Shown here piece after piece: positions 1-64,000 of a DNA stretch of 64,000 bases. Source of the DNA: Sinorhizobium fredii NGR234 (GTDB lineage: Bacteria; Pseudomonadota; Alphaproteobacteria; Rhizobiales; Rhizobiaceae); contig NC_012587.1 in NCBI RefSeq assembly GCF_000018545.1, positions 2,046,001 through 2,110,000 on the forward strand. Direction: 5' to 3'. Numbering within the stretch: the first letter of the stretch is position 1; every line of letters starts with the position of its first letter. The translations under genes were made by a program, and so were the position numbers. A model generated the notes under the pieces. The model saw nothing but the letters and a program-made list of their open reading frames with translations. It did not search any database and was not told where the DNA came from.

Positions 1-137
1 TTCTCGGCTGCACCGAGATCTGCCTGATCCTCGACCCGGCCAACCTGCCGCTGCCGGGCTTCGATTCCACGGCTATTCACGCCGACGCAGCGGTTGATTT
101 CGCGCTCCTCGACCGAAAGGTAGTCTGCGCTGCCTGA
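1..137 (+). CDS. Aspartate/glutamate racemase family protein, C-terminal end only
   Basis: This is the last 44 codons of a gene that begins before the window. The translation opens with LGCTEICL, the second catalytic-cysteine motif (GCTE) of cofactor-independent Asp/Glu racemases, and ends in KVVCAA before TGA. Racemases of this family interconvert D and L amino acids with two cysteines; only the second is visible here. The substrate cannot be told from this fragment. A perfect stem-loop follows 27 bases downstream. Confidence 0.8.
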   Translation, partial: LGCTEICLILDPANLPLPGFDSTAIHADAAVDFALLDRKVVCAA

Positions 138-164
138 CCGAACGACCACGGGGGTTCAAGGCAA

Positions 165-192
165 GACAACGCCCGCTCCCCCGGGCGTTGTC
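165..192 (+). terminator. Stem-loop after the racemase gene
   Basis: An 11-base perfect inverted repeat (gacaacgcccg / cgggcgttgtc) encloses a 6-base loop. It lies just after the racemase stop. There is no following T-run, so it is a terminator-like hairpin rather than a classical intrinsic terminator. Confidence 0.5.
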
Positions 193-234
193 GATGCCAC
201 GGCGATGTCCGTCGAAATTCCGGAGGCGCGCACC

Positions 235-363
235 TTACCGCCGCTGATACATCCCCACCGCGGCACCAAGAGCAATGCCGATGGTGATACCGAGCGGGAC
301 GTCATCGAGCGCAACTCCTAGGGTTGCGCCGACACCGACGCCAATTGCAATACCAACTGCCAT
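235..363 (-). CDS. Small glycine-zipper membrane protein (about 42 aa)
   Basis: Reading the minus strand from ATG at 363 gives a 42-residue protein that is almost entirely Gly, Ala, Val and Ile. It has GxxxG-like spacing (AIGVGVGATLG, then GITIGIALGAAVG) around a short acidic DD turn, and ends in MYQRR. This is the pattern of two packed membrane helices joined by a tight turn. It lies 38 bases downstream of the HxlR gene on the same strand and could be co-transcribed with it. An in-frame extension upstream toward the HxlR stop is possible. Function is unknown; the compositional pattern is the only support. Confidence 0.5.
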   Translation of the reverse strand: MAVGIAIGVGVGATLGVALDDVPLGITIGIALGAAVGMYQRR

Positions 364-401
364 GAACGCGGCAGTACCACAGGCATGTGGCGACAATCCG
401 C

Positions 402-806
402 CTACGGCACCTCGTCGAACTCAGCGCGCGCCTTGCGGATCGCGTCGTGATTTTCAAGCGACCAATCGACGAACAGCCTGAGGACGGGCAGGAATGATCG
501 GCCGAGATCGGTGAGGCTGTATTCAACGCTCGGCGGCTGCGTCGGATAGACGGTGCGGCTCAGATAGCCGTCGCGCTGCAGGTCGCGGAGCGTCTGTGTG
601 AGCATCCGCTGGGAAATGTCCGGGATCAGCCGGCGGAGCTGTGAAAAGCGCAACGGTCCATCGGCAAGTGACAGGAACATCAGCGAATTCCACTTGCCGC
701 CGATATTGTCCATCACATCCCGTACCGGGCAATTGTCGATATCGAGCGGCATACCGCAGACGATTGCCACACGCTTGCCTTTCACGCCGCCGGTCGCCTT
801 GTTCAT
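402..806 (-). CDS. HxlR family transcriptional regulator
   Basis: The 134-residue protein has the typical HxlR layout. Near residue 22 is the N-terminal [14 protein letters not shown] stretch, matching the family's C-P-x7-GGKW signature. A winged helix follows ([16 protein letters not shown], then [13 protein letters not shown]) with the wing sequence [12 protein letters not shown]. Cys17 and Cys26 are available for redox or electrophile sensing, as in QorR/HypR-type members. It is divergent from an NmrA/QorB-like reductase gene, the same arrangement as ytfH/ytfG in E. coli, so it probably represses that gene in response to quinones or aldehydes. The start is the ATG at 806, with a purine-rich GGAAAGGG upstream. 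Confidence 0.9.
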
Positions 807-854
807 GGCGGTACCCTTTCCGTAACCTTCGCAGAAAAAACTGCCTCCTTTACA

Positions 855-881
855 GCTCTTAGCAGATTACGGGATAAGAGC
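855..881. promoter_or_regulatory. Candidate operator in the HxlR/reductase divergent promoter
   Basis: A 7-base inverted repeat (gctctta, 13-base spacer, taagagc) lies between the divergent starts at 806 and 961. Its location and dyad symmetry suit a dimeric winged-helix repressor. This is inferred from position only. Confidence 0.35.
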
Positions 882-960
882 AACTCTCAAAACGAGACCA
901 GCATTCGGCATGACCCGGTAGTGGCATTGCGAAGCTGGAAAGCAGAGTGAAAGGAAGATC

Positions 961-1848
961 ATGTCCCAGACATTGCTCGTAACCGGTGCTGCAGGTCAGC
1001 TCGGCAAACTCGTACTCGATGCGCTTCTCGCCTCCGGCAAGACGAAGCCGTCCGATATCATCGCCACCAGCCGCGACACCGCCAGACTCGCCGATTATGC
1101 CGCCAAGGGCATCGAAACCCGCGCCGCCAGTTTCGACGACCCGCAATCGCTCGAGAAGGCTTTTGCCGGCGCCGACCGGCTCCTCATCATCTCGACCGAC
1201 ACGCTGGACGAGCCGGGCAAGCGGTTGAAGCAGCATCTCGCCGCCGTCGACGCAGCCAAAAAGGCCGGCGTCAGGCACATCCTCTATACGTCCATGCCCA
1301 ATCCGGAAAACTCGGTCATCCCCTTTGCCGTCGATCATCTCGGCACCGAAAACGCCATCAAGGCGAGCGGCATCCCCTATACGATCCTGCGCAATGCCTG
1401 GTACATGGAAAACCTGTTCCTGGCGCTGCCGCATGCGCTTCAGTCCGGGCAATGGTTCTCGTCGGCCGGCGAAGGCCGGATCTCCCATGTGGCGCGCGAC
1501 GACCTCGCCAAGGCCGCCGCGGCCGCGCTGGAATCGGGCTCGACGGAAAGCCGCATTTATACGCTGACCGGAGCCCAGGCTCTCACGACCGCGGAGATCG
1601 CCACCCTCGTCGCCGAAGCCACCGGCAAGACGCTGGACGTCGTCCACATTTCCGACGAGGCTCTGGCAGGCGGCCTCAAGGGCGCCGGGCTCCCTGACTT
1701 CTTCGTGCCGATCCTCGTGTCGTTCGACACCAATACGCGTGAAGGTCATTTCGACGTGGTGACCAGTGACGTGGCCACCCTCACCGGCAGAGCTCCGGTC
1801 GGGCTGTCGGCTTTCCTCGCGGCAAACAAGGCCGCTCTTAACCAGTAA
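961..1848 (+). CDS. NmrA/QorB-like NAD(P)H:quinone reductase
   Basis: This 295-residue atypical short-chain dehydrogenase begins with the Rossmann loop TGAAGQLGKLVLDALL, which is GxxGxxG-like. The NmrA-type body includes LLIISTDTLDEPGKRLKQH, the segment YTSMPNPENSVIPFAVDH, and YTILRNAWYMENL, features shared with E. coli QorB (YtfG). The classical Tyr-x3-Lys pair is absent, as in that subfamily. It probably reduces quinones with NADPH in the cytoplasm. It is transcribed divergently from the HxlR gene, which likely controls it. The start at 961 is preceded by GAAAGGAAG. A GC-rich hairpin follows the stop. Confidence 0.85.
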   Translation: MSQTLLVTGAAGQLGKLVLDALLASGKTKPSDIIATSRDTARLADYAAKGIETRAASFDDPQSLEKAFAGADRLLIISTDTLDEPGKRLKQHLAAVDAAKKAGVRHILYTSMPNPENSVIPFAVDHLGTENAIKASGIPYTILRNAWYMENLFLALPHALQSGQWFSSAGEGRISHVARDDLAKAAAAALESGSTESRIYTLTGAQALTTAEIATLVAEATGKTLDVVHISDEALAGGLKGAGLPDFFVPILVSFDTNTREGHFDVVTSDVATLTGRAPVGLSAFLAANKAALNQ

Positions 1849-1869
1849 CAATTGGTCGCGATGACGACC

Positions 1870-1892
1870 GGCCCGGCGTCCGCAGCCGGGCC
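1870..1892 (+). terminator. Terminator hairpin after the QorB-like gene
   Basis: The perfect 8-base stem ggcccggc / gccgggcc has a 7-base loop and is followed by ttctcgtc. It lies 22 bases past the stop codon. The T-tract is weak. Confidence 0.5.
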
Positions 1893-1983
1893 TTCTCGTC
1901 ATGCTTGCCCCGAAGCCCGTATTTCCGCCACCCTCCCGCCTCAGCGTGCTATCGTGAGGCTCGGTCGGATTGGAGGAAGAACG

Positions 1984-2595
1984 ATGACCGCACCGGTCGA
2001 CTTCTGGTTCTCGATAGGAAGCCCCTATACCTTTCTCGCCGTGATGCGGCTGCCGGAGGTCGCCGAAAGGGCGGGCGTCGATGTTCGTTGGAGGCCCTTC
2101 GACCTCCGCGCGATCCAGGCCGAGGCAAATGACGGGCCTTTCGCCGACAAGCCGCTCAAGGCCGCCTATATGTGGCGCGATATCGAGCGGCGTGCCGCGA
2201 AGTTCGGCCTGCCGGTGAGATTGCCGATCCCCTATCCGCTTGCCGACCTCGCACTTGCGAACCGCGTCGCGGTGCTCGCCGCCAAGGAAGGCTGGTGCTC
2301 CGCCTACACGATCGCAACCTACCGGCGCTGGTTCGTCGACCGTGAGCCCGCCGGCAGCGAGCCGAACATCTCGAGGAGTATCGAGGAAGCGGGGCAAGAC
2401 CCTGTCCGCGTGCTCAAACAGGCAAGCACCGGCGCCGTTGCCGAGGCGCTAAACGCAGCGACCAGCGAGGCGAAGAAGATCGACATCTTCGGTTCGCCCT
2501 CCTTCGTCGCCGATGGCGAACTGTTCTGGGGCCACGATCGCCTGGAGGACGCGATCGAATGGCAGCACAATCTGGACCAGGGGAACCCGGGGTGA
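1984..2595 (+). CDS. 2-hydroxychromene-2-carboxylate isomerase family protein (DsbA fold)
   Basis: The 203-residue protein starts at ATG 1984 behind TTGGAGGAAG. It has the HCCA isomerase pattern: VDFWFSIGSPYTFLA with the glutathione-activating Ser of the kappa-class GST fold, RPFDLRAIQ, and the C-terminal IFGSPSFVADGELFWGHDRL segment with its cis-Pro GSP motif. Family members isomerise 2-hydroxychromene-2-carboxylate in naphthalene breakdown, but no other aromatic-degradation gene is nearby. A general glutathione-dependent isomerase or transferase role is therefore more likely. It converges with the DUF983 gene, leaving only about 20 bases between stops. Confidence 0.85.
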   Translation: MTAPVDFWFSIGSPYTFLAVMRLPEVAERAGVDVRWRPFDLRAIQAEANDGPFADKPLKAAYMWRDIERRAAKFGLPVRLPIPYPLADLALANRVAVLAAKEGWCSAYTIATYRRWFVDREPAGSEPNISRSIEEAGQDPVRVLKQASTGAVAEALNAATSEAKKIDIFGSPSFVADGELFWGHDRLEDAIEWQHNLDQGNPG

Positions 2596-2615
2596 GCTTC
2601 GGTGCCTAGTGCGGC

Positions 2616-3017
2616 TCATCGAGCCGGCGTTGCGTCTGACTTCCGCACCAGTTTCCCCTCTTCGGCCTTGTAGAAGAACTGGCTGGCGACCAGCCAGCCC
2701 TTCAGCGGCCTCAACGGCGGGATGCAGGTCAGGAGCATGAACGGCCCCGTCACCAACAAATGCACCCAGAGCGGCGCATTGTATTGCACTTCCAGCCAGA
2801 CGCCGAGAAACACGCTGGGCACGCAGGCGAAGCAAATCACGAAGAAAGCGGGGCCATCGGCCGGGTCGGCGAAGGAATAGTCGAGGCCGCAGACCTCGCA
2901 CTCTTCCCGGAGCGCCAAGAATCCCTTGAACAGGTGCCCCTGCCCGCAGCGCGGGCAGCGACCACGCAAACCCGTGTGCAGTGGCGACCGGGGCGTCCAC
3001 TCATCGTTTGAAGACAT
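2616..3017 (-). CDS. DUF983 family membrane protein
   Basis: The 133-residue protein has an N-terminal zinc-ribbon-like pair, CPRCGQGHLF and CEVCGLDYSF, followed by FADPADGPAFF and two hydrophobic segments (FFVICFACVPSVFLGVWLEV and VHLLVTGPFMLLTCIPPL). This is the standard DUF983 layout in alphaproteobacteria, some of which lie near cytochrome oxidase genes. No such genes occur here and the role is unknown. Two adjacent ATGs exist (3020 and 3017). The second has better spacing from AAGGAAG. It is convergent with the upstream isomerase gene. Confidence 0.85.
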   Translation of the reverse strand: MSSNDEWTPRSPLHTGLRGRCPRCGQGHLFKGFLALREECEVCGLDYSFADPADGPAFFVICFACVPSVFLGVWLEVQYNAPLWVHLLVTGPFMLLTCIPPLRPLKGWLVASQFFYKAEEGKLVRKSDATPAR

Positions 3018-3210
3018 CATTCTTCCTTTTCAGGTTTTCCGCAGGCATGCGCGAACCAGGGGCCCAGGGCCGGACGTTCCAGAGGTCGGGCGCCGCCGCG
3101 GCATCAGGCAGGAACCATACATAACATACACTTCTAACATTGTATGCATGCACGACTGCGACAATTCCGCCCGCCTGCAGACAAAACGCCTTGGAAATAC
3201 GAACGCGCCT

Positions 3211-4578
3211 TCAGACGACGAGACTGAGCGCCGCCGGCGATCGTGCGAGAAGATCGGAAATGACGTCGAGGCTTCGCTGCAGTTCGGCCCGCGTCTCCGG
3301 CGCGCCGAGGCCGAGACGCACGGCCTCCGGAGGATCCGAAAGCGCGAAGGCATCGCTCGCCACGACATTGACGCCCAGAGCCCTGAGCCGGGCGGTAAAC
3401 TCGCCGCGGCTCCATTGGGGCGGCAATCTCAGCCACAGGTGAAAACCCTCGCGGTCGGCCAGGACATCGGCGTCGGGCAGTCTGTCGGCAACCATCTGCT
3501 GGCGGCGCCCCGCTTCGCTGCGTATGGCCGCCAGCACCGCTTGTGCCGTGCCATCCTCCACCCAACGGGTGGCAATCGCTGCCGAAAGCGGCGATGCCAT
3601 GCCGGCCGTGGCGCGAATGGCGCTTTCCAGGCGAACGGCGGCCGTTGAATCCGGCACGACCAGATAGGCGATCCGCAGTGCAGGCGAGAGGCATTTGGCC
3701 AGCCCCGCCACGTGATGGACGATATCCGGAGCAAGGGCTGCAAGCGGCGGCACGGGCGCTGCCGGCAACGCGCCATAGGCGTCATCCTCTATGATCGCAA
3801 CGCTGTGCCTTCGCGCAATCGCTACGATTGCCTCGCGCCGTTTCAAGGGCAGCGTAGCGGTTGTCGGATTGTGCAGCGTCGGATTGCAGTAAAGCACCTT
3901 CGGCCGATGCTCGAGGCACGCGGCCTCGAAAGCTTCCGGCACAAGGCCCCATTCGTCCATTGCAACTCTCAGGACGTCGATGCCGAGATACGCCGCCACC
4001 GAACGAAGACCGGGATAGGCGAGCGCCTCGGCACAGATCCTGTCCCCCTTCGTCGCCAGCAGGCCAAGGGTTGCAAGCAGCGCCCCTTGCGCTCCGGGGC
4101 AGACCAGCACTCGCTCCGGCGAGACTTCGCCGAGCCGCGGCTTCAGCCAGGTCGCGCCTGCGGCCCGGTCTTGCCGCGCACCACCAACGGGTTGATAGCG
4201 CATCAGCAGGGCAAGGCCCTGCTCGTGCTGCAAGTCGGCGATATCGCCCCACATCCTTTCCGCAAGCGGCGGGTCATCGAAGAGCGGCGGCAGATTCATG
4301 CTCATGTCGACGAGCCCGGCCGGCGACGAACTACCGACACCTCTCGGTCGCGCCCTCACATAGGTGCCTTGCCCGACCCGACCCTCGATCGAGCCGCGCC
4401 GCCGCGCCTCGTTGTAGGCACGGCTGACGGTGGTGAAATCGATGCCGAGTGCGGCCGCAAGCGCCCGCTGCGGCGGCAAACGTGTCCCGGCCGGCAGGCG
4501 CCCTGCCGCGACGTCGGCAGCAATCTGTTCGGCGATGGCGAGGTAGAGCGGCCCGCGCATCCTGCCAAGCTCCGGCAT
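3211..4578 (-). CDS. MocR-type regulator (GntR winged helix fused to aminotransferase-like domain)
   Basis: The 455-residue protein has an N-terminal GntR-type winged helix (GPLYLAIAEQIAADVAAG, LPPQRALAAALGIDFTTVSRAYNEARR, GRVGQGTYV) and a fold-type-I aminotransferase domain. The latter includes PGAQGALLATLGLL, YCNPTLHNPT, IIEDDAYGAL and the PLP-lysine region HHVAGLAKCLSPALRIAYLV. Such proteins bind PLP and regulate vitamin B6, GABA or taurine genes. It lies directly downstream of pdxJ on the same strand (109-base gap), suggesting a PdxR-like role in PLP homeostasis. The start at 4578 (MPELGRM) has GGAAG 11 bases upstream. In-frame ATGs at 4623 and further up are alternatives without a ribosome site. 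Confidence 0.85.
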   Translation of the reverse strand: MPELGRMRGPLYLAIAEQIAADVAAGRLPAGTRLPPQRALAAALGIDFTTVSRAYNEARRRGSIEGRVGQGTYVRARPRGVGSSSPAGLVDMSMNLPPLFDDPPLAERMWGDIADLQHEQGLALLMRYQPVGGARQDRAAGATWLKPRLGEVSPERVLVCPGAQGALLATLGLLATKGDRICAEALAYPGLRSVAAYLGIDVLRVAMDEWGLVPEAFEAACLEHRPKVLYCNPTLHNPTTATLPLKRREAIVAIARRHSVAIIEDDAYGALPAAPVPPLAALAPDIVHHVAGLAKCLSPALRIAYLVVPDSTAAVRLESAIRATAGMASPLSAAIATRWVEDGTAQAVLAAIRSEAGRRQQMVADRLPDADVLADREGFHLWLRLPPQWSRGEFTARLRALGVNVVASDAFALSDPPEAVRLGLGAPETRAELQRSLDVISDLLARSPAALSLVV

Positions 4579-4687
4579 CCACGAAAGGCTTCCGCGATCC
4601 TTGCCATGCGATATCCTTTTCATAATGTATGGATATTGCATGGATGCACTCACCAAGCAAGTCGCTGATGAGGGGCTCCCGCGAGCC

Positions 4688-5440
4688 CTATACCGCCTCG
4701 CCGCAGGCGCGGCGGAAGCGACGCACCGTCTCCGCCATGCCGTATTCCAGCGCGTCGGCCGTCAGGCCGTGGCCGATCGACACTTCGGCAAGTGCCGGGA
4801 TGTGCTTGACGAGCAACGGCAGGTTGGCGACCCTCAGATCGTGTCCCGCATTGACGCCGAGGCCGAGGCCGATTGCGATTTCGGCCGTGCGGCCGAGTTC
4901 GCCGGCGATCCGCTCGGCCCCGTCGGGATCGTCGTGGCAGCCGCCATAGGGCCCCGTGTAGAGTTCGATGCGATCGGCGCCGGTCTCCCTGGCGAACTTC
5001 AGCGCTTCCGGATCCGGGTCACCATCGGCAAACAGCGATACGCGAAAGCCTTTCTTCTTAAGGCGCCCCACCACGCTGGCGAGCAGGGCTCGGTTCTCGC
5101 GAAAATTCCAGCCATGGTCGGAGGTCGCCTGTGTCGGGTCGTCGGGCACCAGCGTCACCTGCTCCGGCTCGTGGCGTTCGACGAGTTGGAGAAACTCCTC
5201 GTTGGGGTAGCCTTCCATGTTGAACTCCGCCTCCGGGAACTCGTCGTCGATCAGGTCGCGGATCGGTTGCAGGTCGGAAAACCGGATGTGCCGCTGATCG
5301 GGTCGCGGATGGACCGTCAGTCCACTCGCGCCGGCTTGAAGCGCGATCCGGCCGACGCCGGTCACAGAAGGCCATGGGAGATCGCGCCGGTTGCGCAGCA
5401 TGGCGATGGCATTGAGATTCACGGAAAGCTTTGCGGGCAT
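4688..5440 (-). CDS. pdxJ: Pyridoxine 5'-phosphate synthase
   Basis: The 250-residue TIM-barrel enzyme condenses 1-deoxy-xylulose-5-phosphate with 3-amino-2-oxopropyl phosphate in DXP-dependent B6 synthesis. Recognisable blocks are [62 protein letters not shown] (catalytic Glu region), [10 protein letters not shown] and the C-terminal [15 protein letters not shown]. Length fits the family. The start at 5440 (MPAKL) aligns with the conserved N-terminus; the frame stays open to 5566 but that extension is unlike PdxJ. It is followed on the same strand by a MocR-type regulator gene, an arrangement suggesting PLP-responsive control. Confidence 0.95.
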
Positions 5441-5636
5441 ATCGATACTTTCAAAGCGATGCACTCGAACGAGCGCCGGCGACCAAATCGATCGTCGCAG
5501 TTCTACCGCAGATTTTGCAAGATCGGAATCGGCCTTTGCACGGTTTCGTCCAGGGCGTTTTGACATCCCCTTATTATGTTGATATCAACCTTATTCGCTG
5601 ACCGGGCAGCATGTCGCAACTTCGGAGGAGAACATC

Positions 5637-6344
5637 ATGACGACGCAGGCCCCACTCGTCCCCGCATCGGACCTTGCCGCAAGGAACCGCGCCCGCTTCC
5701 CGAATGAGAGTGCCGAGTACCGCCAGGCACGCAACGCGTTGCTTGCCGAGGAAATCGAACTCCGCCGCCACATCGAGCGGGTGGCTGCGCAGCGCAGGCA
5801 GTTGCCGCCGGGTGGCGAAGTGCCGCGGACCTATGTTTTCGAGGGGGAGAACGGCTCCGTGACGCTCGCCGACCTCTTTGGGGACAAGGACACGCTCATC
5901 GTCTACAGCTACATGTTTGGCCCGAAGCGCGAGAAGCCCTGCCCCATGTGCACGTCGCTGATGGCCGCCTTTGAGGGCAAGGTACCGGACATCGAGCAAC
6001 GCATCGCTCTGGCGATGGTCGCCCGCTCGCCGATCGAGCGGCTCCTTGAAGCCAAGAAGGCGCGCGACTGGACCCAGTTGAAGGTCTATTCCGACAGCGA
6101 GGGTAGCTTTACCCGCGATTATGTCAGCGCCGAAGACGCCGACGTCCCTGGCTATACGGTTTTCACCCGCCGCGATGGCACGATCCGGCATTTTTGGAGC
6201 GGCGAGATGAATGGCGAAATGGCCGATCCCGGTCAGGATCCACGCGGCGCACCCGACCCCGACCCGCTGTGGCACCTGCTCGACACGACGCCGGAGGGCC
6301 GCGGGACGGATTGGTATCCTAAACTGGACTATCGGCGCGCTTAG
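5637..6344 (+). CDS. DUF899 family thioredoxin-like protein
   Basis: The 235-residue protein matches DUF899. It has an N-terminal helical region ending in LPPGGEVPRTYVFEG, then VTLADLFGDKDTLIVYSYMFG, the conserved CPMCTSLMAAFEG segment, and a C-terminal VFTRRDGTIRHFWSGE. These proteins have a thioredoxin fold with a CxxC pair in place of the usual active site. Their reaction is not established. It starts at 5637 behind CGGAGGAGAACATC, a strong ribosome site. It is a single gene, divergent from pdxJ, and ends in a strong hairpin at 6375. Confidence 0.85.
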   Translation: MTTQAPLVPASDLAARNRARFPNESAEYRQARNALLAEEIELRRHIERVAAQRRQLPPGGEVPRTYVFEGENGSVTLADLFGDKDTLIVYSYMFGPKREKPCPMCTSLMAAFEGKVPDIEQRIALAMVARSPIERLLEAKKARDWTQLKVYSDSEGSFTRDYVSAEDADVPGYTVFTRRDGTIRHFWSGEMNGEMADPGQDPRGAPDPDPLWHLLDTTPEGRGTDWYPKLDYRRA

Positions 6345-6374
6345 CCTGCACGATCCCGGTTGAGCACATCAAAC

Positions 6375-6400
6375 GGGGCACGGACATCCGGCCGTGCCCC
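6375..6400 (+). terminator. Terminator hairpin after the DUF899 gene
   Basis: The 9-base perfect stem ggggcacgg / ccgtgcccc has an 8-base loop and is followed by ttgcctct. It lies 30 bases after the DUF899 stop. Confidence 0.6.
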
Positions 6401-6407
6401 TTGCCTC

Positions 6408-6480
6408 TACTGCATCCTTCCTTAAAATCGCAGCCGATTTAAGGACAAAAACATGCAGCACCTGAAAGTGCGACGGCGCC
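6408..6480 (-). repeat. Mosaic palindromic repeat, family 1, copy 1 (reverse orientation)
   Basis: The reverse complement of this segment matches two other copies in the window (8811 and 9878). The shared core is ctgcatgttt, then aaatcggct(g/a)cgattt, then aaggaa and atgcagta. The centre is itself a dyad (aaatcg / cgattt), and the outer ctgcat / atgcag forms a second stem. This copy has an extra base in the dyad (ttttaagg). Confidence 0.75.
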
Positions 6481-6512
6481 CCAACCCACTTCGGAATCGG
6501 TCCATTTCAGAA

Positions 6513-6580
6513 AAACCTGACATTTCTTGTTGCTAAACCTGACAAGCACCATTTTTTGGTCCTAAATCTCGAATCAGGTT
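6513..6580. promoter_or_regulatory. Three AAACCTGAC boxes upstream of the 6630 gene
   Basis: AAACCTGAC occurs at 6513-6521 and 6535-6543, exactly 22 bases apart (about two helical turns). An inverted AACCTGA lies at 6574-6580. All fall within 120 bases of the start at 6630. The spacing and repetition suggest a multi-site regulator binding region. No known regulator was assigned. Confidence 0.45.
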
Positions 6581-6629
6581 AAAACTGTCCGCTTCTCACG
6601 GCGTAGCGCCTTTTCTTCCGGAGCCATTG

Positions 6630-7724
6630 ATGATGCCAGCCGAAAGGCCCTGTGACGAGTCGATCCGGTCGGCGCTCGGCCGGATTCTCGACAGCAAGGG
6701 CTTTCAGCGCTCCGAGCGTCTGCGTGCTTTCCTGACCTATGTGGTCGAGAGGGAGATCGTCGGCGAAGCCGGGCAATTGAAAGGCTACTCCATCGCGGTC
6801 GACGTCTTCGGACGCGGCCAGGCTTTCGATGCCGATAGCGATCCTCTCGTGCGCGTCCATGCCGGAAAGTTGCGCAAGTTGCTGAAAGGCTTCTACGAAG
6901 CCGAGGGGTCCGGCGAGAAATGGCAGATCAGCATCCCGAAGGGAACCTATGTGCCGGAGTACCGGCTGCGTGAAGCTGTTGCGGAAGTTCCGGTGCGAGC
7001 AGCCACGGCTGCCCGTCCCGCCAGGCGCCGGCCCGCCTGGCAACCCACTCCCTTCTCCTCCCCCTGGGCGGTGCTGACGGTCCTTCCGCTTCTGTTGTTC
7101 ACCCCGCTGCCGTCACCGAAAGTAGCGCTCGACTTCGCCGCGGAAGCCAAGCTTGCGAACGGCCCGATGGCCGCTGTCCGCGGCCTTCCCTCCGTTCGCT
7201 TCATCGTCGACGCGGAGCATGGGAATGCGGAGCATTTCGCCGAAGTGTTGCGAGCCGCCGCGCTCCGCCACAAGACCCTCACCTCCGCAGATGTGACCGG
7301 CTCTTCCGGCGCGACCGGCTCCTTGAATCCGGCGCTCGCCTTCTCCGTTACGATCGCCTGGCACGATACGCCGGAGCCCGGAGTTCGCGTCACGCTTTCG
7401 CACGACGGCGAAGCCGTGCCGCTCCGGCAGGACTTCATTGGCGCGCAACAGCTGGCAAGTGAAGCCGATATTCTCTACAGGACGACGTCCCTTGCCGCTC
7501 AGCTTTTCGGCCTCGACGGCGAAATCTACGCCCACGCCGCCACGGAGGGGCTGCAGAGCACATTGATGCGGTGCATGGTGACGACGGCGCGCTACAAGAA
7601 GCTCCTGACGCGCGAGACCTTTCAGGAGGCCTGGTCGTGCCAGCAGGAACTTGCCCCGTTGAAGGGCGACGAGCCTCTCTTCATTCTCTCGGCAAGCCGG
7701 CCGCACCAGCTCTTCGGCCACTGA
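6630..7724 (+). CDS. Winged-helix regulator-like protein with membrane segment, lacking TPRs
   Basis: The 364-residue protein starts at ATG 6630. Residues about 10 to 110 match the N-terminal domain of many rhizobial TPR/adenylate-cyclase-like proteins: FQRSERLRAFLTYVVE, LKGYSIAVDVFGR, FDADSDPLVRVHAGKLRKLL and IPKGTYVPEY. A basic linker and one hydrophobic segment (WAVLTVLPLLLFTPLP) follow, then a poorly conserved periplasmic-side region. Relatives usually continue with TPR repeats, but this one stops soon after MRCMVTTARYKKLL, so it looks C-terminally shortened. The upstream repeated boxes suggest regulated expression. Role unknown, perhaps signal-responsive transcription. Confidence 0.7.
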   Translation: MMPAERPCDESIRSALGRILDSKGFQRSERLRAFLTYVVEREIVGEAGQLKGYSIAVDVFGRGQAFDADSDPLVRVHAGKLRKLLKGFYEAEGSGEKWQISIPKGTYVPEYRLREAVAEVPVRAATAARPARRRPAWQPTPFSSPWAVLTVLPLLLFTPLPSPKVALDFAAEAKLANGPMAAVRGLPSVRFIVDAEHGNAEHFAEVLRAAALRHKTLTSADVTGSSGATGSLNPALAFSVTIAWHDTPEPGVRVTLSHDGEAVPLRQDFIGAQQLASEADILYRTTSLAAQLFGLDGEIYAHAATEGLQSTLMRCMVTTARYKKLLTRETFQEAWSCQQELAPLKGDEPLFILSASRPHQLFGH

Positions 7725-8113
7725 GAATCCGGAGTTGCTGCAAGTATTTCCAAATCCGATGCTTCGGCAAGGAAGCATCCAACTTCCATATTCTTGGGCG
7801 CCCGAGCTCGCCAATATTTTACCCGCAATATTGGGGGCTGTTAATTTCGCTGATTCGCACTTACCGTGACCCGTGCGTTGGAATTTAGATGCCTGGTTCG
7901 CCCGTTGGGGCACGGCACGTTCGGATGAACGCGCAAGGAGCTCCAGCCCCTCACGACAGCACCGCGCCTCGAAAGCGCCGCGCCGGGTGAAGGGCAAGCA
8001 CATTGGTCTGCAGTAGTCGTGCCACGCGCACGATGTGCCCCGAGAGGCAGCCGGTAGCGGCGATTGCGATTGGCTGATCGCGACGTCACGGCGCGGCAAA
8101 CGGGGGGCGCGGA
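7725..8113. other. 389-base gap with one AT-rich stem-loop
   Basis: No convincing coding frame was found on either strand. The one clear structure is a perfect 8-base inverted repeat, ccaatatt (7811-7818) and aatattgg (7827-7834), with an 8-base loop. It is followed by gggctgttaattt. It could be an operator or a weak terminator for the 6630 gene. Confidence 0.5.
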
Positions 8114-8788
8114 ATGTCACAGGATCCAAGGAAGAATGCAGAGGTCGGCATAGCGCCGGGCACGCGCGGTTTTCTGCCGAAGCTGCCCACTCCTTATTTC
8201 GGCTCGGACGACCGGCTCGCCATTGCCGAAATGGCCGAGGCTTTTGGGGTGACGCACCGGACTTTGCATTTCTACGAGGAGAAGGGACTGCTGAACGCCG
8301 CGCGCCTTGGTCCCATGCGTGTCTATGGCGAAGGGCATATCCGCCGCATGGCCGTGATCAACGCGTGCCGGGAGATCGACATGCCGGTTGCCACGATCCA
8401 GGACCTGATGGCGGCGCTTGACGCGGCGCAAAGCCAGACGGAGGCCGACCGGATCTTCGAGGCGGCGCTGCAGTCGCGCCGCCGCGAACTTGGAGCCCAA
8501 CAGTCGAACTTGCGCCGGCAGATGCAACGGATTGCCGAACTGCTCGAAACCGGGTCCAGTGGGCGTACTGATCCTGCACCCGGGCAGATCCATCTGTCGC
8601 CTATCGAAAGCGAATGCCTTGGCCTGATGGCCGCCGGGCACCCTGCCGCGCGGATCGCGCAGCTGATGGGCATGGACATCACCGCGGCCCTCACCCTCGA
8701 ATCCGGCATTATCCGCAAGTTCGATGCTCAAAACCGCTTCCAGGCGGTTGCGAAGGCCGTGCTTGCCGGCATGATCGCCTCGGAATAG
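8114..8788 (+). CDS. MerR-type regulator with LuxR/GerE-like C-terminal helix-turn-helix
   Basis: The 224-residue protein has a MerR N-terminal DNA-binding domain at about residues 37 to 105 (AIAEMAEAFGVTHRTLHFYE, KGLLNAARLG, RVYGEGHIRRMAVI). A coiled helix rich in Arg, Gln and Glu follows. The tail, residues about 160 to 224, reads LSPIESECLGLMAAGHPAAR and then IAQLMGMDITAALTLESGII, resembling the GerE/LuxR HTH (LSPREREVL..GKSNKEIA). There are no metal-binding cysteines of the classic MerR type. The two DNA-binding-like domains in one chain are unusual. The target is unknown; it stands alone with a repeat element directly after the stop. Confidence 0.75.
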   Translation: MSQDPRKNAEVGIAPGTRGFLPKLPTPYFGSDDRLAIAEMAEAFGVTHRTLHFYEEKGLLNAARLGPMRVYGEGHIRRMAVINACREIDMPVATIQDLMAALDAAQSQTEADRIFEAALQSRRRELGAQQSNLRRQMQRIAELLETGSSGRTDPAPGQIHLSPIESECLGLMAAGHPAARIAQLMGMDITAALTLESGIIRKFDAQNRFQAVAKAVLAGMIASE

Positions 8789-8810
8789 CACGTCGAACGC
8801 GCTGTCGCTC

Positions 8811-8916
8811 TACCGCGCCGTGCGTCTTTTCAGACGCACCAAGGACGCTGTAGCACTTTGAAATGCTGCATGTTCCTGTGCTCAAATCGGCTGCGATTTA
8901 AGGAAACATGCAGTAG
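8811..8916 (+). repeat. Mosaic palindromic repeat, family 1, copy 2
   Basis: This is a 106-base element. It contains a hairpin (tgcgtc ttttca gacgca), then gacgctgtagcactttg, then ctgcatgtt and the dyad aaatcggctgcgattt, closing with aaacatgcagtag. It is nearly identical to the copy at 9878-9983. Confidence 0.8.
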
Positions 8917-9163
8917 GCGGCGGCGCTTCTGAGGCCCGATGGCCCCAAAGAGTTGTCATCATCCGTCCGTGGCAGTAGTATTTGCGCGCAGTTGCGGACG
9001 TCTCGTCGACAGACTGTATGTTTCGTCGTCATGCTGCTTCTGACCAATCAGAAGAGCTTCCCGCACTTCGGGAGACATATTCAGAAGCTTATTTACATCC
9101 GACGCCAACAATGGCGCTTCCGCCGATTCTTATTGCTTTCGGACGAAGGTATTGGAGGAAAAA
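8917..9163. other. Gap before the lipoprotein gene
   Basis: No gene or recognisable structure is visible here. The last 20 bases carry the ribosome site TTGGAGGAAAAA of the lipoprotein gene. The promoter presumably lies in this stretch. Confidence 0.4.
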
Positions 9164-9406
9164 ATGAGCAAGCCTACCGTAATCATCATTTTCGCTGGCG
9201 CCCTCGCCTTATCCGGGTGCCAATCCGCTGCGACATCCCAAGGGGGACGCAACGAGTTCGGCTGCATTGCCGGGACGGTCGGCGGCGCGATCGTCGGCGG
9301 CGTGGTCGGCGCGACCATCGGATCGGGAACCGGTCAGCTCTGGGCCGTTGGCGGCGGCGCCACGCTCGGCAGCGCGGCCGGCAATGCCTTGACCTGCGCC
9401 TATTAG
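9164..9406 (+). CDS. Glycine-zipper outer membrane lipoprotein
   Basis: The 80-residue protein has a lipoprotein signal peptide (MSKPTVIIIFAGALALSGC) with lipobox ALSGC, so Cys19 would be lipidated. The rest is a glycine zipper (TVGGAIVGGVVGATIGSGTG, then GGGATLGSAAGNALT) of the kind found in 17-kDa surface antigen and SlyB-like proteins. The start at 9164 sits 6 bases after GGAGGA; an in-frame TTG at 9152 is less likely. Its TAG stop overlaps the first bases of an interspersed repeat, so the repeat may have fixed the present C-terminus. Confidence 0.85.
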   Translation: MSKPTVIIIFAGALALSGCQSAATSQGGRNEFGCIAGTVGGAIVGGVVGATIGSGTGQLWAVGGGATLGSAAGNALTCAY

Positions 9407-9492
9407 AGCGGGATGCGCTCCGCTCTAAACCTTTGTTTTTTGCCGCATTTGTGCGACGTCAGGTGATTCCACCTGACTGCAAAATGCTCTAG
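9405..9492 (+). repeat. Interspersed repeat, family 2, copy 1
   Basis: This 88-base element is bounded by agagcgggatg and gctctag. It contains tgccgcatttgtgcgacgtc and the dyad caggtg attc cacctg. The same sequence is present inverted at 46404-46509. The ends form short inverted repeats (agagc / gctct). Confidence 0.75.
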
Positions 9493-9504
9493 CGGAGAGC
9501 CGCC

Positions 9505-9861
9505 ATGATGCGAAAACTCGTTCTTTCGACGGCACTCGTGCTTTGCCAGCTTGTTCCGGCCGCCGCGCAGGCTCAGTCTGCGGCAATGAACCAGGGGCAA
9601 ATGGATCGCCTCGACCGTGACCGAAACGGATCGGTCGACCGGTCCGAGTACCAGGCATTCATGACAATGGCCTTTGCAGGTCTGGACAAGAACAAGGATG
9701 GCAGCCTGCGCTCCGGCGAAGTGGCGCAGGCACTGAACGCTCAGCAATTTGCCGCCACCGACACGAACGGCGACGGCAAGCTCAGCCAGAGCGAGTTCCT
9801 GAACAGGGTCATGGCGGATTTCCAGGCGGCCGACCGCAGCGGCGACGGCAGCCTGCAATAG
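9505..9861 (+). CDS. Secreted EF-hand calcium-binding protein
   Basis: The 118-residue protein has a cleavable Sec signal (MMRKLVLSTALVLCQLVPAA, cut near AQAQS). It carries four EF-hand calcium loops: DRDRNGSVDRSE, DKNKDGSLRSGE, DTNGDGKLSQSE and a last one truncated by the stop after DRSGDGSLQ. Loops 1 to 3 keep the D-x-D-x-(D/N)-G spacing with Glu at position 12. It is probably a periplasmic calcium buffer or sensor, similar to small calsymin/EfhD-like proteins of rhizobia. The ribosome site GCGGAGAG precedes ATG 9505. A family 1 repeat follows the stop. Confidence 0.88.
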   Translation: MMRKLVLSTALVLCQLVPAAAQAQSAAMNQGQMDRLDRDRNGSVDRSEYQAFMTMAFAGLDKNKDGSLRSGEVAQALNAQQFAATDTNGDGKLSQSEFLNRVMADFQAADRSGDGSLQ

Positions 9862-9877
9862 GAAGCATGAACGCGCC

Positions 9878-9983
9878 TACAGCGCCGTGCGTCTTTTCAG
9901 ACGCACTCAGGACGCTGTAGCACTTTGAGTCGCTGCATGTTTTTATCCTCAAATCGGCTACGATTTAAGGAAACATGCAGTAG
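9878..9983 (+). repeat. Mosaic palindromic repeat, family 1, copy 3
   Basis: This is a near-identical partner of the 8811-8916 element. It has the same tgcgtc/gacgca hairpin, gacgctgtagcactttga, the dyad aaatcggctacgattt and the final aaacatgcagtag. It lies between the converging EF-hand gene and the end of the YcaO/TfuA operon. Confidence 0.8.
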
Positions 9984-10020
9984 CGGCCTCCACGGACCGG
10001 GCGAGGTATCGGCGCACATC

Positions 10021-10707
10021 TCAATCGCGGTGCCGAGCCGGCGCTAGCGCCATGGTTTGTGCGTAGGCCATCGGCGAGCGGCTGCCCGGCATGTTTTCGT
10101 CCAGGACAAGCGTTTTCACATCATCTGAGCGGACGTCGAGAGCAATGACACGTTCAAGCTTGTCAATCTGCCAGACGGCGTAGCCCAGTTCCGGAACATA
10201 TCCACAATCGCACCCGCAATCACCGCCAAGGATTTCCCTTGGCTCTGCGGGCAGATACATGATTTGCGGCTTCGGCAACTTGTAGCAATGGCCTTCATAG
10301 GCATAGCCGTAAATTACGCCAATGCTCTTGATATATTTGCTGTCGTCTCCACGAAAATTGCGCGATGGAATATTTATCTCTACCGTGAGCTTTAAGACTT
10401 CAGCTTGCGTCTCATCAACCAAAGCCAATACGATCTGCTGCTGAAACAGGTCAATCAACTTCTTCTGGGCAACACGTCTGATGATGCCAGAGATCAGCTT
10501 CTTGTCTTCGGCTTTAATTTCACGACCCCTCAGTTCCTCTTCGAGACTGACGTCGAGTTCCCCGATTTCCTCGGGCGTGAATATCGATAGAGTGACAGCG
10601 GGGCGGCCATAAAGACGCACCTCGCTTGGATTGTAAGCGTCATAGTGTGGAGCCTCGAGGCCCTTCGCCTGGTTCCCCACGCCGGGATGGTTGCAACAAT
10701 CACTCAT
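10021..10707 (-). CDS. Hypothetical CxCxC protein, last gene of the YcaO/TfuA operon
   Basis: The 228-residue protein resembles no family I recognise. It is soluble, with no signal peptide. Cysteines fall at 4, 5, 141, 164, 166 and 168, giving an N-terminal CCNHPG and a GGDCGCDCGY cluster. The middle (residues 45 to 125) is charged and helical, then beta-rich. It follows the peptidase gene by 21 bases and has its own strong ribosome site (AAGGAGAGGAAC). Position and the clustered Cys and Gly make it the best candidate substrate, or metal-binding partner, of the neighbouring YcaO/TfuA enzymes. This is inference only. It could instead be a structural or immunity protein. Confidence 0.7.
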   Translation of the reverse strand: MSDCCNHPGVGNQAKGLEAPHYDAYNPSEVRLYGRPAVTLSIFTPEEIGELDVSLEEELRGREIKAEDKKLISGIIRRVAQKKLIDLFQQQIVLALVDETQAEVLKLTVEINIPSRNFRGDDSKYIKSIGVIYGYAYEGHCYKLPKPQIMYLPAEPREILGGDCGCDCGYVPELGYAVWQIDKLERVIALDVRSDDVKTLVLDENMPGSRSPMAYAQTMALAPARHRD

Positions 10708-10728
10708 GTTCCTCTCCTTTTCCTGGCT

Positions 10729-11913
10729 TCACCTTCGACCGATAATCTCACGCCATGCGAAATTTGCTTCCAGCACCTCCGCAGCCCCGCCTTGGGCGGC
10801 GGCGATGACCGCGGTTGCGGCCTGATCCAATCGCATCGTTGTCGGATCGAGCGTCCGCAACGAAGCCCCAAGCGCCTGTCCGACCGTGTCGCGGGCGGAC
10901 GCCAACGCCAGTTCGAAAATCAGCGGCTTCATCTGAAAGGCCTCGGCTGTCGCGGCGCGGAACTCGTCGAAGTCACGCTGGCTCAACCCGCGCAGGTCAA
11001 TGTCGAGAAGCCGACTATCGGCACAATCCCGCGCGACCAGTTCGCGATGATAAAGCTCGACAATGGTATCGAAGATGGCGCCGACAAAGGGGAGCGCACG
11101 GTCGTGCACCTCGCCGGTCACGTCCGACATGCGGCGGAAGTTGGTCGCGAGCCGCACCTGGGCTTCGGGGCTCGTTTCGGCAAAGCGATTGAGCTCGTTA
11201 TAGAGCAGCAGATTGCCCCGCGTCCGGCGCAGCAATCGGTCGATGGCCGAGCCGAAATGCAGGAACGAGATCAACGACACGGCGTCCGAAAACGCCTCCG
11301 AAAACGGAAAGAAGTCTGCTGCGCGCGAAACTATCGCCGGCACGCCGGTTTCGGACAGGAGGATCAGATGTCCGACCTCGTGGGCAATCGTATCGAAATT
11401 CAGCGCATAGGGACGCAGAATCCCGTCGGTATCCGAACACCCCAGTTCCAGGAAGCCGTAGCCCGCCTGCGCATTGTCCCAGTTCACAAAGGCCACGATT
11501 TCGAGGCGAGGAAAAGTCTGATCGAAAAACCATCGAACCGGCCGGCCGAGATAGCTCTGCCATATGTCGAGAACGAAGTGCACGCAGGCATAGGCGTGCA
11601 CGGAGAGGAATTCCCGTGACGTCGGCGATACATTGTCGAAGTGGCGGTCCGGACCCGGCCCTGCCGGGGATCGCCTCGCCCCATCGAAGGGCGGCAGCCT
11701 ATCAAGGCCATAGGGCTGCTTGTCCGAGAGCGGATCGACCACATACATCAACGCGTCGCTTGGCCCCGGACCGATCTCGTCCCGCAAGATCGGCAGCCAG
11801 ACACGATCCGGCTGCTCGTATCCCGGAATGAAAGGGGGTTGGGGGAATATCCAGAAGCGCGTGCCTAGGCGCGCATCACCAGACTCTAGGGCCTCATTCC
11901 GAAGCAAACGCAT
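10729..11913 (-). CDS. Gluzincin-like metallopeptidase (HEVGH) in the YcaO/TfuA operon
   Basis: This 394-residue protein contains FDTIAHEVGHLIL (His178, Glu179, His182) and, 24 residues on, FPFSEAFSDAVSLISF. The HEXXH plus downstream E-A-x-S-D pattern is that of thermolysin-like (gluzincin) zinc peptidases. There is no signal peptide or propeptide, so it acts in the cytoplasm if active. The start at 11913 follows GAGGGGG by 10 bases; a TTG at 11949, abutting the tfuA stop, is an alternative. Beside YcaO and TfuA genes it could remove a leader from a modified peptide. Overall similarity to characterised peptidases is low outside the motif. Confidence 0.7.
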   Translation of the reverse strand: MRLLRNEALESGDARLGTRFWIFPQPPFIPGYEQPDRVWLPILRDEIGPGPSDALMYVVDPLSDKQPYGLDRLPPFDGARRSPAGPGPDRHFDNVSPTSREFLSVHAYACVHFVLDIWQSYLGRPVRWFFDQTFPRLEIVAFVNWDNAQAGYGFLELGCSDTDGILRPYALNFDTIAHEVGHLILLSETGVPAIVSRAADFFPFSEAFSDAVSLISFLHFGSAIDRLLRRTRGNLLLYNELNRFAETSPEAQVRLATNFRRMSDVTGEVHDRALPFVGAIFDTIVELYHRELVARDCADSRLLDIDLRGLSQRDFDEFRAATAEAFQMKPLIFELALASARDTVGQALGASLRTLDPTTMRLDQAATAVIAAAQGGAAEVLEANFAWREIIGRR

Positions 11914-11949
11914 CGCACAATTGCCCCCTCGGTCGGTGAAATCCGGCAA

Positions 11950-12756
11950 TCAGGGATTGAATTTATAAGTGTTCACTAATTTTGAGTCAATGCCGCCGGC
12001 TTCCAGGTCCCGCATGAAGGTGTTCGTCGCCATCCAAGAATCGCCGCCGCCTGCCGTCCGTGCCCGTCGCACAAGGCTCGGCGCGGCGCCAAGCGCCAGG
12101 AGAGCGTCCTGTCTTTTTTGGCTTACCATCGTCTGCCGCAGTTCTTGGACGCGGCCGTCCGGCCATCCCGCCGCACCCACTATAGTCGCGAGCGTGCGCT
12201 CGCGAAAGTTCATATTTCGCGCCATTGTTGTGAGCAGCGCACGTTCGGCAGGCGTAATGATCTTGCTGCGCATCAGAACGGAAAAGGTCCGCTGCAGATC
12301 GACGAGCGAGTCAGTTAGTTGCATAAAGCCGAGCTCCGCCGGCCCCGAATGCACGGCCACCGCATCGTCCGGTGTCAGTGCGGGAGGCGACCCGCAAACG
12401 TCTCTTGGCGACGAAAGAGCCCATCGCCGATACCATCGGTAGATCAGCCCGACGCCGATCATTCCGAAGTCGCTGAGTTCGGCCGCCCGCAGCGCCCCCA
12501 TGCTGGCGGCTCCGACCATGAGAATTCCCTGCGCCATCGCCCAGAGGATCTCCTTGTGCCTGACGGCCGGCCGGTCTTCGAACTGGCCGTCGATCAGGAT
12601 CATGGCACGCGGGCGGAAAGCATGGGCGGCCAACAGAATGTCACCCTGCGCGGCGGGTTGCAGATAGATGGCGTCGAGCACCGCCTCGGCCTCGGCAATC
12701 CGAAGCGTCGGACCGAGAAACACCAGGATCGGACCCTCTTCGCTCGCATCCGCCAT
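11950..12756 (-). CDS. tfuA: TfuA-like protein
   Basis: This 268-residue protein has the TfuA core: ILVFLGPTL at the N-terminus, MILIDGQFE, RHKEILWAMAQGILMVGAAS then MGALRAAELSDFGMIGVG, and a DDAVAVHSGPAELGF segment. TfuA proteins partner YcaO enzymes. In thioviridamide-type pathways and in archaeal methyl-CoM reductase they are linked to backbone thioamidation, supplying sulfur. The first TfuA came from trifolitoxin-producing Rhizobium. The start at 12756 lies 4 bases after the ycaO stop with GGTGAG just upstream; an ATG at 12774 would overlap ycaO. Tight coupling supports a shared complex. Confidence 0.9.
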   Translation of the reverse strand: MADASEEGPILVFLGPTLRIAEAEAVLDAIYLQPAAQGDILLAAHAFRPRAMILIDGQFEDRPAVRHKEILWAMAQGILMVGAASMGALRAAELSDFGMIGVGLIYRWYRRWALSSPRDVCGSPPALTPDDAVAVHSGPAELGFMQLTDSLVDLQRTFSVLMRSKIITPAERALLTTMARNMNFRERTLATIVGAAGWPDGRVQELRQTMVSQKRQDALLALGAAPSLVRRARTAGGGDSWMATNTFMRDLEAGGIDSKLVNTYKFNP

Positions 12757-12760
12757 CTGC

Positions 12761-13972
12761 TCACCGTACAACATTGAATGGGTATGCGCGGGCAAGGACC
12801 GTCCTCACGCAGCGGACGCCCGTTTCGCGATCATGCCCCACCGGGACGGCGACGACAGGACCGAGGCCGGCGGCGACGATGCCGTTCAGCAGGGAGCCGG
12901 AATCGACGAACGCAGGCAAAGCGGCTGGCGCGATCGGTCTTGCGGAACCTTCCGCGACAATAAGCTCGCGGGCTCTCGCAACGACCACCTCGGTGCTTCT
13001 CTTGTAGTGTGCTCTCGTCTGGTCATCGCGAGCACCGGAAATCGCTCCTGCCCTGGCCGCCAGCGCCTCGAGCATGGCGCTTGCGGCCGCAGCTTCGACG
13101 CTCGGACCGGCGGCATAGCCTTCAGTCGGCAGGGCAAGGATCGGTTCGCCGGGACCCGTCTCGATCGTCTGGCACCAGATGACCGGAATGCCGGCCGGCG
13201 AAGGGGCATGCCACAGCGCGAAGGATATCCCGCAGGCTTCCGCGATAGCGCGGATATGATCCACCCGTTGGCCGAGCCCCGTCACGGCAATGCGCATCCG
13301 GTCGAAGAATCCGTGCGTCGCGAAGGCGCGGGCAATGGCATCGCGCTCGACGCATTCGAACAGGCCGTGCAGATAGGCGCCGCGGGCCTCCATATGGCAG
13401 GCAAGCCCCGTTGTCGTGCGTGCAAACCAGCCATCGTGGACCGGCGGCGGATCCGTGTAGCGAGTGTGGACCAGCTCTACGGGAACCGGCAGCGCATGAC
13501 CTGTGGCGACATCGAGACCGGCGATCCAAGGCAAGATCTTCGTCCGCCAGTTTCCCGATCTGGCCACGACTAGATTGTCAAAGAGGCCGTCGGCAATTTC
13601 GAGCTCCTCGGCGGTCGCCAGGAAGACGCGCTCGGCCGGAATAGCTTCGGCATAATAGCGCTCCAGTGATTCCATGATTGCGCCCATCGACGCTTCCGCC
13701 GTCGTGAGGCCCCGCCCCAGGGACGTCACCTCTGACAATGCCGCCGGACGAACGGCTTGCACCACGGGGAGTCCGAGTCGATCCAGCCCCGTCAGGTCGC
13801 CGATCCGCGTTATTCGCGCTCTTCGGCAGAGTGGCAAAAGCGCCTGGAAGCGACGCTTGGTCTCCTCGGGGTTGGAGGTTATGGAAAGAAAGGCGCGTAG
13901 GTCTGAAAAGATCGCCGTATGAAAATCGGCCAGCCCTTCATTCAGGCGACTGCGATCAGCACCTGACGACAA
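12761..13972 (-). CDS. YcaO-family ATP-dependent peptide-modifying enzyme
   Basis: The 403-residue protein carries both YcaO nucleotide-binding signatures. One is SLGRGLTTAEASMGAIMESL followed by ER (residues about 84 to 105, the SxGxG then ExxER pattern). The other is HGLFECVERDAIARAF (about 202 to 217, ExxERD). The C-terminus ends YPFNVVR with no PxPxP tail, unlike azoline-forming cyclodehydratases and like TfuA-partnered thioamide YcaOs. YcaO enzymes phosphorylate a backbone amide oxygen; with TfuA the expected product is a thioamide. The start chosen is TTG 13972, which has AGGAG 7 bases upstream and overlaps the preceding stop, implying translational coupling. No ATG or GTG fits nearby. 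Confidence 0.88.
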   Translation of the reverse strand: MSSGADRSRLNEGLADFHTAIFSDLRAFLSITSNPEETKRRFQALLPLCRRARITRIGDLTGLDRLGLPVVQAVRPAALSEVTSLGRGLTTAEASMGAIMESLERYYAEAIPAERVFLATAEELEIADGLFDNLVVARSGNWRTKILPWIAGLDVATGHALPVPVELVHTRYTDPPPVHDGWFARTTTGLACHMEARGAYLHGLFECVERDAIARAFATHGFFDRMRIAVTGLGQRVDHIRAIAEACGISFALWHAPSPAGIPVIWCQTIETGPGEPILALPTEGYAAGPSVEAAAASAMLEALAARAGAISGARDDQTRAHYKRSTEVVVARARELIVAEGSARPIAPAALPAFVDSGSLLNGIVAAGLGPVVAVPVGHDRETGVRCVRTVLARAYPFNVVR

Positions 13973-16900
13973 CGCCGAACTCCTGAACCGACTGTCGGGC
14001 GCGCTTGGCAAGGGCCATCGCTCCCTGGCCTTCTGCAATATCGATGGCCGATCGCAGATCTTCAGCGAGCACATCCCGATGCGCCCCCGCTTGGGCGTTG
14101 AGAACGGCTCGACACCGGTGCAGTTCCGCCAGCCAATAGGCATGGCCGGTTTCCTCGGCCTTTTGGATAGCCTCGTTCACAATGTCGATCGCCTCGCCCG
14201 TCTTGCACGCCCGTCCAAGCAGGGTGGCGTGCATGTAGAGGTAGATCGGCAGATCCGCGACCGCGCCCAATTTTCTGAGAAGCGAAAGGCCCTCCCTAAA
14301 AGCGCTGTGCCCATCGTCAAGACTGCCCTTATGTGCCTCGGCCCAGCCCCCGAAGAGCAGCGACAGGCCGGACAGGGACTGCATCTCGTGCTTCGTGGCA
14401 AAATGCGCCATCCGTTCGGTAACTTCAGTGAGGCGCTCGAAGTCGTCCCGATAAAACGCCGATACGGCTTCGGTATCGAGCGAATGCGCCTTGCTCGGCG
14501 CATGCGCTATGCGGTCGACGAAAGCGATCATCTTGGACAGCGCCGTGTCCGAGGCCTTCGTTTGCCCCGTCAGCCACAGGGAAAGGGCGAACTGGCCGAG
14601 CGCGCACACCTTCGCGTCATGCCCGCCGAATTCCATCCGGCTTCTCCTTGCCGTTTGCTCGTCATAGAGCGCCAAGCCGGCCTTGATCGCCTCCTGGGTC
14701 TCCCGATGCCGGCCGAGATTGAAATCGATGGCCCAGATACAATGGTTCACCTGCAGTTGGATCTCCGGATCGTCGGCCCTCGCCAACATGGCCTGGACCT
14801 CCAGGGCCCGGTCGTGCATGACGCGGAAATTCGAACCGGTAAACCACCAGCCCCAATAGATCGGGAACCACTTCGACTGCTCGTCCATCGGCTGCCGTCG
14901 GGCGATTTCAACCCCGTCTTCATAGAGCTTGCGCGCGGGGGGCGAATTCAGCCCCACTAGGCCAGTCAGGATCGGCCCGAGCGCCGTCAGCGCAGCAAGC
15001 TGCAACGTCTCGACGGGGCGCCCCTCGCCCAATTGGCTGCAAAGTCTCAGCGCATGTTCCAGATACTGGCGCGCCTCGATCATCGCCGAGCGGCTCGAAC
15101 TCTCCTTCCCGGCGGCGATCAGCAGTTCGACTGCATTCTCGAGGAGGCCAGCCCGCTCCGCGTGTTCAGCCAGTGCGCCGGTGTCGATCCAGGCGGCCAT
15201 GCCGCGGTTCTGGCCGACGGCGCCAAATAGCCGCCGGTGCAACACCTGCCGCTGTTTGCGCAGCAGCGCGTTGTAGATCGTCTCCTGGATCAGCACGTGG
15301 CGAAAACCGTAGGCAATGCGCCCGGGTGCCCGAACCCGCGTCAGGAACCCGGTCTCGCACAGCGTATCGGCCGCGCTGGCGATTGCCTTCTTGCTGAAGT
15401 CGGGCAGCAGCACACGCAGCAGAGGCAAGGTCACCTGCGTACCGGCCGCCGCTGCCGCTCGCGCCACTTCTCTGGCCGGACCCAGATGCTGCAGCCGCGC
15501 GTCCAGTATGGATTCGAACGCCGACAGATGGGCCGGCTTCATGTTCTCCGACAGGCTCGCCTCATCCGCTTCGGCATCTTGGGAGGCCCATTGGCAGATT
15601 TCCTCGATGAACAGAGGAACGCCGCCGGATATGCGTTCCGCCACTTCGAAGAGTTCCGGCAGCCTCGCCAGCCGATGCTCCGGCCATTTCGCCCGGATCG
15701 CCCGCCGCGTTTCGTCACTGTCCAGAGGACGCAACGACAGCCGCAGCGGGTTCGCCGCGTCCAGCCATACGGCGGGTGAACCGCGCCGCGACGTCAAGAC
15801 GAGAAAGATCGGGAACTGATCAATGAGCCGGGCCGCCTCGCCGAGCAGGTCGCGCGAGGTCGGATCTATCCAATGGATGTCCTCGACCGCTATGACCACG
15901 GGGCCGCCTCGGCAGACCGCTTCCAGCGTCCGCAAGAGCGCCCGGTGCGCTTTCTCGCGGATCGCCTTGGGATTATCATTGGCGAGGCTCTGGTTTTGTC
16001 CTTCCGCGCCAAGCAGATAGGCGAAGACATCGATCGCCTCCTTGTCCTCGATGCCGTTGCGCCCGAACAATGTCGCCACGTCGGAGGCCGTGACGCCCAT
16101 CTGCCCATGTCTCGTCGTCGACACGGGAAAGCTGTGCAGCAGCGGATGCAGCGTCGAGCGCAAGCCGCCGGGGAGGCACTGGAAGAAAAACAGCTTCGAG
16201 CGCCGATCCCGCGTCTTCCTGCGGATCTCCCGCAGAAGGCGGGACTTGCCGATGCCGGCATCCCCCTCGATGATGAGACTTGCGCCCCGCCCGGCAAGGA
16301 CGCCATCCCAGGTACGCACGATCGTATTCAGCTCGCTCTCGCGGTTGATGAAGGGACCGCCCAGCCGGCCATATGCATAGAAGCGGTCAACCTCCATCTT
16401 GTGTCCAAGCGCCCGCCACACTTTCTCGGGTGCCGAGAAGCCCTTGAGCGTCTTGCTGCCCTGGAATACGAAGGCATGCGATCGCCCGGCCAGGTTTCGC
16501 GTCTCCTCGGAAACCAGGACGCCGTTCGGCTCGGCGATCACTTGTAGGCGGGCCGCCATGGCGAGTGCCGCGCCGGTGACGGGCTCCTGAAGCCAGCTCT
16601 CCCGTTCCATATCGCGGATGAGGGCCGCGGACGTGGCGATCCCGACGCGGACGCGGAGGTCATCCCGTCCGCCCTCTTGGCCGACGCTCTTGCAGCCGTC
16701 AACGATTGCCAGGCCGGCGCGGATCGCCAGCGAAGCAGCATCCTTGGCGTCGAGATCGATCGGAAACAGTGCCACGCCGCCGTCGCCGGCCTCGTGCTGC
16801 ATCACGCCGGAGTGCGACGCGATCGACTGCCTGCTCGACTCCTGAAAGGCGGACATCAGGTCCTGATAATCCTCGATGTCCATGACATGCAAAAGATCGG

Positions 16901-17030
16901 TCGACCCGACGAGATCGTAGCAGAGCGCCGTGACGATGCGGCGCTCGCTGCCAGGCGCGGCGGGACCGCCGGCACGGGTAGTGCGGCTGGCTGCTCTTCG
17001 TGGTGTATTGGTTCGGCTTTCGCGCAGCAT
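13956..17030 (-). CDS. Cyclase-like/AAA ATPase/TPR regulator leading the YcaO/TfuA operon
   Basis: The 1024-residue protein has three parts. Residues about 30 to 200 are a class III nucleotide-cyclase fold. Both metal aspartates are present (Asp39 in CYDLVGST, Asp83 in AGDGG) and so is Arg161 (AMAARLQ), but the transition-state Asn position is Ala157, so catalysis is doubtful. Residues about 225 to 560 are an AAA/STAND ATPase with P-loop GDAGIGKS (256-263) and Walker B VVIAVEDIHW. The rest is alpha-helical TPR-like repeat. No terminal DNA-binding HTH was seen. Such proteins usually sense signals and switch by ATP binding. It is the first gene of the operon and overlaps ycaO, so it probably controls or senses the modified product. 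Confidence 0.8.
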   Translation of the reverse strand: MLRESRTNTPRRAASRTTRAGGPAAPGSERRIVTALCYDLVGSTDLLHVMDIEDYQDLMSAFQESSRQSIASHSGVMQHEAGDGGVALFPIDLDAKDAASLAIRAGLAIVDGCKSVGQEGGRDDLRVRVGIATSAALIRDMERESWLQEPVTGAALAMAARLQVIAEPNGVLVSEETRNLAGRSHAFVFQGSKTLKGFSAPEKVWRALGHKMEVDRFYAYGRLGGPFINRESELNTIVRTWDGVLAGRGASLIIEGDAGIGKSRLLREIRRKTRDRRSKLFFFQCLPGGLRSTLHPLLHSFPVSTTRHGQMGVTASDVATLFGRNGIEDKEAIDVFAYLLGAEGQNQSLANDNPKAIREKAHRALLRTLEAVCRGGPVVIAVEDIHWIDPTSRDLLGEAARLIDQFPIFLVLTSRRGSPAVWLDAANPLRLSLRPLDSDETRRAIRAKWPEHRLARLPELFEVAERISGGVPLFIEEICQWASQDAEADEASLSENMKPAHLSAFESILDARLQHLGPAREVARAAAAAGTQVTLPLLRVLLPDFSKKAIASAADTLCETGFLTRVRAPGRIAYGFRHVLIQETIYNALLRKQRQVLHRRLFGAVGQNRGMAAWIDTGALAEHAERAGLLENAVELLIAAGKESSSRSAMIEARQYLEHALRLCSQLGEGRPVETLQLAALTALGPILTGLVGLNSPPARKLYEDGVEIARRQPMDEQSKWFPIYWGWWFTGSNFRVMHDRALEVQAMLARADDPEIQLQVNHCIWAIDFNLGRHRETQEAIKAGLALYDEQTARRSRMEFGGHDAKVCALGQFALSLWLTGQTKASDTALSKMIAFVDRIAHAPSKAHSLDTEAVSAFYRDDFERLTEVTERMAHFATKHEMQSLSGLSLLFGGWAEAHKGSLDDGHSAFREGLSLLRKLGAVADLPIYLYMHATLLGRACKTGEAIDIVNEAIQKAEETGHAYWLAELHRCRAVLNAQAGAHRDVLAEDLRSAIDIAEGQGAMALAKRARQSVQEFGVVVRC

Positions 17031-17259
17031 GCACCACCACCCCGCATTCGGCAGCGCGCTTCCGTGAGACTTAGACGCGCATGTTCACGACAAATAATCT
17101 GTTTCTTGCAATTCCTGAAATATCTCGTCTGAGGAGACGCGCTGGTAAGTCTACTCGCTCTCCTTCCCTTGGCGAAGCCAAGGCTGCTCGTCGGACCGGT
17201 CTATGTCAATCGGCGCAGAGTTGCAACGATCTCGCCGCTCCAATACGCGGCCCATACTG

Positions 17260-17892
17260 TCAGCTCTTCTGCAGGGCGAGATGGGCGCCCAATCCGACGA
17301 GGGTCGCGCCGCCGATGCGTTGCACCAGGCGCTGCGTCCGACTTGAACGCTTGAGCCTCGATAGAAGCGCACCGGCGAGCACGACACAAAGAATATCCGC
17401 CGACGAGAACATCAGGTTGACGACCGATCCGAGGACGACGAACTGAAGCCAGACGGGTAGCGACGCCGAGGCATCGACGAACTGCGGCAGGAAGGCAACG
17501 AAGAAGATCGCAGTCTTCGGGTTGAGAATCTCGACTGCGATGCTCTCGAAAAACGCACGTTTTCCCGATTTCGCCTGGACGTCCGGCAGGTTGGCTTCGC
17601 CATGCACCTTTGCACGGAAGAGTGACACGCCCATCCAGATCAGATAGGCGGCGCCGGCGAGTTTGACGGTCAGATAGAGCGTGGGCACGGCATGAAAGAG
17701 CGCCGAAAGCCCCGCCGCGGCCGCAGCAACGTGCACATAGCCGCCGACATGAATACCGAACGTCGCCATCAAGCCGGACCAGCGGCCGCGCGCAACCGTC
17801 TGGGCGGTCGCGTAGAGCATGGCCGGTCCCGGCACATAGGCGAAGACGGCAGTGGTGATGAGAAAAGTGATCAGCAATCCGGTCGACGGCAT
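17260..17892 (-). CDS. LysE/RhtB family exporter
   Basis: The 210-residue inner-membrane protein has about six hydrophobic segments. It carries the family signatures YVPGPAMLYATAQTVARGR (the G/A-x-PGP motif near residue 20), FGIHVGGYVHVAAAA, KLAGAAYLIWMG and the mid-protein EILNPKTAIFFVAFLPQF. LysE/RhtB proteins export amino acids or derivatives by proton exchange. It starts 10 bases after the helicase stop on the same strand, so the two may be co-transcribed. The substrate cannot be inferred. It is the nearest gene upstream of the YcaO/TfuA operon, separated by about 230 bases. Confidence 0.88.
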   Translation of the reverse strand: MPSTGLLITFLITTAVFAYVPGPAMLYATAQTVARGRWSGLMATFGIHVGGYVHVAAAAAGLSALFHAVPTLYLTVKLAGAAYLIWMGVSLFRAKVHGEANLPDVQAKSGKRAFFESIAVEILNPKTAIFFVAFLPQFVDASASLPVWLQFVVLGSVVNLMFSSADILCVVLAGALLSRLKRSSRTQRLVQRIGGATLVGLGAHLALQKS

Positions 17893-17902
17893 TGTTGTCT
17901 CC

Positions 17903-19030
17903 TCACCTGACGATCGTCAGGCGCTCCGCCGCGCGGGTGATTGCCGTATAGAGCCAGCGTTCGCGCGTGTCGCGGAAGGCCCAGCTCTCGTCGAAGAGCA
18001 CGACATTGTCCCATTGCGAGCCCTGCGCCTTGTGCACGGTCAGCGCATAGCCGTAATCGAATTCGTCGTAGCGTTTGCGGGTGGACCAGGGAATTTCGCC
18101 CTCAACGTCCTCGAAGGCCGCTTTCAGCAGCTTGATCTTCGCCGCGCCGCGATCCATGTCGTCGTCCTCGGGGCGGATCATCAGGTTGATCCCCGGCTTA
18201 ACCGTCTCCTTCGACGAGCTCATCACCTGCCAGAGCGAACCGTTGAGCAAGCCCTTGGCCGGATCATTCCTGAGGCAGACGAGCTTGTCGCCCGATTGCG
18301 GATACTCGCTCGTAAAGCCCTTCAGCTCGCGCAGACGCTGGTTGTAGCGCCGCCGCGTCCGGTTGGTGCCGACAAGCACTTGGTCGGCCTCTAGCACCAG
18401 AGGCTGGGTCACTTCGCCCTTGGAGATGATCTGCGCCGTGCCGAAGTCGCCATGCATGATCTCCTTGCCCTCGCGCACATGCATGGCAAGCTGGATGATC
18501 GGGTTGTCGCGCGCCTGGCGGTGAATGTCGGTCAGCAGATAGTCCGGTTCGTGATTGGTGAAATAGCCGCCGCCCGTCACCGGCGGCAGCTGCCCCGGGT
18601 CGCCGAGCACGAGAATTGGCGTGCCGAAGCTCATCAGGTCCTTGCCGAGCGCTTCGTCGACCATCGAGCATTCGTCGATGATGATCAGTGCCGCCTTGGC
18701 GACGGGGCTCTGGCGGTTGATTGCAAACATCGGCGCAATCGACGTCTTGCCGGTTTCCTCGTCCTCGACCTCCTCTTCGCCCCGCGGCCGGTAGATCAGC
18801 GAATGGATGGTCTTCGCATTGCTGGCCCCCTTGGATCGCAGCACCTGCGCAGCCTTGCCGGTGAAGGCCGCAAAAAGCACCTCGCCGTCGACATGCTCGG
18901 CAAAGTATCGGGCGAGCGTCGTCTTGCCGGTCCCGGCATAGCCGAACAGCCGGAACAGCGGCGAGCGGCCTTCCTTCAGCCAACGCGAAACGGCCTTCAG
19001 GGCCTCATCCTGTTGCGGAGCGAATTGCAT
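17903..19030 (-). CDS. RecD-like SF1B ATP-dependent DNA helicase
   Basis: The 375-residue protein has the SF1 helicase motifs in order: I (FGYAGTGKTTLARYFAEH, near residue 30), Ia (FAAFTGKAAQVLRSKG), II (ALIIIDECSMVDEALGKDL), III (LVLGDPGQLPPVTGGGYF), IV (LTDIHRQARDNPIIQLA), V and VI (YALTVHKAQGSQWDNVVLFD, then LYTAITRAAERLTIV). The layout matches short RecD2/Dda-type 5'-3' helicases without the RecD N-terminal domain. The conserved N-terminus FAPQQDEAL supports the start at 19030; longer in-frame starts upstream add unrelated sequence. Likely roles are DNA repair or clearing replication blocks. Confidence 0.9.
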   Translation of the reverse strand: MQFAPQQDEALKAVSRWLKEGRSPLFRLFGYAGTGKTTLARYFAEHVDGEVLFAAFTGKAAQVLRSKGASNAKTIHSLIYRPRGEEEVEDEETGKTSIAPMFAINRQSPVAKAALIIIDECSMVDEALGKDLMSFGTPILVLGDPGQLPPVTGGGYFTNHEPDYLLTDIHRQARDNPIIQLAMHVREGKEIMHGDFGTAQIISKGEVTQPLVLEADQVLVGTNRTRRRYNQRLRELKGFTSEYPQSGDKLVCLRNDPAKGLLNGSLWQVMSSSKETVKPGINLMIRPEDDDMDRGAAKIKLLKAAFEDVEGEIPWSTRKRYDEFDYGYALTVHKAQGSQWDNVVLFDESWAFRDTRERWLYTAITRAAERLTIVR

Positions 19031-19326
19031 GGGCTGAAGTGTCAGGATTCGGCGCCTCGGCGCAAGCCCGGATTTCCATCTACCCCCGCCGGAGATGTCT
19101 CGGCGCTCACAATGCCGCACCGCTGCACTTGCGCGAAATCTTCTGCGGCTCGAGAGGCATCAATCGGTCTCATGCACTGCGTCCGGACGCCCACTCTCCA
19201 TGAAGATCGCTGTAGCGGTTTCTTGGCATGGCACCTTGAATCGGCGCGCGCGATGCTGCTAACAACTCGAGCAGCTGCATACTGTGTGCACAAGCAGCGA
19301 AAAAGCCCTCCTCACTGGAGAAACCC

Positions 19327-20415
19327 TTGAAGCCGGAACATCCCGCAACGCCGATGACGCCCGAGAGCACCGGGGTAGGTCGTTTGCCTCAGATTTGGCA
19401 ATGGTGTCTGCTGGCCGCGCTTTCCCTGATTCTTGCTGCCCTGCTCGAAATGGCGGGCATTCCTGCCGGGCTGCTGATGGGACCCATGGTTGCCGGCGCG
19501 CTCGTCGGCATGAACGGCGGCACGATCCGCCTACCCCGCCAGTTCTTTTTCTGCGTCCAGGTCGTTCTGGCGATGATGATCGCCGGCTCGATGCGGCCCG
19601 ATCTGTTCGCGACCTTTTCCAGCAATTGGCCGCTCTTCCTCGCCGTCATCCTGTCGGTGATCGGCGTCAGCACGCTCTGCGGCTGGACAATCACCCGGAT
19701 GCGCATCTTGCCTGGAACGACAGCGATCTGGGGGTCCTCGGCCGGCGCCGCCTCGACGATGCTGCTGATGGCGGACGCTTATGGTGCGGATGCCCGTCTC
19801 GTAGCCTTCATGCAGTATCTGCGGGTCGTCTTCGTCGCCGGCGCAGCGACGATGGTCGCACATCTCTGGGTCAGCGGCACGGAGGCCGAGACCGCGACCC
19901 GCTGGTTTGCGCCGGTCGCCGGCCTGCCCTTCCTCGCGACCCTTTCCGTCGGCATCGTCGGCGGCTTCCTCGGCAAGTTGCTGCGCGTGCCAGCCGGGGC
20001 CTTCCTCGTTCCCTTCGCCATTGGTTCCGCTCTCAATGTCACCGGCATGTTGACGATCGAATTGCCGCAATGGCTGCTAGCGCTTTCCTTCGCGCTGCTC
20101 GGTTGGAACATCGGGCTGAGTTTCACCCGCAGCATCATCGCGCATGCGCGCCGCGCCTTCTTGCCGACGCTCGTCTCCATCTTCGTACTCATGGCCTTTT
20201 CCGGCGCGCTTGCCGTGCTGCTCATCAAGGCGGCCGGCATCGATCCGCTGACCGCCTATCTCGCCACCAGTCCAGGCGGCCTCGATTCGATCGCCGTCAT
20301 CGCCGCCTCGAGCGATGTCGACTTGCCCTTCGTCATGGCGCTGCAGACCGCCCGGCTTCTGATCATTACGCTCATCGGGCCGGTCCTCGCCCGTTTTGTC
20401 GCCGACCGCGTCTGA
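19327..20415 (+). CDS. AbrB-type duplicated-domain membrane protein
   Basis: The 362-residue protein has about ten transmembrane segments in two homologous halves. Each half contains a PAGxLxGPMxxGAL-like block: IPAGLLMGPMVAGALVGMNG in the first, VPAGAFLVPFAIGSALNVTG in the second. The motif SPGGLDSIAVIAASSDVDLP near the C-terminus is typical of the Gneg_AbrB_dup family, often misnamed ammonia monooxygenase. It is likely a transporter of unknown substrate. The start is TTG 19327, six bases after TGGAG; the first ATG (19354) has no ribosome site. It is monocistronic and divergent from the helicase gene. The preceding ~296 bases contain no visible gene. Confidence 0.8.
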   Translation: MKPEHPATPMTPESTGVGRLPQIWQWCLLAALSLILAALLEMAGIPAGLLMGPMVAGALVGMNGGTIRLPRQFFFCVQVVLAMMIAGSMRPDLFATFSSNWPLFLAVILSVIGVSTLCGWTITRMRILPGTTAIWGSSAGAASTMLLMADAYGADARLVAFMQYLRVVFVAGAATMVAHLWVSGTEAETATRWFAPVAGLPFLATLSVGIVGGFLGKLLRVPAGAFLVPFAIGSALNVTGMLTIELPQWLLALSFALLGWNIGLSFTRSIIAHARRAFLPTLVSIFVLMAFSGALAVLLIKAAGIDPLTAYLATSPGGLDSIAVIAASSDVDLPFVMALQTARLLIITLIGPVLARFVADRV

Positions 20416-20512
20416 ATTGAGAACCCGACCACCCCGCGAAATGCGCCCTCACAACTTTCGCGGGCGAGCCGGGAATAAATCCTGAACCGTCCGTGTCTCA
20501 CTTCGCGAACCT

Positions 20513-20524
20513 GGAACCGGTTCC
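20513..20524. promoter_or_regulatory. Perfect palindrome upstream of the ECF sigma operon
   Basis: ggaaccggttcc is a perfect 12-base palindrome about 80 bases before the first gene of the sigma/anti-sigma operon. Its ggaac half resembles ECF sigma -35 elements, so it may mark an autoregulated promoter. No matching -10 element was confirmed. Confidence 0.35.
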
Positions 20525-20602
20525 GCGTATAGCCCGCCACTTGGCCAAGGCCGGGTGTGCGGCGTTGCGTGAACTTCGTAGGCTTGAGGAAGGAACCCAC
20601 CC

Positions 20603-20977
20603 ATGAGAACGTTTGCATTGGCCATTGCCATTTCCCTTGCCACGACCGCCTCGGCGTTCGCGGCGCCGCCGGTAAAAACGGTGGAGAGTGAAAAAGGTCC
20701 CGTGCTTGCCGCGGCCAACGGCATGACGCTTTACACGTATAAGGACGACCAGAAGGGCGTCTCCGCCTGCTATGATCAATGCGCCAAGAACTGGCCACCC
20801 TTCATGGTGGAAGGCAACGCAATGCCTGAAGGCGCTTACTCGATCGTCGAGCGCAAGGACGGCAGCAAGCAATGGGCCAAGGACGGCATGCCGCTCTATT
20901 TCTGGGTAAAAGACAAGAAGATGGGCGATATCACCGGTGACGGTGTGAAGGGCGAATGGGATGTCGCACGGCCGTGA
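20603..20977 (+). CDS. Secreted YxxxxD-repeat protein, first gene of the ECF sigma operon
   Basis: The 124-residue protein has a Sec signal (cleavage near ASAFA-APP). It carries the COG4315 repeat signature twice: MTLYTYKDDQKGVSACYDQC with KNWPPF, then MPLYFWVKDKKMGDITGDGV. These exported proteins often sit with ECF sigma and anti-sigma genes and may contribute to envelope or redox stress sensing. The Cys pair in ACYDQCAKNWPP is conserved. It overlaps the sigma gene by 17 bases, so co-expression is certain. A similar three-gene set accompanies RpoE1 of S. meliloti, as I recall it. Confidence 0.85.
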   Translation: MRTFALAIAISLATTASAFAAPPVKTVESEKGPVLAAANGMTLYTYKDDQKGVSACYDQCAKNWPPFMVEGNAMPEGAYSIVERKDGSKQWAKDGMPLYFWVKDKKMGDITGDGVKGEWDVARP

Positions 20978-21509
20978 CGGCTCGGAGGCGGGCGCGGACG
21001 CTTCCGCGCCCGACCCTTTCGAAGAGGACGTTCTCAGCCTGATGCCAGCGCTCAGGCGCTATTCGCGCAGCCTCGCGCGGTCCGATTCGGACGGCGAGGA
21101 CCTGTTGCAGGATTGCGTCGAGAAAGTGCTGGCGCGCCGTCAGCAATGGCGCGGCGTGAACCTGCGCGCCTGGGTTTTCACGATCATGACCAACCTCTAT
21201 CGCAACCGCCATCGCCACCGCGCGCTGCACCCCGAGGTCGAATACGACGAGGCGCTTGGGCTCGTTGCCGAAGAGCAAAACGCCGATCCATTGCAAAGCC
21301 GCCTACTCGAACGCGCGCTGGATCGGCTGTCGGCGGAGAACCGCTCGGTACTGATGCTCGTGGTCATCGAAGGATACCGCTATCAGGATGTCGCGGAAAT
21401 GATGGCCATTCCGATCGGCACGGTGATGTCGCGCCTGTCACGCGCCCGCCGCCAGCTCGCCGAAGCGATGAAGGATGACAACGTGATCACCCTGCGGAGA
21501 CCGAAATGA
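20961..21509 (+). CDS. ECF RNA polymerase sigma factor
   Basis: The 182-residue sigma-70 family protein has region 2 at about residues 25 to 90 (LMPALRRYSRSLARSDSDGE, DLLQDCVEKVL, RAWVFTIMTNLYRNRHR) and region 4 at about 120 to 170 (ALDRLSAENRSVLMLVVIEG, YRYQDVAEMMAIPIGTVMSR, LSRARRQL). Regions 1.1 and 3 are missing, as in ECF sigmas. It overlaps both neighbours (17 and 4 bases), forming a tightly coupled operon with a secreted protein and an anti-sigma factor. It is probably activated when the anti-sigma is released by an envelope or oxidant signal. Confidence 0.93.
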   Translation: MSHGRDGSEAGADASAPDPFEEDVLSLMPALRRYSRSLARSDSDGEDLLQDCVEKVLARRQQWRGVNLRAWVFTIMTNLYRNRHRHRALHPEVEYDEALGLVAEEQNADPLQSRLLERALDRLSAENRSVLMLVVIEGYRYQDVAEMMAIPIGTVMSRLSRARRQLAEAMKDDNVITLRRPK

Positions 21510-22318
21510 CGGATGAATTCAGCACCGTCTCCGAAGACGAACTGCACGCCTATGTCGATGGCCATCTCGGCCAGCCGGAGCGGCAGCGTGTCGAAGCCTG
21601 GCTGGAAAGGCACCCGGTCCGCGCCCAAGAAGTCCGCGAATGGCAGGCCCAGGCGGCTGCGCTGCAACAACATTTCGCTTCCTATGCCCGAGACAATGAA
21701 GGCGATCGGGCGCTGCTTTCCGCCCGTTTCGACCAGGACAACGCCGTCACGTCATCCCACGCCACCACGCTCCGTCGCATCGCCGCCGGCCTGCTGATTT
21801 TTGCGACCGGTGTCCTTGCCGGTATCTATGCCGCGCCCACCCTTGCCCCCGATCAGCGGCTCGAAACGGCTGAGAACCCCGACAGCCTTCCCCGCCAGGC
21901 GCAATCCGCCTTCCTCGTCTACGCGAGCGAAGTGCGCCATCCGGTCGAAGTCGGGGCCGACCAACAGGCACATCTGGCGACCTGGCTCGGCAAGCGGCTC
22001 GATTACGGGTTGAAGATCCCCGATCTCTCGGCGCTCGGATTTTCGCTGGTCGGCGGCCGGCTGATCCCCGTCAATGGCACGGCAGGCGCCATGCTGATGT
22101 ATGAGGATGGCTCCGGCCAGCGCCTGACCGTGCTCCTCGGCCGCAACAGGGACAATCGCGAAACGAGCTTCCGCATTGCCAGCCAGGGCGCCCTCGGGAC
22201 CTTCTACTGGATCGACGGCGAGATCGGCTACGCGGTCACCGGCGAGGTACCGCGCGACCTCCTGCAGAAGGTCGCCCACGAATGCTACCGGCAATTCGAG
22301 GCTGCCGACGCATCGTAG
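21506..22318 (+). CDS. Anti-sigma factor, single-pass membrane protein
   Basis: The 270-residue protein begins with an anti-sigma-like helical domain (SEDELHAYVDGHLGQPERQR, VEAWLERHP). One transmembrane helix (RRIAAGLLIFATGVLAGIYA, near residue 92 to 112) and an exported domain of about 155 residues follow. The DELHAYVDGHL segment is the hallmark of putative transmembrane transcriptional regulators acting as anti-sigma factors in alphaproteobacteria. No zinc HxxxCxxC motif is present. Its ATG overlaps the sigma stop by 4 bases. It should hold the sigma factor at the membrane until its external domain receives a signal. Confidence 0.88.
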   Translation: MTDEFSTVSEDELHAYVDGHLGQPERQRVEAWLERHPVRAQEVREWQAQAAALQQHFASYARDNEGDRALLSARFDQDNAVTSSHATTLRRIAAGLLIFATGVLAGIYAAPTLAPDQRLETAENPDSLPRQAQSAFLVYASEVRHPVEVGADQQAHLATWLGKRLDYGLKIPDLSALGFSLVGGRLIPVNGTAGAMLMYEDGSGQRLTVLLGRNRDNRETSFRIASQGALGTFYWIDGEIGYAVTGEVPRDLLQKVAHECYRQFEAADAS

Positions 22319-22329
22319 CGGCCGCTGGC

Positions 22330-22707
22330 TCATTCCTGCCGGCGCGGATCGTTTTCCAGGATGATCGGCTTGCCGTGCGGCGTCGCCTCGGCGGCACGCT
22401 GCCAGCTTCTGACCAGCGCCTCGAGTTCCGGGGCAGAGGTGATCGACAGGTTCGCCACGAGGTGGCTGAGCGCCGCCACCCAGCAATCGTAGTAGTCGCT
22501 GCCGTCGGCCTTGCGCTCGGGCTTGTGAAGCTCAGCCGAAAGTGCCTCGGCCCATTCCGTCCAGGAAAACACGCCCTGTTCGTGGAGCCGGACGGTCATG
22601 GCGAAGGCCGCCGCCTGCCACGGCTCGGCGAAGACTGGATCGCCATCCGCCGATTTCGGCAGTTCGGCGGAGGCGACCAACGGAGATGCGGTGTTACACG
22701 CGCTCAA
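22330..22707 (-). CDS. Nitrile hydratase accessory protein
   Basis: This 125-residue protein shows the accessory/beta-subunit-like pattern: DPVFAEPWQAAAFAMTVRLH, GVFSWTEWAEALS, then DYYDCWVAALSHLV. Such small proteins help load cobalt into the alpha subunit by subunit exchange. It is homologous to the N-terminal part of the beta subunit. Its start overlaps the end of nthB by 14 bases and it is the last gene of the nthAB operon, as expected for cobalt-type enzymes. The product is soluble and cytoplasmic. Confidence 0.88.
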   Translation of the reverse strand: MSACNTASPLVASAELPKSADGDPVFAEPWQAAAFAMTVRLHEQGVFSWTEWAEALSAELHKPERKADGSDYYDCWVAALSHLVANLSITSAPELEALVRSWQRAAEATPHGKPIILENDPRRQE

Positions 22708-23353
22708 GATAGCTCTCCCATGCGTCGATCGAGACGGTCAGCGACGGATCGGCGCCCTCGCCCCAGACCTCGCCGCCATCGAAGACGACCGTGTAGACCC
22801 ATTGCGGGTTCTCGCCCTCGCCGTGAGCGTTGTCGTCCGGGAAGACAAAACTGCCCTGCACCGCTTCCACGACGCCCATCTTGGCGCGGGCATAGCGCGG
22901 CAGGCGCGTGTGGGTTTCCGGATTGAAGTTTTTTGTGCGTACGCGTTCGCCGACAGCAAAACGCGGCGGCGCAGCGACGGGCCGGTCGCAAGGCCCGCCT
23001 TTGGCGAGCACGCCCGCCACCATATCGGCCTTGAGCACCCGCTTCGGCTCGCGCCCCTTTTCGAGCATATGGCCGGCATCGAGCTCCGTTTGAGACACGA
23101 AGCCATGGCGCTTCAGCAGCGTTTCCAGCGCCCGGGTCCAGATTTCGTAATAGCTTGCCGCGAGATAGGTCGCAGGCGGCAGGCTTTCGCGCGCATGCCG
23201 GCTTTCGTCGATCGTCCAGGCGCCGAAGGCGCCGCAGGAGAGCGTGATGCCGAGCGCCCGTTTCTCCCATTCCGCATGGAAACAGGGCTCGTCCTTCTCC
23301 GGCGCGATCGGGCCAAGGCCGTGCTGGCCGCCAAGGTCGTGCGGTCCGTTCAT
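22694..23353 (-). CDS. nthB: Nitrile hydratase beta subunit
   Basis: The 219-residue protein opens with the conserved [16 protein letters not shown] and has [13 protein letters not shown], then an SH3-like C-terminal domain with [32 protein letters not shown] and [14 protein letters not shown]. Together with NthA it hydrates nitriles to amides. It overlaps nthA by 4 bases (ATGA) and the accessory gene by 14. Length is standard for cobalt-type enzymes. No amidase gene follows within this window, so the resulting amide must be handled elsewhere. Confidence 0.95.
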
Positions 23354-23994
23354 CGGGCTGCCTCCGGTGATAATGCCAGCCCGGTGCCGATCATCGAGTC
23401 GCGCGTGACGAGTGCGGCCAGCGCCTCCTCGCCGAGCCCCGCGGTACTCTCGGGCCGTTCGGGCACGACGAGATAGCGCAGTTCCGCCGTCGAATCCCAG
23501 ACGCGGATCTTCTTCGCGACCGACAGCTCAAGCCCGAATTCGGCAAGCACGCCGCGCGGGTCGATGACGGCGCGCGAGCGATAGGGCGGCGCCTTGTACC
23601 AGACGGGCGGCAGGCCGAGCACGGCCCAGGGATAGCAGGAACAGAGCGTGCAGACGATGAGGTTGTGCGTATCCGGCGTGTTGAAGACGGCGCGCATATG
23701 CTCGCCTTGGCGACCGGCAAAGCCGAGGCTGGCGATCGCCGCCGTCGCATCACGCTGCAGCCAGTCGGCAAACTCCGCATCGCTCCAGGCCTTGGCGACG
23801 ACCCGGGCACCGTTGCGCGGCCCGACCTTCGTTTCGTAAGTCTCGACGATCGCATCGATTGCCGCCGGATCGATCAGCCCCTTTTCGGTCAGCACCGTTT
23901 CCAGAGCCTTCACCCGGGCTTCCATATCGGTGAAATGGTTGTCGTGATGGTGGTGACCGTGATCGTCTTCAGGGCCACGATGATTCTCGGACAT
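23350..23994 (-). CDS. nthA: Nitrile hydratase alpha subunit (cobalt type)
   Basis: The 214-residue catalytic subunit carries the metal site [10 protein letters not shown]. The Thr in VCTLC marks the cobalt rather than the iron form (VCSLC). Two of the cysteines become sulfenic and sulfinic acids in this family. Other blocks are [27 protein letters not shown] and [20 protein letters not shown]. The N-terminus has a His cluster (HGHHHHDNH, residues about 12 to 20), which may help bind metal. It is the first gene of a three-gene overlapping operon. The enzyme could act on plant or soil nitriles such as indole-acetonitrile; that substrate is a guess. Confidence 0.95.
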
Positions 23995-24085
23995 TCTGCG
24001 CCTCCTCTGCCGGAAACACGGCTATTTCTAATGCATTAGGGCGGAATTCGGAATCAACATATCAAAGTATTTTCACCGAGCGCCA

Positions 24086-24682
24086 TCATTGCTTTAGCAT
24101 CGGCCAAAGGCTGACGACGAGCAGCACCGCCATGGTGATGTTGAACCATTTGAGCCGCGCCGGCTCCGAAAGCCATTGCCTGAGCACCGATCCGAAGCCC
24201 GCCCAGGTGGAGACGCTTGGCACGTTGACGATCGCGAAGACGAGACCGACGACGAGCACGCTCATGAGATAGCTGTCGCCGCCGGTATAGGTGGCCATTG
24301 CCGAGACTGCCATCACCCAGGCTTTCGGATTGACCCATTGGAAAGCGGCGGCCTGGAGGAAGGTCAAAGGCACCGCACCCGCCTTGCCCTCGCCGAGCGA
24401 GCGCGAGGAGCCGATTTTCCAGGCGATCCAGACGAGATAGGCACCGCCGGCGAACTTCAGCGTCGTATAGAGAAGCGGCACGGAGTGAAGCAGTGCTCCA
24501 AGCCCCAGGCCGACGGCGATCAACAAAACGAAAAAGCCGCCGCCGATGCCGAGCATATGCGGGATCGTTCGGGCAAAGCCGAAATTCACGCCCGAGGCAA
24601 ACAGCATCATGTTGTTGGGGCCTGGCGTGATCGATGTCGTGAGGGCGAACAAGAAAAGTGCCAAAAGCGTATCCGGTTGCAT
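24086..24682 (-). CDS. LysE family translocator
   Basis: The 198-residue inner-membrane protein has the LysE start MQPDTLLALFLFALTTSITP followed by GPNNMMLFASGVNFGFARTI (the PGPNN motif). Other blocks are KFAGGAYLVWIAWKIG and FQWVNPKAWVMAVSAMATY, with six hydrophobic segments. It exports amino acids or related small molecules. It stands alone downstream of the nitrile hydratase genes' divergent side. A perfect 12-base inverted repeat lies 63 bases upstream of its start and is a plausible operator. Confidence 0.88.
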   Translation of the reverse strand: MQPDTLLALFLFALTTSITPGPNNMMLFASGVNFGFARTIPHMLGIGGGFFVLLIAVGLGLGALLHSVPLLYTTLKFAGGAYLVWIAWKIGSSRSLGEGKAGAVPLTFLQAAAFQWVNPKAWVMAVSAMATYTGGDSYLMSVLVVGLVFAIVNVPSVSTWAGFGSVLRQWLSEPARLKWFNITMAVLLVVSLWPMLKQ

Positions 24683-24744
24683 ATATTTCTCTCTGAGCTT
24701 CGATCGGAGATCGGCGGCAGGTCAGCCTTCTCAGATCGATTCCT

Positions 24745-24775
24745 GAATTTAGGTCAGGCTAGCTGACCTAAATTC
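24745..24775. promoter_or_regulatory. Perfect 12-base inverted repeat upstream of the LysE gene
   Basis: gaatttaggtca and tgacctaaattc flank a 7-base centre (ggctagc). The arms are perfect and AT-rich outside, with no T-run, so it looks like a dimer operator rather than a terminator. It lies 63 to 93 bases before the LysE start. The cognate regulator is not adjacent. Confidence 0.55.
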
Positions 24776-24849
24776 GAAGATCAGTCAGAATCTTGTCATG
24801 GTCACAAACGGAATGTGGTGGAGTGTCTCGCATCAGAGATTGTGGCAAC

Positions 24850-24875
24850 AAAAAAGGCCGGGCGAACCCGACCTT
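24850..24875 (-). terminator. Intrinsic terminator on the minus strand
   Basis: On the minus strand, aaggtcggg and cccggcctt form a stem (one G-U pair) with a ttcg tetraloop, followed by TTTTT. This is a strong rho-independent terminator for a transcript from about 24.9 to 25.1 kb. Confidence 0.7.
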
Positions 24876-24914
24876 CCTCGTCCTCTCGACCTGCCAATGC
24901 CAGTACATCCGTGG

Positions 24915-25109
24915 TCAAAGGCAGGGAGACGACATCCGTGTTGAGCGACTATCCAACCGATTGCGGCAGGACTTCGCGACGTGGCGCTTCAGCGCTAAAG
25001 CAACATCGCCGATCAACATCGATGACCCCGATGTAGTGAGCGATTGTGCTCTCCGCAAGGCACGACGCAGCTTTTCTTGATCGGATTCCTTGTCGCTTTG
25101 GCGATTCAT
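24915..25109 (-). CDS. Possible small basic protein (64 aa)
   Basis: The frame from ATG 25109 encodes a 64-residue basic peptide with an amphipathic start ([20 protein letters not shown]) and the segment [16 protein letters not shown]. It ends 40 bases before a strong intrinsic terminator on the same strand, which shows that a short minus-strand transcript does exist here. No clear ribosome site precedes the ATG, and the transcript might be a small RNA instead. I do not recognise the sequence. Confidence 0.4.
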
Positions 25110-25177
25110 TGCAGGGACATGGACTTTTTTCGCCAGGATACCATCTTGCCAGGATCCAACCTAACGAGGCGCCTGTG

Positions 25178-26023
25178 ATGCACGACACGATTCCGAGCAC
25201 TGCTTTCCCCGACGGGCGCAAGGTCCCGGTCCTCGGTCAGGGAACCTGGAAGATGGGCGAGAACCGAGCGAAGGCGGCCGACGAAATCCGCAGCCTCCAG
25301 GTCGGACTCGATCTTGGCATGACGCTGATCGACACGGCGGAAATGTACGGCAACGGCGGCGCCGAGGGCATCGTCGGCGAAGCGGTCAGGGATCGGCGAG
25401 ACGAAGCCTTTATCGTCAGCAAGGTGCTGCCCTCCAATGCCAGCCGGTCGGGCACGCTCGCCGCCTGCGAGCGAAGTCTCCGCAATCTCGGCACCGACCG
25501 CATCGACCTCTATCTGCTGCATTGGCGCGGTGGTTATCCGCTCGCCGAAACCGTCACCGCTTTCGAGGAGCTGAAGAAGGCCGGCAAGATCCTCGCCTGG
25601 GGCGTCTCGAACTTCGATGTCGACGACATGAAGGAGTTGCAGTCGGTTCCGGACGGCAGCAGCGCCGCGGCAAACCAGGTACTTTACAATCTCGCCCGCC
25701 GCGGCATCGAATACGACCTCCTGCCCTGGTGCCGCGACCGTGGCGTGCCGGTCATGGCCTATTCGCCGCTTGATGAAGGTCGCCTGCTCCACGATACCGA
25801 CCTGGTCCATATCGCCAAGGCGCACCAGGCGACGCCTGCGCAGATCGCCCTTGCCTTTCTCAAGACCCGCTCCGGCGTCATCTCCATACCGAAGACCGGC
25901 TCTGCCGAACGCGCCCGCGAAAACCGCGACGCGATGGACATTCACCTGACCTCGGAGAACCTCGCCGAGCTCGACCGCGTCTTTCCGCCGCCGAGGAAGA
26001 AGATGCGGCTGGAGGTTATCTAA
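25178..26023 (+). CDS. Aldo/keto reductase
   Basis: The 281-residue TIM-barrel NADPH-dependent reductase has the tetrad elements in place: Asp and Tyr in [20 protein letters not shown], Lys in [10 protein letters not shown] and His in [10 protein letters not shown]. The NADPH-binding [19 protein letters not shown] lies near the C-terminus. It belongs to the AKR group related to YeaE-type methylglyoxal reductases. The start at 25178 ([10 protein letters not shown]) is preceded by AACGAGGCGCCTGTG. It reduces aldehydes or ketones such as methylglyoxal. It is a single gene convergent with ilvH, and the two are separated by repeat-rich DNA. Confidence 0.9.
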
Positions 26024-26077
26024 CGCCGGAAGGCAGTCGCCTTTGAGACTGCCCCTCATCCGGCCTGCCGGCCACCT

Positions 26078-26240
26078 TCTCCCCGCAGGCGGGGCGAAGG
26101 AGACCCGCGGCAACGCTTCGCCCCAAAAGTCCCCCTCTCCCCGCACACGGGGCGAAGGAGGCTCGCGGCAATGCTTCGCCTCAGAAATCCCCTCTCCCCG
26201 CGCGCGGGGAGAGGGTTGGTCCTCGGGTTAAACCCGAGGA
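26078..26240. repeat. GC-rich tandem/palindromic repeat block between aldo/keto reductase and ilvH
   Basis: Three copies of a unit starting tctccccgc begin at 26078, 26136 and 26193, with periods of 58 and 57 bases. Each contains a ccccgc / gcgggg hairpin, and the first two continue with ggcgaagga and cgcggcaa(c/t)gcttcgcc. The block ends with the palindrome cctcgggt-taa-acccgagg (26221-26239). It sits between convergent genes and could act as a two-way terminator or mRNA stabiliser. Confidence 0.75.
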
Positions 26241-26278
26241 GAGGGGCAAATCCCCGGATACAGTCTGTCGATACGGAC

Positions 26279-26851
26279 TCACATCCCCTGCGGCCCGCGG
26301 TTCATCGCGGCAATACCGGTGCGGCATACCTCGATGAGCCCGAGCGGCTTCATGATGGCGATGAATTGCTCGATCTTCGAAGGCTTTCCGGTGATCTCGA
26401 AGACGAAGTGGTCGATATTGGCATCGATCACCGAAGCGCGGAAGGCATCGGCAAGCCGGAGCGCTTCCACGCGGTGCTCGCCCGAGCCATGCACCTTGAC
26501 GAGTGCCAGTTCCCGCTCGACCGGCCGGTCGTGGCCGAGGCCTGCGGCGCGCACCGTCAGGTCGACGACGCGATGCACCGGCACGAGACGCTCAAGCTGG
26601 TTCTTGATCTGCTCCAGCACATGCGGCGTACCGCGCGTGACGATGGTGATGCGCGACAGATGCGCCTCATGCTCGGTCTCGGAGACCGTCAGGCTCTCGA
26701 TGTTGTAGCCGCGGCCGGAAAACAGGCCGATGACGCGGGCGAGCACGCCCGGCTCGTTGTCGACGAGGACGGAGAGCGTGTGCGTCTCCGCAAGCTCCGT
26801 CTCCTTGGCGATGAAATAGGCGGAGCCCGTCGGTTGAAGATGTGCGCTCAT
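26279..26851 (-). CDS. ilvH: Acetolactate synthase small (regulatory) subunit
   Basis: The 190-residue protein has an N-terminal ACT domain (HTLSVLVDNEPGVLARVIGL, FSGRGYNIESLTVS) and a second ACT-like half ending FRASVIDANIDHFVFEITGK. It binds valine and confers feedback inhibition on the large subunit in branched-chain amino acid synthesis. It starts 25 bases after the ilvI stop in the same transcript, and expression is likely set by the attenuator ahead of ilvI. Confidence 0.96.
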   Translation of the reverse strand: MSAHLQPTGSAYFIAKETELAETHTLSVLVDNEPGVLARVIGLFSGRGYNIESLTVSETEHEAHLSRITIVTRGTPHVLEQIKNQLERLVPVHRVVDLTVRAAGLGHDRPVERELALVKVHGSGEHRVEALRLADAFRASVIDANIDHFVFEITGKPSKIEQFIAIMKPLGLIEVCRTGIAAMNRGPQGM

Positions 26852-26875
26852 TCTCTTGTTTCCTAACCCTTATCC

Positions 26876-28654
26876 TCAGACGAGCTGGCGGCCCTTGGCG
26901 TCGATCGCGTTGGCAACGGCTTCATCGGTCGCCTCGTCGGGCAGCAGCATTTCGTTGTGCGCCTTGCCGGACGGGATCATCGGGAAGCAGTTGGCGAGGT
27001 TGGCGACGCGGCAGTCGAAGATCACCGGCGCCGGCGTATCGATCATCCGCCGGATCGCATCGTCGAGTTCGCCCGGCTTCTCGCAGCGGATGCCGACGCC
27101 GCCATAGGCTTCGGCCAGCTTGACGAAGTCCGGCATCGCTTCCGTATAGGAATGCGACAGGCGGTTGCCGTGCAGAAGCTGCTGCCATTGCCGGACCATG
27201 CCCATGTACTGGTTGTTGAGGATGAAAATCTTGACCGGCAGACCGTACTGCACCGCACAGGACATCTCCTGGATGCACATCTGGATCGAGGCATCGCCGG
27301 CGATATCGATGACGAGGCTCTCCGGATGCGCCACCTGCACGCCGATCGCGGCCGGGAAGCCGTAGCCCATCGTGCCGAGGCCGCCCGAGGTCATCCAGCG
27401 GTTCGGCTGCTCGAAGCCGAAGAACTGTGCCGCCCACATCTGGTGCTGGCCAACCTCGGTGGTGATGTAGGTGTCGCGGTCCTTGCTGAGCTCATAGAGC
27501 CGCTGGATCGCATATTGCGGCATGATGACGTCGTCGTTCGGCGTATAGGCCAGCGAATTGCGTGCCCGCCACTTGGCGACCGCCCCCCACCAGCCATCCA
27601 GGCGTGCCTTGTCGAGGGTCTTCGCCGCCGCGCGCCACAACCGGATCATGTCTTCGAGAACCGTGCCGACATCGCCGACAATCGGGACGTCGACCCGGAC
27701 GTTCTTGTTGATCGAGGAAGGGTCGATGTCGATATGGATCTTCTTCGAATTCGGCGAGAAGGCATTGAGCCGGCCGGTGATGCGGTCGTCGAAGCGGGCG
27801 CCGATGCAGATCATGACGTCGCAGTCATGCATCGCCATGTTGGCCTCGTAGGTGCCGTGCATGCCGAGCATGCCGAGCCAGTTCTTGCCGGAGGCCGGAT
27901 AGGCGCCGAGGCCCATCAGCGTCGAGGTGATCGGGAAGCCGGTGAGGTCGACCAGCTCGCGCAGGAAATGCGCGGCCTGAGGGCCGGAATTAATCACCCC
28001 GCCGCCGGAATAGATGATCGGCTGGCGCGCCGTCTTCATCAGCGCGATCGCTTCTTCGATCTTCTTCAGGTCACCCTGCGTCTTCGGCTGATAGCTCTTC
28101 TGCGTCGGGACCGCGGAAGGCGGCGTGTAGGTGCCGGTCGCGAACTGGATGTCCTTCGGGATGTCGACAACGACCGGACCCGGCCGCCCCGACTGGGCGA
28201 CGCGGAACGCCTCGTGGATGATGCGGGCGAGATCATTGACGTTCTTGACCAGCCAGTTGTGCTTGGTGCAGGGCCGCGTGATGCCGACCGTGTCGCACTC
28301 CTGGAAGGCATCCGAGCCGATCAGCGGGGTCGGAACCTGGCCGGAGATGCAGACGAGCGGGATCGAATCCATCAGCGCGTCCTGGAGCGGCGTGACGGCA
28401 TTGGTAGCGCCGGGACCGGAAGTGACCAGCATGACGCCGACCTTGCCGGTAGAACGGGCATAGCCTTCGGCCATGTGGCCGGCGCCCTGCTCGTGGCGAA
28501 CCAGAATGTGCTGGATTTCTTCCTGCTGGAAAATCTCGTCATAGATCGGAAGCACGGCGCCGCCCGGATAGCCGAAGATGTGTTCGACGCCATTGTCCTT
28601 CAGAGCCTGGAGAACGATCTCCGCCCCTGTCATCTGGTTTTCAGTTCCGCTCAT
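26876..28654 (-). CDS. ilvI: Acetolactate synthase large (catalytic) subunit
   Basis: The 592-residue ThDP enzyme converts two pyruvates to acetolactate, or pyruvate plus 2-ketobutyrate to acetohydroxybutyrate. Visible are the Glu of VRHEQGAGHMAEGYARSTGK, the FAD-binding middle (WLGMLGMHGTYEANMAM), and the ThDP motif GDASIQMCIQEMSCAV ending in NN. The start at 28654 (MSGTENQMTG) matches the family; the frame stays open upstream through the leader region but that is not coding. The gene follows a leader peptide and terminator and precedes ilvH. As I recall, S. meliloti has the same gene pair on its chromosome. Confidence 0.96.
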   Translation of the reverse strand: MSGTENQMTGAEIVLQALKDNGVEHIFGYPGGAVLPIYDEIFQQEEIQHILVRHEQGAGHMAEGYARSTGKVGVMLVTSGPGATNAVTPLQDALMDSIPLVCISGQVPTPLIGSDAFQECDTVGITRPCTKHNWLVKNVNDLARIIHEAFRVAQSGRPGPVVVDIPKDIQFATGTYTPPSAVPTQKSYQPKTQGDLKKIEEAIALMKTARQPIIYSGGGVINSGPQAAHFLRELVDLTGFPITSTLMGLGAYPASGKNWLGMLGMHGTYEANMAMHDCDVMICIGARFDDRITGRLNAFSPNSKKIHIDIDPSSINKNVRVDVPIVGDVGTVLEDMIRLWRAAAKTLDKARLDGWWGAVAKWRARNSLAYTPNDDVIMPQYAIQRLYELSKDRDTYITTEVGQHQMWAAQFFGFEQPNRWMTSGGLGTMGYGFPAAIGVQVAHPESLVIDIAGDASIQMCIQEMSCAVQYGLPVKIFILNNQYMGMVRQWQQLLHGNRLSHSYTEAMPDFVKLAEAYGGVGIRCEKPGELDDAIRRMIDTPAPVIFDCRVANLANCFPMIPSGKAHNEMLLPDEATDEAVANAIDAKGRQLV

Positions 28655-28710
28655 TGGCCTGCTTCCGTCCCTTTTGTAAGGCTTGGGGTGATTAGCTTGT
28701 TTGAAGACAT

Positions 28711-28734
28711 AAAAAAAGGCCCCATCAGGAGCCT
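28711..28734 (-). terminator. Attenuator terminator ahead of ilvI
   Basis: On the minus strand, aggctcc and ggggcct pair (one G-U) around a tgat loop, followed directly by TTTTTTT. It lies between the leader peptide and the ilvI start, as expected for a transcription attenuator. Confidence 0.8.
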
Positions 28735-28740
28735 CGTTCA

Positions 28741-28788
28741 GCGCATGGGTGGCTACCGCCGGATGGTCACACCATCCTGCCCATGCGC
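28741..28788 (-). promoter_or_regulatory. Nested hairpin of the ilv attenuator
   Basis: The outer stem gcgcatggg / cccatgcgc (9 perfect pairs) encloses an inner stem ggatggt / accatcc (7 perfect pairs, 3-base loop). The structure overlaps the end of the leader peptide and precedes the terminator. It is a candidate pause or anti-terminator module. Confidence 0.7.
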
Positions 28789-28823
28789 CGTCCCACCACA
28801 AGAATAACCGCGAAGTTTTTCAT
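28767..28823 (-). CDS. ilvL: ilvIH leader peptide
   Basis: Reading the minus strand from ATG 28823 gives MKNFAVILVVGRRMGRMV and TGA, 18 residues. Six consecutive codons are Ala-Val-Ile-Leu-Val-Val, the regulatory amino acids of the ilv pathway. The stop lies inside the nested hairpin, 33 bases before the attenuator terminator. Ribosome stalling on scarce Val, Ile or Leu tRNAs would favour read-through into ilvI. The layout parallels classical ilv leaders of enteric bacteria; I infer the mechanism from sequence alone. Confidence 0.8.
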   Translation of the reverse strand: MKNFAVILVVGRRMGRMV

Positions 28824-28895
28824 GGGCCGATTTGATAAACAGAAATCGCCGAGCCGTCAACGCCGATTTGTCGGGCATTCTTCCCGGGCCGTCAC

Positions 28896-30236
28896 TTAGA
28901 AAACAAGGAAATCCTCCGCGGAGAGCGAACTGCCGCCGCTCACGATAGCGAACCGAACTGCATCTGCGCCCCCGCTTCCATCCGCATCGTAAAACAGCTC
29001 CCCGCGAGCTTCGTCATATACGATGCGGTCGTCTTCATCGGCTGCGATCTTGCCATATGCAAAGGCCGCGCTATCCAGCGTGCCGACCGAGAGCGTCGTA
29101 AATACGGCGGCGTCCAGCTTGAACAAATCGTCAGCCGCGCAGAAGTCCGGGAGTCGATCGCAGTTCGCTTTGCCCGGCGCAACGTCGAATAGGAAGGAAT
29201 CGGCTCCTTCCCCGCCGATCAGCGTATCGCGACCGATGCCGCCGCTGAGAATGTCGTTGCCCGCGCCGCCATTCAGCCGGTCGCTGCCCTCCATGCCGTC
29301 GAGGACATCATCGAACCGGCTCCCCGTGATGCGGTCGTTGCCACCTGCCGCAGCGACCAACACAGGGTGGTCATACGCCTGGTAGCCGATTTTCTCGGCG
29401 GCATCGGTCAATATGATCGATTGCGGGGGCGGCGTGACGGTAATGGTGATGGTCGCCAGATTACTGTTGCCCTGACCATCGGTGACGTAAATGGTAAAGC
29501 TGTCGGTCCCGAGAAAACCCGCCTCTGGAGTGTAGTCGAACAGGTTCCCGCTCAGGAAATCCTGATGGAAGTGCGGACTCCCCCCATATTCGCCTTGGGG
29601 AAATGGGTAGTAGCCGCCCTCGTAACGGGTCTCCTGCTCCAACGTGCCATGCGCCGGTCCTTCGATGACAACGAAGGCCAGCAGATCGAAATCGGCGTCC
29701 TTCGCATTGAAGGCCACGTCCTCCAGGGACTGGCCAGGGACAAGCGTGAAGCTCATGTCGGTGGCTATGGGGGCATGGTTGACGAAGCTGTCCAAGTGCA
29801 GCGCGCCATCCTGTAGGATGATCTGGTGTTGACCGTACTGCGTGTTCTCGCCGCCGAAATACTCGTTTGCGCCGATCCATGTCACCGTAATGTCATTGGA
29901 ACTTTCCGCTGCGACCGACACGATTTGGGCTGAAAGATAAGCTGCCTGATCCGACAAGCTGCGAATGTAATTGCCCTCGTTATCGAAGACGAATGTCTCG
30001 ATCGTCGTCGCGACCTCGGTCCTGCCGTCATGGGTGAGGGTTGTGATCGTGAAAAAGCCATCGAACACGTCGACCGACGCCACCTCGACTGAACCGAAGG
30101 GGTAATCGGCGCGCGCGGCGATCGGTCCGAGGACAACACCCTGCGGTGCGGTTATCGTGAAGAGGACCGCATCCGGGCTCTGGTTCTCGACGTCTTCCCA
30201 GACGGTCAGCTCGCTTCCATTGCTCAAGCTCGGCAT
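28896..30236 (-). CDS. RTX-type calcium-binding secreted protein with cadherin-like domain
   Basis: The 446-residue protein starts at 30236 (MPSLSNGSEL). After an N-terminal beta domain it has a cadherin/VCBS-like Ig domain (NHAPIATDMSFTLVPGQSLE, then FDYTPEAGFLGTDSFTIYVT, then DGQGNSNLATITITV). A block of RTX nonapeptides follows near residues 320 to 365 (GGNDRITGS, GGAGNDILSG, GGIGRDTLIGGEGAD). The end, SSLSAEDFLVF, is a typical type I secretion signal (short hydrophobic terminus). There is no Sec signal. It is probably exported by a type I system whose genes are not in the window. Candidate roles are adhesion or surface structure. Confidence 0.85.
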   Translation of the reverse strand: MPSLSNGSELTVWEDVENQSPDAVLFTITAPQGVVLGPIAARADYPFGSVEVASVDVFDGFFTITTLTHDGRTEVATTIETFVFDNEGNYIRSLSDQAAYLSAQIVSVAAESSNDITVTWIGANEYFGGENTQYGQHQIILQDGALHLDSFVNHAPIATDMSFTLVPGQSLEDVAFNAKDADFDLLAFVVIEGPAHGTLEQETRYEGGYYPFPQGEYGGSPHFHQDFLSGNLFDYTPEAGFLGTDSFTIYVTDGQGNSNLATITITVTPPPQSIILTDAAEKIGYQAYDHPVLVAAAGGNDRITGSRFDDVLDGMEGSDRLNGGAGNDILSGGIGRDTLIGGEGADSFLFDVAPGKANCDRLPDFCAADDLFKLDAAVFTTLSVGTLDSAAFAYGKIAADEDDRIVYDEARGELFYDADGSGGADAVRFAIVSGGSSLSAEDFLVF

Positions 30237-30423
30237 GGCCCCCTCCTCGTTCACGCGGAGAAACAATGGCTCTCGTCGTGGATAACACGGGCCGGCCGCC
30301 ACTACATCCCTGAATGCTTAGGGTGATTTGGCTCCGACTCCGTAAACCCGAAGGGCCCGCCCAAGCGCAACCACTTGTTAAAGTCGTTCCGCTATCCTGG
30401 AACGCTATCAGCCGAGGTGTGCG

Positions 30424-32460
30424 TTGCCCAACAGTGAAGCTCAAGCCCCGATCAGCGCCGGAGAACAGGAGCGCCGCGACGGCACGAAGCCGGGAAATCG
30501 TTTCCTCGGCCGGGTCGTCGCCTGCAGCGGTTCGCGCGCGACGATCGCGGCGGTCGCCGAAAAGGGCGAAACCTCGCTCACCGAACTGTGGTCGGTCGGC
30601 CGGCTGATCTCGATCTCGGTCGGCACGAACCGCGTCGTCGCTCTCGTCTGCTCCATGCAGACCGCCGCCGAAGAATGGAGCGAGGAGACCAACAACACCG
30701 TCCGCATCGAAGTCGAGCTGATGGGCGAAGTCTTCAAGGGACCCGACGGACGCGAAGAGTTCTCGGCCGGCATCAGCCGCTATCCCTATCTTGGCGCGAT
30801 AGCGCATCGGATCCGCGCCACCGACCTCGCGCGCATCTATGATTCCAAGCAGGCCGACAGTTGCGTCATCGGCAAGCTGACGCAGGACGAAAGCCTCGAT
30901 GCGACCATCCATGTGCCTTCGATGCTCGCCAAGCATTTCGCCATCGTCGGCACGACCGGCGTCGGCAAGTCGACCGCGGTGACCCTGCTGCTCAACAAGG
31001 CGATCGCCGCCGATCCGAAGCTGCGCGTCCTGATCCTCGATCCGCACAATGAGTTCGCCGCCGCCTTTCCGGAGAGTGCGGTGGTGATCGAGACGGATAC
31101 GCTCGACCTGCCCTTCTGGCTGTTCCGGCTGGAGGAGTTCGCCGAAGTGATCTTTCGCGGACGGCCGCCGGTGCCGGAAGAACTCGACATCCTGCGTGAT
31201 GTCATCCCGGATGCGAAGAAGGCCTTCAAGGGCGGCGAATCCGGCCTGATGCGCCGCCAGACCGAGAAGAGCTCGATCACCGCGGACACGCCCGTCCCGT
31301 ACCGCATCGCCGATTTGCTGGCGATGATCGACGAGCGCATCGGCCGGCTTGAGGGCCGCACCGACAAGCCGCACTTGCGCTCGCTGAAGATCAAGATCGT
31401 CTCGGCGATCAACGATCCGCGCTATCACTTCATGTTCTCGTCGAACACGATCACCGACACGATCCAGGATACGATCGCCAAGATCTTCCGCATACCTGGC
31501 GAAAGCAAGCCGATCGCCACCTTCGAACTGGCTGGCATACCGTCCGAAGTCGTCAACTCGGTCGCTTCTGTGCTCTGCCGCATGGCATTCGAAATCGGTC
31601 TCTGGAGCAATGGCGGCATCCACATGCTGGTGGTTTGCGAAGAGGCTCACCGCTACGTGCCTGCCGACCCCACGCTCGGCTTCCTGCCGACGCGCCAGGC
31701 GATCGCCCGCATCGCCAAGGAAGGCCGCAAATACGGCGTGTCGCTCGGCATCATCACGCAGCGCCCCGGCGAACTCGATCCGACGATCCTGTCGCAGTGC
31801 TCTACCGTCTTCGCCATGCGGCTCGCCAACGACCGCGACCAGGAGATCATCCGCTCGGCGATTTCCAATTCGTCGATTTCGACCACCAGCTTCATTTCCT
31901 CGATCGGCAACGGTGAGGCGATCGCCTTCGGCGAGGCCGTGGCCGTGCCGATGCGCATGCGCTTCAGCAGGGTCGAAGAGGCAAGGCTTCCCCGCGCCCA
32001 CGGCATCATCGACAAGGTCGACGAGGATGCGCCCCCGGTCGTCGACCTCCGCTCGATCGTCAGCCGCATGCGGGCCATGAACGGGCCCGATATTTCAAGC
32101 TTCCAGCAAAGCTATCTCGCGGCGCAAAGCGCCCCGGTAGCCGACGACGGGGAAATCGAGGATGAGGCGGCCGATGCTGCCTTCCCGGATCCCGGCGGAT
32201 TGCCCGAACCCGCGCTCGAATCCTATCGGCCGGATATGCTGCCGCGCACCACCGAGCCGGTCAATCCGCAGCTGGAACGCTTCAATCAGATCCGCGAGCA
32301 GATTCTTTCGGGGCAGGCCGAGAGAGACGCCGCGCGCACGCTGCACCCGCCGGCACCGCCGGAACGCGGCTTCTCGGGCGCTGCAACCGAACCGCATCGT
32401 CCGGGGTCACTGCGTGAAAGCCTGCTGAAGCGCCCTCTCGGCAGCATCATCCGCAAATAG
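30424..32460 (+). CDS. HerA/DUF87-type ATPase
   Basis: The 678-residue protein has an N-terminal HAS-barrel-like beta domain (RFLGRVVACSGSRATIAAV) and a RecA/FtsK-like motor. The P-loop is VGTTGVGKSTAVTLLL near residue 180. Walker B is MLVVCEEAHRYVPAD, and the sensor region reads YGVSLGIITQRPGELDPTIL then SQCSTVFAMRLANDRDQEII. The C-terminal 150 residues are acidic, proline-rich and probably disordered. HerA proteins form hexamers that translocate DNA, often with a NurA nuclease, but no nurA-like gene is adjacent. The start is TTG 30424 behind CGAGGTG; no ATG or GTG is in frame nearby. It is divergent from the RTX gene. Confidence 0.85.
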   Translation: MPNSEAQAPISAGEQERRDGTKPGNRFLGRVVACSGSRATIAAVAEKGETSLTELWSVGRLISISVGTNRVVALVCSMQTAAEEWSEETNNTVRIEVELMGEVFKGPDGREEFSAGISRYPYLGAIAHRIRATDLARIYDSKQADSCVIGKLTQDESLDATIHVPSMLAKHFAIVGTTGVGKSTAVTLLLNKAIAADPKLRVLILDPHNEFAAAFPESAVVIETDTLDLPFWLFRLEEFAEVIFRGRPPVPEELDILRDVIPDAKKAFKGGESGLMRRQTEKSSITADTPVPYRIADLLAMIDERIGRLEGRTDKPHLRSLKIKIVSAINDPRYHFMFSSNTITDTIQDTIAKIFRIPGESKPIATFELAGIPSEVVNSVASVLCRMAFEIGLWSNGGIHMLVVCEEAHRYVPADPTLGFLPTRQAIARIAKEGRKYGVSLGIITQRPGELDPTILSQCSTVFAMRLANDRDQEIIRSAISNSSISTTSFISSIGNGEAIAFGEAVAVPMRMRFSRVEEARLPRAHGIIDKVDEDAPPVVDLRSIVSRMRAMNGPDISSFQQSYLAAQSAPVADDGEIEDEAADAAFPDPGGLPEPALESYRPDMLPRTTEPVNPQLERFNQIREQILSGQAERDAARTLHPPAPPERGFSGAATEPHRPGSLRESLLKRPLGSIIRK

Positions 32461-32530
32461 CACGGATCGGATTCCGACCTTCAACGTTGTTGCCATAAGC
32501 GCGCGGCGGGGCGACACGACGGAGGATCCA

Positions 32531-33352
32531 ATGGACGACCGAGAGGCTTGGGATCGGGAGCGCAGATTGTGGCTCGAAGGGGCAGGCGTGTACCAGCAAC
32601 TGCTCGACGATGAATGCCTGATGGCCTTCGCGCCGGTGGGCATCCTCTCCGGAGCGGAAATCATCCGGGCGCTCGATGGCGCGCCGCGATGGCTGGACGT
32701 GGAGATGACGGAGCAGAGGAGCGCTCGGCCCAATGACAGCGTTCTCGTGTTGGCCTACCGGGCCGACGCCCGGCGCGACCCCGATGTGTCCTATGCGGCC
32801 TATTGCACCTCGACCTATGCTCGAACCGGCGAGGACTGGCGCCTCATTCAGCACCAACAGACGCCGATCGCTGATCCGTCAGCAATGCACTCGTCACGAT
32901 CATCGCGACAGGAGGGCACGATGGATGAAATCCTTCGGAGCTTTTTCGCGCGCTATGAAAGCATGGCAAATCGTGTGCTCGCCAGGGACATGGACGTAGG
33001 CGAGACGACGTTTGCCTTCGCGTCGGATTTCATCGCGGCTTCGCCGGCCGGCGTGATGGCCGGAAAGAACGATGAGAGCCTGAAAGGGTCGATGGAGAAG
33101 GGCTATGCCCGCTACCGGGCGATCGGCACCCGGGAACTCAATATCCGCGACCTCGAGATCACGCCGATCGATGCGCTGCATTTCCTCGTCCGGGTCGATT
33201 GGCGGTCGGTCTACGAGGTGGATGAGAGGCCCGATGTCGTCATCGATTTCGAAGTCCACTATCTCGTTCAATTGCTCAAGGGAGAGCCGAAGATCTTCGG
33301 CTGGGTGAGCGGCGACGAGGAGGCGGTGCTGCGGGAGCACGGCATCGGCTGA
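32531..33352 (+). CDS. Tandem NTF2-like (SnoaL/DUF4440-type) protein, possible gene fusion
   Basis: The 273-residue frame contains two separate NTF2-like folds. Residues 1 to about 115 resemble DUF4440 proteins (LLDDECLMAFAPVGILSGAE, then YCTSTYARTGEDWRLIQHQQ). Residues about 131 to 273 form a second unit starting MDEILRSFFARYESMANRVL. The joint is a low-complexity Ser/Arg stretch containing the sequence ggagggcacgATG at 32922, a good ribosome site and start codon. The second half may therefore also be translated alone. Both halves are small-molecule-binding folds of unknown ligand. The first start has GGAGGATCCA upstream. Confidence 0.65.
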   Translation: MDDREAWDRERRLWLEGAGVYQQLLDDECLMAFAPVGILSGAEIIRALDGAPRWLDVEMTEQRSARPNDSVLVLAYRADARRDPDVSYAAYCTSTYARTGEDWRLIQHQQTPIADPSAMHSSRSSRQEGTMDEILRSFFARYESMANRVLARDMDVGETTFAFASDFIAASPAGVMAGKNDESLKGSMEKGYARYRAIGTRELNIRDLEITPIDALHFLVRVDWRSVYEVDERPDVVIDFEVHYLVQLLKGEPKIFGWVSGDEEAVLREHGIG

Positions 33353-33364
33353 GCAGAACTGCCC

Positions 33365-34276
33365 CTACAGCAGGTCGTCTGGCTGCGCAATCCGCTGCCA
33401 GCTGTCATCGAGCTGGTTGCGGAACCAGGTCATCTGGCGCTTGGCATATTGCCGCGTCGCCGCTGCTCCCGTGGCAATCACCTCCGCGGCGCTCATCTCA
33501 CCCTCCAGCATCGCGGCGATCTGTTGCACGCCGATCGCCTTCATTACCGGCATGTCCGGCGAAAGCTTCAGCGCGAGGAGCGCTCGCACCTCCTCCACCG
33601 CACCACTCGCGAGCATCGTCTCGAAGCGTCGATCGATCCGGCTGTGGAGAAGCGCGCGCTCCGGCAGCACGACGATCTTCCGCGCTTGGGTTGGATCGAC
33701 GATCATCGGGCCGCGGCTCTGCTGATAGACGCGAATGGGCTTTCCGGTCGCCTCGATCACCTCAAGCGCCCGCACGATCCGCTGGCCGTCCCCCGGCCCC
33801 AGCTGTTCCGCCGTCTGCGGATCGCGGCTCTGAAGCTCGGCATGCAGCGCCGCAGCTCCCTCCATCCTCAGCCGCTCACGCAGTGCATCGCGGATGTGCG
33901 CCGGAATCGCAGGCATTTCCGACAGGCCGCCGGTCAGGGCCTTGAAATAGAGACCGGTGCCGCCAACGAACACGGGCAAACGTCCCTCGCCGCGCAGCTT
34001 CGCGACCAATGCCTCGGCGTCCCGCAGCCAGGCTCCGGTCGAATAGAGGCGGCCCGCCGGCACATGGCCGTAGAGAAAATGCTCGATGCCCCGCATCTCG
34101 GTCTCGTCCGGACGCGCCGTCAGCACTTTCAAGGTGTCGTAGACCTGCATGCTGTCGGCATTGACCACCACCCCGCCATGCCTTTCGGCCAGCGCCACCG
34201 CAAGCGCGGACTTGCCGCTGGCGGTCGGCCCGGTTATCAGGATCGCGTCCGTATCTCGTTCGAGGTTTTTCATCAT
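33365..34276 (-). CDS. miaA: tRNA dimethylallyltransferase
   Basis: The 303-residue enzyme adds dimethylallyl to A37 of tRNAs reading UNN codons. It has the P-loop ILITGPTASGKSALAVALAE, the Asp/Ser motif VVNADSMQVY, the DMAPP region VGGTGLYFKALTGGLSEMP, and the tRNA-binding AIGVQQI and RQYAKRQMTWFRNQ. Two ATGs in a row (34276, 34273) are possible starts. The first overlaps the start codon of serB on the other strand, so the two genes meet head to head with no intergenic DNA. Each promoter must lie inside the other's coding region. Confidence 0.95.
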   Translation of the reverse strand: MMKNLERDTDAILITGPTASGKSALAVALAERHGGVVVNADSMQVYDTLKVLTARPDETEMRGIEHFLYGHVPAGRLYSTGAWLRDAEALVAKLRGEGRLPVFVGGTGLYFKALTGGLSEMPAIPAHIRDALRERLRMEGAAALHAELQSRDPQTAEQLGPGDGQRIVRALEVIEATGKPIRVYQQSRGPMIVDPTQARKIVVLPERALLHSRIDRRFETMLASGAVEEVRALLALKLSPDMPVMKAIGVQQIAAMLEGEMSAAEVIATGAAATRQYAKRQMTWFRNQLDDSWQRIAQPDDLL

Positions 34277-35162
34277 GGCTCTCGTTGCCACGCTTATCGC
34301 CAATCCGTCAAATCCTGTCCTGACGCCCGCACTGGCGGAGGCGGCGGCCGAAGCCGTCCAGGCATCCGGCCTCTACTGGCTGGCCGATGGCATCGCCTGC
34401 GACCTCGCGCTCAGGGACGGCACAGACCCCAATGACGCCGAAGCGCGGCTGCGGGCTGCGATCAACGGAGCAGCCATCGACGTCGCCGTGCAGGAAGCCG
34501 AAACCCGTCGCAAGAAGTTTCTGATCGCCGACATGGATTCGACCATGATCGGCCAGGAATGCATCGACGAACTCGCTGCGGAAGTAGGCCTCAAGGAGAA
34601 GGTTGCTGCGATCACCGCCCGCGCCATGAACGGCGAGATCGCCTTCGAACCGGCGCTGATCGAGCGGGTCGCACTGCTGAAAGGATTGCCGACCACGGTC
34701 ATCGCCGAGGTGATCGCCAAACGCATCACGCTGACGCCCGGTGGCCGGGAATTGATCGCCACCATGAAGGCGAAGGGCCATTACACGGCGCTCGTTTCGG
34801 GGGGCTTCACGGTCTTCACCGGACCGATCGCCGAAAAACTCGGCTTTGACGAAAATCGTGCCAACGAGCTCCTCGAAGAGAATGGGGCACTGACCGGCGA
34901 CGTGGCCCGTCCGATCCTCGGCAGACAGGCGAAGGTCGATGCGCTTATCGACATTTCGGAAAGGCTCGGCATCTCGACGGCGGATGTGATCGCCGTCGGC
35001 GACGGCGCCAACGATCTCGGCATGCTGCAGCTTGCCGGCAGCGGCGTGGCGCTGCACGCCAAGCCCGTCGTTGCCGAACAGGCGAAGATCCGTATCGATC
35101 ATGGTGATCTCTCCGCCCTCCTCTATCTCCAGGGCTACCGCAAGACGGATTTCGCGGCGTGA
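34275..35162 (+). CDS. serB: Phosphoserine phosphatase
   Basis: The 295-residue HAD-family enzyme performs the last step of serine synthesis. Its nucleophile motif is IADMDSTMIGQECIDELA (DMDST), followed by motif II LVSGGFTVFTGPIAEKLGF, the Lys of LGRQAKVDALIDI and motif III AVGDGANDLGMLQLAGSGVA. The N-terminal 75 residues form the ACT-like extension common in proteobacteria. The start at ATG 34275 gives the conserved MALVATLIANP; a longer open frame exists upstream inside miaA. The stop overlaps the GTG of the next gene (GTGA), so serB and the acetyltransferase are coupled. Confidence 0.95.
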   Translation: MALVATLIANPSNPVLTPALAEAAAEAVQASGLYWLADGIACDLALRDGTDPNDAEARLRAAINGAAIDVAVQEAETRRKKFLIADMDSTMIGQECIDELAAEVGLKEKVAAITARAMNGEIAFEPALIERVALLKGLPTTVIAEVIAKRITLTPGGRELIATMKAKGHYTALVSGGFTVFTGPIAEKLGFDENRANELLEENGALTGDVARPILGRQAKVDALIDISERLGISTADVIAVGDGANDLGMLQLAGSGVALHAKPVVAEQAKIRIDHGDLSALLYLQGYRKTDFAA

Positions 35163-35728
35163 TCATTCGCGAGACCGCGCGTCTGAGAATCCGCAATTGG
35201 CGCGAGTCTGACCGCGATCTCTTCGCCGAGATCAACAGCGATCCGAAGGTAATGGAGTTCTTTCCGTTCCGCCGCAGCCGAGCCGAGTCCGATGCGCTGT
35301 TCGATCGCAATGCGTGGAGCATTCGCGAAACCGGTTTCGGCTTCTTCGCCCTTGCACTGCGTGACAATGACTTGCCAATCGGCTTCTGCGGGCTGGCACG
35401 CACGGATCTTGAGCCACATCTGCCCGAGAGCACCGTCGAAATTGGCTGGCGCCTTGCCGTTTCCCATTGGGGCAAGGGCTATGTGACCGAGGCCGCGCTG
35501 GCGCTTCTCCACCACGGTTTCAGCGAAAGAAAGCTAAGCGAGGTCGTCTCCTTCGCGGTCGTGTCGAATGCCCGGTCCATCGCCGTGATGAGGCGCATCG
35601 GCATGCGACCCGAGCCTCTTCGCGACTTCGATCATCCGGGCGTGCCCGACGCTCATCCGCATTTGAAGCGTCACGTGCTTTATGCAGTTACCGAGAAGCA
35701 GTGGCAGGCAGCGAGGTCGCCGAACTGA
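35159..35728 (+). CDS. GNAT family N-acetyltransferase
   Basis: The 189-residue protein has the RimJ/RimL-type GNAT pattern: ETARLRIRNWRESDRDLFAE at the start, PIGFCGLARTDLEP, EIGWRLAVSHWGKGYVTEAA with the acetyl-CoA loop HWGKGY, and VVSNARSIAVMRRIGM. It uses GTG 35159 as start, overlapping the serB stop. Substrate unknown: it could acetylate a ribosomal protein N-terminus or a small amine. Confidence 0.9.
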   Translation: MIIRETARLRIRNWRESDRDLFAEINSDPKVMEFFPFRRSRAESDALFDRNAWSIRETGFGFFALALRDNDLPIGFCGLARTDLEPHLPESTVEIGWRLAVSHWGKGYVTEAALALLHHGFSERKLSEVVSFAVVSNARSIAVMRRIGMRPEPLRDFDHPGVPDAHPHLKRHVLYAVTEKQWQAARSPN

Positions 35729-35809
35729 GTTATTCGCGCGCCGCCGACGCCAGGCGCGTTCGCTGAGCCCGTCTTTTCCGGCCGATCACCGACGGTCGAA
35801 AGCCGCGGA

Positions 35810-37318
<1,509 letters not shown>

Positions 37319-37512
37319 GTCGCTGTGCTCCTATCATTCCCTTGCGTCACGCCAAGCTCTGGCGGTCCGCGATCTTTGCGGGGTCTGTTTCCATCCGTCT
37401 CGGCGAATTATACCACTGCCGCAAGGCGTTGCGGCGGCTGCTTCGCGCAGCAATCGATCTTCCCTTGAAGATACGGCGGATTTCCGGAGCGTCCAGACAC
37501 GATTTCCTGATC

Positions 37513-37899
37513 TCAGGTGGTAATTTCGTGGCCGTGCTCCTTCAGCGCCGCCGCCGCTTTGTCGAGATCGGAACCGGCGACGAAGACGTAATCCGTGCTG
37601 AAGGTCGAATTGGCGAAGACGCCGACGCCGGCCGCCGAGAGCGGACGAAGCACCGAAGACAGAACGCCCGGCACGGAGAAGCTGAAATGCTGCTCTATGC
37701 GGAAACAGCGCCAGCCGAGCGAGCTCTGGACGCCGGAAGGAACGCGGGCAGCACGGCAGACAAGGGTCATTTCCTCCCGCGAACTCGATACCGTCCAGAA
37801 CCCCGGCCCCGGCAGCCACTCCGGAATAGCGGACCCGATGTTCAGGCGGGTAATCGCATATTCGGCATCGACCAACCGGATCAGCAGTTTATGTGGCAT
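37513..37899 (-). CDS. ACT domain-containing protein
   Basis: The 128-residue protein consists of two ACT-like halves: LVDAEYAITRLNIGSAIPEW, then HFSFSVPGVLSSVLRPLSAA with GVGVFANSTFSTDYVFV. It resembles the CASTOR/ACT_7 family (formerly DUF2000-like or aspartate-kinase-type sensors), which probably bind an amino acid. It starts 6 bases after the DUF2065 stop and precedes degP, so it is part of the hflKC transcript. The ligand is unknown. Confidence 0.8.
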   Translation of the reverse strand: MPHKLLIRLVDAEYAITRLNIGSAIPEWLPGPGFWTVSSSREEMTLVCRAARVPSGVQSSLGWRCFRIEQHFSFSVPGVLSSVLRPLSAAGVGVFANSTFSTDYVFVAGSDLDKAAAALKEHGHEITT

Positions 37900-37905
37900 T
37901 TCGCA

Positions 37906-38091
37906 TTATCCTCGAAGCAACCAGACAAGTCCGACGCCAACCGCCACCGATGTGAGTCCGGCGAGGCGCAGCTGATGCTCCGGGACATACGGCAAACGCT
38001 TCGCCAATTCCACAAGAACCAAAGGGGCCAGTGCGTACACCAGCCCCTCGATGATCAGGAAGAATGCAAATCCGGTCAGAAGATCGGACAT
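37906..38091 (-). CDS. DUF2065 family small membrane protein
   Basis: The 61-residue protein has two hydrophobic segments (LLTGFAFFLIIEGLVYALAP and LAGLTSVAVGVGLVWLLRG) joined by a conserved polar turn with LAKRLPYVPEHQLR. DUF2065 genes typically follow hflC, as here (8-base gap). It may help assemble or anchor the HflKC complex, but its function is unproven. The start at 38091 is preceded by a purine-rich stretch inside the hflC end. Confidence 0.88.
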   Translation of the reverse strand: MSDLLTGFAFFLIIEGLVYALAPLVLVELAKRLPYVPEHQLRLAGLTSVAVGVGLVWLLRG

Positions 38092-38098
38092 CGTCCGC

Positions 38099-39031
38099 TC
38101 AATCTCCGGTTGCAGGTGCCGCCGGCGCGGTCGGCGACAGCGGTGCCGCTGCCCCGTCCGCACTGTTGAAATAACGGAAGAATTCTGAGTGCGGCGACAG
38201 CACCACGGTTGTATCCGGATTTCCGATTGACTGAGCATAGGCCGCCATCGAGCGGTAGAACTCGAAGAAGCCGGGATCGCGCTGGAAGGCGTCGGCAAAG
38301 ATCCCCGTCCGCTCGGCTTCGCCCTCGCCTCGGAGGATTTCCGAATCACGCTGGGCATCCGCGACGATCTCGACCACCTGGCGATCGGCGATCGCGCGTC
38401 GGCGCTGGCCCTCTTCGTTACCGCGGGCGCGGATCAGTTCGGCCTCGGCCAGACGCTCCGCCTTCATGCGGTCGTAGGTCTGCTGCGAGACTTCCTGGGT
38501 CAGGTCGGTCCGGCGGATGCGAACGTCCTCGATATTGAGACCCAGCGATTCGGCGTCAGCCCGAAGATCGGTGCGAACCTCGCGCATCATCGATGCGCGC
38601 TCGTCGGAAAGCGCTGCCTCGAAGCCTCTCAAACCGTAGACGCGGCGCAGCGACGCATCGAGGCGCGTGCGAAGCCGCGCTTCGGCGGATTCGCGGTCGC
38701 CGGAAACCGTTTCACGGAAGCGGCGGGGATCGGCGATCCTGTAGACCACGAAGGCGTCCACCTCGTAGAACTTGCCGCCGGAAACCTGCACGCGGATATT
38801 GTCGAGGTCGAAGCGGAGCGCCTGATCCTCGACATATTGCACGCGGTCGGCATCCATGAAGGCGAAGGGCAGCTTGAAATAAAGCCCTGGCTCGGTCTTC
38901 ACGTCGCGGATCTCACCGAAACGGACGACGATCGCCTGCTGGCGCTCATTGACCACGAACACCGACGAATAGATGACGACCAGCACCGCTGCGAGAACGA
39001 TGAGAATGATAGAGCTGCGATTGTTTATCAT
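38099..39031 (-). CDS. hflC: HflC, protease modulator
   Basis: The 310-residue SPFH/prohibitin-type protein has an N-terminal membrane anchor (IILIVLAAVLVVIYSSVFVV). The SPFH domain follows (NERQQAIVVRFGEIRDV, then GLYFKLPFAFMDADRVQYVE), then a long charged coiled coil (RMKAERLAEAELIRARGNEE, GQRRRAIADRQ). With HflK it forms a large cage around the FtsH protease and moderates its activity. Its start overlaps the hflK stop by 4 bases. Length is normal. Confidence 0.95.
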   Translation of the reverse strand: MINNRSSIILIVLAAVLVVIYSSVFVVNERQQAIVVRFGEIRDVKTEPGLYFKLPFAFMDADRVQYVEDQALRFDLDNIRVQVSGGKFYEVDAFVVYRIADPRRFRETVSGDRESAEARLRTRLDASLRRVYGLRGFEAALSDERASMMREVRTDLRADAESLGLNIEDVRIRRTDLTQEVSQQTYDRMKAERLAEAELIRARGNEEGQRRRAIADRQVVEIVADAQRDSEILRGEGEAERTGIFADAFQRDPGFFEFYRSMAAYAQSIGNPDTTVVLSPHSEFFRYFNSADGAAAPLSPTAPAAPATGD

Positions 39032-40113
39032 TGGGTACCTCCCGACTGCGCGGGTCTGCCGATTTCGTTGAGCGGCAGATAGGGCAGCACGCCCTGGCCG
39101 TTCTTCTCATCGAGAATGACCTTCTTCGACTTGCCGAGAACATCCTGCATGGTTTCGAGATAAAGCCGCCGGCGCGTCACTTCCGGCGCCTTGGAATAGG
39201 CGTCATAGACGGAAATGAACCGCTGCGCCTCGCCCTGGGCTTCCTTGACGACGCGGTCCTTGTAGGCGGCCGCCTCTTCGCGGATCTGCGCTCCCTGGCC
39301 GCGCGCCTTGCCGAGCACCTGGTTGGCGTACTGGTTGGCTTCCTCGACGAAGCGATCCTCGTCCTGCTCGGCGCGCTGCACCTCGTCGAAGGCGTCGGCC
39401 ACTTCGCGCGGCGGTGCCGCGTCCTCGATCGCGACCGTGTTCACCGAGATGCCGGCGCCGTAGGTATCCATGGTCGCCTGGATGGTGTTCTTGACGTCCG
39501 CGGCGATCGCCTGACGGTTGTCGCGGAAGATGTCTTGCGCCGGACGCCGGCCGACGACCTCGCGCATGGCGCTTTCGGCCACCTGCTGCAGCGTGTCGGC
39601 CGGGTTTTCGACGTTGAAGAGATAGGACTTCGGGTCGGTGACCGAGAACAGCACGGAGAACTGCACGTTGACGATATTCTGGTCGCCGGTCAGCATCAGG
39701 CCGGCGCTCGACTGGGCGCCGACGCGGCTGCCGATATTGAGCTGCTGCTCCGTCACCTTGACGATCTCGACGGTCTCGAGCGGCCAGAAGTGATAGTGCA
39801 GGCCGGGCATGGAGATTTCCTCCTTCGGCTTGCCGAAGCGCATTTCGACACCGCGTTCATCCGGCTGGACAGTGTAGATCGAATTGAGCAGGAGGAAGCC
39901 GACGATCAACAGGCCGACAATGACGAAGACGCCGCCGTTGAAGCCGCCCGGAACCACGTTCTTTAGCTGATCCTGGCCGCGACGGATGATCTCTTCCAGA
40001 TCCGGTGGCCCACCCCGGCCGCCACGCGGCCTGTTTCCCTGACCCCAAGGCCCTTGATTGCCGCCGCCGCCCCATGGGCCGCCGCCGCCGCCATTCTGAT
40101 TGCTCCAGGGCAT
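39028..40113 (-). CDS. hflK: HflK, protease modulator
   Basis: The 361-residue protein begins with a Gly/Pro/Asn-rich cytoplasmic tail (MPWSNQNGGGGGPWGGGG), a typical HflK feature. A membrane helix (GVFVIVGLLIVGFLLLNSIY), the SPFH domain (VQPDERGVEMRFGKP) and a coiled coil follow. It pairs with HflC to control FtsH. It is the first gene of hflK-hflC-DUF2065-ACT. A TTG precedes the ATG at 40113, but ATG fits the ribosome site GAGAGG. Confidence 0.95.
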   Translation of the reverse strand: MPWSNQNGGGGGPWGGGGNQGPWGQGNRPRGGRGGPPDLEEIIRRGQDQLKNVVPGGFNGGVFVIVGLLIVGFLLLNSIYTVQPDERGVEMRFGKPKEEISMPGLHYHFWPLETVEIVKVTEQQLNIGSRVGAQSSAGLMLTGDQNIVNVQFSVLFSVTDPKSYLFNVENPADTLQQVAESAMREVVGRRPAQDIFRDNRQAIAADVKNTIQATMDTYGAGISVNTVAIEDAAPPREVADAFDEVQRAEQDEDRFVEEANQYANQVLGKARGQGAQIREEAAAYKDRVVKEAQGEAQRFISVYDAYSKAPEVTRRRLYLETMQDVLGKSKKVILDEKNGQGVLPYLPLNEIGRPAQSGGTQ

Positions 40114-40318
40114 CAAAACCTCTCTTCAAACTATATTCTCTCGCTGAACGCCCCGCAGACATGCGGCCGGTCACGACGTGATCCCGTTATAGGTATCATG
40201 TGCATTGCTTTCAACGCGATACGGGCGAGTTCACCGTAAAGTGCTAAAAATAGTTGACGGGTCCTCGACAAGAACGGAAAGGAGCCGAACGGGGCATCTG
40301 AGGCCGCTCGGGCATCGG

Positions 40319-40858
40319 CTATTTCGGCAGCGTGTCGCGCCGGCGCCAGGTGACAAAATGCATCGCATGGCTGTCCTTCTCACCGCGCGGCAGATCCTCT
40401 TCGAAGACCTTCTCGAAGGCTACCGGATCGATCGGCGGAAAGCGCGTGTCGCCTTCCACTTCGGCCTGCACTTCCGTCACGTGCAGCACGTCGGCGAGGT
40501 CGATCGACTGCCGGTAGATTTCGCCCCCGCCGATGATGCAGACCTCGTCGGTGCCGAGTGCCGCAGCATGTGCCCGCGCCCTCTCGAGCGCCTCCCGCAG
40601 CGAGGCGGCAACCTCGGCGCCGGTGGCCGCGAAATCAGGGTCACGGCTGATCACGATGTTCGGCCGGTTTGGCAGCGGTCGTCCGAGCGACGCCCAGGTC
40701 TTGCGTCCCATGACAACCGGCTTGCCGATCGTCAGCGCCTTGAACCGCTTGAGATCCGTCGAAAGCCGCCACGGCAGGTCGCCCTCACGCCCGATCACGC
40801 CATTGGTCGCGACCGCAACGACGATGACGATCTTCGGTTCCGGTCTTGCATCAGTCAT
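40319..40858 (-). CDS. folA: Dihydrofolate reductase
   Basis: The 179-residue enzyme has the FolA signatures: IVVAVATNGVIGREGDLPWR with its active-site D-L-P-W, KPVVMGRKTWASLG, PLPNRPNIVISRD and VCIIGGGEIYRQ. It regenerates tetrahydrofolate using NADPH. It overlaps the GST gene upstream by 8 bases, so the two are co-transcribed, and it lies about 200 bases before hflK. Length is slightly longer than E. coli FolA because of the N-terminal TDARPEPK. Confidence 0.95.
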   Translation of the reverse strand: MTDARPEPKIVIVVAVATNGVIGREGDLPWRLSTDLKRFKALTIGKPVVMGRKTWASLGRPLPNRPNIVISRDPDFAATGAEVAASLREALERARAHAAALGTDEVCIIGGGEIYRQSIDLADVLHVTEVQAEVEGDTRFPPIDPVAFEKVFEEDLPRGEKDSHAMHFVTWRRRDTLPK

Positions 40859-41456
40859 GGAAGCCTCTCGGTTTGCTGTCGATTTCGCGGGCGCGCAGAA
40901 GCGCCGGGCGATCGGTCACGAGGTGGATATAACGATCGATGACGCCGCTTTCCGGCAGGATCTTGCGCATCCACTGCAGAGCGCTTGCGAGCAGCAGGTC
41001 GGCCGCGCTCATCTTGTCGCCGATGAGATAGGGCTGGCGGGTCAAAACCGCGATCACATGCGCGCACATCTCGCTATAGAGCCGCGCCAGCATCGGATTG
41101 TTGACGGTGACGCCGGAAATATGGGCGAGCGCCGTCGGCTCGATCACGCCGGCATAGTAGGCGAGCCAGGAGAGATAGGCGCCACGATCGGGGTGGCCAG
41201 GCGGCCGCCCGAGACTGCAGTCGGGGTAGAGGTCGGTCAGATACTGCGCGACGGCGGCAGATTCCCAGATCAGCGTCCCGTCGTGCAGGAGGGCCGGCAC
41301 CTGCTTGTGCGGATGCGGATTGTTCTCGTCCGGACCGCCGGACCCATCCCAGCGGCGGATATTGACGTAGCGAATCTCGTATTCTGCACCGAGTTCCTCG
41401 AGCAGCCAGATGATCCGCGACGAGCGCGACAAGGGTGCATGGATCAGCGTCAGCAT
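40851..41456 (-). CDS. Glutathione S-transferase family protein
   Basis: The 201-residue protein has a thioredoxin-like N-terminal domain (MLTLIHAPLSRSSRIIWLLE with Ser in the active-site region, HKQVPALLHDGTLIWESAAV with the cis-Pro and the ES glutathione contact). The all-alpha C-terminal domain includes PYLIGDKMSAADLLLASAL. The start at 41456 has AGGAGG 7 bases upstream; longer frames upstream look non-coding. It overlaps folA. It probably conjugates glutathione to electrophiles. It is the last gene on the core side before the putR/putA region. Confidence 0.88.
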   Translation of the reverse strand: MLTLIHAPLSRSSRIIWLLEELGAEYEIRYVNIRRWDGSGGPDENNPHPHKQVPALLHDGTLIWESAAVAQYLTDLYPDCSLGRPPGHPDRGAYLSWLAYYAGVIEPTALAHISGVTVNNPMLARLYSEMCAHVIAVLTRQPYLIGDKMSAADLLLASALQWMRKILPESGVIDRYIHLVTDRPALLRAREIDSKPRGFHD

Positions 41457-41655
41457 CAAATCCTCCTCTCCGCCGGTCGCTCCCGGCTTCCCGACGCATG
41501 GCCGGACCGATCGATCGGGCCGCCCGATACTTGGCTCATTCGAGACCACACCGCGACGGGCGCCTCATATGTGAATCGGCTTCGTAGCCAACGAGCGTAA
41601 CGTCTTCGAACTCGAAGGAAAATATGTTCCTCACTGCCGTATCCATCCCCAGAAA

Positions 41656-42159
41656 TTATCTAGCCCCGGAAAAGCGCGCTGCGATACCGCTTCCGTTTTC
41701 CTTGACGGTCTGCATTGCCACATTGGTCGAGGTGCTGGCGACATAGGGGAGATTTGATATCCGTTCGCCCAACACTTCACGGTATCTGCGTATGTCCTTG
41801 GTTCTGATCTTGAGCAGATAATCGAACCGTCCCGCGATCATGTGGCATTCTTCGACTTCTTTGATTCTTCGGACCGCCTCATTGAATTTTTGAAGCGCCT
41901 CCTCCTGGGTGTTCGACAATTTGACTTCGGCAAAAGCTATGTGTTCGAGCTGAAGCTTGGATGGATTGATGATCGCCGTGAAGCCCTGAATGTAGCCCTC
42001 GGAGATCAATCGTTTCATGCGCATTTGACAAGGTGTCTTCGAAAGCCCGATCTTCGCAGCCAGATCGGTGACCGAAATCCTTCCGTCAGCGGAGAGGACC
42101 TCAAGAATCTTCTGATCGTATTGGTCAATTTCACTATTTTGACCGCTCTCTCCGGACAT
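41656..42159 (-). CDS. putR: Lrp/AsnC family regulator of putA
   Basis: The 167-residue protein has the Lrp N-terminal HTH (IDQYDQKILEVLSADGRISV, TDLAAKIGLSKTPCQMRMKR) and a C-terminal RAM/ACT-like domain (EECHMIAGRFDYLLKIRTKD, then RRYREVLGERIS). It is divergent from putA across 145 bases. In Agrobacterium and Rhodobacter the equivalent PutR activates putA when proline is present, and I infer the same here. The symbol is assigned by context plus family. Confidence 0.9.
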   Translation of the reverse strand: MSGESGQNSEIDQYDQKILEVLSADGRISVTDLAAKIGLSKTPCQMRMKRLISEGYIQGFTAIINPSKLQLEHIAFAEVKLSNTQEEALQKFNEAVRRIKEVEECHMIAGRFDYLLKIRTKDIRRYREVLGERISNLPYVASTSTNVAMQTVKENGSGIAARFSGAR

Positions 42160-42304
42160 AATTCCTCTCCATCGTGCAGAAAAAAGTCAAATTCCCATCC
42201 AGTAAGCCATAACGAAGTCGGAAAGACTAGAGCGGGCGTGATAATTTGAAGACATGATCCCGGGAGCCCCAGGTTTCCCTGGCCGAACCGTCGAAAGGTC
42301 ACCC

Positions 42305-45300
42305 ATGTCTACGCAGCCGCTCTCCGAACCCGACACCGCCCGACCATTCGCGGCTTTCGCCCCGCCGATCCGCCAGCAGTCGACCCTCCGGCAGGAAATC
42401 ACCGCAGCTTACCGGCGGCCGGAAACCGAATGCCTCCCTCCGCTTGTCGAAGCCGCCCGGCTGACCGGCGCGACGAAGGCGAAGGTGGCGGTGATCGCCC
42501 GCAAGCTCATCGAAGCATTGCGCGCCAAGCACAAGGGAACCGGGGTCGAGGGCCTGGTCCACGAGTATTCTCTGTCGAGCCAGGAAGGCGTGGCGCTGAT
42601 GTGCCTCGCGGAAGCGCTGCTCCGCATTCCGGACACCGAGACGCGCGACGCCCTGATCCGAGACAAGATCGCTGAGGGGGATTGGAAGTCGCACCTTGGC
42701 GGCACCAAATCGATGTTTGTGAACGCGGCTACCTGGGGTCTCGTCGTCACGGGCAAGCTTACATCGACAGTCAACGACAGAAGCCTCGCCGCCGCCCTCA
42801 GCCGTCTGATTGCTCGCGCCGGCGAACCTGTAATCCGCCGTGGCGTGGACATGGCCATGCGCATGATGGGCGAGCAGTTCGTAACGGGCGAGACCATCCA
42901 GGAGGCGATCAAGCGGTCAAAGCCGCTCGAAGCCCGCGGCTTCCGATATTCCTATGACATGCTCGGCGAAGCCGCAACGACCGCGGCCGATGCCACCCGG
43001 TATTTCCGTGACTACGAGAACGCGATCCACGCCATCGGCAAGGCCTCTGGCGGCCGCGGCGTCTACGAGGGTCCCGGGATCTCGATCAAGCTCTCCGCGT
43101 TGCATCCCCGCTACACCCGCACCCAGACGGAGCGCGTCGTCGGCGAGCTGTTGCCCAAGGTGAAGCAGCTTGCTCTCCTCGCGAAGCGATACGACATCGG
43201 CCTGAACATCGACGCCGAAGAAGCTGACAGGCTTGAGCTGTCGCTCGACCTGCTGGAGGAGCTCAGCCTCGACAAGGACCTCGGTGGCTGGGACGGTCTC
43301 GGCTTTGTAGTCCAGGCCTACGGTAAGCGTTGCCCGTTCGTGCTCGACTACGTCATCGACCTGGCCCGTCGGTCCGGCCGACGCATCATGCTCCGTCTGG
43401 TGAAGGGCGCCTATTGGGACGCCGAGATCAAGCGCGCCCAGTTGGACGGCCTCGAAGGGTTCCCGGTCTACACGCGGAAGGTCCACACGGACGTCGCTTA
43501 CATCGCCTGCGCCCGCAAGCTTCTCGCCGCTCCCGACGCCATATTCCCGCAGTTCGCCACCCATAACGCGCAATCGCTGGCGACGATTTACGAGCTCGCA
43601 GGCCCGGACTTCGAAGTCGGCAAGTACGAGTTCCAGTGCCTGCACGGGATGGGCGAACCGCTTTATGACGAAGTCGTCGGCAAAGCCAAGCTCGATCGCC
43701 CCTGCCGCATCTATGCCCCCGTCGGCACCCACGAGACGCTGCTGGCCTACCTGGTTCGACGCCTCCTGGAGAACGGGGCGAACTCCTCGTTCGTGAACCG
43801 CATCTCCGACGAAAACGTCTCGGTCGACGAGCTTATCACCGATCCGGTCGACGTCGTGGAAGCGATGCCCGTCGTCGGCATGCCTCACGACCAGATCGCC
43901 TTGCCCGCTGATCTTTATGGCAGGGAGCGGGCCAATTCGAAGGGTCTCGACCTCTCCAACGAGGATACCCTTGCCGACCTCGCCTCACGGCTGCAAGCCA
44001 CCGTCACGCAGGACTGGCACGCCACCCCGTTGCTGGCGGACGGCTCGCTGGAAGGCAAGACGCGACCTGTCGTGAACCCGGCAGACCACAATGACGTCGT
44101 CGGATCGGTAACCGAACTCGCCGTCGAAGACGCATCGCGAATCGCGCGTATGGCCGCTGAAGGGGCCGCTCAATGGGCGGCGACATCACCCGCGGAGCGC
44201 GCCGATTGCCTAGAACGCGCCGCCGACCTCATGCAGGAACGGCTGGAAGTGCTGATGGCGATCGCCATGCGCGAAGCCGGGAAGTCAGCGGCGAACGCGG
44301 TCGGTGAAGTCCGCGAGGCGATCGATTTCCTTCGCTATTACGCTGTGCAGGCCCGCAAGACGCTCGGTCCGTCGCATGCTCCGCTCGGGGCGGTTCTCTG
44401 CATCAGCCCGTGGAACTTCCCGCTCGCGATCTTCACTGGTCAGGTCGCCGCGGCGCTCGTGGCCGGCAACTCGGTCATGGCGAAACCCGCCGGCGTCACG
44501 CCCATCATCGCATTCGAGAGCGTGAAAATCCTGCACGAGGCAGGCGTGCCGCGCGGGGCGCTGCAGTTCATTCCGGGTAGCGGAAGGCTGGGTGCCGCGC
44601 TGGTCGCCGCCCCGGAAACCGCCGGTGTCATGTTCACGGGTTCGACGGAAGTCGCCCGGCAAATCCAGGCACAGCTCGCTGAACGGCTGTCTGCCAGCGG
44701 GAAGCCCATTCCGCTGATTGCCGAAACGGGTGGTCAGAACGGCATGATCGTGGACTCGTCCGCACTTGCCGAACAGGTGGTCTTCGACGTTATCGCCTCG
44801 GCCTTCGACAGCGCCGGTCAGCGTTGCTCGGCCCTGCGCGTTCTTTGCCTTCAGGAAGATGTCGCCGACCGCACGCTGACGATGCTCAAGGGCGCTTTGA
44901 AGGAGCTGACGATCGGCCGGACCGACAAGCTTAGCATCGACATCGGCCCTGTCATCAACACCGGTGCCAAGGAGGAGATCGAAAGCCACATCGAGCGGAT
45001 GCGCTCCCTCGGCTGCAAGGTCGAGCAGCTGCCTCTTCCCCGTGCTGCCGAACTCGGAACCTTCGTCGCTCCGACGATCATCGAACTGAAGAAGATGTCC
45101 GATCTGACCCGCGAGGTGTTCGGGCCTGTCCTCCACGTAATGCGTTATCGTCGTGAGGACCTCGACCGGCTTATCGACGAGGTCAACAACTCCGGTTACG
45201 GCTTGACCTTCGGCCTCCACACGCGCCTCGACGAAACCATCGAGCACGTGACGAGCAGGATCAAGGCGGGCAATCTCTACGTCAACCGCAACATCATCGG

Positions 45301-45997
45301 TGCCGTGGTCGGCGTCCAGCCGTTCGGCGGCCGCGGTCTTTCGGGTACGGGTCCCAAGGCAGGCGGTCCGCTTTACATCGGCCGCCTTGTACAACGGGCT
45401 CCCGTACCGCCGCGCCACGGCTCGGTTCACACCGATCCGGCACTCCGTGAGTTCGCCTCCTGGCTGGGCCGGCGCGGCCACAACGCGGACGCGGACGCCG
45501 CCCGCGATCTGGCGGACGTCTCCGCGCTGGGCCTCGACCAGGAACTCGCCGGACCCGTTGGAGAGCGGAACCTCTACGCGTTGCATCCCCGCGGCCGCAT
45601 CCTTCTCGTTCCCAAGACGCAACGGGGCCTCTTCCGCCAACTGGCGGCCGCCCTGGCTACGGGGAACGAAGTAGTGATCGACAAGGCTTCCAATCTGGAG
45701 AACGCGCTGAACTCGGTTCCCGCCTCGATAGCGGCAAGGCTTTCCTGGAGCGCGGACTGGAATTCTGCAGGTCCTTTCGCGGGTGCACTCGTCGAGGGTG
45801 ATGTCTCCCGCGTTCAGGAAGTGAACAAGCGCATCGCCGCGTTGGATGGGCCATTGGTGCTCGTCCAGGCTGCCACCCCAGAGGAATTGGCCAAAGACGC
45901 AGGCGCCTACTGCCTTAACTGGCTGCTCGAGGAGGTCTCAACCTCGATCAACACTGCCGCCGCCGGCGGCAATGCGAACCTGATGACGATCGGATAA
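42305..45997 (+). CDS. putA: Bifunctional proline dehydrogenase/L-glutamate gamma-semialdehyde dehydrogenase
   Basis: The 1230-residue two-domain enzyme oxidises proline to glutamate. The proline dehydrogenase barrel spans about residues 200 to 500 (RYSYDMLGEAATTAADATRY, GISIKLSALHPRY, FATHNAQSLATIYELAG, FQCLHGMGEPLY). The aldehyde dehydrogenase domain spans about 550 to 1050, with ISPWNFPLAIFTGQVAAALV, the catalytic Cys in FDSAGQRCSALRVL, the Glu in PLIAETGGQNGMIVD, and QPFGGRGLSGTGPKAGG. The C-terminus has an extra domain as in long PutAs. The start at 42305 follows GAAAGGTCACCC. It is divergent from putR and followed by a terminator. Confidence 0.97.
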   Translation: MSTQPLSEPDTARPFAAFAPPIRQQSTLRQEITAAYRRPETECLPPLVEAARLTGATKAKVAVIARKLIEALRAKHKGTGVEGLVHEYSLSSQEGVALMCLAEALLRIPDTETRDALIRDKIAEGDWKSHLGGTKSMFVNAATWGLVVTGKLTSTVNDRSLAAALSRLIARAGEPVIRRGVDMAMRMMGEQFVTGETIQEAIKRSKPLEARGFRYSYDMLGEAATTAADATRYFRDYENAIHAIGKASGGRGVYEGPGISIKLSALHPRYTRTQTERVVGELLPKVKQLALLAKRYDIGLNIDAEEADRLELSLDLLEELSLDKDLGGWDGLGFVVQAYGKRCPFVLDYVIDLARRSGRRIMLRLVKGAYWDAEIKRAQLDGLEGFPVYTRKVHTDVAYIACARKLLAAPDAIFPQFATHNAQSLATIYELAGPDFEVGKYEFQCLHGMGEPLYDEVVGKAKLDRPCRIYAPVGTHETLLAYLVRRLLENGANSSFVNRISDENVSVDELITDPVDVVEAMPVVGMPHDQIALPADLYGRERANSKGLDLSNEDTLADLASRLQATVTQDWHATPLLADGSLEGKTRPVVNPADHNDVVGSVTELAVEDASRIARMAAEGAAQWAATSPAERADCLERAADLMQERLEVLMAIAMREAGKSAANAVGEVREAIDFLRYYAVQARKTLGPSHAPLGAVLCISPWNFPLAIFTGQVAAALVAGNSVMAKPAGVTPIIAFESVKILHEAGVPRGALQFIPGSGRLGAALVAAPETAGVMFTGSTEVARQIQAQLAERLSASGKPIPLIAETGGQNGMIVDSSALAEQVVFDVIASAFDSAGQRCSALRVLCLQEDVADRTLTMLKGALKELTIGRTDKLSIDIGPVINTGAKEEIESHIERMRSLGCKVEQLPLPRAAELGTFVAPTIIELKKMSDLTREVFGPVLHVMRYRREDLDRLIDEVNNSGYGLTFGLHTRLDETIEHVTSRIKAGNLYVNRNIIGAVVGVQPFGGRGLSGTGPKAGGPLYIGRLVQRAPVPPRHGSVHTDPALREFASWLGRRGHNADADAARDLADVSALGLDQELAGPVGERNLYALHPRGRILLVPKTQRGLFRQLAAALATGNEVVIDKASNLENALNSVPASIAARLSWSADWNSAGPFAGALVEGDVSRVQEVNKRIAALDGPLVLVQAATPEELAKDAGAYCLNWLLEEVSTSINTAAAGGNANLMTIG

Positions 45998-46004
45998 CGC
46001 GTTG

Positions 46005-46040
46005 GCTGCCCGGCGAAAACCGTCGGGCAGCTCCATTTTT
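46005..46040 (+). terminator. Terminator after putA
   Basis: gctgcccg and cgggcagc (8 perfect pairs) enclose an 11-base loop and are followed by tccattttt. It starts 7 bases after the putA stop. Confidence 0.75.
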
Positions 46041-46053
46041 CGGGAGATAGACG

Positions 46054-46239
46054 ATGGCACTATCGAAAATCCGGCAGAAGCCGCACGACGAACTTCTTCA
46101 GAACTACAAGCCGTTGGGGCTCAAGGCCGTGGTCGCGGCGCATGAGATCAAAGTGAAGTCAGAACCTGTGGTCTTGCCAGCGGAGCCGGTCTATGGACAG
46201 CTCCCGGAAGGATTTCACATGCCGATCGAGCTGGATTGA
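46054..46239 (+). CDS. Small hypothetical protein downstream of putA
   Basis: The 61-residue protein starts at ATG 46054 with CGGGAGATAG just upstream, a good ribosome site. It is charged and proline-containing (KIRQKPHDELLQNYKPLGLK, AVVAAHEIK, and a tail LPEGFHMPIELD), with no membrane segment or motif I recognise. Its start lies 13 bases past the T-run of the putA terminator, so it may be expressed by read-through or on its own. The conserved-looking spacing and ribosome site are the only support. Confidence 0.5.
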   Translation: MALSKIRQKPHDELLQNYKPLGLKAVVAAHEIKVKSEPVVLPAEPVYGQLPEGFHMPIELD

Positions 46240-46403
46240 CACTCGATCGGCGGATAAACCACAGGTCGGAAGCAACGAAACCTTGCGCAGCATCGCGCAG
46301 TCGGCGGGATCCAGACAAGGCTGTTCGACATACACGTCAAGGTTTCCGGAAAGCCGGAAGAGCGCCGAAGTCAATTCAGTGATGGATGCGATCTGAACCT
46401 ACG
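46240..46403. other. Short gap before a family 2 repeat
   Basis: No gene was assigned. Several short frames are open across it. One, LFDIHVKVSGKPEERRSQFS, reads like protein but has no start or ribosome site. It may be the remnant of a gene cut by the repeat or by the IS insertion. Confidence 0.3.
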
Positions 46404-46509
46404 CTAGAGAATTTTACAGTCAGGTGGAATCACCTGACGTCGCACAAATGCGGCAAAAACAAATGGTTAGAGCGGCAGTGCGGACGCATGTGCGCGCATC
46501 CCGCTCTAG
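46404..46509 (-). repeat. Interspersed repeat, family 2, copy 2 (reverse orientation)
   Basis: The reverse complement of this 106-base element matches 9405-9492 over tgccgcatttgtgcgacgtc, the caggtg/cacctg dyad and both ends (agagcgggatgcg, ctctag). An extra palindrome-rich insert is present near the gcatccc end. It abuts the left side of the transposase region. Confidence 0.75.
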
Positions 46510-48157
46510 CCCGCTTCTCTCACCGCCTTTAGCGCCGGTGGCGCAACTCGGCCCGCCGGGACGCCTGTTTGGCGCTCCGGCTTCGAAGACGAACGGAGTC
46601 GGCGCCACTGTGAGCGGCGGGTCTGGGTTCGGCGATGTCTCCTGTTCTGGTTGCGGAAGGGTTTCAGGCCGGCGGCATCAGCGGGCCGCGGCACGTATTC
46701 GGGCGTGTGCCAGTGCAAATTCGTCGGCATAGGGACAGGCGGATGCCATCGCGATTTTGATGCGACGCACCGAGACGCGGACCTGGGCGCCGATCTTTAA
46801 CAGCTTCAGCCGGATGGTGCCGCAGGTCGCCTCGGCGAGCCGCGTATGGGCAAGGCCAAGGCGGCGCAGGGCGCAGATCAGCACGTAGGCCAACGAGGCG
46901 AACCAGAGGCGCAGTTGATTGGCGTGCATGGTGTGGGCGCTGGTGCGGTCGGCGTAGAGATCGAGCTGGCATTCTTTGATGCGGTTCTCCATGTCACCGC
47001 GGGCGCAGTAGAGATCCTCGTAAAGCGTCTGTGCCGCCCAGCGCTCTGGCTTAAGGGAGGTGACGATGAAGCGCGGATTGGCGCCCAGCAGCGTCCATTC
47101 CGCTTTTCCAACGACCCGCCGTCGTCGTGTCCAGCTGTCCTTGGTCGACCACAGGAAGTCGCGGAAGACGCGGGTCGCCTGGGCGCTTGCCTGGGATAAC
47201 AGGCTTGCTTCCTCCATGGCCGGCGCGATTTGCCTTTCCAGCCGCGGGTTGCGAGCAAGGCCAAAGACATAGTCGACCTTGTTGGTCTCGCACCAGTCCA
47301 TCAGTTCGTCGCGGGCGAAGCCGGAATCGGCGCGCAGGATGATGCGCACGTTTGGCCAGCTTTGGCGGATCTGCCCGATGATACGATCGATTTCGGCGAC
47401 CGAGCCTGCGCTGGCGTCGATGTTCGAACGCCGTAGCTTGGCCGAAAGCAGGTGGCGGCCGCAGAAGATGTACAGCGGCAGATAGCAATAGCAGTTGTAA
47501 TAGCCGTGAAAGAACCGACCCTCCTGGTGACCGTGCAGCGGATCATCGGTGGCGTCGAGATCGAGCACGATTTCCTCAGGCGGGCTGTCGTGCGCGTCCA
47601 GGAACAGCTCGATGAACAGCGCTTCCAGCGCTTGCCTGTCGTAAGCGATCTTGTGATAGCGCGTCGGCTGGCCGAGACGGCCGTGCTCCAGCCGGTTCAA
47701 GGTGGATTTGCCGGCAAGCACCGCACAGTCTTGCCGCTTCGGCGTCAGCCGCTCCGACAGAAGCGCGAGCACCGGGTCGTGGCGCAGCCTGTCGTGGTCA
47801 TCGACATCCTCGTAGCCCAGCGCGATCGCCGCAACGCGCTGCCCGACCAGCGTGCGCACGCTGTGGACCGTGCACGTCGGATCGCGGTCATCAACGAAGC
47901 AAGCGGCCACCCGGTCGAACAGTCCGATGACCCCATCGACATGGCGAAGCAGCAGGGCGCCGGCATCCGAGGTGATCGCTCCGCCGTCGAAACCAGCGAC
48001 CACTTTGTGACCGTCGAAGCCTTCAAATTCGAGCTGCTCGGCGATACAGTGTGTTTGCATCGGACCCCCTCAACGAATCTGATAACCCTTTGTAGCAAAA
48101 GAAGTTTCTCAGATTCGCGGGCCCGATGCACCTCTTACTTTGAGATATTCAGGCTAG
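46510..48157 (-). mobile_element. IS1380-family insertion sequence (left end unclear)
   Basis: One intact IS1380-type transposase gene fills the element. The right boundary is inferred from gagatattcaggctagg at about 48141-48157, which lies 80 to 97 bases upstream of the transposase start and looks like a terminal repeat. No matching inverted repeat was found to the left of the gene; a family 2 repeat (ending 46509) is there instead, so the left end may be deleted or diverged. No target duplication could be identified. Confidence 0.6.
46678..48060 (-). CDS. IS1380 family transposase
   Basis: The 460-residue transposase has the IS1380 DDE pattern. Residues about 20 to 35 read VAGFDGGAITSDAGALLLRH. 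The catalytic region includes EEIVLDLDATDDPLHGHQEG (first Asp region), IILRADSGFARDELMDWCE (second Asp, RxDSGF motif) and, near the end, LYCARGDMENRIKECQLDLY (Glu in the ENRIKE motif). The frame is intact, so the enzyme may be active. It is inserted between the putA-side small gene and the Ldh-family gene. The start at 48060 matches the usual MQT start. Confidence 0.93.
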   Translation of the reverse strand: MQTHCIAEQLEFEGFDGHKVVAGFDGGAITSDAGALLLRHVDGVIGLFDRVAACFVDDRDPTCTVHSVRTLVGQRVAAIALGYEDVDDHDRLRHDPVLALLSERLTPKRQDCAVLAGKSTLNRLEHGRLGQPTRYHKIAYDRQALEALFIELFLDAHDSPPEEIVLDLDATDDPLHGHQEGRFFHGYYNCYCYLPLYIFCGRHLLSAKLRRSNIDASAGSVAEIDRIIGQIRQSWPNVRIILRADSGFARDELMDWCETNKVDYVFGLARNPRLERQIAPAMEEASLLSQASAQATRVFRDFLWSTKDSWTRRRRVVGKAEWTLLGANPRFIVTSLKPERWAAQTLYEDLYCARGDMENRIKECQLDLYADRTSAHTMHANQLRLWFASLAYVLICALRRLGLAHTRLAEATCGTIRLKLLKIGAQVRVSVRRIKIAMASACPYADEFALAHARIRAAAR

Positions 48158-48188
48158 GTGCGTCTCCGACAGAGTGCCAATTCTTCCT

Positions 48189-49208
48189 TCAAGCCAAGGA
48201 CATGTTGCCTGCGGCGGGCGCGTTTGCAGCGAACTCGGCGATACGCCGATGAACGCCAGCGGGGATGGTCAGTTGTTCCTTCTTTGAGGTGCCCGTTACG
48301 CCAGGTATGAAAACCCCAAGGCCCGCCAGGCGATCAGCCTGCGTTCTCGCACGGGCGATACGGGCCGCCTGATCCACTCCGGGCATCATGGCGATTACCG
48401 TCATCCCTACACCAGGCGAGACGTCGCCCGACCTGAAATCGGGTGTGTCAAGAGACCAGGGTCCGCCGGACAAACCAGCAGACATCATCTCGACCATCAG
48501 AGCGACATTGGCTCCCTTGCGTCCGCCGAAAGCCAGCAGCGCGCCCTTCAGTGCGAGATTGGGGTCCTCGGTGTCGTTGCCATCCGCGTCAACGGCCCAC
48601 CCGGCGGGGATGCTGCGCCCCTCCGAGGCGGCAGCCACGATATTGACGAACGCGGTTGCGCTCGAAGCTTGGTCGATAATCATGGGTGGCGATCCGTCAC
48701 CCATGGGGAATCCGAACGCCAAGGGGTTTGTGCTATAGACGGCGGGACCTCCCGGTTTAGCGACGACCATTGCGTTCGCGTTCGTCGCGGCGAGGCCGAC
48801 GATCCCTTCTGCGGCCAGTCGTCGAACAAAGTAGCCGAGTTCGCCGGCCGTATAGCTGTTCGTCTGAGTGAAAATCGCGACGCCGAAGTGCCTGACGGTC
48901 TCCACGAATTGGTCGAACGCCTGGTCAAATCCGAGCTGGGCGATGCCACGATCTGCATCCGATACGAAGAACGCCGCAAAGGGTCGGTTCAGCTTCGGCT
49001 GCGGATTGGTGCTGATCCGGCCATCGCGAAAACTGTCGAGGTAATCGACCAGGTGAGGAAAGCCGAGCGTTGGCGGTCCGAACAGCGCGGCAGACATGGT
49101 CGCGGCCACGAGCGAGCGCGTCGTTGGCTCCGTAGCACCCGCACCGCGACATGCGCGCGCCGCGAGGCCTTCGGCTTCCTGCCCGACGAGTGTCACTTCG
49201 TCTGCCAT
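48189..49208 (-). CDS. Malate/L-lactate/pyrroline-2-carboxylate dehydrogenase family oxidoreductase
   Basis: The 339-residue Ldh-family (Ldh_2) NAD(P)H enzyme has the features ATMSAALFGPPTLGFPHLVDYL, VGLAATNANAMVVAKPGGPA, TNPLAFGFPMGDGSPPMIID and KGALLAFGGRKGANVALMVE. The family includes malate and ureidoglycolate dehydrogenases and the DpkA-type reductases of cyclic imines (piperideine- or pyrroline-2-carboxylate). Beside ProC-like, betaine transport and enolase-family genes, a cyclic-imine reductase in hydroxyproline or proline-betaine metabolism is most likely. The start at 49208 has GGAGATTT upstream. It is last in the minus-strand operon. Confidence 0.8.
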   Translation of the reverse strand: MADEVTLVGQEAEGLAARACRGAGATEPTTRSLVAATMSAALFGPPTLGFPHLVDYLDSFRDGRISTNPQPKLNRPFAAFFVSDADRGIAQLGFDQAFDQFVETVRHFGVAIFTQTNSYTAGELGYFVRRLAAEGIVGLAATNANAMVVAKPGGPAVYSTNPLAFGFPMGDGSPPMIIDQASSATAFVNIVAAASEGRSIPAGWAVDADGNDTEDPNLALKGALLAFGGRKGANVALMVEMMSAGLSGGPWSLDTPDFRSGDVSPGVGMTVIAMMPGVDQAARIARARTQADRLAGLGVFIPGVTGTSKKEQLTIPAGVHRRIAEFAANAPAAGNMSLA

Positions 49209-49341
49209 GCTAAATCTCCAATCCTGTTTTCTGCCTTCGTAGAACGCGTAAGGTGGAACTCGGGCATGAGTCCTCCGTGCAATTCCCGCCATCGGATGCT
49301 CACATCCGATGGCGGGAAGCTTGGCCGCGGTCATCGGATCC

Positions 49342-50378
49342 TCAGTGGAGGCTGACGGCGGCAGAGGCGAGCCTCTTGAGGTCCACGGTTCCAAGGGGCA
49401 TGCCCGCCGGATCGATGACGACCAGGTCCCTATGACCTTCCCGGGCGATGATCTTGATGGCATCTTCGACCGAGCTGCCGGCGACGATCGTAGCGCCGTT
49501 GATAGCGTGATCCGCGCTCAAGGGCTGCATGACGGCATCCACATGGATGACGCGGCCGCGGTTCACCTCCCGCACGAAGTTCGCGATGTAATCGTCCGCC
49601 GGGCGCAGAACGATGTCCTGGCTCGTGCCCGCTGGATGACTTCGCCGTCACGGAGAATGGCGATCTTGTCGCCCAGTCTCAAAGCTTCGTCCAAGTCGTG
49701 CGTAATGAACACGATCGTTTTCTTGATCTCCTTTTGGATATCAAGCAGAACGGTCTGCATGTCCATCCGGATCAGCGGGTCAAGCGCCGAATATGCTTCG
49801 TCCATCAGGAGGACGGGCGCGTCGTTCGACAGGGCACGCGCGAGGCCGACGCGCTGCTGCATGCCGCCTGAGAGCTGGTTGGGATACTTTTCCTCGAAGC
49901 CCTTCAGTCCGACTCGCTCGATCCAGCGCATTGCGACGTCGATGCTCTGGCTCCTGGAGACGCCCTGCACGTCGAGGCCGAAGAGCGTATTGTCGAGGAC
50001 ACTCCTGTGCGGCAGAAGGGCAAACTTCTGAAACACCATCGCGGTCTGATGACGTCGAAACTCGCGAAGCTCGTTCTCGTTCATCTTGACGACGTCGACG
50101 CCATTGACGAGGACCTCGCCATCCGTCGGATCGATCAGCCTGTTGATGTGACGGATCAGCGTGGATTTACCTGATCCGGACAGGCCCATGATTACCTGGA
50201 TATTGCCCGATGGCATATCCAGATTGATGTCCTTGAGACCCAGAATATGGCCGAACCGCTCATTCAGCTCGGTTTTCGTAAGCCCCTTTTTGACGGCCTC
50301 AACATGGGCCTGAGCGTCCCGCCCGAAGATTTTGTAAAGGTTGCGGATTTTGATCCCGTCGAAATTCTTGTCAGCCAT
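49342..50378 (-). pseudogene. Betaine/choline-type ABC transporter ATP-binding protein with a frameshift
   Basis: The intact part (50378 to about 49630) encodes a ProV/OpuAA-type ATPase: P-loop IMGLSGSGKSTLIRHINRL, the Q-loop MVFQKFALLPHRSV, the signature YPNQLSGGMQQRVGLARALS and Walker B VLLMDEAYSALDPL. After GEVIQR the frame fails and hits a stop at 49563. The expected tail (GTSQDIVLRPADDYIANFVR, then a CBS-like segment to LASAAVSLH) continues in another frame to 49342. One missing C in the CCC run at 49628-49630 would explain it. It may be a true mutation or a sequencing error. The start overlaps the permease gene by 8 bases. Confidence 0.85.
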
Positions 50379-51258
50379 GGACAATCTCCCTGTGCTTCTG
50401 GAGTCGCTCGCCATAGGCCTGGCTGACGCGGTCGAAGATGATTGCGATCCCCACGATGGCGAGGCCGTTGAAAATACCCAGCGTGAAGTACTGATTGGCG
50501 ATAGCCTTGAGCACGGGCTGACCGAGTCCCTGGACCCCGATCATCGAAGCGATGACCACCATCGCAAGAGCCATCATGATCGTCTGGTTGATCCCGGCCA
50601 TGATGGTCGGGAGCGCGAGAGGCAGCTCAACGTTTCTGAGTTTCTGCCACTTCGAGCACCCGAACGCATCGGCCGCCTCCAGCACGTCCCTGTCGACAAG
50701 GCGGATGCCGAGATCGGTAAGACGGATCATCGGAGGCAATGCGTAGATGACGACGGCGATCAGTCCGGGAATACGCCCGATGCCGAGAAGCATGACCACG
50801 GGAATGAGGTAGACAAAGCTCGGCATCGTCTGCATGACGTCGAGCACAGGGCTGACGATCCTCTGCAAGCGGTCCGACCGAGACATGGCGATGCCGATCG
50901 GCAGTCCGACGACGATCGAGATGACCGTACAGACGAAGATCATCGAGATGGTTCGCATGGCGTCCAGCCACATGTCGAAGTACCCGATGAGGAGCGGCGT
51001 GACCATCGTGCCGGCGACGACCCTCAGGTTCCTGCTGGCAAGCCAGGCGATCGCCACGATTACGACAAGGACGATCGGCCACGGTGTCTGGGTCATCAGG
51101 CGTTCTGCCCAGATGAGGAACTTGCTGAGCGGCGCAAACAATCCTTCGATGAAATCGCCATAGTTGCGGGTGAAAGTGCGGAACGCGTTGTCAATCGAGA
51201 GCTTGAATTGCCTCAATGACTCGTCGTTCATATGCGGAAACTCGCTAAACCAGTCCAT
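50371..51258 (-). CDS. Betaine/proline-type ABC transporter permease (ProW-like)
   Basis: The 295-residue inner-membrane protein starts at 51258 (MDWFSEFPHMND). It has six to seven membrane segments and the binding-protein-dependent permease motif DAFGCSKWQKLRNVELPLAL with PTIMAGINQ (the EAA loop). The core shows QTMPSFVYLIPVVMLLGIGR, GLIAVVIYALPPMIRLTDLG and GVQGLGQPVLKAI, matching ProW/ChoW. It pairs with the frameshifted ATPase downstream. No substrate-binding protein gene lies in this window. Likely substrates are quaternary amines such as proline betaine. Confidence 0.9.
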   Translation of the reverse strand: MDWFSEFPHMNDESLRQFKLSIDNAFRTFTRNYGDFIEGLFAPLSKFLIWAERLMTQTPWPIVLVVIVAIAWLASRNLRVVAGTMVTPLLIGYFDMWLDAMRTISMIFVCTVISIVVGLPIGIAMSRSDRLQRIVSPVLDVMQTMPSFVYLIPVVMLLGIGRIPGLIAVVIYALPPMIRLTDLGIRLVDRDVLEAADAFGCSKWQKLRNVELPLALPTIMAGINQTIMMALAMVVIASMIGVQGLGQPVLKAIANQYFTLGIFNGLAIVGIAIIFDRVSQAYGERLQKHREIVHG

Positions 51259-51331
51259 TTGGTTCCCCTTATTGCCGGTTCCGATCGTTGCTTTTGTCGA
51301 TTGGTGGCGCTCCATGCCGGAGCTGCCTGAA

Positions 51332-52156
51332 CTACGCCGAGGCGGTCGGTTGCGGAGCCTCGGCGTCCGCATGCCCCATTGCGATTGACTTGCGAAAGGC
51401 TGCGTCCAGGCCGCGGCCCACCGCGTCGTCGATGCCTGCCGCGCGCATCGCGTCCATCGCCGCCGCCGTCGTGCCGCGGTAAGCCATGAAGGTTTCGACG
51501 AGATCGTTGGGACAATCAGCCCGGAGCTCGGCCAGACGGCCCGCGCCTACGAGAAGAGCGTTCACGCCTCGGCGCGCGACGTCTCGGTTTATTCCCCGGG
51601 CGACTGCGTGGTTCATCATCGCGGCGGCAAGGAGCGCCGGAAACGCCGGGCCGGACCCGGTGAGGCCCGTGAAATAATCAATATCCGCTTCGGTCGCCAG
51701 TCTGTCAGACGTCCCACACGACTCGAAGATCGCCTGCGCGATGCGACAGTCCTCCTCGCCGGCCGCTTCCGAGGCCACCCACGGCGTGTAGGAACTCCTC
51801 ACTTCTGCGGCACCGTTCGGCAGCGAACGCACTATTCGGTCGGTTTGGAGGTGGCGGGCGAGGTGTTCCAGGGTGACACCGGCCATGACCGAAATCACAA
51901 GCTTGCCCTGGGCGCTGACGCGGACCGCCGGGAAATCTTCCGGTCGCACAGACACGATGACGACGTCTGAGCGCTCGACGAGGAGCTGGTTGTCTTTCGT
52001 CCAGGTCGCGGACGGAAGGACGTCAGGCTTGGCGCTCCGATAAGAAAGAGTGAGGGCTTCGGCGTCGGCGATCCCGGCTTCCACGATGGACTGGGAGAAG
52101 GCCTTACCCAGCCAGCCCCCCGCCCCTATGATCCCGATTCTCGCCTGACTCCCCAT
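51332..52156 (-). CDS. Pyrroline-5-carboxylate reductase-like protein
   Basis: The 274-residue protein follows the ProC plan. The Rossmann motif is IGIIGAGGWLGKAFSQSIVE. The middle reads VIVSVRPEDFPAVR, LVISVMAGVTLEHLARHL, then RIVRSLPNGAAEVRSSYTPW. The helical C-terminal domain reads YFTGLTGSGPAFPALLAAAM and YRGTTAAAMDAMRAAG, as in P5C reductases (TGSGPA, GGTT-like). The W in the Gly loop is atypical for housekeeping ProC. It is probably a paralog acting on a cyclic imine in proline-betaine or hydroxyproline breakdown. It follows the TetR gene by 11 bases. Confidence 0.82.
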   Translation of the reverse strand: MGSQARIGIIGAGGWLGKAFSQSIVEAGIADAEALTLSYRSAKPDVLPSATWTKDNQLLVERSDVVIVSVRPEDFPAVRVSAQGKLVISVMAGVTLEHLARHLQTDRIVRSLPNGAAEVRSSYTPWVASEAAGEEDCRIAQAIFESCGTSDRLATEADIDYFTGLTGSGPAFPALLAAAMMNHAVARGINRDVARRGVNALLVGAGRLAELRADCPNDLVETFMAYRGTTAAAMDAMRAAGIDDAVGRGLDAAFRKSIAMGHADAEAPQPTASA

Positions 52157-52167
52157 CAGTCCATCTC

Positions 52168-52797
52168 CTATTTCGGCACGTAGCCGTGCCGCGCGAAAAA
52201 GCGGTCCAGCTCGCGCTGCTCGGGCTTTTTGCCTGTGTAGATTTCCACATAGGTCGGAATGCGTTTCATCCGCAGCGCGACATCCTCCTTCGCCTGCATG
52301 GTGATGTAGCCAATCTGGACGAGATAAATCGTGCGGGCGCGTACGTCTGCCGAGACCGCGTCGTAGCCGAATTTCTCGAACATCTCGGTGATCGCGCTGA
52401 TGCGCGCCTGGTCTGCTTTCTGCACTTCGGCCAGAATCTCATCCGACTGAAGCGCCCAGCTGCGGACCGCGAACTCGAACTGCGAGTCGAAGATCGACTT
52501 GTCGAGCCAGCAGTCGAAAACGTTCAACATCGCCTCGACCACTGTCTCCGCATATGCGCCCGACTGCTTGATGAGGTTGCCGGTATTCTTCTCCCGCCAC
52601 TTGCCCAGCAGCGCATTGAGCAACTCGTCCCTGTCTTTGAAGAACCAGTAGAAGCTGGTCCGCGAAAGATTCAGTCGCTTTGCAAGTGCGAGGATTTTGA
52701 CCGAGTCGACGCCGGATTCGAGCAGGGATTCATAGGCAGCCTCGAGCCAACCCTCCTGCGATCCGCGCCATCCGCTGTCGTTCAAAACCTGTTCCAT
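52168..52797 (-). CDS. TetR/AcrR family regulator of the demethylation locus
   Basis: The 209-residue protein has a TetR HTH at about residues 15 to 60 (WLEAAYESLLESGVDSVKIL, ALAKRLNLSRTSFYWFFKDR) and a helical ligand domain with several aromatic residues. It leads the minus-strand operon and is divergent from the large flavoprotein gene across 144 bases. The natural prediction is that it represses both operons until a betaine or a breakdown product binds. The C-terminus YVEIYTGKKPEQRELDRFFA is conserved in regulators beside similar demethylase genes, from memory only. Confidence 0.88.
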   Translation of the reverse strand: MEQVLNDSGWRGSQEGWLEAAYESLLESGVDSVKILALAKRLNLSRTSFYWFFKDRDELLNALLGKWREKNTGNLIKQSGAYAETVVEAMLNVFDCWLDKSIFDSQFEFAVRSWALQSDEILAEVQKADQARISAITEMFEKFGYDAVSADVRARTIYLVQIGYITMQAKEDVALRMKRIPTYVEIYTGKKPEQRELDRFFARHGYVPK

Positions 52798-52835
52798 GGT
52801 TATCTCCTAACAAACCGTCACAGTGAAAACAAGAG

Positions 52836-52897
52836 AAATGTACACTCCTGTCAAAAAAACAGACTTGCCAGCAATCGTCCTTGACGCCGATGTACAT
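52836..52897. promoter_or_regulatory. Candidate operator half-sites between the TetR and demethylase genes
   Basis: The 7-mer atgtaca occurs at 52838-52844 and again at 52890-52896 in the 144-base divergent promoter region. Each copy includes the dyad tgtaca. Two matching sites in a TetR intergenic region suggest operators. The 52-base spacing is about five helical turns. Confidence 0.4.
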
Positions 52898-52941
52898 TCT
52901 CAATACCGTCTCGTCATAATCTCTAAACCGGAGCTTTCCTG

Positions 52942-54978
52942 ATGTCGAACGATCCTCTGCTTCAGCCCTACAAACTCAAGCACCTGACGCTCAGGAATCG
53001 GATCATCGTTACGTCGCACGAACCGGCTTACCCTGAGGACGGCATGCCGAAGGAGCGCTACCGCGCCTACACCGTCGAGCGCGCCAAAGGTGGCGTGGCG
53101 CTTACCATGACGGCCGGTTCGGCCGCGGTCTCCAAGGACAGCCCTCCGGTCTTCAACAATCTCCTCGCCTACAAGGACGAGATCGTTCCGTGGGTTCGGC
53201 AAATGACCGACGCCGTGCATGAGGAAGGCGCGGCCATCATGATCCAGCTTACCCACCTCGGCCGACGGACGCGTTGGGACAAGGGTGACTGGCTGCCAGT
53301 CGTCGCCCCCTCCCATCATCGCGAGGCATCCCACCGCGCCTTCCCCAAGAAGATGGAAGACTGGGACATCGAGCGTATCATCAAGGACTTCGCGGATGCC
53401 GCCGAGCGCATGAAGGCTGGCGGCATGGACGGCGTCGAACTCGAAGCCTACGGACACCTGATCGACCAGTTCAATTCGCCGCTTACCAACGAGCTCGATG
53501 CCCCCTATGGCGGCTCGCTCGAAAACCGCATGCGCTTCTGTCTTGATGTCTTCAAGGCCATGCGAGAGAGGGTCGGCGACGACTTCATTCTCGGCGTACG
53601 CTACACGGCCGACGAACGGCTCCCCGGTGGCACCGACAAGGAGGTTGGCATTGAGATTTCGAAACGTCTCAGAGACAGCGGCCTCGTCGACTACCTGAAC
53701 GTCATCCGCGGCCACATCGATACCGACGCCGGCTTGACCGACGTCATCCCGATTCAGGGCATGGCCAACTCTCCCCACCTGGACTTCGCCGGGGAAATCC
53801 GGGCGGCGACCAACTTCCCGACATTCCATGCAGCCAAGATTCCGGACGTCGCCACGGCCCGCCATGCTGTCGCGTCCGGGAAGGTCGACATGGTGGGCAT
53901 GACGCGTGCTCATATGACCGACCCGCATATCGTCCGCAAGATCATGGAAAAGCGCGAAGACGATATCCGTCCATGCGTGGGCGCCAACTACTGTCTCGAC
54001 CGCATTTACCAGGGTGGTGCCGCCTACTGCATCCACAATGCCGCGACCGGGCGCGAGCTGACGATGCCGCACCAGATTCCAAAGGCTGGCGTCAGCAAGA
54101 AAGTCGTGATCGTAGGCGCAGGTCCGGCAGGGCTCGAAGCCGCACGAGTAGCGGGCGAGCGCGGGCACGACGTCACCGTCTTCGAGGCGGCAAGCGATCC
54201 CGGCGGACAGGTCCGTCTGACGGCTCAGAGCGAACGCCGTCGCGAGATGATCAGCATCATCGACTGGCGGATGGCGCAGTGCGAGAAACTCGGCGTGAAG
54301 TTCCAGTTCAACACCTGGGCCGAGGCAGAGACGATCGAGGCCGAAAACGCCGACGTCGTGATCATCGCGACCGGCGGGCTGCCCCATACGGAAGTCCTGT
54401 CCAGGGGCAACGAGCTCGTCGTGTCGTCCTGGGACATTATTTCGGGCGACGTAAAGCCCGGGACGAACGTACTCATCTTCGACGATGCGGGCGACCATGC
54501 GGGCCTTCAGGCGGCCGAGTTCATCGCCAAGTCTGGGGCAAAGGTTGAAATCATGACGCCGGATCGGTCGTTCGCACCGGAAGTCATGGCGATGAACCTC
54601 GTCCCCTACATGCGGTCGCTTCAGAAACTCGATACGACCTTCACGGTCACCTACAGGCTGGAGTCTGTCGAGAAGCGCGGCAACCAGCTCGTAGCAACCG
54701 TCGGCAGCGATTATGGCGGCGTTTCGAAGGAACGGGTGTTCGACCAGATCGTCGTCAACCACGGGACCATCCCGCTGGACGAAATCTACTACGAACTCAA
54801 ACCCAAGTCCTCCAACCTGGGTGCGGTTTCCTACGACCAGCTTATTGACGGTCAGCCCCAGGCGGTAAACCGAAACAACGAAGGAAAATTCCAGCTCTAC
54901 CGTATCGGCGATGCGGTGTCCGCGAGGAACACCCACGCGGCCATCTACGACGCGTTGCGTCTGGTCAAAGACATCTGA
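52942..54978 (+). CDS. stcD: NADH:flavin oxidoreductase, N-methylproline demethylase-like
   Basis: The 678-residue protein has the layout of trimethylamine dehydrogenase relatives. An OYE-type FMN barrel (PLLQPYKLKHLTLRNRIIVT, IMIQLTHLGRRTRW, GVELEAYGHLIDQFNSPLTN) is followed by an iron-sulfur region and a C-terminal dinucleotide-binding domain (KVVIVGAGPAGLEAARVAGE). Cys345, Cys351 and Cys363 remain of the cluster ligands; position 348 is Ala. Family members remove N-methyl groups as formaldehyde and pass electrons to ETF. The StcD name comes from stachydrine catabolism in S. meliloti. Neighbouring etfBA and formaldehyde genes fit that reaction. The start at 52942 has CCGGAGCTT upstream. Confidence 0.85.
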   Translation: MSNDPLLQPYKLKHLTLRNRIIVTSHEPAYPEDGMPKERYRAYTVERAKGGVALTMTAGSAAVSKDSPPVFNNLLAYKDEIVPWVRQMTDAVHEEGAAIMIQLTHLGRRTRWDKGDWLPVVAPSHHREASHRAFPKKMEDWDIERIIKDFADAAERMKAGGMDGVELEAYGHLIDQFNSPLTNELDAPYGGSLENRMRFCLDVFKAMRERVGDDFILGVRYTADERLPGGTDKEVGIEISKRLRDSGLVDYLNVIRGHIDTDAGLTDVIPIQGMANSPHLDFAGEIRAATNFPTFHAAKIPDVATARHAVASGKVDMVGMTRAHMTDPHIVRKIMEKREDDIRPCVGANYCLDRIYQGGAAYCIHNAATGRELTMPHQIPKAGVSKKVVIVGAGPAGLEAARVAGERGHDVTVFEAASDPGGQVRLTAQSERRREMISIIDWRMAQCEKLGVKFQFNTWAEAETIEAENADVVIIATGGLPHTEVLSRGNELVVSSWDIISGDVKPGTNVLIFDDAGDHAGLQAAEFIAKSGAKVEIMTPDRSFAPEVMAMNLVPYMRSLQKLDTTFTVTYRLESVEKRGNQLVATVGSDYGGVSKERVFDQIVVNHGTIPLDEIYYELKPKSSNLGAVSYDQLIDGQPQAVNRNNEGKFQLYRIGDAVSARNTHAAIYDALRLVKDI

Positions 54979-55009
54979 TCTCGGTTTGGAGAGTTAGGGA
55001 CGTCGACCG

Positions 55010-55615
55010 ATGCTAAGAAGCGAGCCACTCCAGGGCTTTTTGGATGCCGCATTCGTGGCATTCGATCGCTTTGCCGTCGATACGCGAGCTCGGCAGTCGA
55101 TCATGCAGGTCTTCTCAAGGTTGGCGAGCCCATTGCCGATCAGGCAGGGCCAGGGAAGACGCCTGCCCGTCGTCGATCGCTTCCTCGCCACCGCGTTGGA
55201 AACCGGAAGCGACGACGCCGTCCTCGCCGCGCTGCTCGATCGTTTCAAGGCGATTGAGGAACAGCTGGAGTGGAAGACCCGCTCCATCTACGATCACACG
55301 GCAAGCGCTACCTTTCTGCTCGGTCACGGCAACGCCCTGATTGTCGGACCGCAGGCCCTTGAAGACCGGACCGATGCCTGGATCGGCGCATCCCTTTTGG
55401 CGCCGGACGTCCGCTATCCGGACCACAATCACGCCCCTGAAGAAACATATCTCGTGCTGTCGGAGGGGGAGTTCAGCCAGGCCGGCGGCGAATGGTTCGC
55501 TCCCGGTATCGGTGGCTCATTCTTCAACCCGCCAAACATAAAGCACGCCATGCGGTCGGGCACAAAGCCCCTCTTCGCCTTCTGGGCATTGTTGCCCGAT
55601 ACGCCCCAACATTGA
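55010..55615 (+). CDS. DMSP-lyase-type cupin protein
   Basis: The 201-residue protein ends in a cupin whose metal site matches the DddL/DddQ (cupin-DLL) family: [20 protein letters not shown] (His139, His141, Glu144/Glu145, Tyr147) and [14 protein letters not shown] (His179). DddL and DddQ cleave dimethylsulfoniopropionate to dimethylsulfide and acrylate. The N-terminal helical part (residues 1 to 95) is also family-like. Here it sits between a demethylase and etfB, with no acrylate genes, so another quaternary or betaine-like substrate is possible. It starts 32 bases after stcD and all expected ligands are present. Confidence 0.82.
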
Positions 55616-55647
55616 GGCCAGCGACAAGCCAAACAAGGGAAACTGCA

Positions 55648-56394
55648 ATGAAGATCATCGTACCGGTCAAACGGGTGGTGGACTACAACGTCAAGATCCG
55701 CGTCAAGGCGGATGGGTCGGGCGTCGAACTCGCCAACGTCAAGATGTCGATGAACCCGTTCGACGAGATCTCCGTCGAAGAGGCGCTGCGCCTCAAGGAA
55801 GCCGGCAAGGCCTCGGAAGTCGTCGTCGTGTCGATCGGCCCGGCCAAGGCCGAGGAAACGCTGAGGACCGCGCTCGCCATGGGCGCCGACCGGGCGATCC
55901 TCGTCGAGACCGAGGACCAGGTCGAGCCGCTCACTGTCGCCAAGATCGTCAAGGGTGTGGCCGAGGCCGAACAGCCGGGGCTGATCATCGTCGGCAAGCA
56001 GGCGATCGACGACGATTCGAACCAGACCGGCCAGATGCTCTCGGCGCTCTTGGGCTGGGCCCAGGGCACCTTCGCCTCGAAGGTCGAGCTCGGCGACGGC
56101 AAGGTCAATGTCACCCGCGAAGTCGACGGCGGCCTGCAGACGGTCGAACTGAAGCTGCCGGCCGTGGTGACCACCGACCTCAGGCTCAACGAGCCGCGCT
56201 ATGCCTCGCTGCCGAACATCATGAAGGCGAAGAAGAAGCCGCTCGACAAGAAGAGCCCGGCCGACTTCGGCGTCGACACGGCGCCGCGGCTGAAGGTGTT
56301 GAAGACCGAGGAGCCGTCCGGCCGCAAGGCCGGCATCAAGGTCAAGTCGGTCGCCGAGCTGGTGTCCAGCCTGAAGACCGCCGGCGTGCTCTAA
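55648..56394 (+). CDS. etfB: Electron transfer flavoprotein beta subunit
   Basis: The 248-residue protein opens with [20 protein letters not shown] and has the AMP-binding/ETF signatures [40 protein letters not shown] and [20 protein letters not shown]. With EtfA it accepts electrons from flavin dehydrogenases, here most likely the neighbouring N-demethylase. The start at 55648 follows CAAGGGAAACTGCA. GC-rich codon use is like that of housekeeping ETF genes. etfA follows after 25 bases. Confidence 0.96.
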
Positions 56395-56419
56395 CCGGCA
56401 GATTTGAGGAGATATAGAC

Positions 56420-57352
56420 ATGGCCGTTCTTCTTCTGGCTGATCATGACAACGCCACGCTTTCCGACCAGACCGCCAAGGCGCTGACGGCGGCCCAGAAA
56501 ATCGGCGGCGACGTTCACATCCTCGTCGCGGGCTCGGATGCGAGGGCAGCGGCCGACGCCGCGGCAAACCTTTCCGGGGTCTCGAAGGTCCTGCTGGCCG
56601 ACGATGCGGCGCTTGCCAACAACCTGGCAGAACCGCTTGCAGCATTGATAGTCTCGCTTGCAGGCTCCTACGACGCGATCGCCGCGGCCGCGACCTCGGT
56701 CGGCAAGAACGTCATGCCGCGCGTTGCGGCGCTGCTCGACGTCGCCCAGGTCTCGGAAATCATCGAGGTCGTCTCGGCCGATACCTTCAAGCGTCCGATC
56801 TATGCGGGCAATGCGATCCAGACAGTTCAGGCCACCGACAGCAAGAAGGTGATCACCGTCCGCACCGCCTCGTTTTCCCCGGCCTCTCGAGGCCCCGCTG
56901 CTGCCGTTGAGGCAGTCTCAACGGCAGCTCTTTCTTCCGGTCTCTCCACGTTCGTTGCAAACTCGCTGTCGTCCTCCGACCGCCCGGAGCTGACCTCGGC
57001 GAAGATCATCATCTCCGGCGGCCGGGCGCTCGGTTCCTCGGAGAAGTTCAAGGACGTGATCCTGCCGGTCGCCGACAAGCTCGGCGCCGCCGTCGGCGCG
57101 TCGCGCGCCGCCGTCGATGCCGGCTATGCGCCGAACGACTGGCAGGTCGGCCAGACCGGCAAGGTGGTCGCGCCCCAACTTTACATCGCCTGCGGCATCT
57201 CCGGTGCCATCCAGCACCTTGCCGGCATGAAGGATTCCAAGGTGATCGTCGCCATCAACAAGGACGAGGAGGCGCCGATCTTCCAGGTCGCCGACTATGG
57301 CCTCGTCGCCGATCTATTCGACGTCCTGCCGGAGCTCGAGAAACTGACCTGA
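56420..57352 (+). CDS. etfA: Electron transfer flavoprotein alpha subunit
   Basis: The 310-residue protein has [20 protein letters not shown] at the start, domain I with [20 protein letters not shown], and the FAD-binding domain II with [38 protein letters not shown] and [20 protein letters not shown]. It forms the ETF heterodimer with EtfB. The stop is at 57350-57352. The second cupin gene begins 38 bases on, inside the same transcription unit. Confidence 0.96.
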
Positions 57353-57389
57353 CATCGAAAAGCTCACCTCCACCAAGGACGAAATCAAG

Positions 57390-58064
57390 GTGTATCGCTA
57401 CCAGACCCTGCAATATCCGGTCGAGTTCGAACCGCTTGCATCTGCTTCCAGGTGGATGTCGATGCGCGGCAGCCGGCCGGCCGCCTTGCAAGCGTTTATC
57501 AGCGCGGCCGGAAACCTCTTTCTTGCAGACGATGTCCCGACAATGGCCAGATACATTGCCGGGAAAGTCTTTCACGACATCTCACGCGCCAGCAGCCACT
57601 ATTGCTCGGGAGGCATCGAGCTTCCCGCCGTAAGCCATCTCTCGCTCGCTGTCGGAAGGGCACGCGAGCAAGGGGGAAAGATCGCGGCGGTCGCCGCGGC
57701 GATGGAGGCAATTGTTCCCGGACTGCGCTGGTACCAAAGCAATACGGGCCCGTTCGCCAGCGTCAACTTTCTCGACGGCCACGCCCACGCATACATTGTT
57801 GGGCCTGATGGTCTCGAGCAGCGAGACTGTATCCATCTAGGGGTCACCATATTGGCTCCTTTCACCAGATATCCCGATCATCGCAGGCGCTATCCCGCTG
57901 CCTTCGCGGCGCTCTCGCACATGGAAGTTCGAGTGGACGAGAGCGCTTGGATGCCTCATCGCGCCGGCGGGGTATTTTTCGCCGAAGGCGGCAGCGGCCT
58001 GGCGCTTCGCTGCACCAGCGGGCCTGCGCTCGTGCTTTGGTGCGAAAGAGCGAGCGGCCGGTGA
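57390..58064 (+). CDS. DMSP-lyase-type cupin paralog with lost metal ligands
   Basis: The 224-residue protein aligns in plan with the cupin at 55010 ([20 protein letters not shown] then [20 protein letters not shown]). The metal motif is broken: after His164 the second His is Arg166 and the Glu is missing (Ala region 170-173). The late His of NPPNIKH has no equivalent in [14 protein letters not shown]. At most one of four ligands is kept. It uses a GTG start (57390) and sits between etfA and the ETF-quinone reductase gene. It may be a partner or sensor protein, a non-metal enzyme, or decaying. The frame is fully intact, which argues against simple decay. Confidence 0.7.
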
Positions 58065-58097
58065 TGCAAACCCGCCTATTTTTGAGATTCAATTGGA

Positions 58098-59762
58098 ATG
58101 TCTGACCGGATGGAACTCCCCGAACGCGAGAGCATGGAATTCGACGTGGTGATCGTCGGGGCGGGTCCGGCCGGGCTTGCCGCGGCGATCCGCCTGAAGC
58201 AGGTCAATCCGGAGCTCTCGGTCGTCGTGCTCGAGAAGGGCGCCGAGGTCGGCGCCCATATCCTCTCCGGCGCCGTCGTCGATCCAATCGGTATTGACCG
58301 GCTGCTGCCCGATTGGCGCAACGACGCCGACCATCCGTTCAAGACCGAAGTCACCGACGACCACTTCCTGTTCCTCGGCCCGGCCGGCTCGATCCGCCTG
58401 CCGAATTTCCTGATGCCGCCGTTGATGAACAATCACGGCAACTACATCGTATCGCTTGGGCTCGTCTGTCGCTGGCTGGCGACCCACGCCGAGGCGCTCG
58501 GCGTCGAGATCTATCCGGGCTTTGCCGCGACCGAGGTGCTCTACAACGACGAAGGCGCGGTGATCGGCGTCGCCACCGGCGACATGGGCATCGAGCGCTC
58601 CGGCGAGCCGGGCCCGAACTTCGCCCGCGGCATGGCGCTCTTGGGCAAATACACGCTGATCGGCGAGGGGGTGCGCGGCTCGCTCGCCAAACAGCTGATT
58701 GCCAAGTTCGATCTCTCGAGGGACCGCGACGTCCAGAAATTCGGCATCGGCCTGAAGGAACTATGGGAGGTCAAGCCGGAGAACCACAGGCCGGGCCTGG
58801 TACAGCACTCCTTCGGCTGGCCGCTCGGCATGAAGACCGGCGGCGGCTCGTTCCTCTACCATCTCGAGGACAATCTCGTGGCCGTCGGCTTCGTCGTCCA
58901 CCTGAACTACAAGAACCCCTATCTCTACCCGTTCGAGGAGTTCCAGCGCTTCAAGACGCATCCGGCCATCCGCGGCACCTTCGAGGGCGGCAAACGGCTC
59001 TCCTACGGCGCCCGGGCGATCACCGAGGGCGGCTACCAGTCGGTGCCGAAGCTGTCCTTCCCCGGCGGCGCGCTGATCGGCTGCTCGGCCGGCTTCGTCA
59101 ACGTGCCGCGCATCAAGGGCAGCCACAATGCGGTGCTGTCGGGCATTCTCGCCGCCGAGAAGCTGGCGGCGGCGATCGCCAGCGGCCGCGCCAATGACGA
59201 GCCGATCGAGATCGAGCGCGGCTGGCGCGACAGCGCCATCGGCCAGGACCTGAAGAAGGTCAGGAACGTCAAGCCGCTCTGGTCGCGCTTCGGCACGGCG
59301 ATCGGCGTGGGGCTCGGCGGCCTCGACATGTGGACCAACACGCTGTTCGGCTTCTCCTTCTTCGGCACGCTGAAGCACGGCAAGACCGATGCGCAGAGCC
59401 TCGAACCGGCCGCGCAGCACCAGAAGATCGATTATCCGAAGCCGGACGGGGTCTTGACCTTCGACCGGCTGTCCTCGGTGTTCCTGTCGAACACCAACCA
59501 TGAGGAGGACCAGCCGATCCACCTCAAGGTCAAGGATCCGGAACTGCAGAAGCGCTCCGAATTGGACGTCTATGCCGGTCCGTCGACGCGCTACTGTCCG
59601 GCCGGCGTCTACGAATGGGTCGAGAAGGACGGTAAGCCGACCTTCGTCATCAACGCCCAGAACTGCGTGCACTGCAAGACCTGCGACATCAAGGACCCCA
59701 ACCAGAACATCAACTGGGTGCCGCCCCAAGGCGGCGAAGGCCCGGTCTATCCGAACATGTAA
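58098..59762 (+). CDS. Electron transfer flavoprotein-ubiquinone oxidoreductase
   Basis: The 554-residue membrane-associated enzyme passes ETF electrons to ubiquinone. It has an FAD Rossmann motif (FDVVIVGAGPAGLAAAIRLK), the quinone-side helix region (GHF-like GALIGCSAGFVNVPRIKGSH), the conserved DPIGIDRLLPDW and a C-terminal 4Fe-4S ferredoxin site (TRYCPAGVYEWVEKDG, then NAQNCVHCKTCDIKDPNQNI). Length is standard. Clustered with etfBA, it completes a dedicated electron outlet for the demethylase. The start at 58098 (MSDRMELPER) follows an AT-rich stretch without a strong ribosome site. Confidence 0.95.
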   Translation: MSDRMELPERESMEFDVVIVGAGPAGLAAAIRLKQVNPELSVVVLEKGAEVGAHILSGAVVDPIGIDRLLPDWRNDADHPFKTEVTDDHFLFLGPAGSIRLPNFLMPPLMNNHGNYIVSLGLVCRWLATHAEALGVEIYPGFAATEVLYNDEGAVIGVATGDMGIERSGEPGPNFARGMALLGKYTLIGEGVRGSLAKQLIAKFDLSRDRDVQKFGIGLKELWEVKPENHRPGLVQHSFGWPLGMKTGGGSFLYHLEDNLVAVGFVVHLNYKNPYLYPFEEFQRFKTHPAIRGTFEGGKRLSYGARAITEGGYQSVPKLSFPGGALIGCSAGFVNVPRIKGSHNAVLSGILAAEKLAAAIASGRANDEPIEIERGWRDSAIGQDLKKVRNVKPLWSRFGTAIGVGLGGLDMWTNTLFGFSFFGTLKHGKTDAQSLEPAAQHQKIDYPKPDGVLTFDRLSSVFLSNTNHEEDQPIHLKVKDPELQKRSELDVYAGPSTRYCPAGVYEWVEKDGKPTFVINAQNCVHCKTCDIKDPNQNINWVPPQGGEGPVYPNM

Positions 59763-59792
59763 ATCGAAGTTTGTACCCGGAAAGGAAATCAC

Positions 59793-60920
59793 ATGGACGT
59801 ACGCGCCGCTGTTGCCGTTCAGGCAGGAAAACCGCTTGAGGTAATGACCGTACAGCTGGAAGGTCCTCGCGCAGGCGAAGTGCTGATCGAAGTAAAAGCG
59901 ACCGGCATCTGCCACACGGACGACTTCACGCTCTCGGGCGCCGACCCGGAAGGCCTGTTCCCGGCGATCCTCGGTCATGAGGGTGCCGGCATCGTCGTCG
60001 ACGTCGGGCCGGGCGTCACCTCGGTGAAAAAAGGCGATCATGTCATCCCGCTCTACACGCCGGAATGCCGCGAGTGCTATTCCTGCCTGTCGCGTAAAAC
60101 GAACCTCTGCACCTCGATCCGCGCCACCCAGGGACAGGGCCTGATGCCGGATGGCACATCCCGCTTCTCGATCGGCAAGGACAAGATCCACCACTACATG
60201 GGCTGCTCGACCTTCGCGAACTACACCGTTCTGCCCGAGATCGCCGTCGCCAAGGTCAACCCCAACGCGCCCTTCGACAAGATCTGCTACATCGGCTGCG
60301 GCGTCACCACGGGCGTGGGCGCGGTGATCAACACCGCGAAGGTCGAGATCGGCGCGACCGCTATCGTCTTCGGCCTCGGCGGTATCGGGTTGAACGTGCT
60401 GCAGGGGCTGCGCCTCGCCGGTGCCGACATGATCATCGGCGTCGACATCAACCCGGACCGCAAGGAGTGGGGCGAGAAATTCGGGATGACGCACTTCGTC
60501 AATCCGAAGGAGATCGGCGACGACATCGTGCCCTACCTCGTCAATATGACGAAGCGCAATGGCGACCTGATCGGCGGCGCTGACTACACCTTCGACTGCA
60601 CGGGCAATACCAAGGTCATGCGCCAGGCGCTGGAAGCGGCGCATCGCGGCTGGGGCAAGTCGGTCATCATCGGCGTCGCGGGCGCGGGCCAGGAAATCTC
60701 CACCCGTCCCTTCCAACTCGTCACGGGCCGCCAGTGGATGGGCACAGCCTTCGGCGGCGCACGCGGCCGCACCGACGTTCCGAAGATCGTCGACTGGTAC
60801 ATGGAAGGCAAGATCCAGATCGACCCGATGATCACCCACACCATGCCGCTCGAAGATATCAACAAAGGCTTCGAGTTGATGCATTCCGGCGAGAGCATCC
60901 GCGGCGTCGTGGTCTATTGA
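59793..60920 (+). CDS. frmA: S-(hydroxymethyl)glutathione dehydrogenase (class III alcohol dehydrogenase)
   Basis: The 375-residue zinc enzyme oxidises the glutathione adduct of formaldehyde to S-formylglutathione with NAD. It shows the catalytic-zinc GICHTDDFTLSG and LGHEGAGIVVDVG. The structural-zinc cysteines are in PECRECYSCLSRKTNLC, and the NAD fold is GLGGIGLNVLQGLRLAGA. The ribosome site GGAAAGGAAATCAC precedes 59793. It is followed after two bases by fghA, so formaldehyde from demethylation is handled by one operon. It is also called flhA or adhC in related bacteria. Confidence 0.95.
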   Translation: MDVRAAVAVQAGKPLEVMTVQLEGPRAGEVLIEVKATGICHTDDFTLSGADPEGLFPAILGHEGAGIVVDVGPGVTSVKKGDHVIPLYTPECRECYSCLSRKTNLCTSIRATQGQGLMPDGTSRFSIGKDKIHHYMGCSTFANYTVLPEIAVAKVNPNAPFDKICYIGCGVTTGVGAVINTAKVEIGATAIVFGLGGIGLNVLQGLRLAGADMIIGVDINPDRKEWGEKFGMTHFVNPKEIGDDIVPYLVNMTKRNGDLIGGADYTFDCTGNTKVMRQALEAAHRGWGKSVIIGVAGAGQEISTRPFQLVTGRQWMGTAFGGARGRTDVPKIVDWYMEGKIQIDPMITHTMPLEDINKGFELMHSGESIRGVVVY

Positions 60921-60922
60921 CG

Positions 60923-61756
60923 ATGCAGACGATCAGTCTCGACAAGTCGTTCGGCGGAACGCAGGGCGTCTACTCGCACGAGTCGGCAGTCTGCAAGTCC
61001 ACGATGACGTTCGCCGTCTTCACGCCACCCCAGGCGGCCGAACGCCCCTGCCCCGTTGTCTGGTATCTCTCGGGCCTGACATGCACGCATGCCAACGTGA
61101 TGGAAAAGGGCGAATACCGTAGAGCAGCGGCGGCTCTCGGTCTTATCGTCGTTTGCCCCGACACAAGTCCCCGGGGCGAACAAGTTCCGAACGAGCCGGA
61201 CAACTGGCAATTCGGAAGCGGTGCAGGGTTCTATCTGGATGCGACAGAGAGTCCGTACGACGAACACTACCGCATGTATTCGTACATCACGAAGGAACTC
61301 CCGGAGGTTATCGCCTCTCACTTCCCGGCTGACATGACGCGACAAGGTGTATTCGGACACTCCATGGGCGGCCACGGGGCGATCACGATCGCTCTCAAAC
61401 ACCCGTCAGTCTTCCGAAGCTGCTCCGCCTTTGCGCCGATTGCCAGACCGATGGAAGCCGGTTGGTCTAAGCCCGCGTTCGAAAAGTATCTCGGCAGCGC
61501 CGCAGCCGCTTGGAGGGAATACGATACCTGCGCCTTGATCGAGGACGGCTATCGGTTTCCGGAACTGTTGGTCGACCAGGGCACATCCGACACATTCCTT
61601 GAGGATGGACTGAGGCCGAGCGAGCTCGAGAAGGCCTGCGCCGAAGCCGGCATCCCCCTGAAGCTGCGGATGCAGGAGGGCTACGGCCATTCCTACTACT
61701 TCATCTCGACCTTCATGGAAGACCATCTCCGGTGGCACGCGGAGCGGCTGTCTTAA
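60923..61756 (+). CDS. fghA: S-formylglutathione hydrolase
   Basis: The 277-residue alpha/beta hydrolase (esterase D family) releases formate and glutathione. It has VVWYLSGLTCTHANVMEKGE with the oxyanion region and the nucleophile motif GVFGHSMGGHGAITIAL (GHSMGG). The Asp region is LLVDQGTSDTFLED and the His is in GYGHSYYFISTFMEDH. The ATG lies two bases after the frmA stop, implying coupling. The earlier in-frame extension lies within frmA and is not used. Confidence 0.94.
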   Translation: MQTISLDKSFGGTQGVYSHESAVCKSTMTFAVFTPPQAAERPCPVVWYLSGLTCTHANVMEKGEYRRAAAALGLIVVCPDTSPRGEQVPNEPDNWQFGSGAGFYLDATESPYDEHYRMYSYITKELPEVIASHFPADMTRQGVFGHSMGGHGAITIALKHPSVFRSCSAFAPIARPMEAGWSKPAFEKYLGSAAAAWREYDTCALIEDGYRFPELLVDQGTSDTFLEDGLRPSELEKACAEAGIPLKLRMQEGYGHSYYFISTFMEDHLRWHAERLS

Positions 61757-61813
61757 CGAAACGCAACTTTGCAACTCCGGACAATGGGGTCCGGCGAAAG
61801 AGGAGGGAATAAC

Positions 61814-62386
61814 ATGGGAAATCTGCATCTACATCCGCACCTGGATGGCGGACCGCGGGGAAGCGGAAAGCAGTTTTCGGGAGGCGTTCTGACGTGCGCG
61901 TGCTCCACGAACCCGGTCAAGGTAAAGGTCAACAGCGACATCGCGCACAACCACGCCTGCGGATGCACCAAGTGCTGGAAGCCTGAAGACGCCACCTTCT
62001 CCATCGTCGCGGTTGCCGCGACGGAAAAGGTCGAAGTCCTCGAAAATGGAGACAAGCTCGCTGTCGTCGACCCGTCGGCACTCATCCAGCGCTACGCTTG
62101 CAAGGACTGCGGCGTCCACATGTATGGTCCGGTCGAACGCGACCATCCCTTCCAGGGCCTCTCGTTCATCCATCCGGAACGTTTCGAAGAAGATGGATGG
62201 GCCGAACCAGGCTTTGCCGCATTCGTCTCCTCGATCATCGAAAGCGGCTTCAGCCCCGAAAAAATGGACGAAGTCCGTTCGCGCCTCAAAGAGTTGGGTC
62301 TCGAACCTTACGATTGCCTCTCGCCCGGCCTCATGGATTATATTGCCACGTGGACCGCTAAAAAGAGCGGCGCATTGCCTGCGTAA
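61814..62386 (+). CDS. gfa: S-(hydroxymethyl)glutathione synthase
   Basis: The 190-residue zinc protein speeds condensation of formaldehyde with glutathione. Its zinc cysteines are in [28 protein letters not shown] and [14 protein letters not shown], the Gfa/CENP-V pattern. The C-terminal part ([20 protein letters not shown]) matches true Gfa rather than generic family members. The start at 61814 has GAGGAGGGAAT upstream. It is the third formaldehyde gene in a row, completing Gfa, FrmA and FghA for glutathione-linked detoxification. Confidence 0.93.
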
Positions 62387-62443
62387 GGCTTAGGTTGCAC
62401 TGCGACTTGCAGTCAGGCACTCCGATACCGGCTTTCGCCGCAA

Positions 62444-62464
62444 GGTCGCCTCCGTCCGGCGACC
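62444..62464 (+). terminator. Hairpin after gfa
   Basis: ggtcgcc and ggcgacc pair perfectly around a 7-base loop, 57 bases past the gfa stop. There is no T-run, so termination is only suggested. Confidence 0.35.
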
Positions 62465-62519
62465 CAATACGGCGAAGGTCGGCATCGTCTTTCACACTAT
62501 GACCTTCGAGTTAGACTGA

Positions 62520-63008
62520 GTGCGGATAGACGGAAGCTGTCATTGCGGGAACACAAGCTACACCGCGGATATCGATCCCGCCGAGGTCTCCGTCTGTCAC
62601 TGTACAGACTGCCGGAGCTCACCGGTACGGTTTACGGAGTAACCGTCAGCGTTCCGCTTCGAGCGGGATGAGGAAAAGTGCGCGCGGTTTTCCGCCCGCA
62701 TCCCGCTCTAATCATTTAGAATCGATCACGCTTATGATTTTGGGTCGATCAGACCCACATAGCGGGCGAACCCCACCCTTTATGGAAAAAACCGCCGATA
62801 ACGGCCGGAAACGGCTGCAATATTTCTGCGGGACATGTGGTTCGCCAATCTACAGCGTTGGCGAGGGCGATGCTGCCAATGTCGTGGGCATACGCGCCGG
62901 AACCAACCGGCAATTCCCGAACTCATGCCGAGATCACAGATCTGGTGTTCGTCCGCCCTGTCATGGCTTGACGAGGTGAAGGCTCTCCCCGGCCGGCCAG
63001 GAGATTAA
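62520..63008 (+). pseudogene. Decayed GFA/CENP-V family gene interrupted by a repeat
   Basis: A GTG at 62520 opens VRIDGSCHCGNTSYTADIDP and VSVCHCTDCRSS, a clear Gfa-family N-terminus with its zinc cysteines. A frameshift near 62620 follows; the next piece (LTGTVYGVTVSVP) is in another frame and stops at a palindromic repeat at 62660. The second half resumes at about 62780 (ADNGRKRLQYFCGTCGSPIY, SVGEGDAANVVGIRAGTNRQ). A further shift near 62915 leads to ELMPRSQIWCSSALSWLDEV before TAA at 63008. At least two frameshifts and an inserted element make it non-functional. Confidence 0.8.
62660..62711 (+). repeat. Palindromic element, related to the ends of repeat family 2
   Basis: gagcgggatg and cgcatcccgctc form long outer arms with an inner stem ggaaaa / ttttcc. 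The arms match the agagcgggatgcg end of family 2. The following stretch to about 62765 (tcatttagaatcgatcac, then gggtcgatcagaccc) may belong to the same mosaic element. It lies inside the Gfa-family pseudogene. Confidence 0.65.
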
Positions 63009-63132
63009 CGCGAGACCTGGTATCATTGCCGAAGCGGAGGTGAACGACCATCGCCTCGAGGACGGTCCAGCACGAGTATTCCCGTCTGCGCATTTTCAAC
63101 GGGTCGCCGTCTGCTCGAACTTCAGGCAGCGC

Positions 63133-63429
63133 CTATACGAGATCGCCCTGAATAATAAGCAGCTCGCGCTTCGAAGCCTTCAGCGCCAGAAGGCGAGCCT
63201 CTTGATAAGCAGGATCGTCGTAGCACGCCCGTGCGATCTCGTACGACGGGAACTCCACGACGATAACCCGCTGAGCGTCCCGCGACTCGAGAAGGATCGG
63301 CGGCGTGACAAGCTGATTGATGCGGGCAGCGTACTTCTCCGCGATCGGCTTCCAGAGTTCGCCGTAATCCCTCTGGGCTCCTTCATCCGATATCTCCGTT
63401 CCGATAATGAGCCAATAGCCCTTCATCAT
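63133..63429 (-). CDS. DUF1330 family protein
   Basis: The 98-residue protein has the DUF1330 dimeric ferredoxin-like fold pattern: KGYWLIIGTEISDEGAQRDY, then PPILLESRDAQRVIVVEFPS with YEIARACYDDPAYQEARLLA and a RELLIIQGDL end. Members are small cytosolic proteins of unclear role, sometimes next to catabolic operons. Two ATGs (63429, 63426) follow AGGGAGTGCTC; the first is chosen. It lies on the same strand as, and downstream of, the enolase-superfamily gene, with a 149-base gap. Confidence 0.85.
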   Translation of the reverse strand: MMKGYWLIIGTEISDEGAQRDYGELWKPIAEKYAARINQLVTPPILLESRDAQRVIVVEFPSYEIARACYDDPAYQEARLLALKASKRELLIIQGDLV

Positions 63430-63578
63430 GAGCACTCCCTTCGCATGCGGCTTGCAACGTGCGTGCCGCCCTTCGGTCGAATCTGGTTTGTCTGAGGGTT
63501 CCCACGGGAACGCATTCGAGTTTGATGTTTTCGGAGCCCGCCTCGGCAATCAGGACGATACCCTCCTCGCAACGGCAA

Positions 63579-64000
63579 TCAAGAATAGGTGGCGACTGGT
63601 TCACCGAGCACGTCAAGACGAGGCGTGATTCCAAGCCCAGGCAGCTTCGGCGCCCTGACAAGCCCATTCACGACCTCGAACGGACCGTCGGCCGTCTTCA
63701 AAGTCACCATGTCGCGGCATTCGAGAACACTGCGCAGGTTGCGTTCCGGGACCGTCTGTCCAAGGTGTACGATCGCCGCGAACGCGATATCCGAACCCGT
63801 CGTTTCCTGAACGCTTACGGTGTAGCCGGCCGCCAGGCAGATGTCGCGATGGCGGCGTCCTCGCGTCAGGCCGCCGTTCTTCGATATCTTGAGGCCGATG
63901 CCTTCGGCGGCGTCATCTGCAACGAGTTGCGATACGGATGCGTCGTCCGTCGCCAGTTCGTCGAAAATGATCGGAACGTTGGTACGGCGTCGCAGGGAAA
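63579..64000 (-). CDS. Enolase-superfamily enzyme (mandelate racemase/MLE subgroup), C-terminal part
   Basis: Only the last 140 codons lie in the window. The minus-strand translation shows VPIIFDELATDDASVSQLVA, the Lys-containing EGIGLKISKNGGLT, then VQETTGSDIAFAAIVHLGQT and VPERNLRSVLECRDMVTLKT, ending EPVATYS. These match the barrel strands of MLE-type epimerases and dehydratases, with metal and acid/base residues in FDE and KISK. Members close to this context include 4-hydroxyproline-betaine 2-epimerase and cis-3-hydroxyproline dehydratase, and either would fit the proline-betaine neighbourhood. The substrate is not decided by this fragment. Confidence 0.78.
   Translation of the reverse strand, partial: SLRRRTNVPIIFDELATDDASVSQLVADDAAEGIGLKISKNGGLTRGRRHRDICLAAGYTVSVQETTGSDIAFAAIVHLGQTVPERNLRSVLECRDMVTLKTADGPFEVVNGLVRAPKLPGLGITPRLDVLGEPVATYS

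Follow-up and report, generated by a model that had tools for sequence, protein, structure and literature searches.

A YcaO–TfuA operon of Sinorhizobium with a gluzincin-like peptidase and a candidate precursor of a thioamidated peptide

Results

The window that we analysed, 64,000 nucleotides of Sinorhizobium fredii NGR234 (NC_012587.1, positions 2,046,001 to 2,110,000), contains five tightly packed genes, all on the minus strand; an earlier note on this DNA had described them, and we reproduced their coordinates. According to the open reading frame (ORF) listing, these genes encode a regulator of 1024 residues (13956–17030), YcaO (12761–14143; 460 residues as listed), TfuA (11950–12795; 281 residues), a peptidase (ORF 10729–11949; 394 residues counted from the ATG at 11913, 10729..11913) and a protein of 228 residues (10021–10707). 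The YcaO and TfuA frames share 35 bases, 36 bases separate TfuA from the peptidase, and 21 bases separate the peptidase from the last gene. The regulator and YcaO frames as listed share 188 bases. The true start of YcaO is uncertain: the listed one is probably over-extended, because no column before residue 104 reaches 90% conservation in the alignment, and a TTG near 13970 would fit as an alternative. As the earlier note had proposed, we checked whether the neighbourhood is conserved, and gene order was identical in all eight loci from the genus (L041–L048) as well as in L034, L049 and L050. The five-gene operon is therefore real rather than a chance arrangement, and its order is kept across Sinorhizobium and beyond. 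A domain scan of the five operon proteins and five flanking proteins revealed no azoline dehydrogenase or E1-like (ThiF-like) domain, and no exporter gene was recognised within the operon, in agreement with that note.

YcaO matched PF02624 (E = 3e-43), and TfuA matched PF07812 (E = 2e-37) and 6xp8_A (E = 3e-21). YcaO retains E158, E161, E263, E266, R267, E359, R364, R372 and D374, all nine invariant in a 70-row alignment among the rows with a residue at the column; loss of the nucleotide-binding residues had been named beforehand as evidence against a YcaO modification operon. Adjacent YcaO and TfuA genes with an intact YcaO ATP site are the signature of the thioamidated (TfuA–YcaO) class of ribosomal peptides (RiPPs), and on these grounds YcaO is the predicted backbone-amide-activating enzyme and TfuA the predicted sulfur-delivery partner. 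The best-scoring curated models for the pair were those for McrA thioamidation, TIGR03266 and NF033432. McrA glycine thioamidation uses the same two enzymes, but the scores here fall far below the model cut-offs (121 versus 365 and 155 versus 235, respectively), and for this reason we infer the activity of the pair from family membership.

Neither the peptidase nor the 228-residue protein matched any Pfam family at E values up to 1; against NCBIfam the sole match was at chance level (E = 0.67). The peptidase contains an HExxH motif and a distal glutamate, and its predicted fold is thermolysin-like; it is thus modelled as a leaderless gluzincin, the type supposed in the earlier note, with an M36/M4-type catalytic domain. 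Its identity to Fungalysin M36 and thermolysin M4 is 10–16%, and unlike these it begins at the catalytic domain, with no propeptide. It is probably cytosolic. Scanning 39 members of the peptidase family against Pfam gave weak matches (best E 0.01–0.03) to PF01447 (M4) in 5, PF02128 (M36) in 1 and PF13583 in 19; in a further scan, one M36 match scored 14 bits against 23.

The regulator matched PF00211 (E = 3.9e-5), AAA_16 (E = 4.5e-17) and, over model positions 264–1266, the NCBIfam model TIGR03903 'TOMM kinase/cyclase' (E = 1.3e-86), with 292 bits against a membership cut-off of 706. The N-terminal part of that model, which we take to be the kinase, is absent here. Metal-binding aspartates are present in the cyclase domain, as are Walker motifs in the protein, and alanine replaces the usual asparagine of the cyclase motif VNxAAR. 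The domain matches point to a class III cyclase-like domain, a STAND-type AAA ATPase and a TPR-like C terminus, which bears out the cyclase/STAND regulator of the earlier note.

That note had seen no obvious short precursor and had labelled the fifth gene product a CxCxC protein. On the basis of sequence comparison, we consider this protein very probably to be the precursor, one easily missed because it is 228 residues long and, in the window's clade, carries no repeats. Among 92 peptidase loci whose downstream sequence was long enough to judge, 88 carry a homologue, in almost every case directly after the peptidase, and all 88 matched the family profile at E < 1e-3 (at least 32 of them were used to build it). 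The CxCxC pattern is not shared by the whole family, CGCDCG occurring in 75 of 114 homologues. The protein has an LYGR motif and a folded domain (approximately residues 28–200), which runs into a single conserved tail (approximately 202–228) rather than into tandem units. This domain aligned with that of the repeat-bearing relatives over 83 columns (hhalign probability 97.6, E = 3.6e-12; controls 0.1). Residues 202–228, LDENMPGSRSPMAYAQTMALAPARHRD (10024..10104, minus strand), form the predicted core region, which coincides in position with the repeats of relatives. Block means of pLDDT drop to 67, 58 and 48 along the tail region, and mean pairwise identity in the clade is 72% for the tail, 70% for the folded domain and 17% for the middle insert. 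Within the genus, the full precursor was present in exactly 29 genomes, the same 29 that have the full peptidase. The window's tail is strongly conserved and non-repetitive, unlike many RiPP cores.

To survey relatives, 84,980 species genomes were scanned, and 328 stretches coding for a peptidase relative were returned. The locus set comprises the best 80 of these 328 plus 20 chosen stretches, 3 being YcaO comparisons lacking the peptidase; near relatives are included and the proportions are not unbiased. The precursor profile recovered 498 proteins at E = 1e-5 among 8000 candidates scored. C-terminal tandem repeats were present in 74 of the 88 homologues, with units of 4–7 residues such as SGARV, SRAVMA, VGRADL and GRSGGAM. 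No repeat was seen in L038 and 11 loci of the window's type (L034, L041–L050), and the precursors of L060 and L098 are truncated. A script's score was passed by 69 of the 74; the other five (L061, L068, L116, L123 and L129) were assessed visually, and the repeats of L061 and L123 are imperfect. The count of 92 excludes L040, L062, L064, L102 and L126, which have too little downstream DNA, and because L035 and L104 represent a single locus present in two collections, the values 92, 88, 74 and 69 correspond to 91, 87, 73 and 68 distinct places. Applied to called genes, the repeat criterion selected 60 of 76 precursor ORFs. Among 1200 other genes it picked out 5, and 3 of these are precursors overlooked by the search pattern. 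Codon comparisons between adjacent units in the 69 arrays, which count the L035/L104 place twice, gave 1160 synonymous, 111 non-synonymous and 693 identical pairs; the units are maintained at the protein level. Exactly one arginine or lysine occurs per majority unit in 67 of the 69 scored arrays, preceded by alanine, serine, glycine or valine.

Among 97 peptidase loci, TfuA was found in 71 and YcaO in 67. Seven of eight Mesorhizobium genomes tested have the peptidase, yet neither TfuA nor YcaO was found anywhere in these assemblies, whose completeness is not given. In six of these seven, a repeat precursor lies beside the peptidase; the contig of the remaining genome (L126) stops first. Retention of peptidase and repeats in these genomes indicates that thioamidation is not obligatory and that the tail has a role independent of it. 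In a peptidase tree built without L040 (cut) and L035 (the same locus as L104), the YcaO-less Rhizobium and Mesorhizobium group is nested among YcaO-bearing lineages, so that loss of YcaO is a simpler explanation than late gain.

Discussion

The gene set and order, the homology of the leader domain, the repeats with their protein-level conservation, the active-site residues and the modelled peptidase fold lead us to favour, at a probability of roughly 0.58, an operon that makes a thioamidated ribosomal peptide with a folded-domain leader, a tail core, a dedicated gluzincin and a cyclase/STAND regulator. The 228-residue protein would be a long precursor, its folded domain acting as leader and its C-terminal tail as the substrate, in which YcaO and TfuA would exchange backbone C=O for C=S. 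The thioamide may lie at the bond directly preceding the basic residue, because relatives have one arginine or lysine per unit and the thioamide of thiovarsolin lies between proline and arginine. The M36/M4-like peptidase would then free the peptide from its leader, and in relatives with tandem units would release several peptides from one array. Switching of the pathway may fall to the cyclase/STAND protein. Several observations tell against this reading: the Mesorhizobium genomes that keep peptidase and repeats with no YcaO or TfuA found, the strongly conserved and non-repetitive tail in the window, the lack of a recognised exporter in the operon, and the sub-cut-off scores against the McrA models.

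One alternative is that sensor, peptidase and tailed protein form a regulated-proteolysis module, a switch in signalling or conflict, with cleavage of the tail as the decisive event and YcaO–TfuA only adjusting the tail. A class III cyclase-like ORF lies in 64 of 70 loci with full flanks, whereas counts made in nine genomes, at thresholds that differ from those of the locus count, lead one to expect roughly 2–9% per 17 kb. This enrichment fits the idea, as do the Mesorhizobium genomes and a match of the regulator's cyclase domain to PADLOC PycC (E = 3.8e-7). We nevertheless regard it as unlikely, given that the peptidase tree favours loss of YcaO, that tandem short units suit peptide release more than a switch and that none of the peptidase, the precursor, YcaO and TfuA had a PADLOC match at E = 0.01. 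Still less probable is modification with no peptide product, in which YcaO–TfuA would thioamidate the folded domain, on the model of YcaO acting on uL16 and YcaO–TfuA on McrA, with the peptidase serving in quality control. The folded domain is highly conserved in the clade, and structured-protein substrates of YcaO exist (excerpts of PMC13063428), but modification of the domain does not by itself explain repeats under protein-level selection in relatives. A thiazole/oxazole (TOMM) pathway, with azolines formed on the tail, is suggested by the regulator's nearest model and is very improbable: TfuA is the partner of YcaO here, with no E1-like protein or dehydrogenase in the operon, and the arrays of L097 and L131, which adjoin YcaO and TfuA, are free of cysteine, serine and threonine (as is that of L055 except in its first unit), so azoline chemistry could not use them. 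That the repeats form a structural pentapeptide-repeat beta-helix, as the names of 2 and the precomputed PF00805 matches of 3 among 120 listed homologues imply, along with weak PF00805 matches in two of ten scanned precursors, is scarcely credible, since those two weak matches fall under the gathering score, unit lengths vary among 4, 5, 6 and 7, and the window's clade has no repeats.

How does a thioamidated peptide from such an operon compare with known systems? Cyanobactins carry several core copies per precursor and rely on dedicated serine proteases, macrocyclases and a different chemistry; the likeness lies in multi-core precursors with a dedicated protease, whereas the enzymes and chemistry differ. 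Cyanobactin repeats are also mentioned in PMC6511847, which describes the nearest known system, thiovarsolin (varA-varY-varT). Both systems have a YcaO–TfuA pair, and the candidate core units of our relatives would resemble those of thiovarsolin: thiovarsolin precursors range from non-repeating to five repeats, and their units are short and linear, with one arginine and the thioamide between proline and arginine (PMC6511847). The earlier note had matched the locus to no described RiPP class; literature searches confined to open-licence PMC papers likewise turned up no description of this gene combination that we recognised, but precursors with repeats beside YcaO–TfuA were already known from thiovarsolin. 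Our candidates, with repeats or a single tail, adjoin YcaO–TfuA in a similar arrangement. By contrast, the thiovarsolin pathway is actinobacterial and its cluster has no specific protease (PMC6511847), whereas the operon here has its own; domains of the type of the thiovarsolin companion genes varO, varL, varP and varS were absent from the five genes in a domain scan.

Malit et al. 2021 (PMC8120280) surveyed TfuA-related clusters and counted more than 500 in Rhizobium, among which loci of the present kind may be included; the sections considered here describe no cluster with an M36-like peptidase or a long repeat precursor. Thiovarsolin-type precursors were searched as frames of 20–120 residues, and RiPPER, which that survey used, seeks such frames in apparently non-coding regions (PMC6511847, in excerpt). 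It would miss these precursors because they are annotated proteins of 150–330 residues; searches restricted to short frames miss the whole family. We tentatively propose, at somewhat less than even odds, a new class of ribosomal peptides. Three parts would be constant in it: a regulator of the class III cyclase type, a cytosolic M36-like peptidase that lacks a propeptide, and a precursor whose folded leader is followed by one core or by a tandem series. YcaO–TfuA thioamidation would be optional and would have been lost in one rhizobial lineage. If it is correct, the class probably spans hundreds of genomes, mostly proteobacterial, and has stayed hidden since its long precursors are named hypothetical or pentapeptide-repeat proteins. 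The locus offers a concrete substrate candidate, tied to a dedicated protease, for a large group of orphan proteobacterial YcaO–TfuA clusters, and Mesorhizobium, whose version lacks YcaO, provides a natural control for the contribution of thioamidation.

A candidate precursor in the operon

Five minus-strand genes (10021..17030) encode a regulator, YcaO, TfuA, a peptidase and a 228-residue protein (10021..10707), as an earlier note had described. Family searches bore out its domain names for the first three, and Pfam/NCBIfam-type domain searches matched neither the peptidase nor the fifth gene to a known family. The note's interpretation, a YcaO–TfuA modification operon with no obvious short precursor, stood in part: the absence of a precursor did not hold, the fifth gene being a precursor candidate. 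We place the probability that it is the precursor at roughly 85%, and the peptidase probably processes it.

To collect relatives we used the peptidase as query. Matches came from 12 of the 385 genomes sampled in the class, the window's own included; four were weak (E 2e-16 to 6e-5). Scanning 84,980 species genomes yielded 328 relatives, the best 80 of which were retained. The locus set (L034-L133) held 100 loci, 97 with the peptidase and three for YcaO comparison. Among the 97, TfuA lay nearby in 71, YcaO in 67 and the regulator in 40, weak matches included. A precursor-type gene was present in 88 of the 92 loci with enough downstream DNA. Every one of the 88 matches a profile of the family (E < 1e-3), but at least 32 of them had contributed to building the profiles. 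In the other four loci (L107, L112, L118 and L130), which belong to a cyanobacterium, two Actinoplanes and Fibrisoma, the peptidase homologue has no recognisable precursor, YcaO or TfuA neighbour.

In all but two of the 88 loci, the first gene recognised beyond the peptidase is the precursor; in L068 it lies 2.5 kb away, and in L129 the order is peptidase, YcaO, TfuA, precursor. The L129 precursor (L129:10183-11172) has an extra stretch in its leader and MARSSGM units. In distant lineages, the proteins after the peptidase carry an LFGR/LYGR-like motif near the N terminus, then a middle domain, and end in a tandem repeat. Source names of the precursor homologues listed are mostly hypothetical; two read 'pentapeptide repeat-containing' and one 'TrkA C-terminal'.

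Tandem repeats and the tail of the window's protein

Of 86 sequences tested, a set that includes the window's protein and an L130 sequence that is not a precursor, 70 had a higher repeat score than any of 200 shuffled versions. In 69 of these 70 the array ended 0-12 residues from the C terminus; L123 exceeded its shuffles through another stretch. Periods were 5, 6, 7 and, once, 4. Applied to called genes of the same loci, one repeat criterion selected 60 of 76 precursor ORFs versus 5 of 1200 other genes, the five being three precursors missed by the pattern, one masked sequence and one Gly-rich protein. Adjacent units showed 1160 synonymous and 111 non-synonymous codon differences, with 693 identical; the unit's amino acid sequence is thus preserved as its DNA drifts. 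Exactly one basic residue, Arg or Lys, occurs in the majority unit of 67 of the 69 arrays and in 23 of the 25 distinct unit types. The residue before it is Ala 27 times, Ser 25, Gly 12 and Val 3; these counts include related sequences and are not independent. Units vary among lineages and the leader domain is kept, as would be expected of a core and its leader.

No repeat is present in the window's candidate precursor. Comparison by hhalign matches its residues 128-211 (counted from Ser2) to the repeat precursors' leader with a probability of 97.6 (E 3.6e-12), whereas the peptidase profile, as a control, gave 0.1 against either profile. Single-sequence searches also connected the window's protein with L034 (E 1.9e-23) and with L049 (E 3.8e-19). 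Mean pairwise identity in its clade was 72% for the tail, 70% for the domain, 52% for the N terminus and 17% for the middle insert, and PG.RSP occurs in 110 of 114 homologues. Relative to the window's tail, genus loci L042 and L047 have 7 and 9 synonymous changes, respectively, and no amino acid changes; L041 has 9 synonymous and 1 amino acid change, L046 13 and 1, L044 10 and 2, and L043 12 and 6. In the predicted model (pLDDT 78.6, pTM 0.70), block means of the beta-rich domain are mostly 81-92, with dips to 58 and 74-76; those of the tail, which contains a low-confidence helix at 211-220, are 67, 58 and 48. Comparing this fold gave no clear match.

YcaO, TfuA and probable thioamidation

The note had named loss of the YcaO nucleotide-binding residues as contrary evidence; instead, the ATP/magnesium-site Glu, Arg and Asp are invariant wherever a residue is aligned (70-row alignment). 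The window's YcaO has Gly in place of the Ser of the Sx3Ex2E motif. Beside YcaO and TfuA, the L097 and L131 arrays lack Cys, Ser and Thr, as does all but the first unit of L055, a composition that favours backbone thioamidation, rather than azolines, as the likely chemistry. On balance we lean towards the window's tail being thioamidated. TfuA is described as a hydrolase helping to transfer sulfide from thiocarboxylated carriers (PMC13063428).

Evidence against a simple thioamide account comes from a Rhizobium/Mesorhizobium group of 20, placed among YcaO-bearing lineages. On a peptidase tree (96 rows, quick method) the YcaO/TfuA label needs three changes: this group, a non-proteobacterial group, and L057, whose contig begins inside its peptidase, leaving upstream genes outside the sequence. 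Neither TfuA nor YcaO was found in seven of the group's eight Mesorhizobium genomes (G483, G484, G485, G490, G491, G495 and G502); the eighth, G496, has one of each elsewhere in the genome, and each of the twelve Rhizobium genomes carries one or two TfuA, also elsewhere. The repeat precursor persists in this group, except that in L126 (genome G502) the contig stops before its position. Either, then, peptidase and precursor have a role independent of thioamidation, or the modification has been lost in favour of another product. In the YcaO-less loci of this group, the precursor is followed by a small gene of 110-125 aa (L066:9995-10369, L072:9979-10308, L088:9987-10355) with weak or no Pfam match; it is possibly a third component.

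The nearest known system is the thiovarsolin pathway. As reported (PMC6511847), it shares the YcaO–TfuA pair, its precursors range from non-repeating to five repeats, and its thioamide sits between Pro and Arg; by contrast, its cluster has no specific protease. We read the operon as a YcaO–TfuA-type peptide pathway, new in its predicted folded leader, dedicated predicted gluzincin and cyclase/STAND regulator. A global TfuA survey counted over 500 Rhizobium clusters, and the first half of its text describes no operon of this kind (PMC8120280). RiPPER targets frames of 20-120 aa in regions that appear non-coding (PMC6511847) and so would not report these precursors.

Regulator

Of the 70 loci whose flanks are complete, 64 contain a class III cyclase-like ORF, as do 78 of all 95 examined. 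Nine genomes have 6 to 37 such domains each, which predicts about 2-9% per 17 kb, at thresholds unlike those of the locus count. In the window's regulator the Walker motifs and the two metal-binding Asp residues are intact; its cyclase activity is doubtful because the usual Asn is Ala.

Conservation within the genus

The window's genome is 6.9 Mb. Entries from Sinorhizobium americanum and Sinorhizobium sp. BJ1 share 92-93% identity with its peptidase, which points to a Sinorhizobium host. Across 33 genus genomes, a close YcaO is present in 28 (divergent in G001 and G024), a full-length peptidase in 29 and a precursor match in 30; the full precursor occurs in exactly the 29 genomes with the full peptidase. 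A contig end cuts the G009 peptidase, and the matches in G007, G010 and G026 are only weak (E about 1e-13) and fall in other genes, 480-720 codons long. In G010 the precursor survives as a remnant of 62 codons that contains a stop, and the 20 kb examined there yielded no further operon gene. The remnant's neighbours are the EF-hand gene and the helicase gene that border the operon in the window and in relatives, an arrangement that fits loss of the operon as one unit and marks its borders. A LysE gene, not found in the flank of four of eight genus loci, was excluded.

The window's genome has a second YcaO (G000:C3:2271608-2272636, 34% identity), beside which a single-sequence search found no TfuA. 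Another locus of this genus (L053:7484-13452, genome G001) has TfuA, YcaO and a cyclase/STAND-like gene without the peptidase. Rfam matches in the window are Atu_C8 (28701-28821) and ar35 (24847-24962), small RNAs of Rhizobiales and Alphaproteobacteria. In a relative, G003, a 711-aa protein with no NCBIfam family (L164:963-3095) shares the HExxH region of the operon's peptidase, which lies about 25 kb away, and similar matches of 711-719 codons occur in over ten genus genomes.
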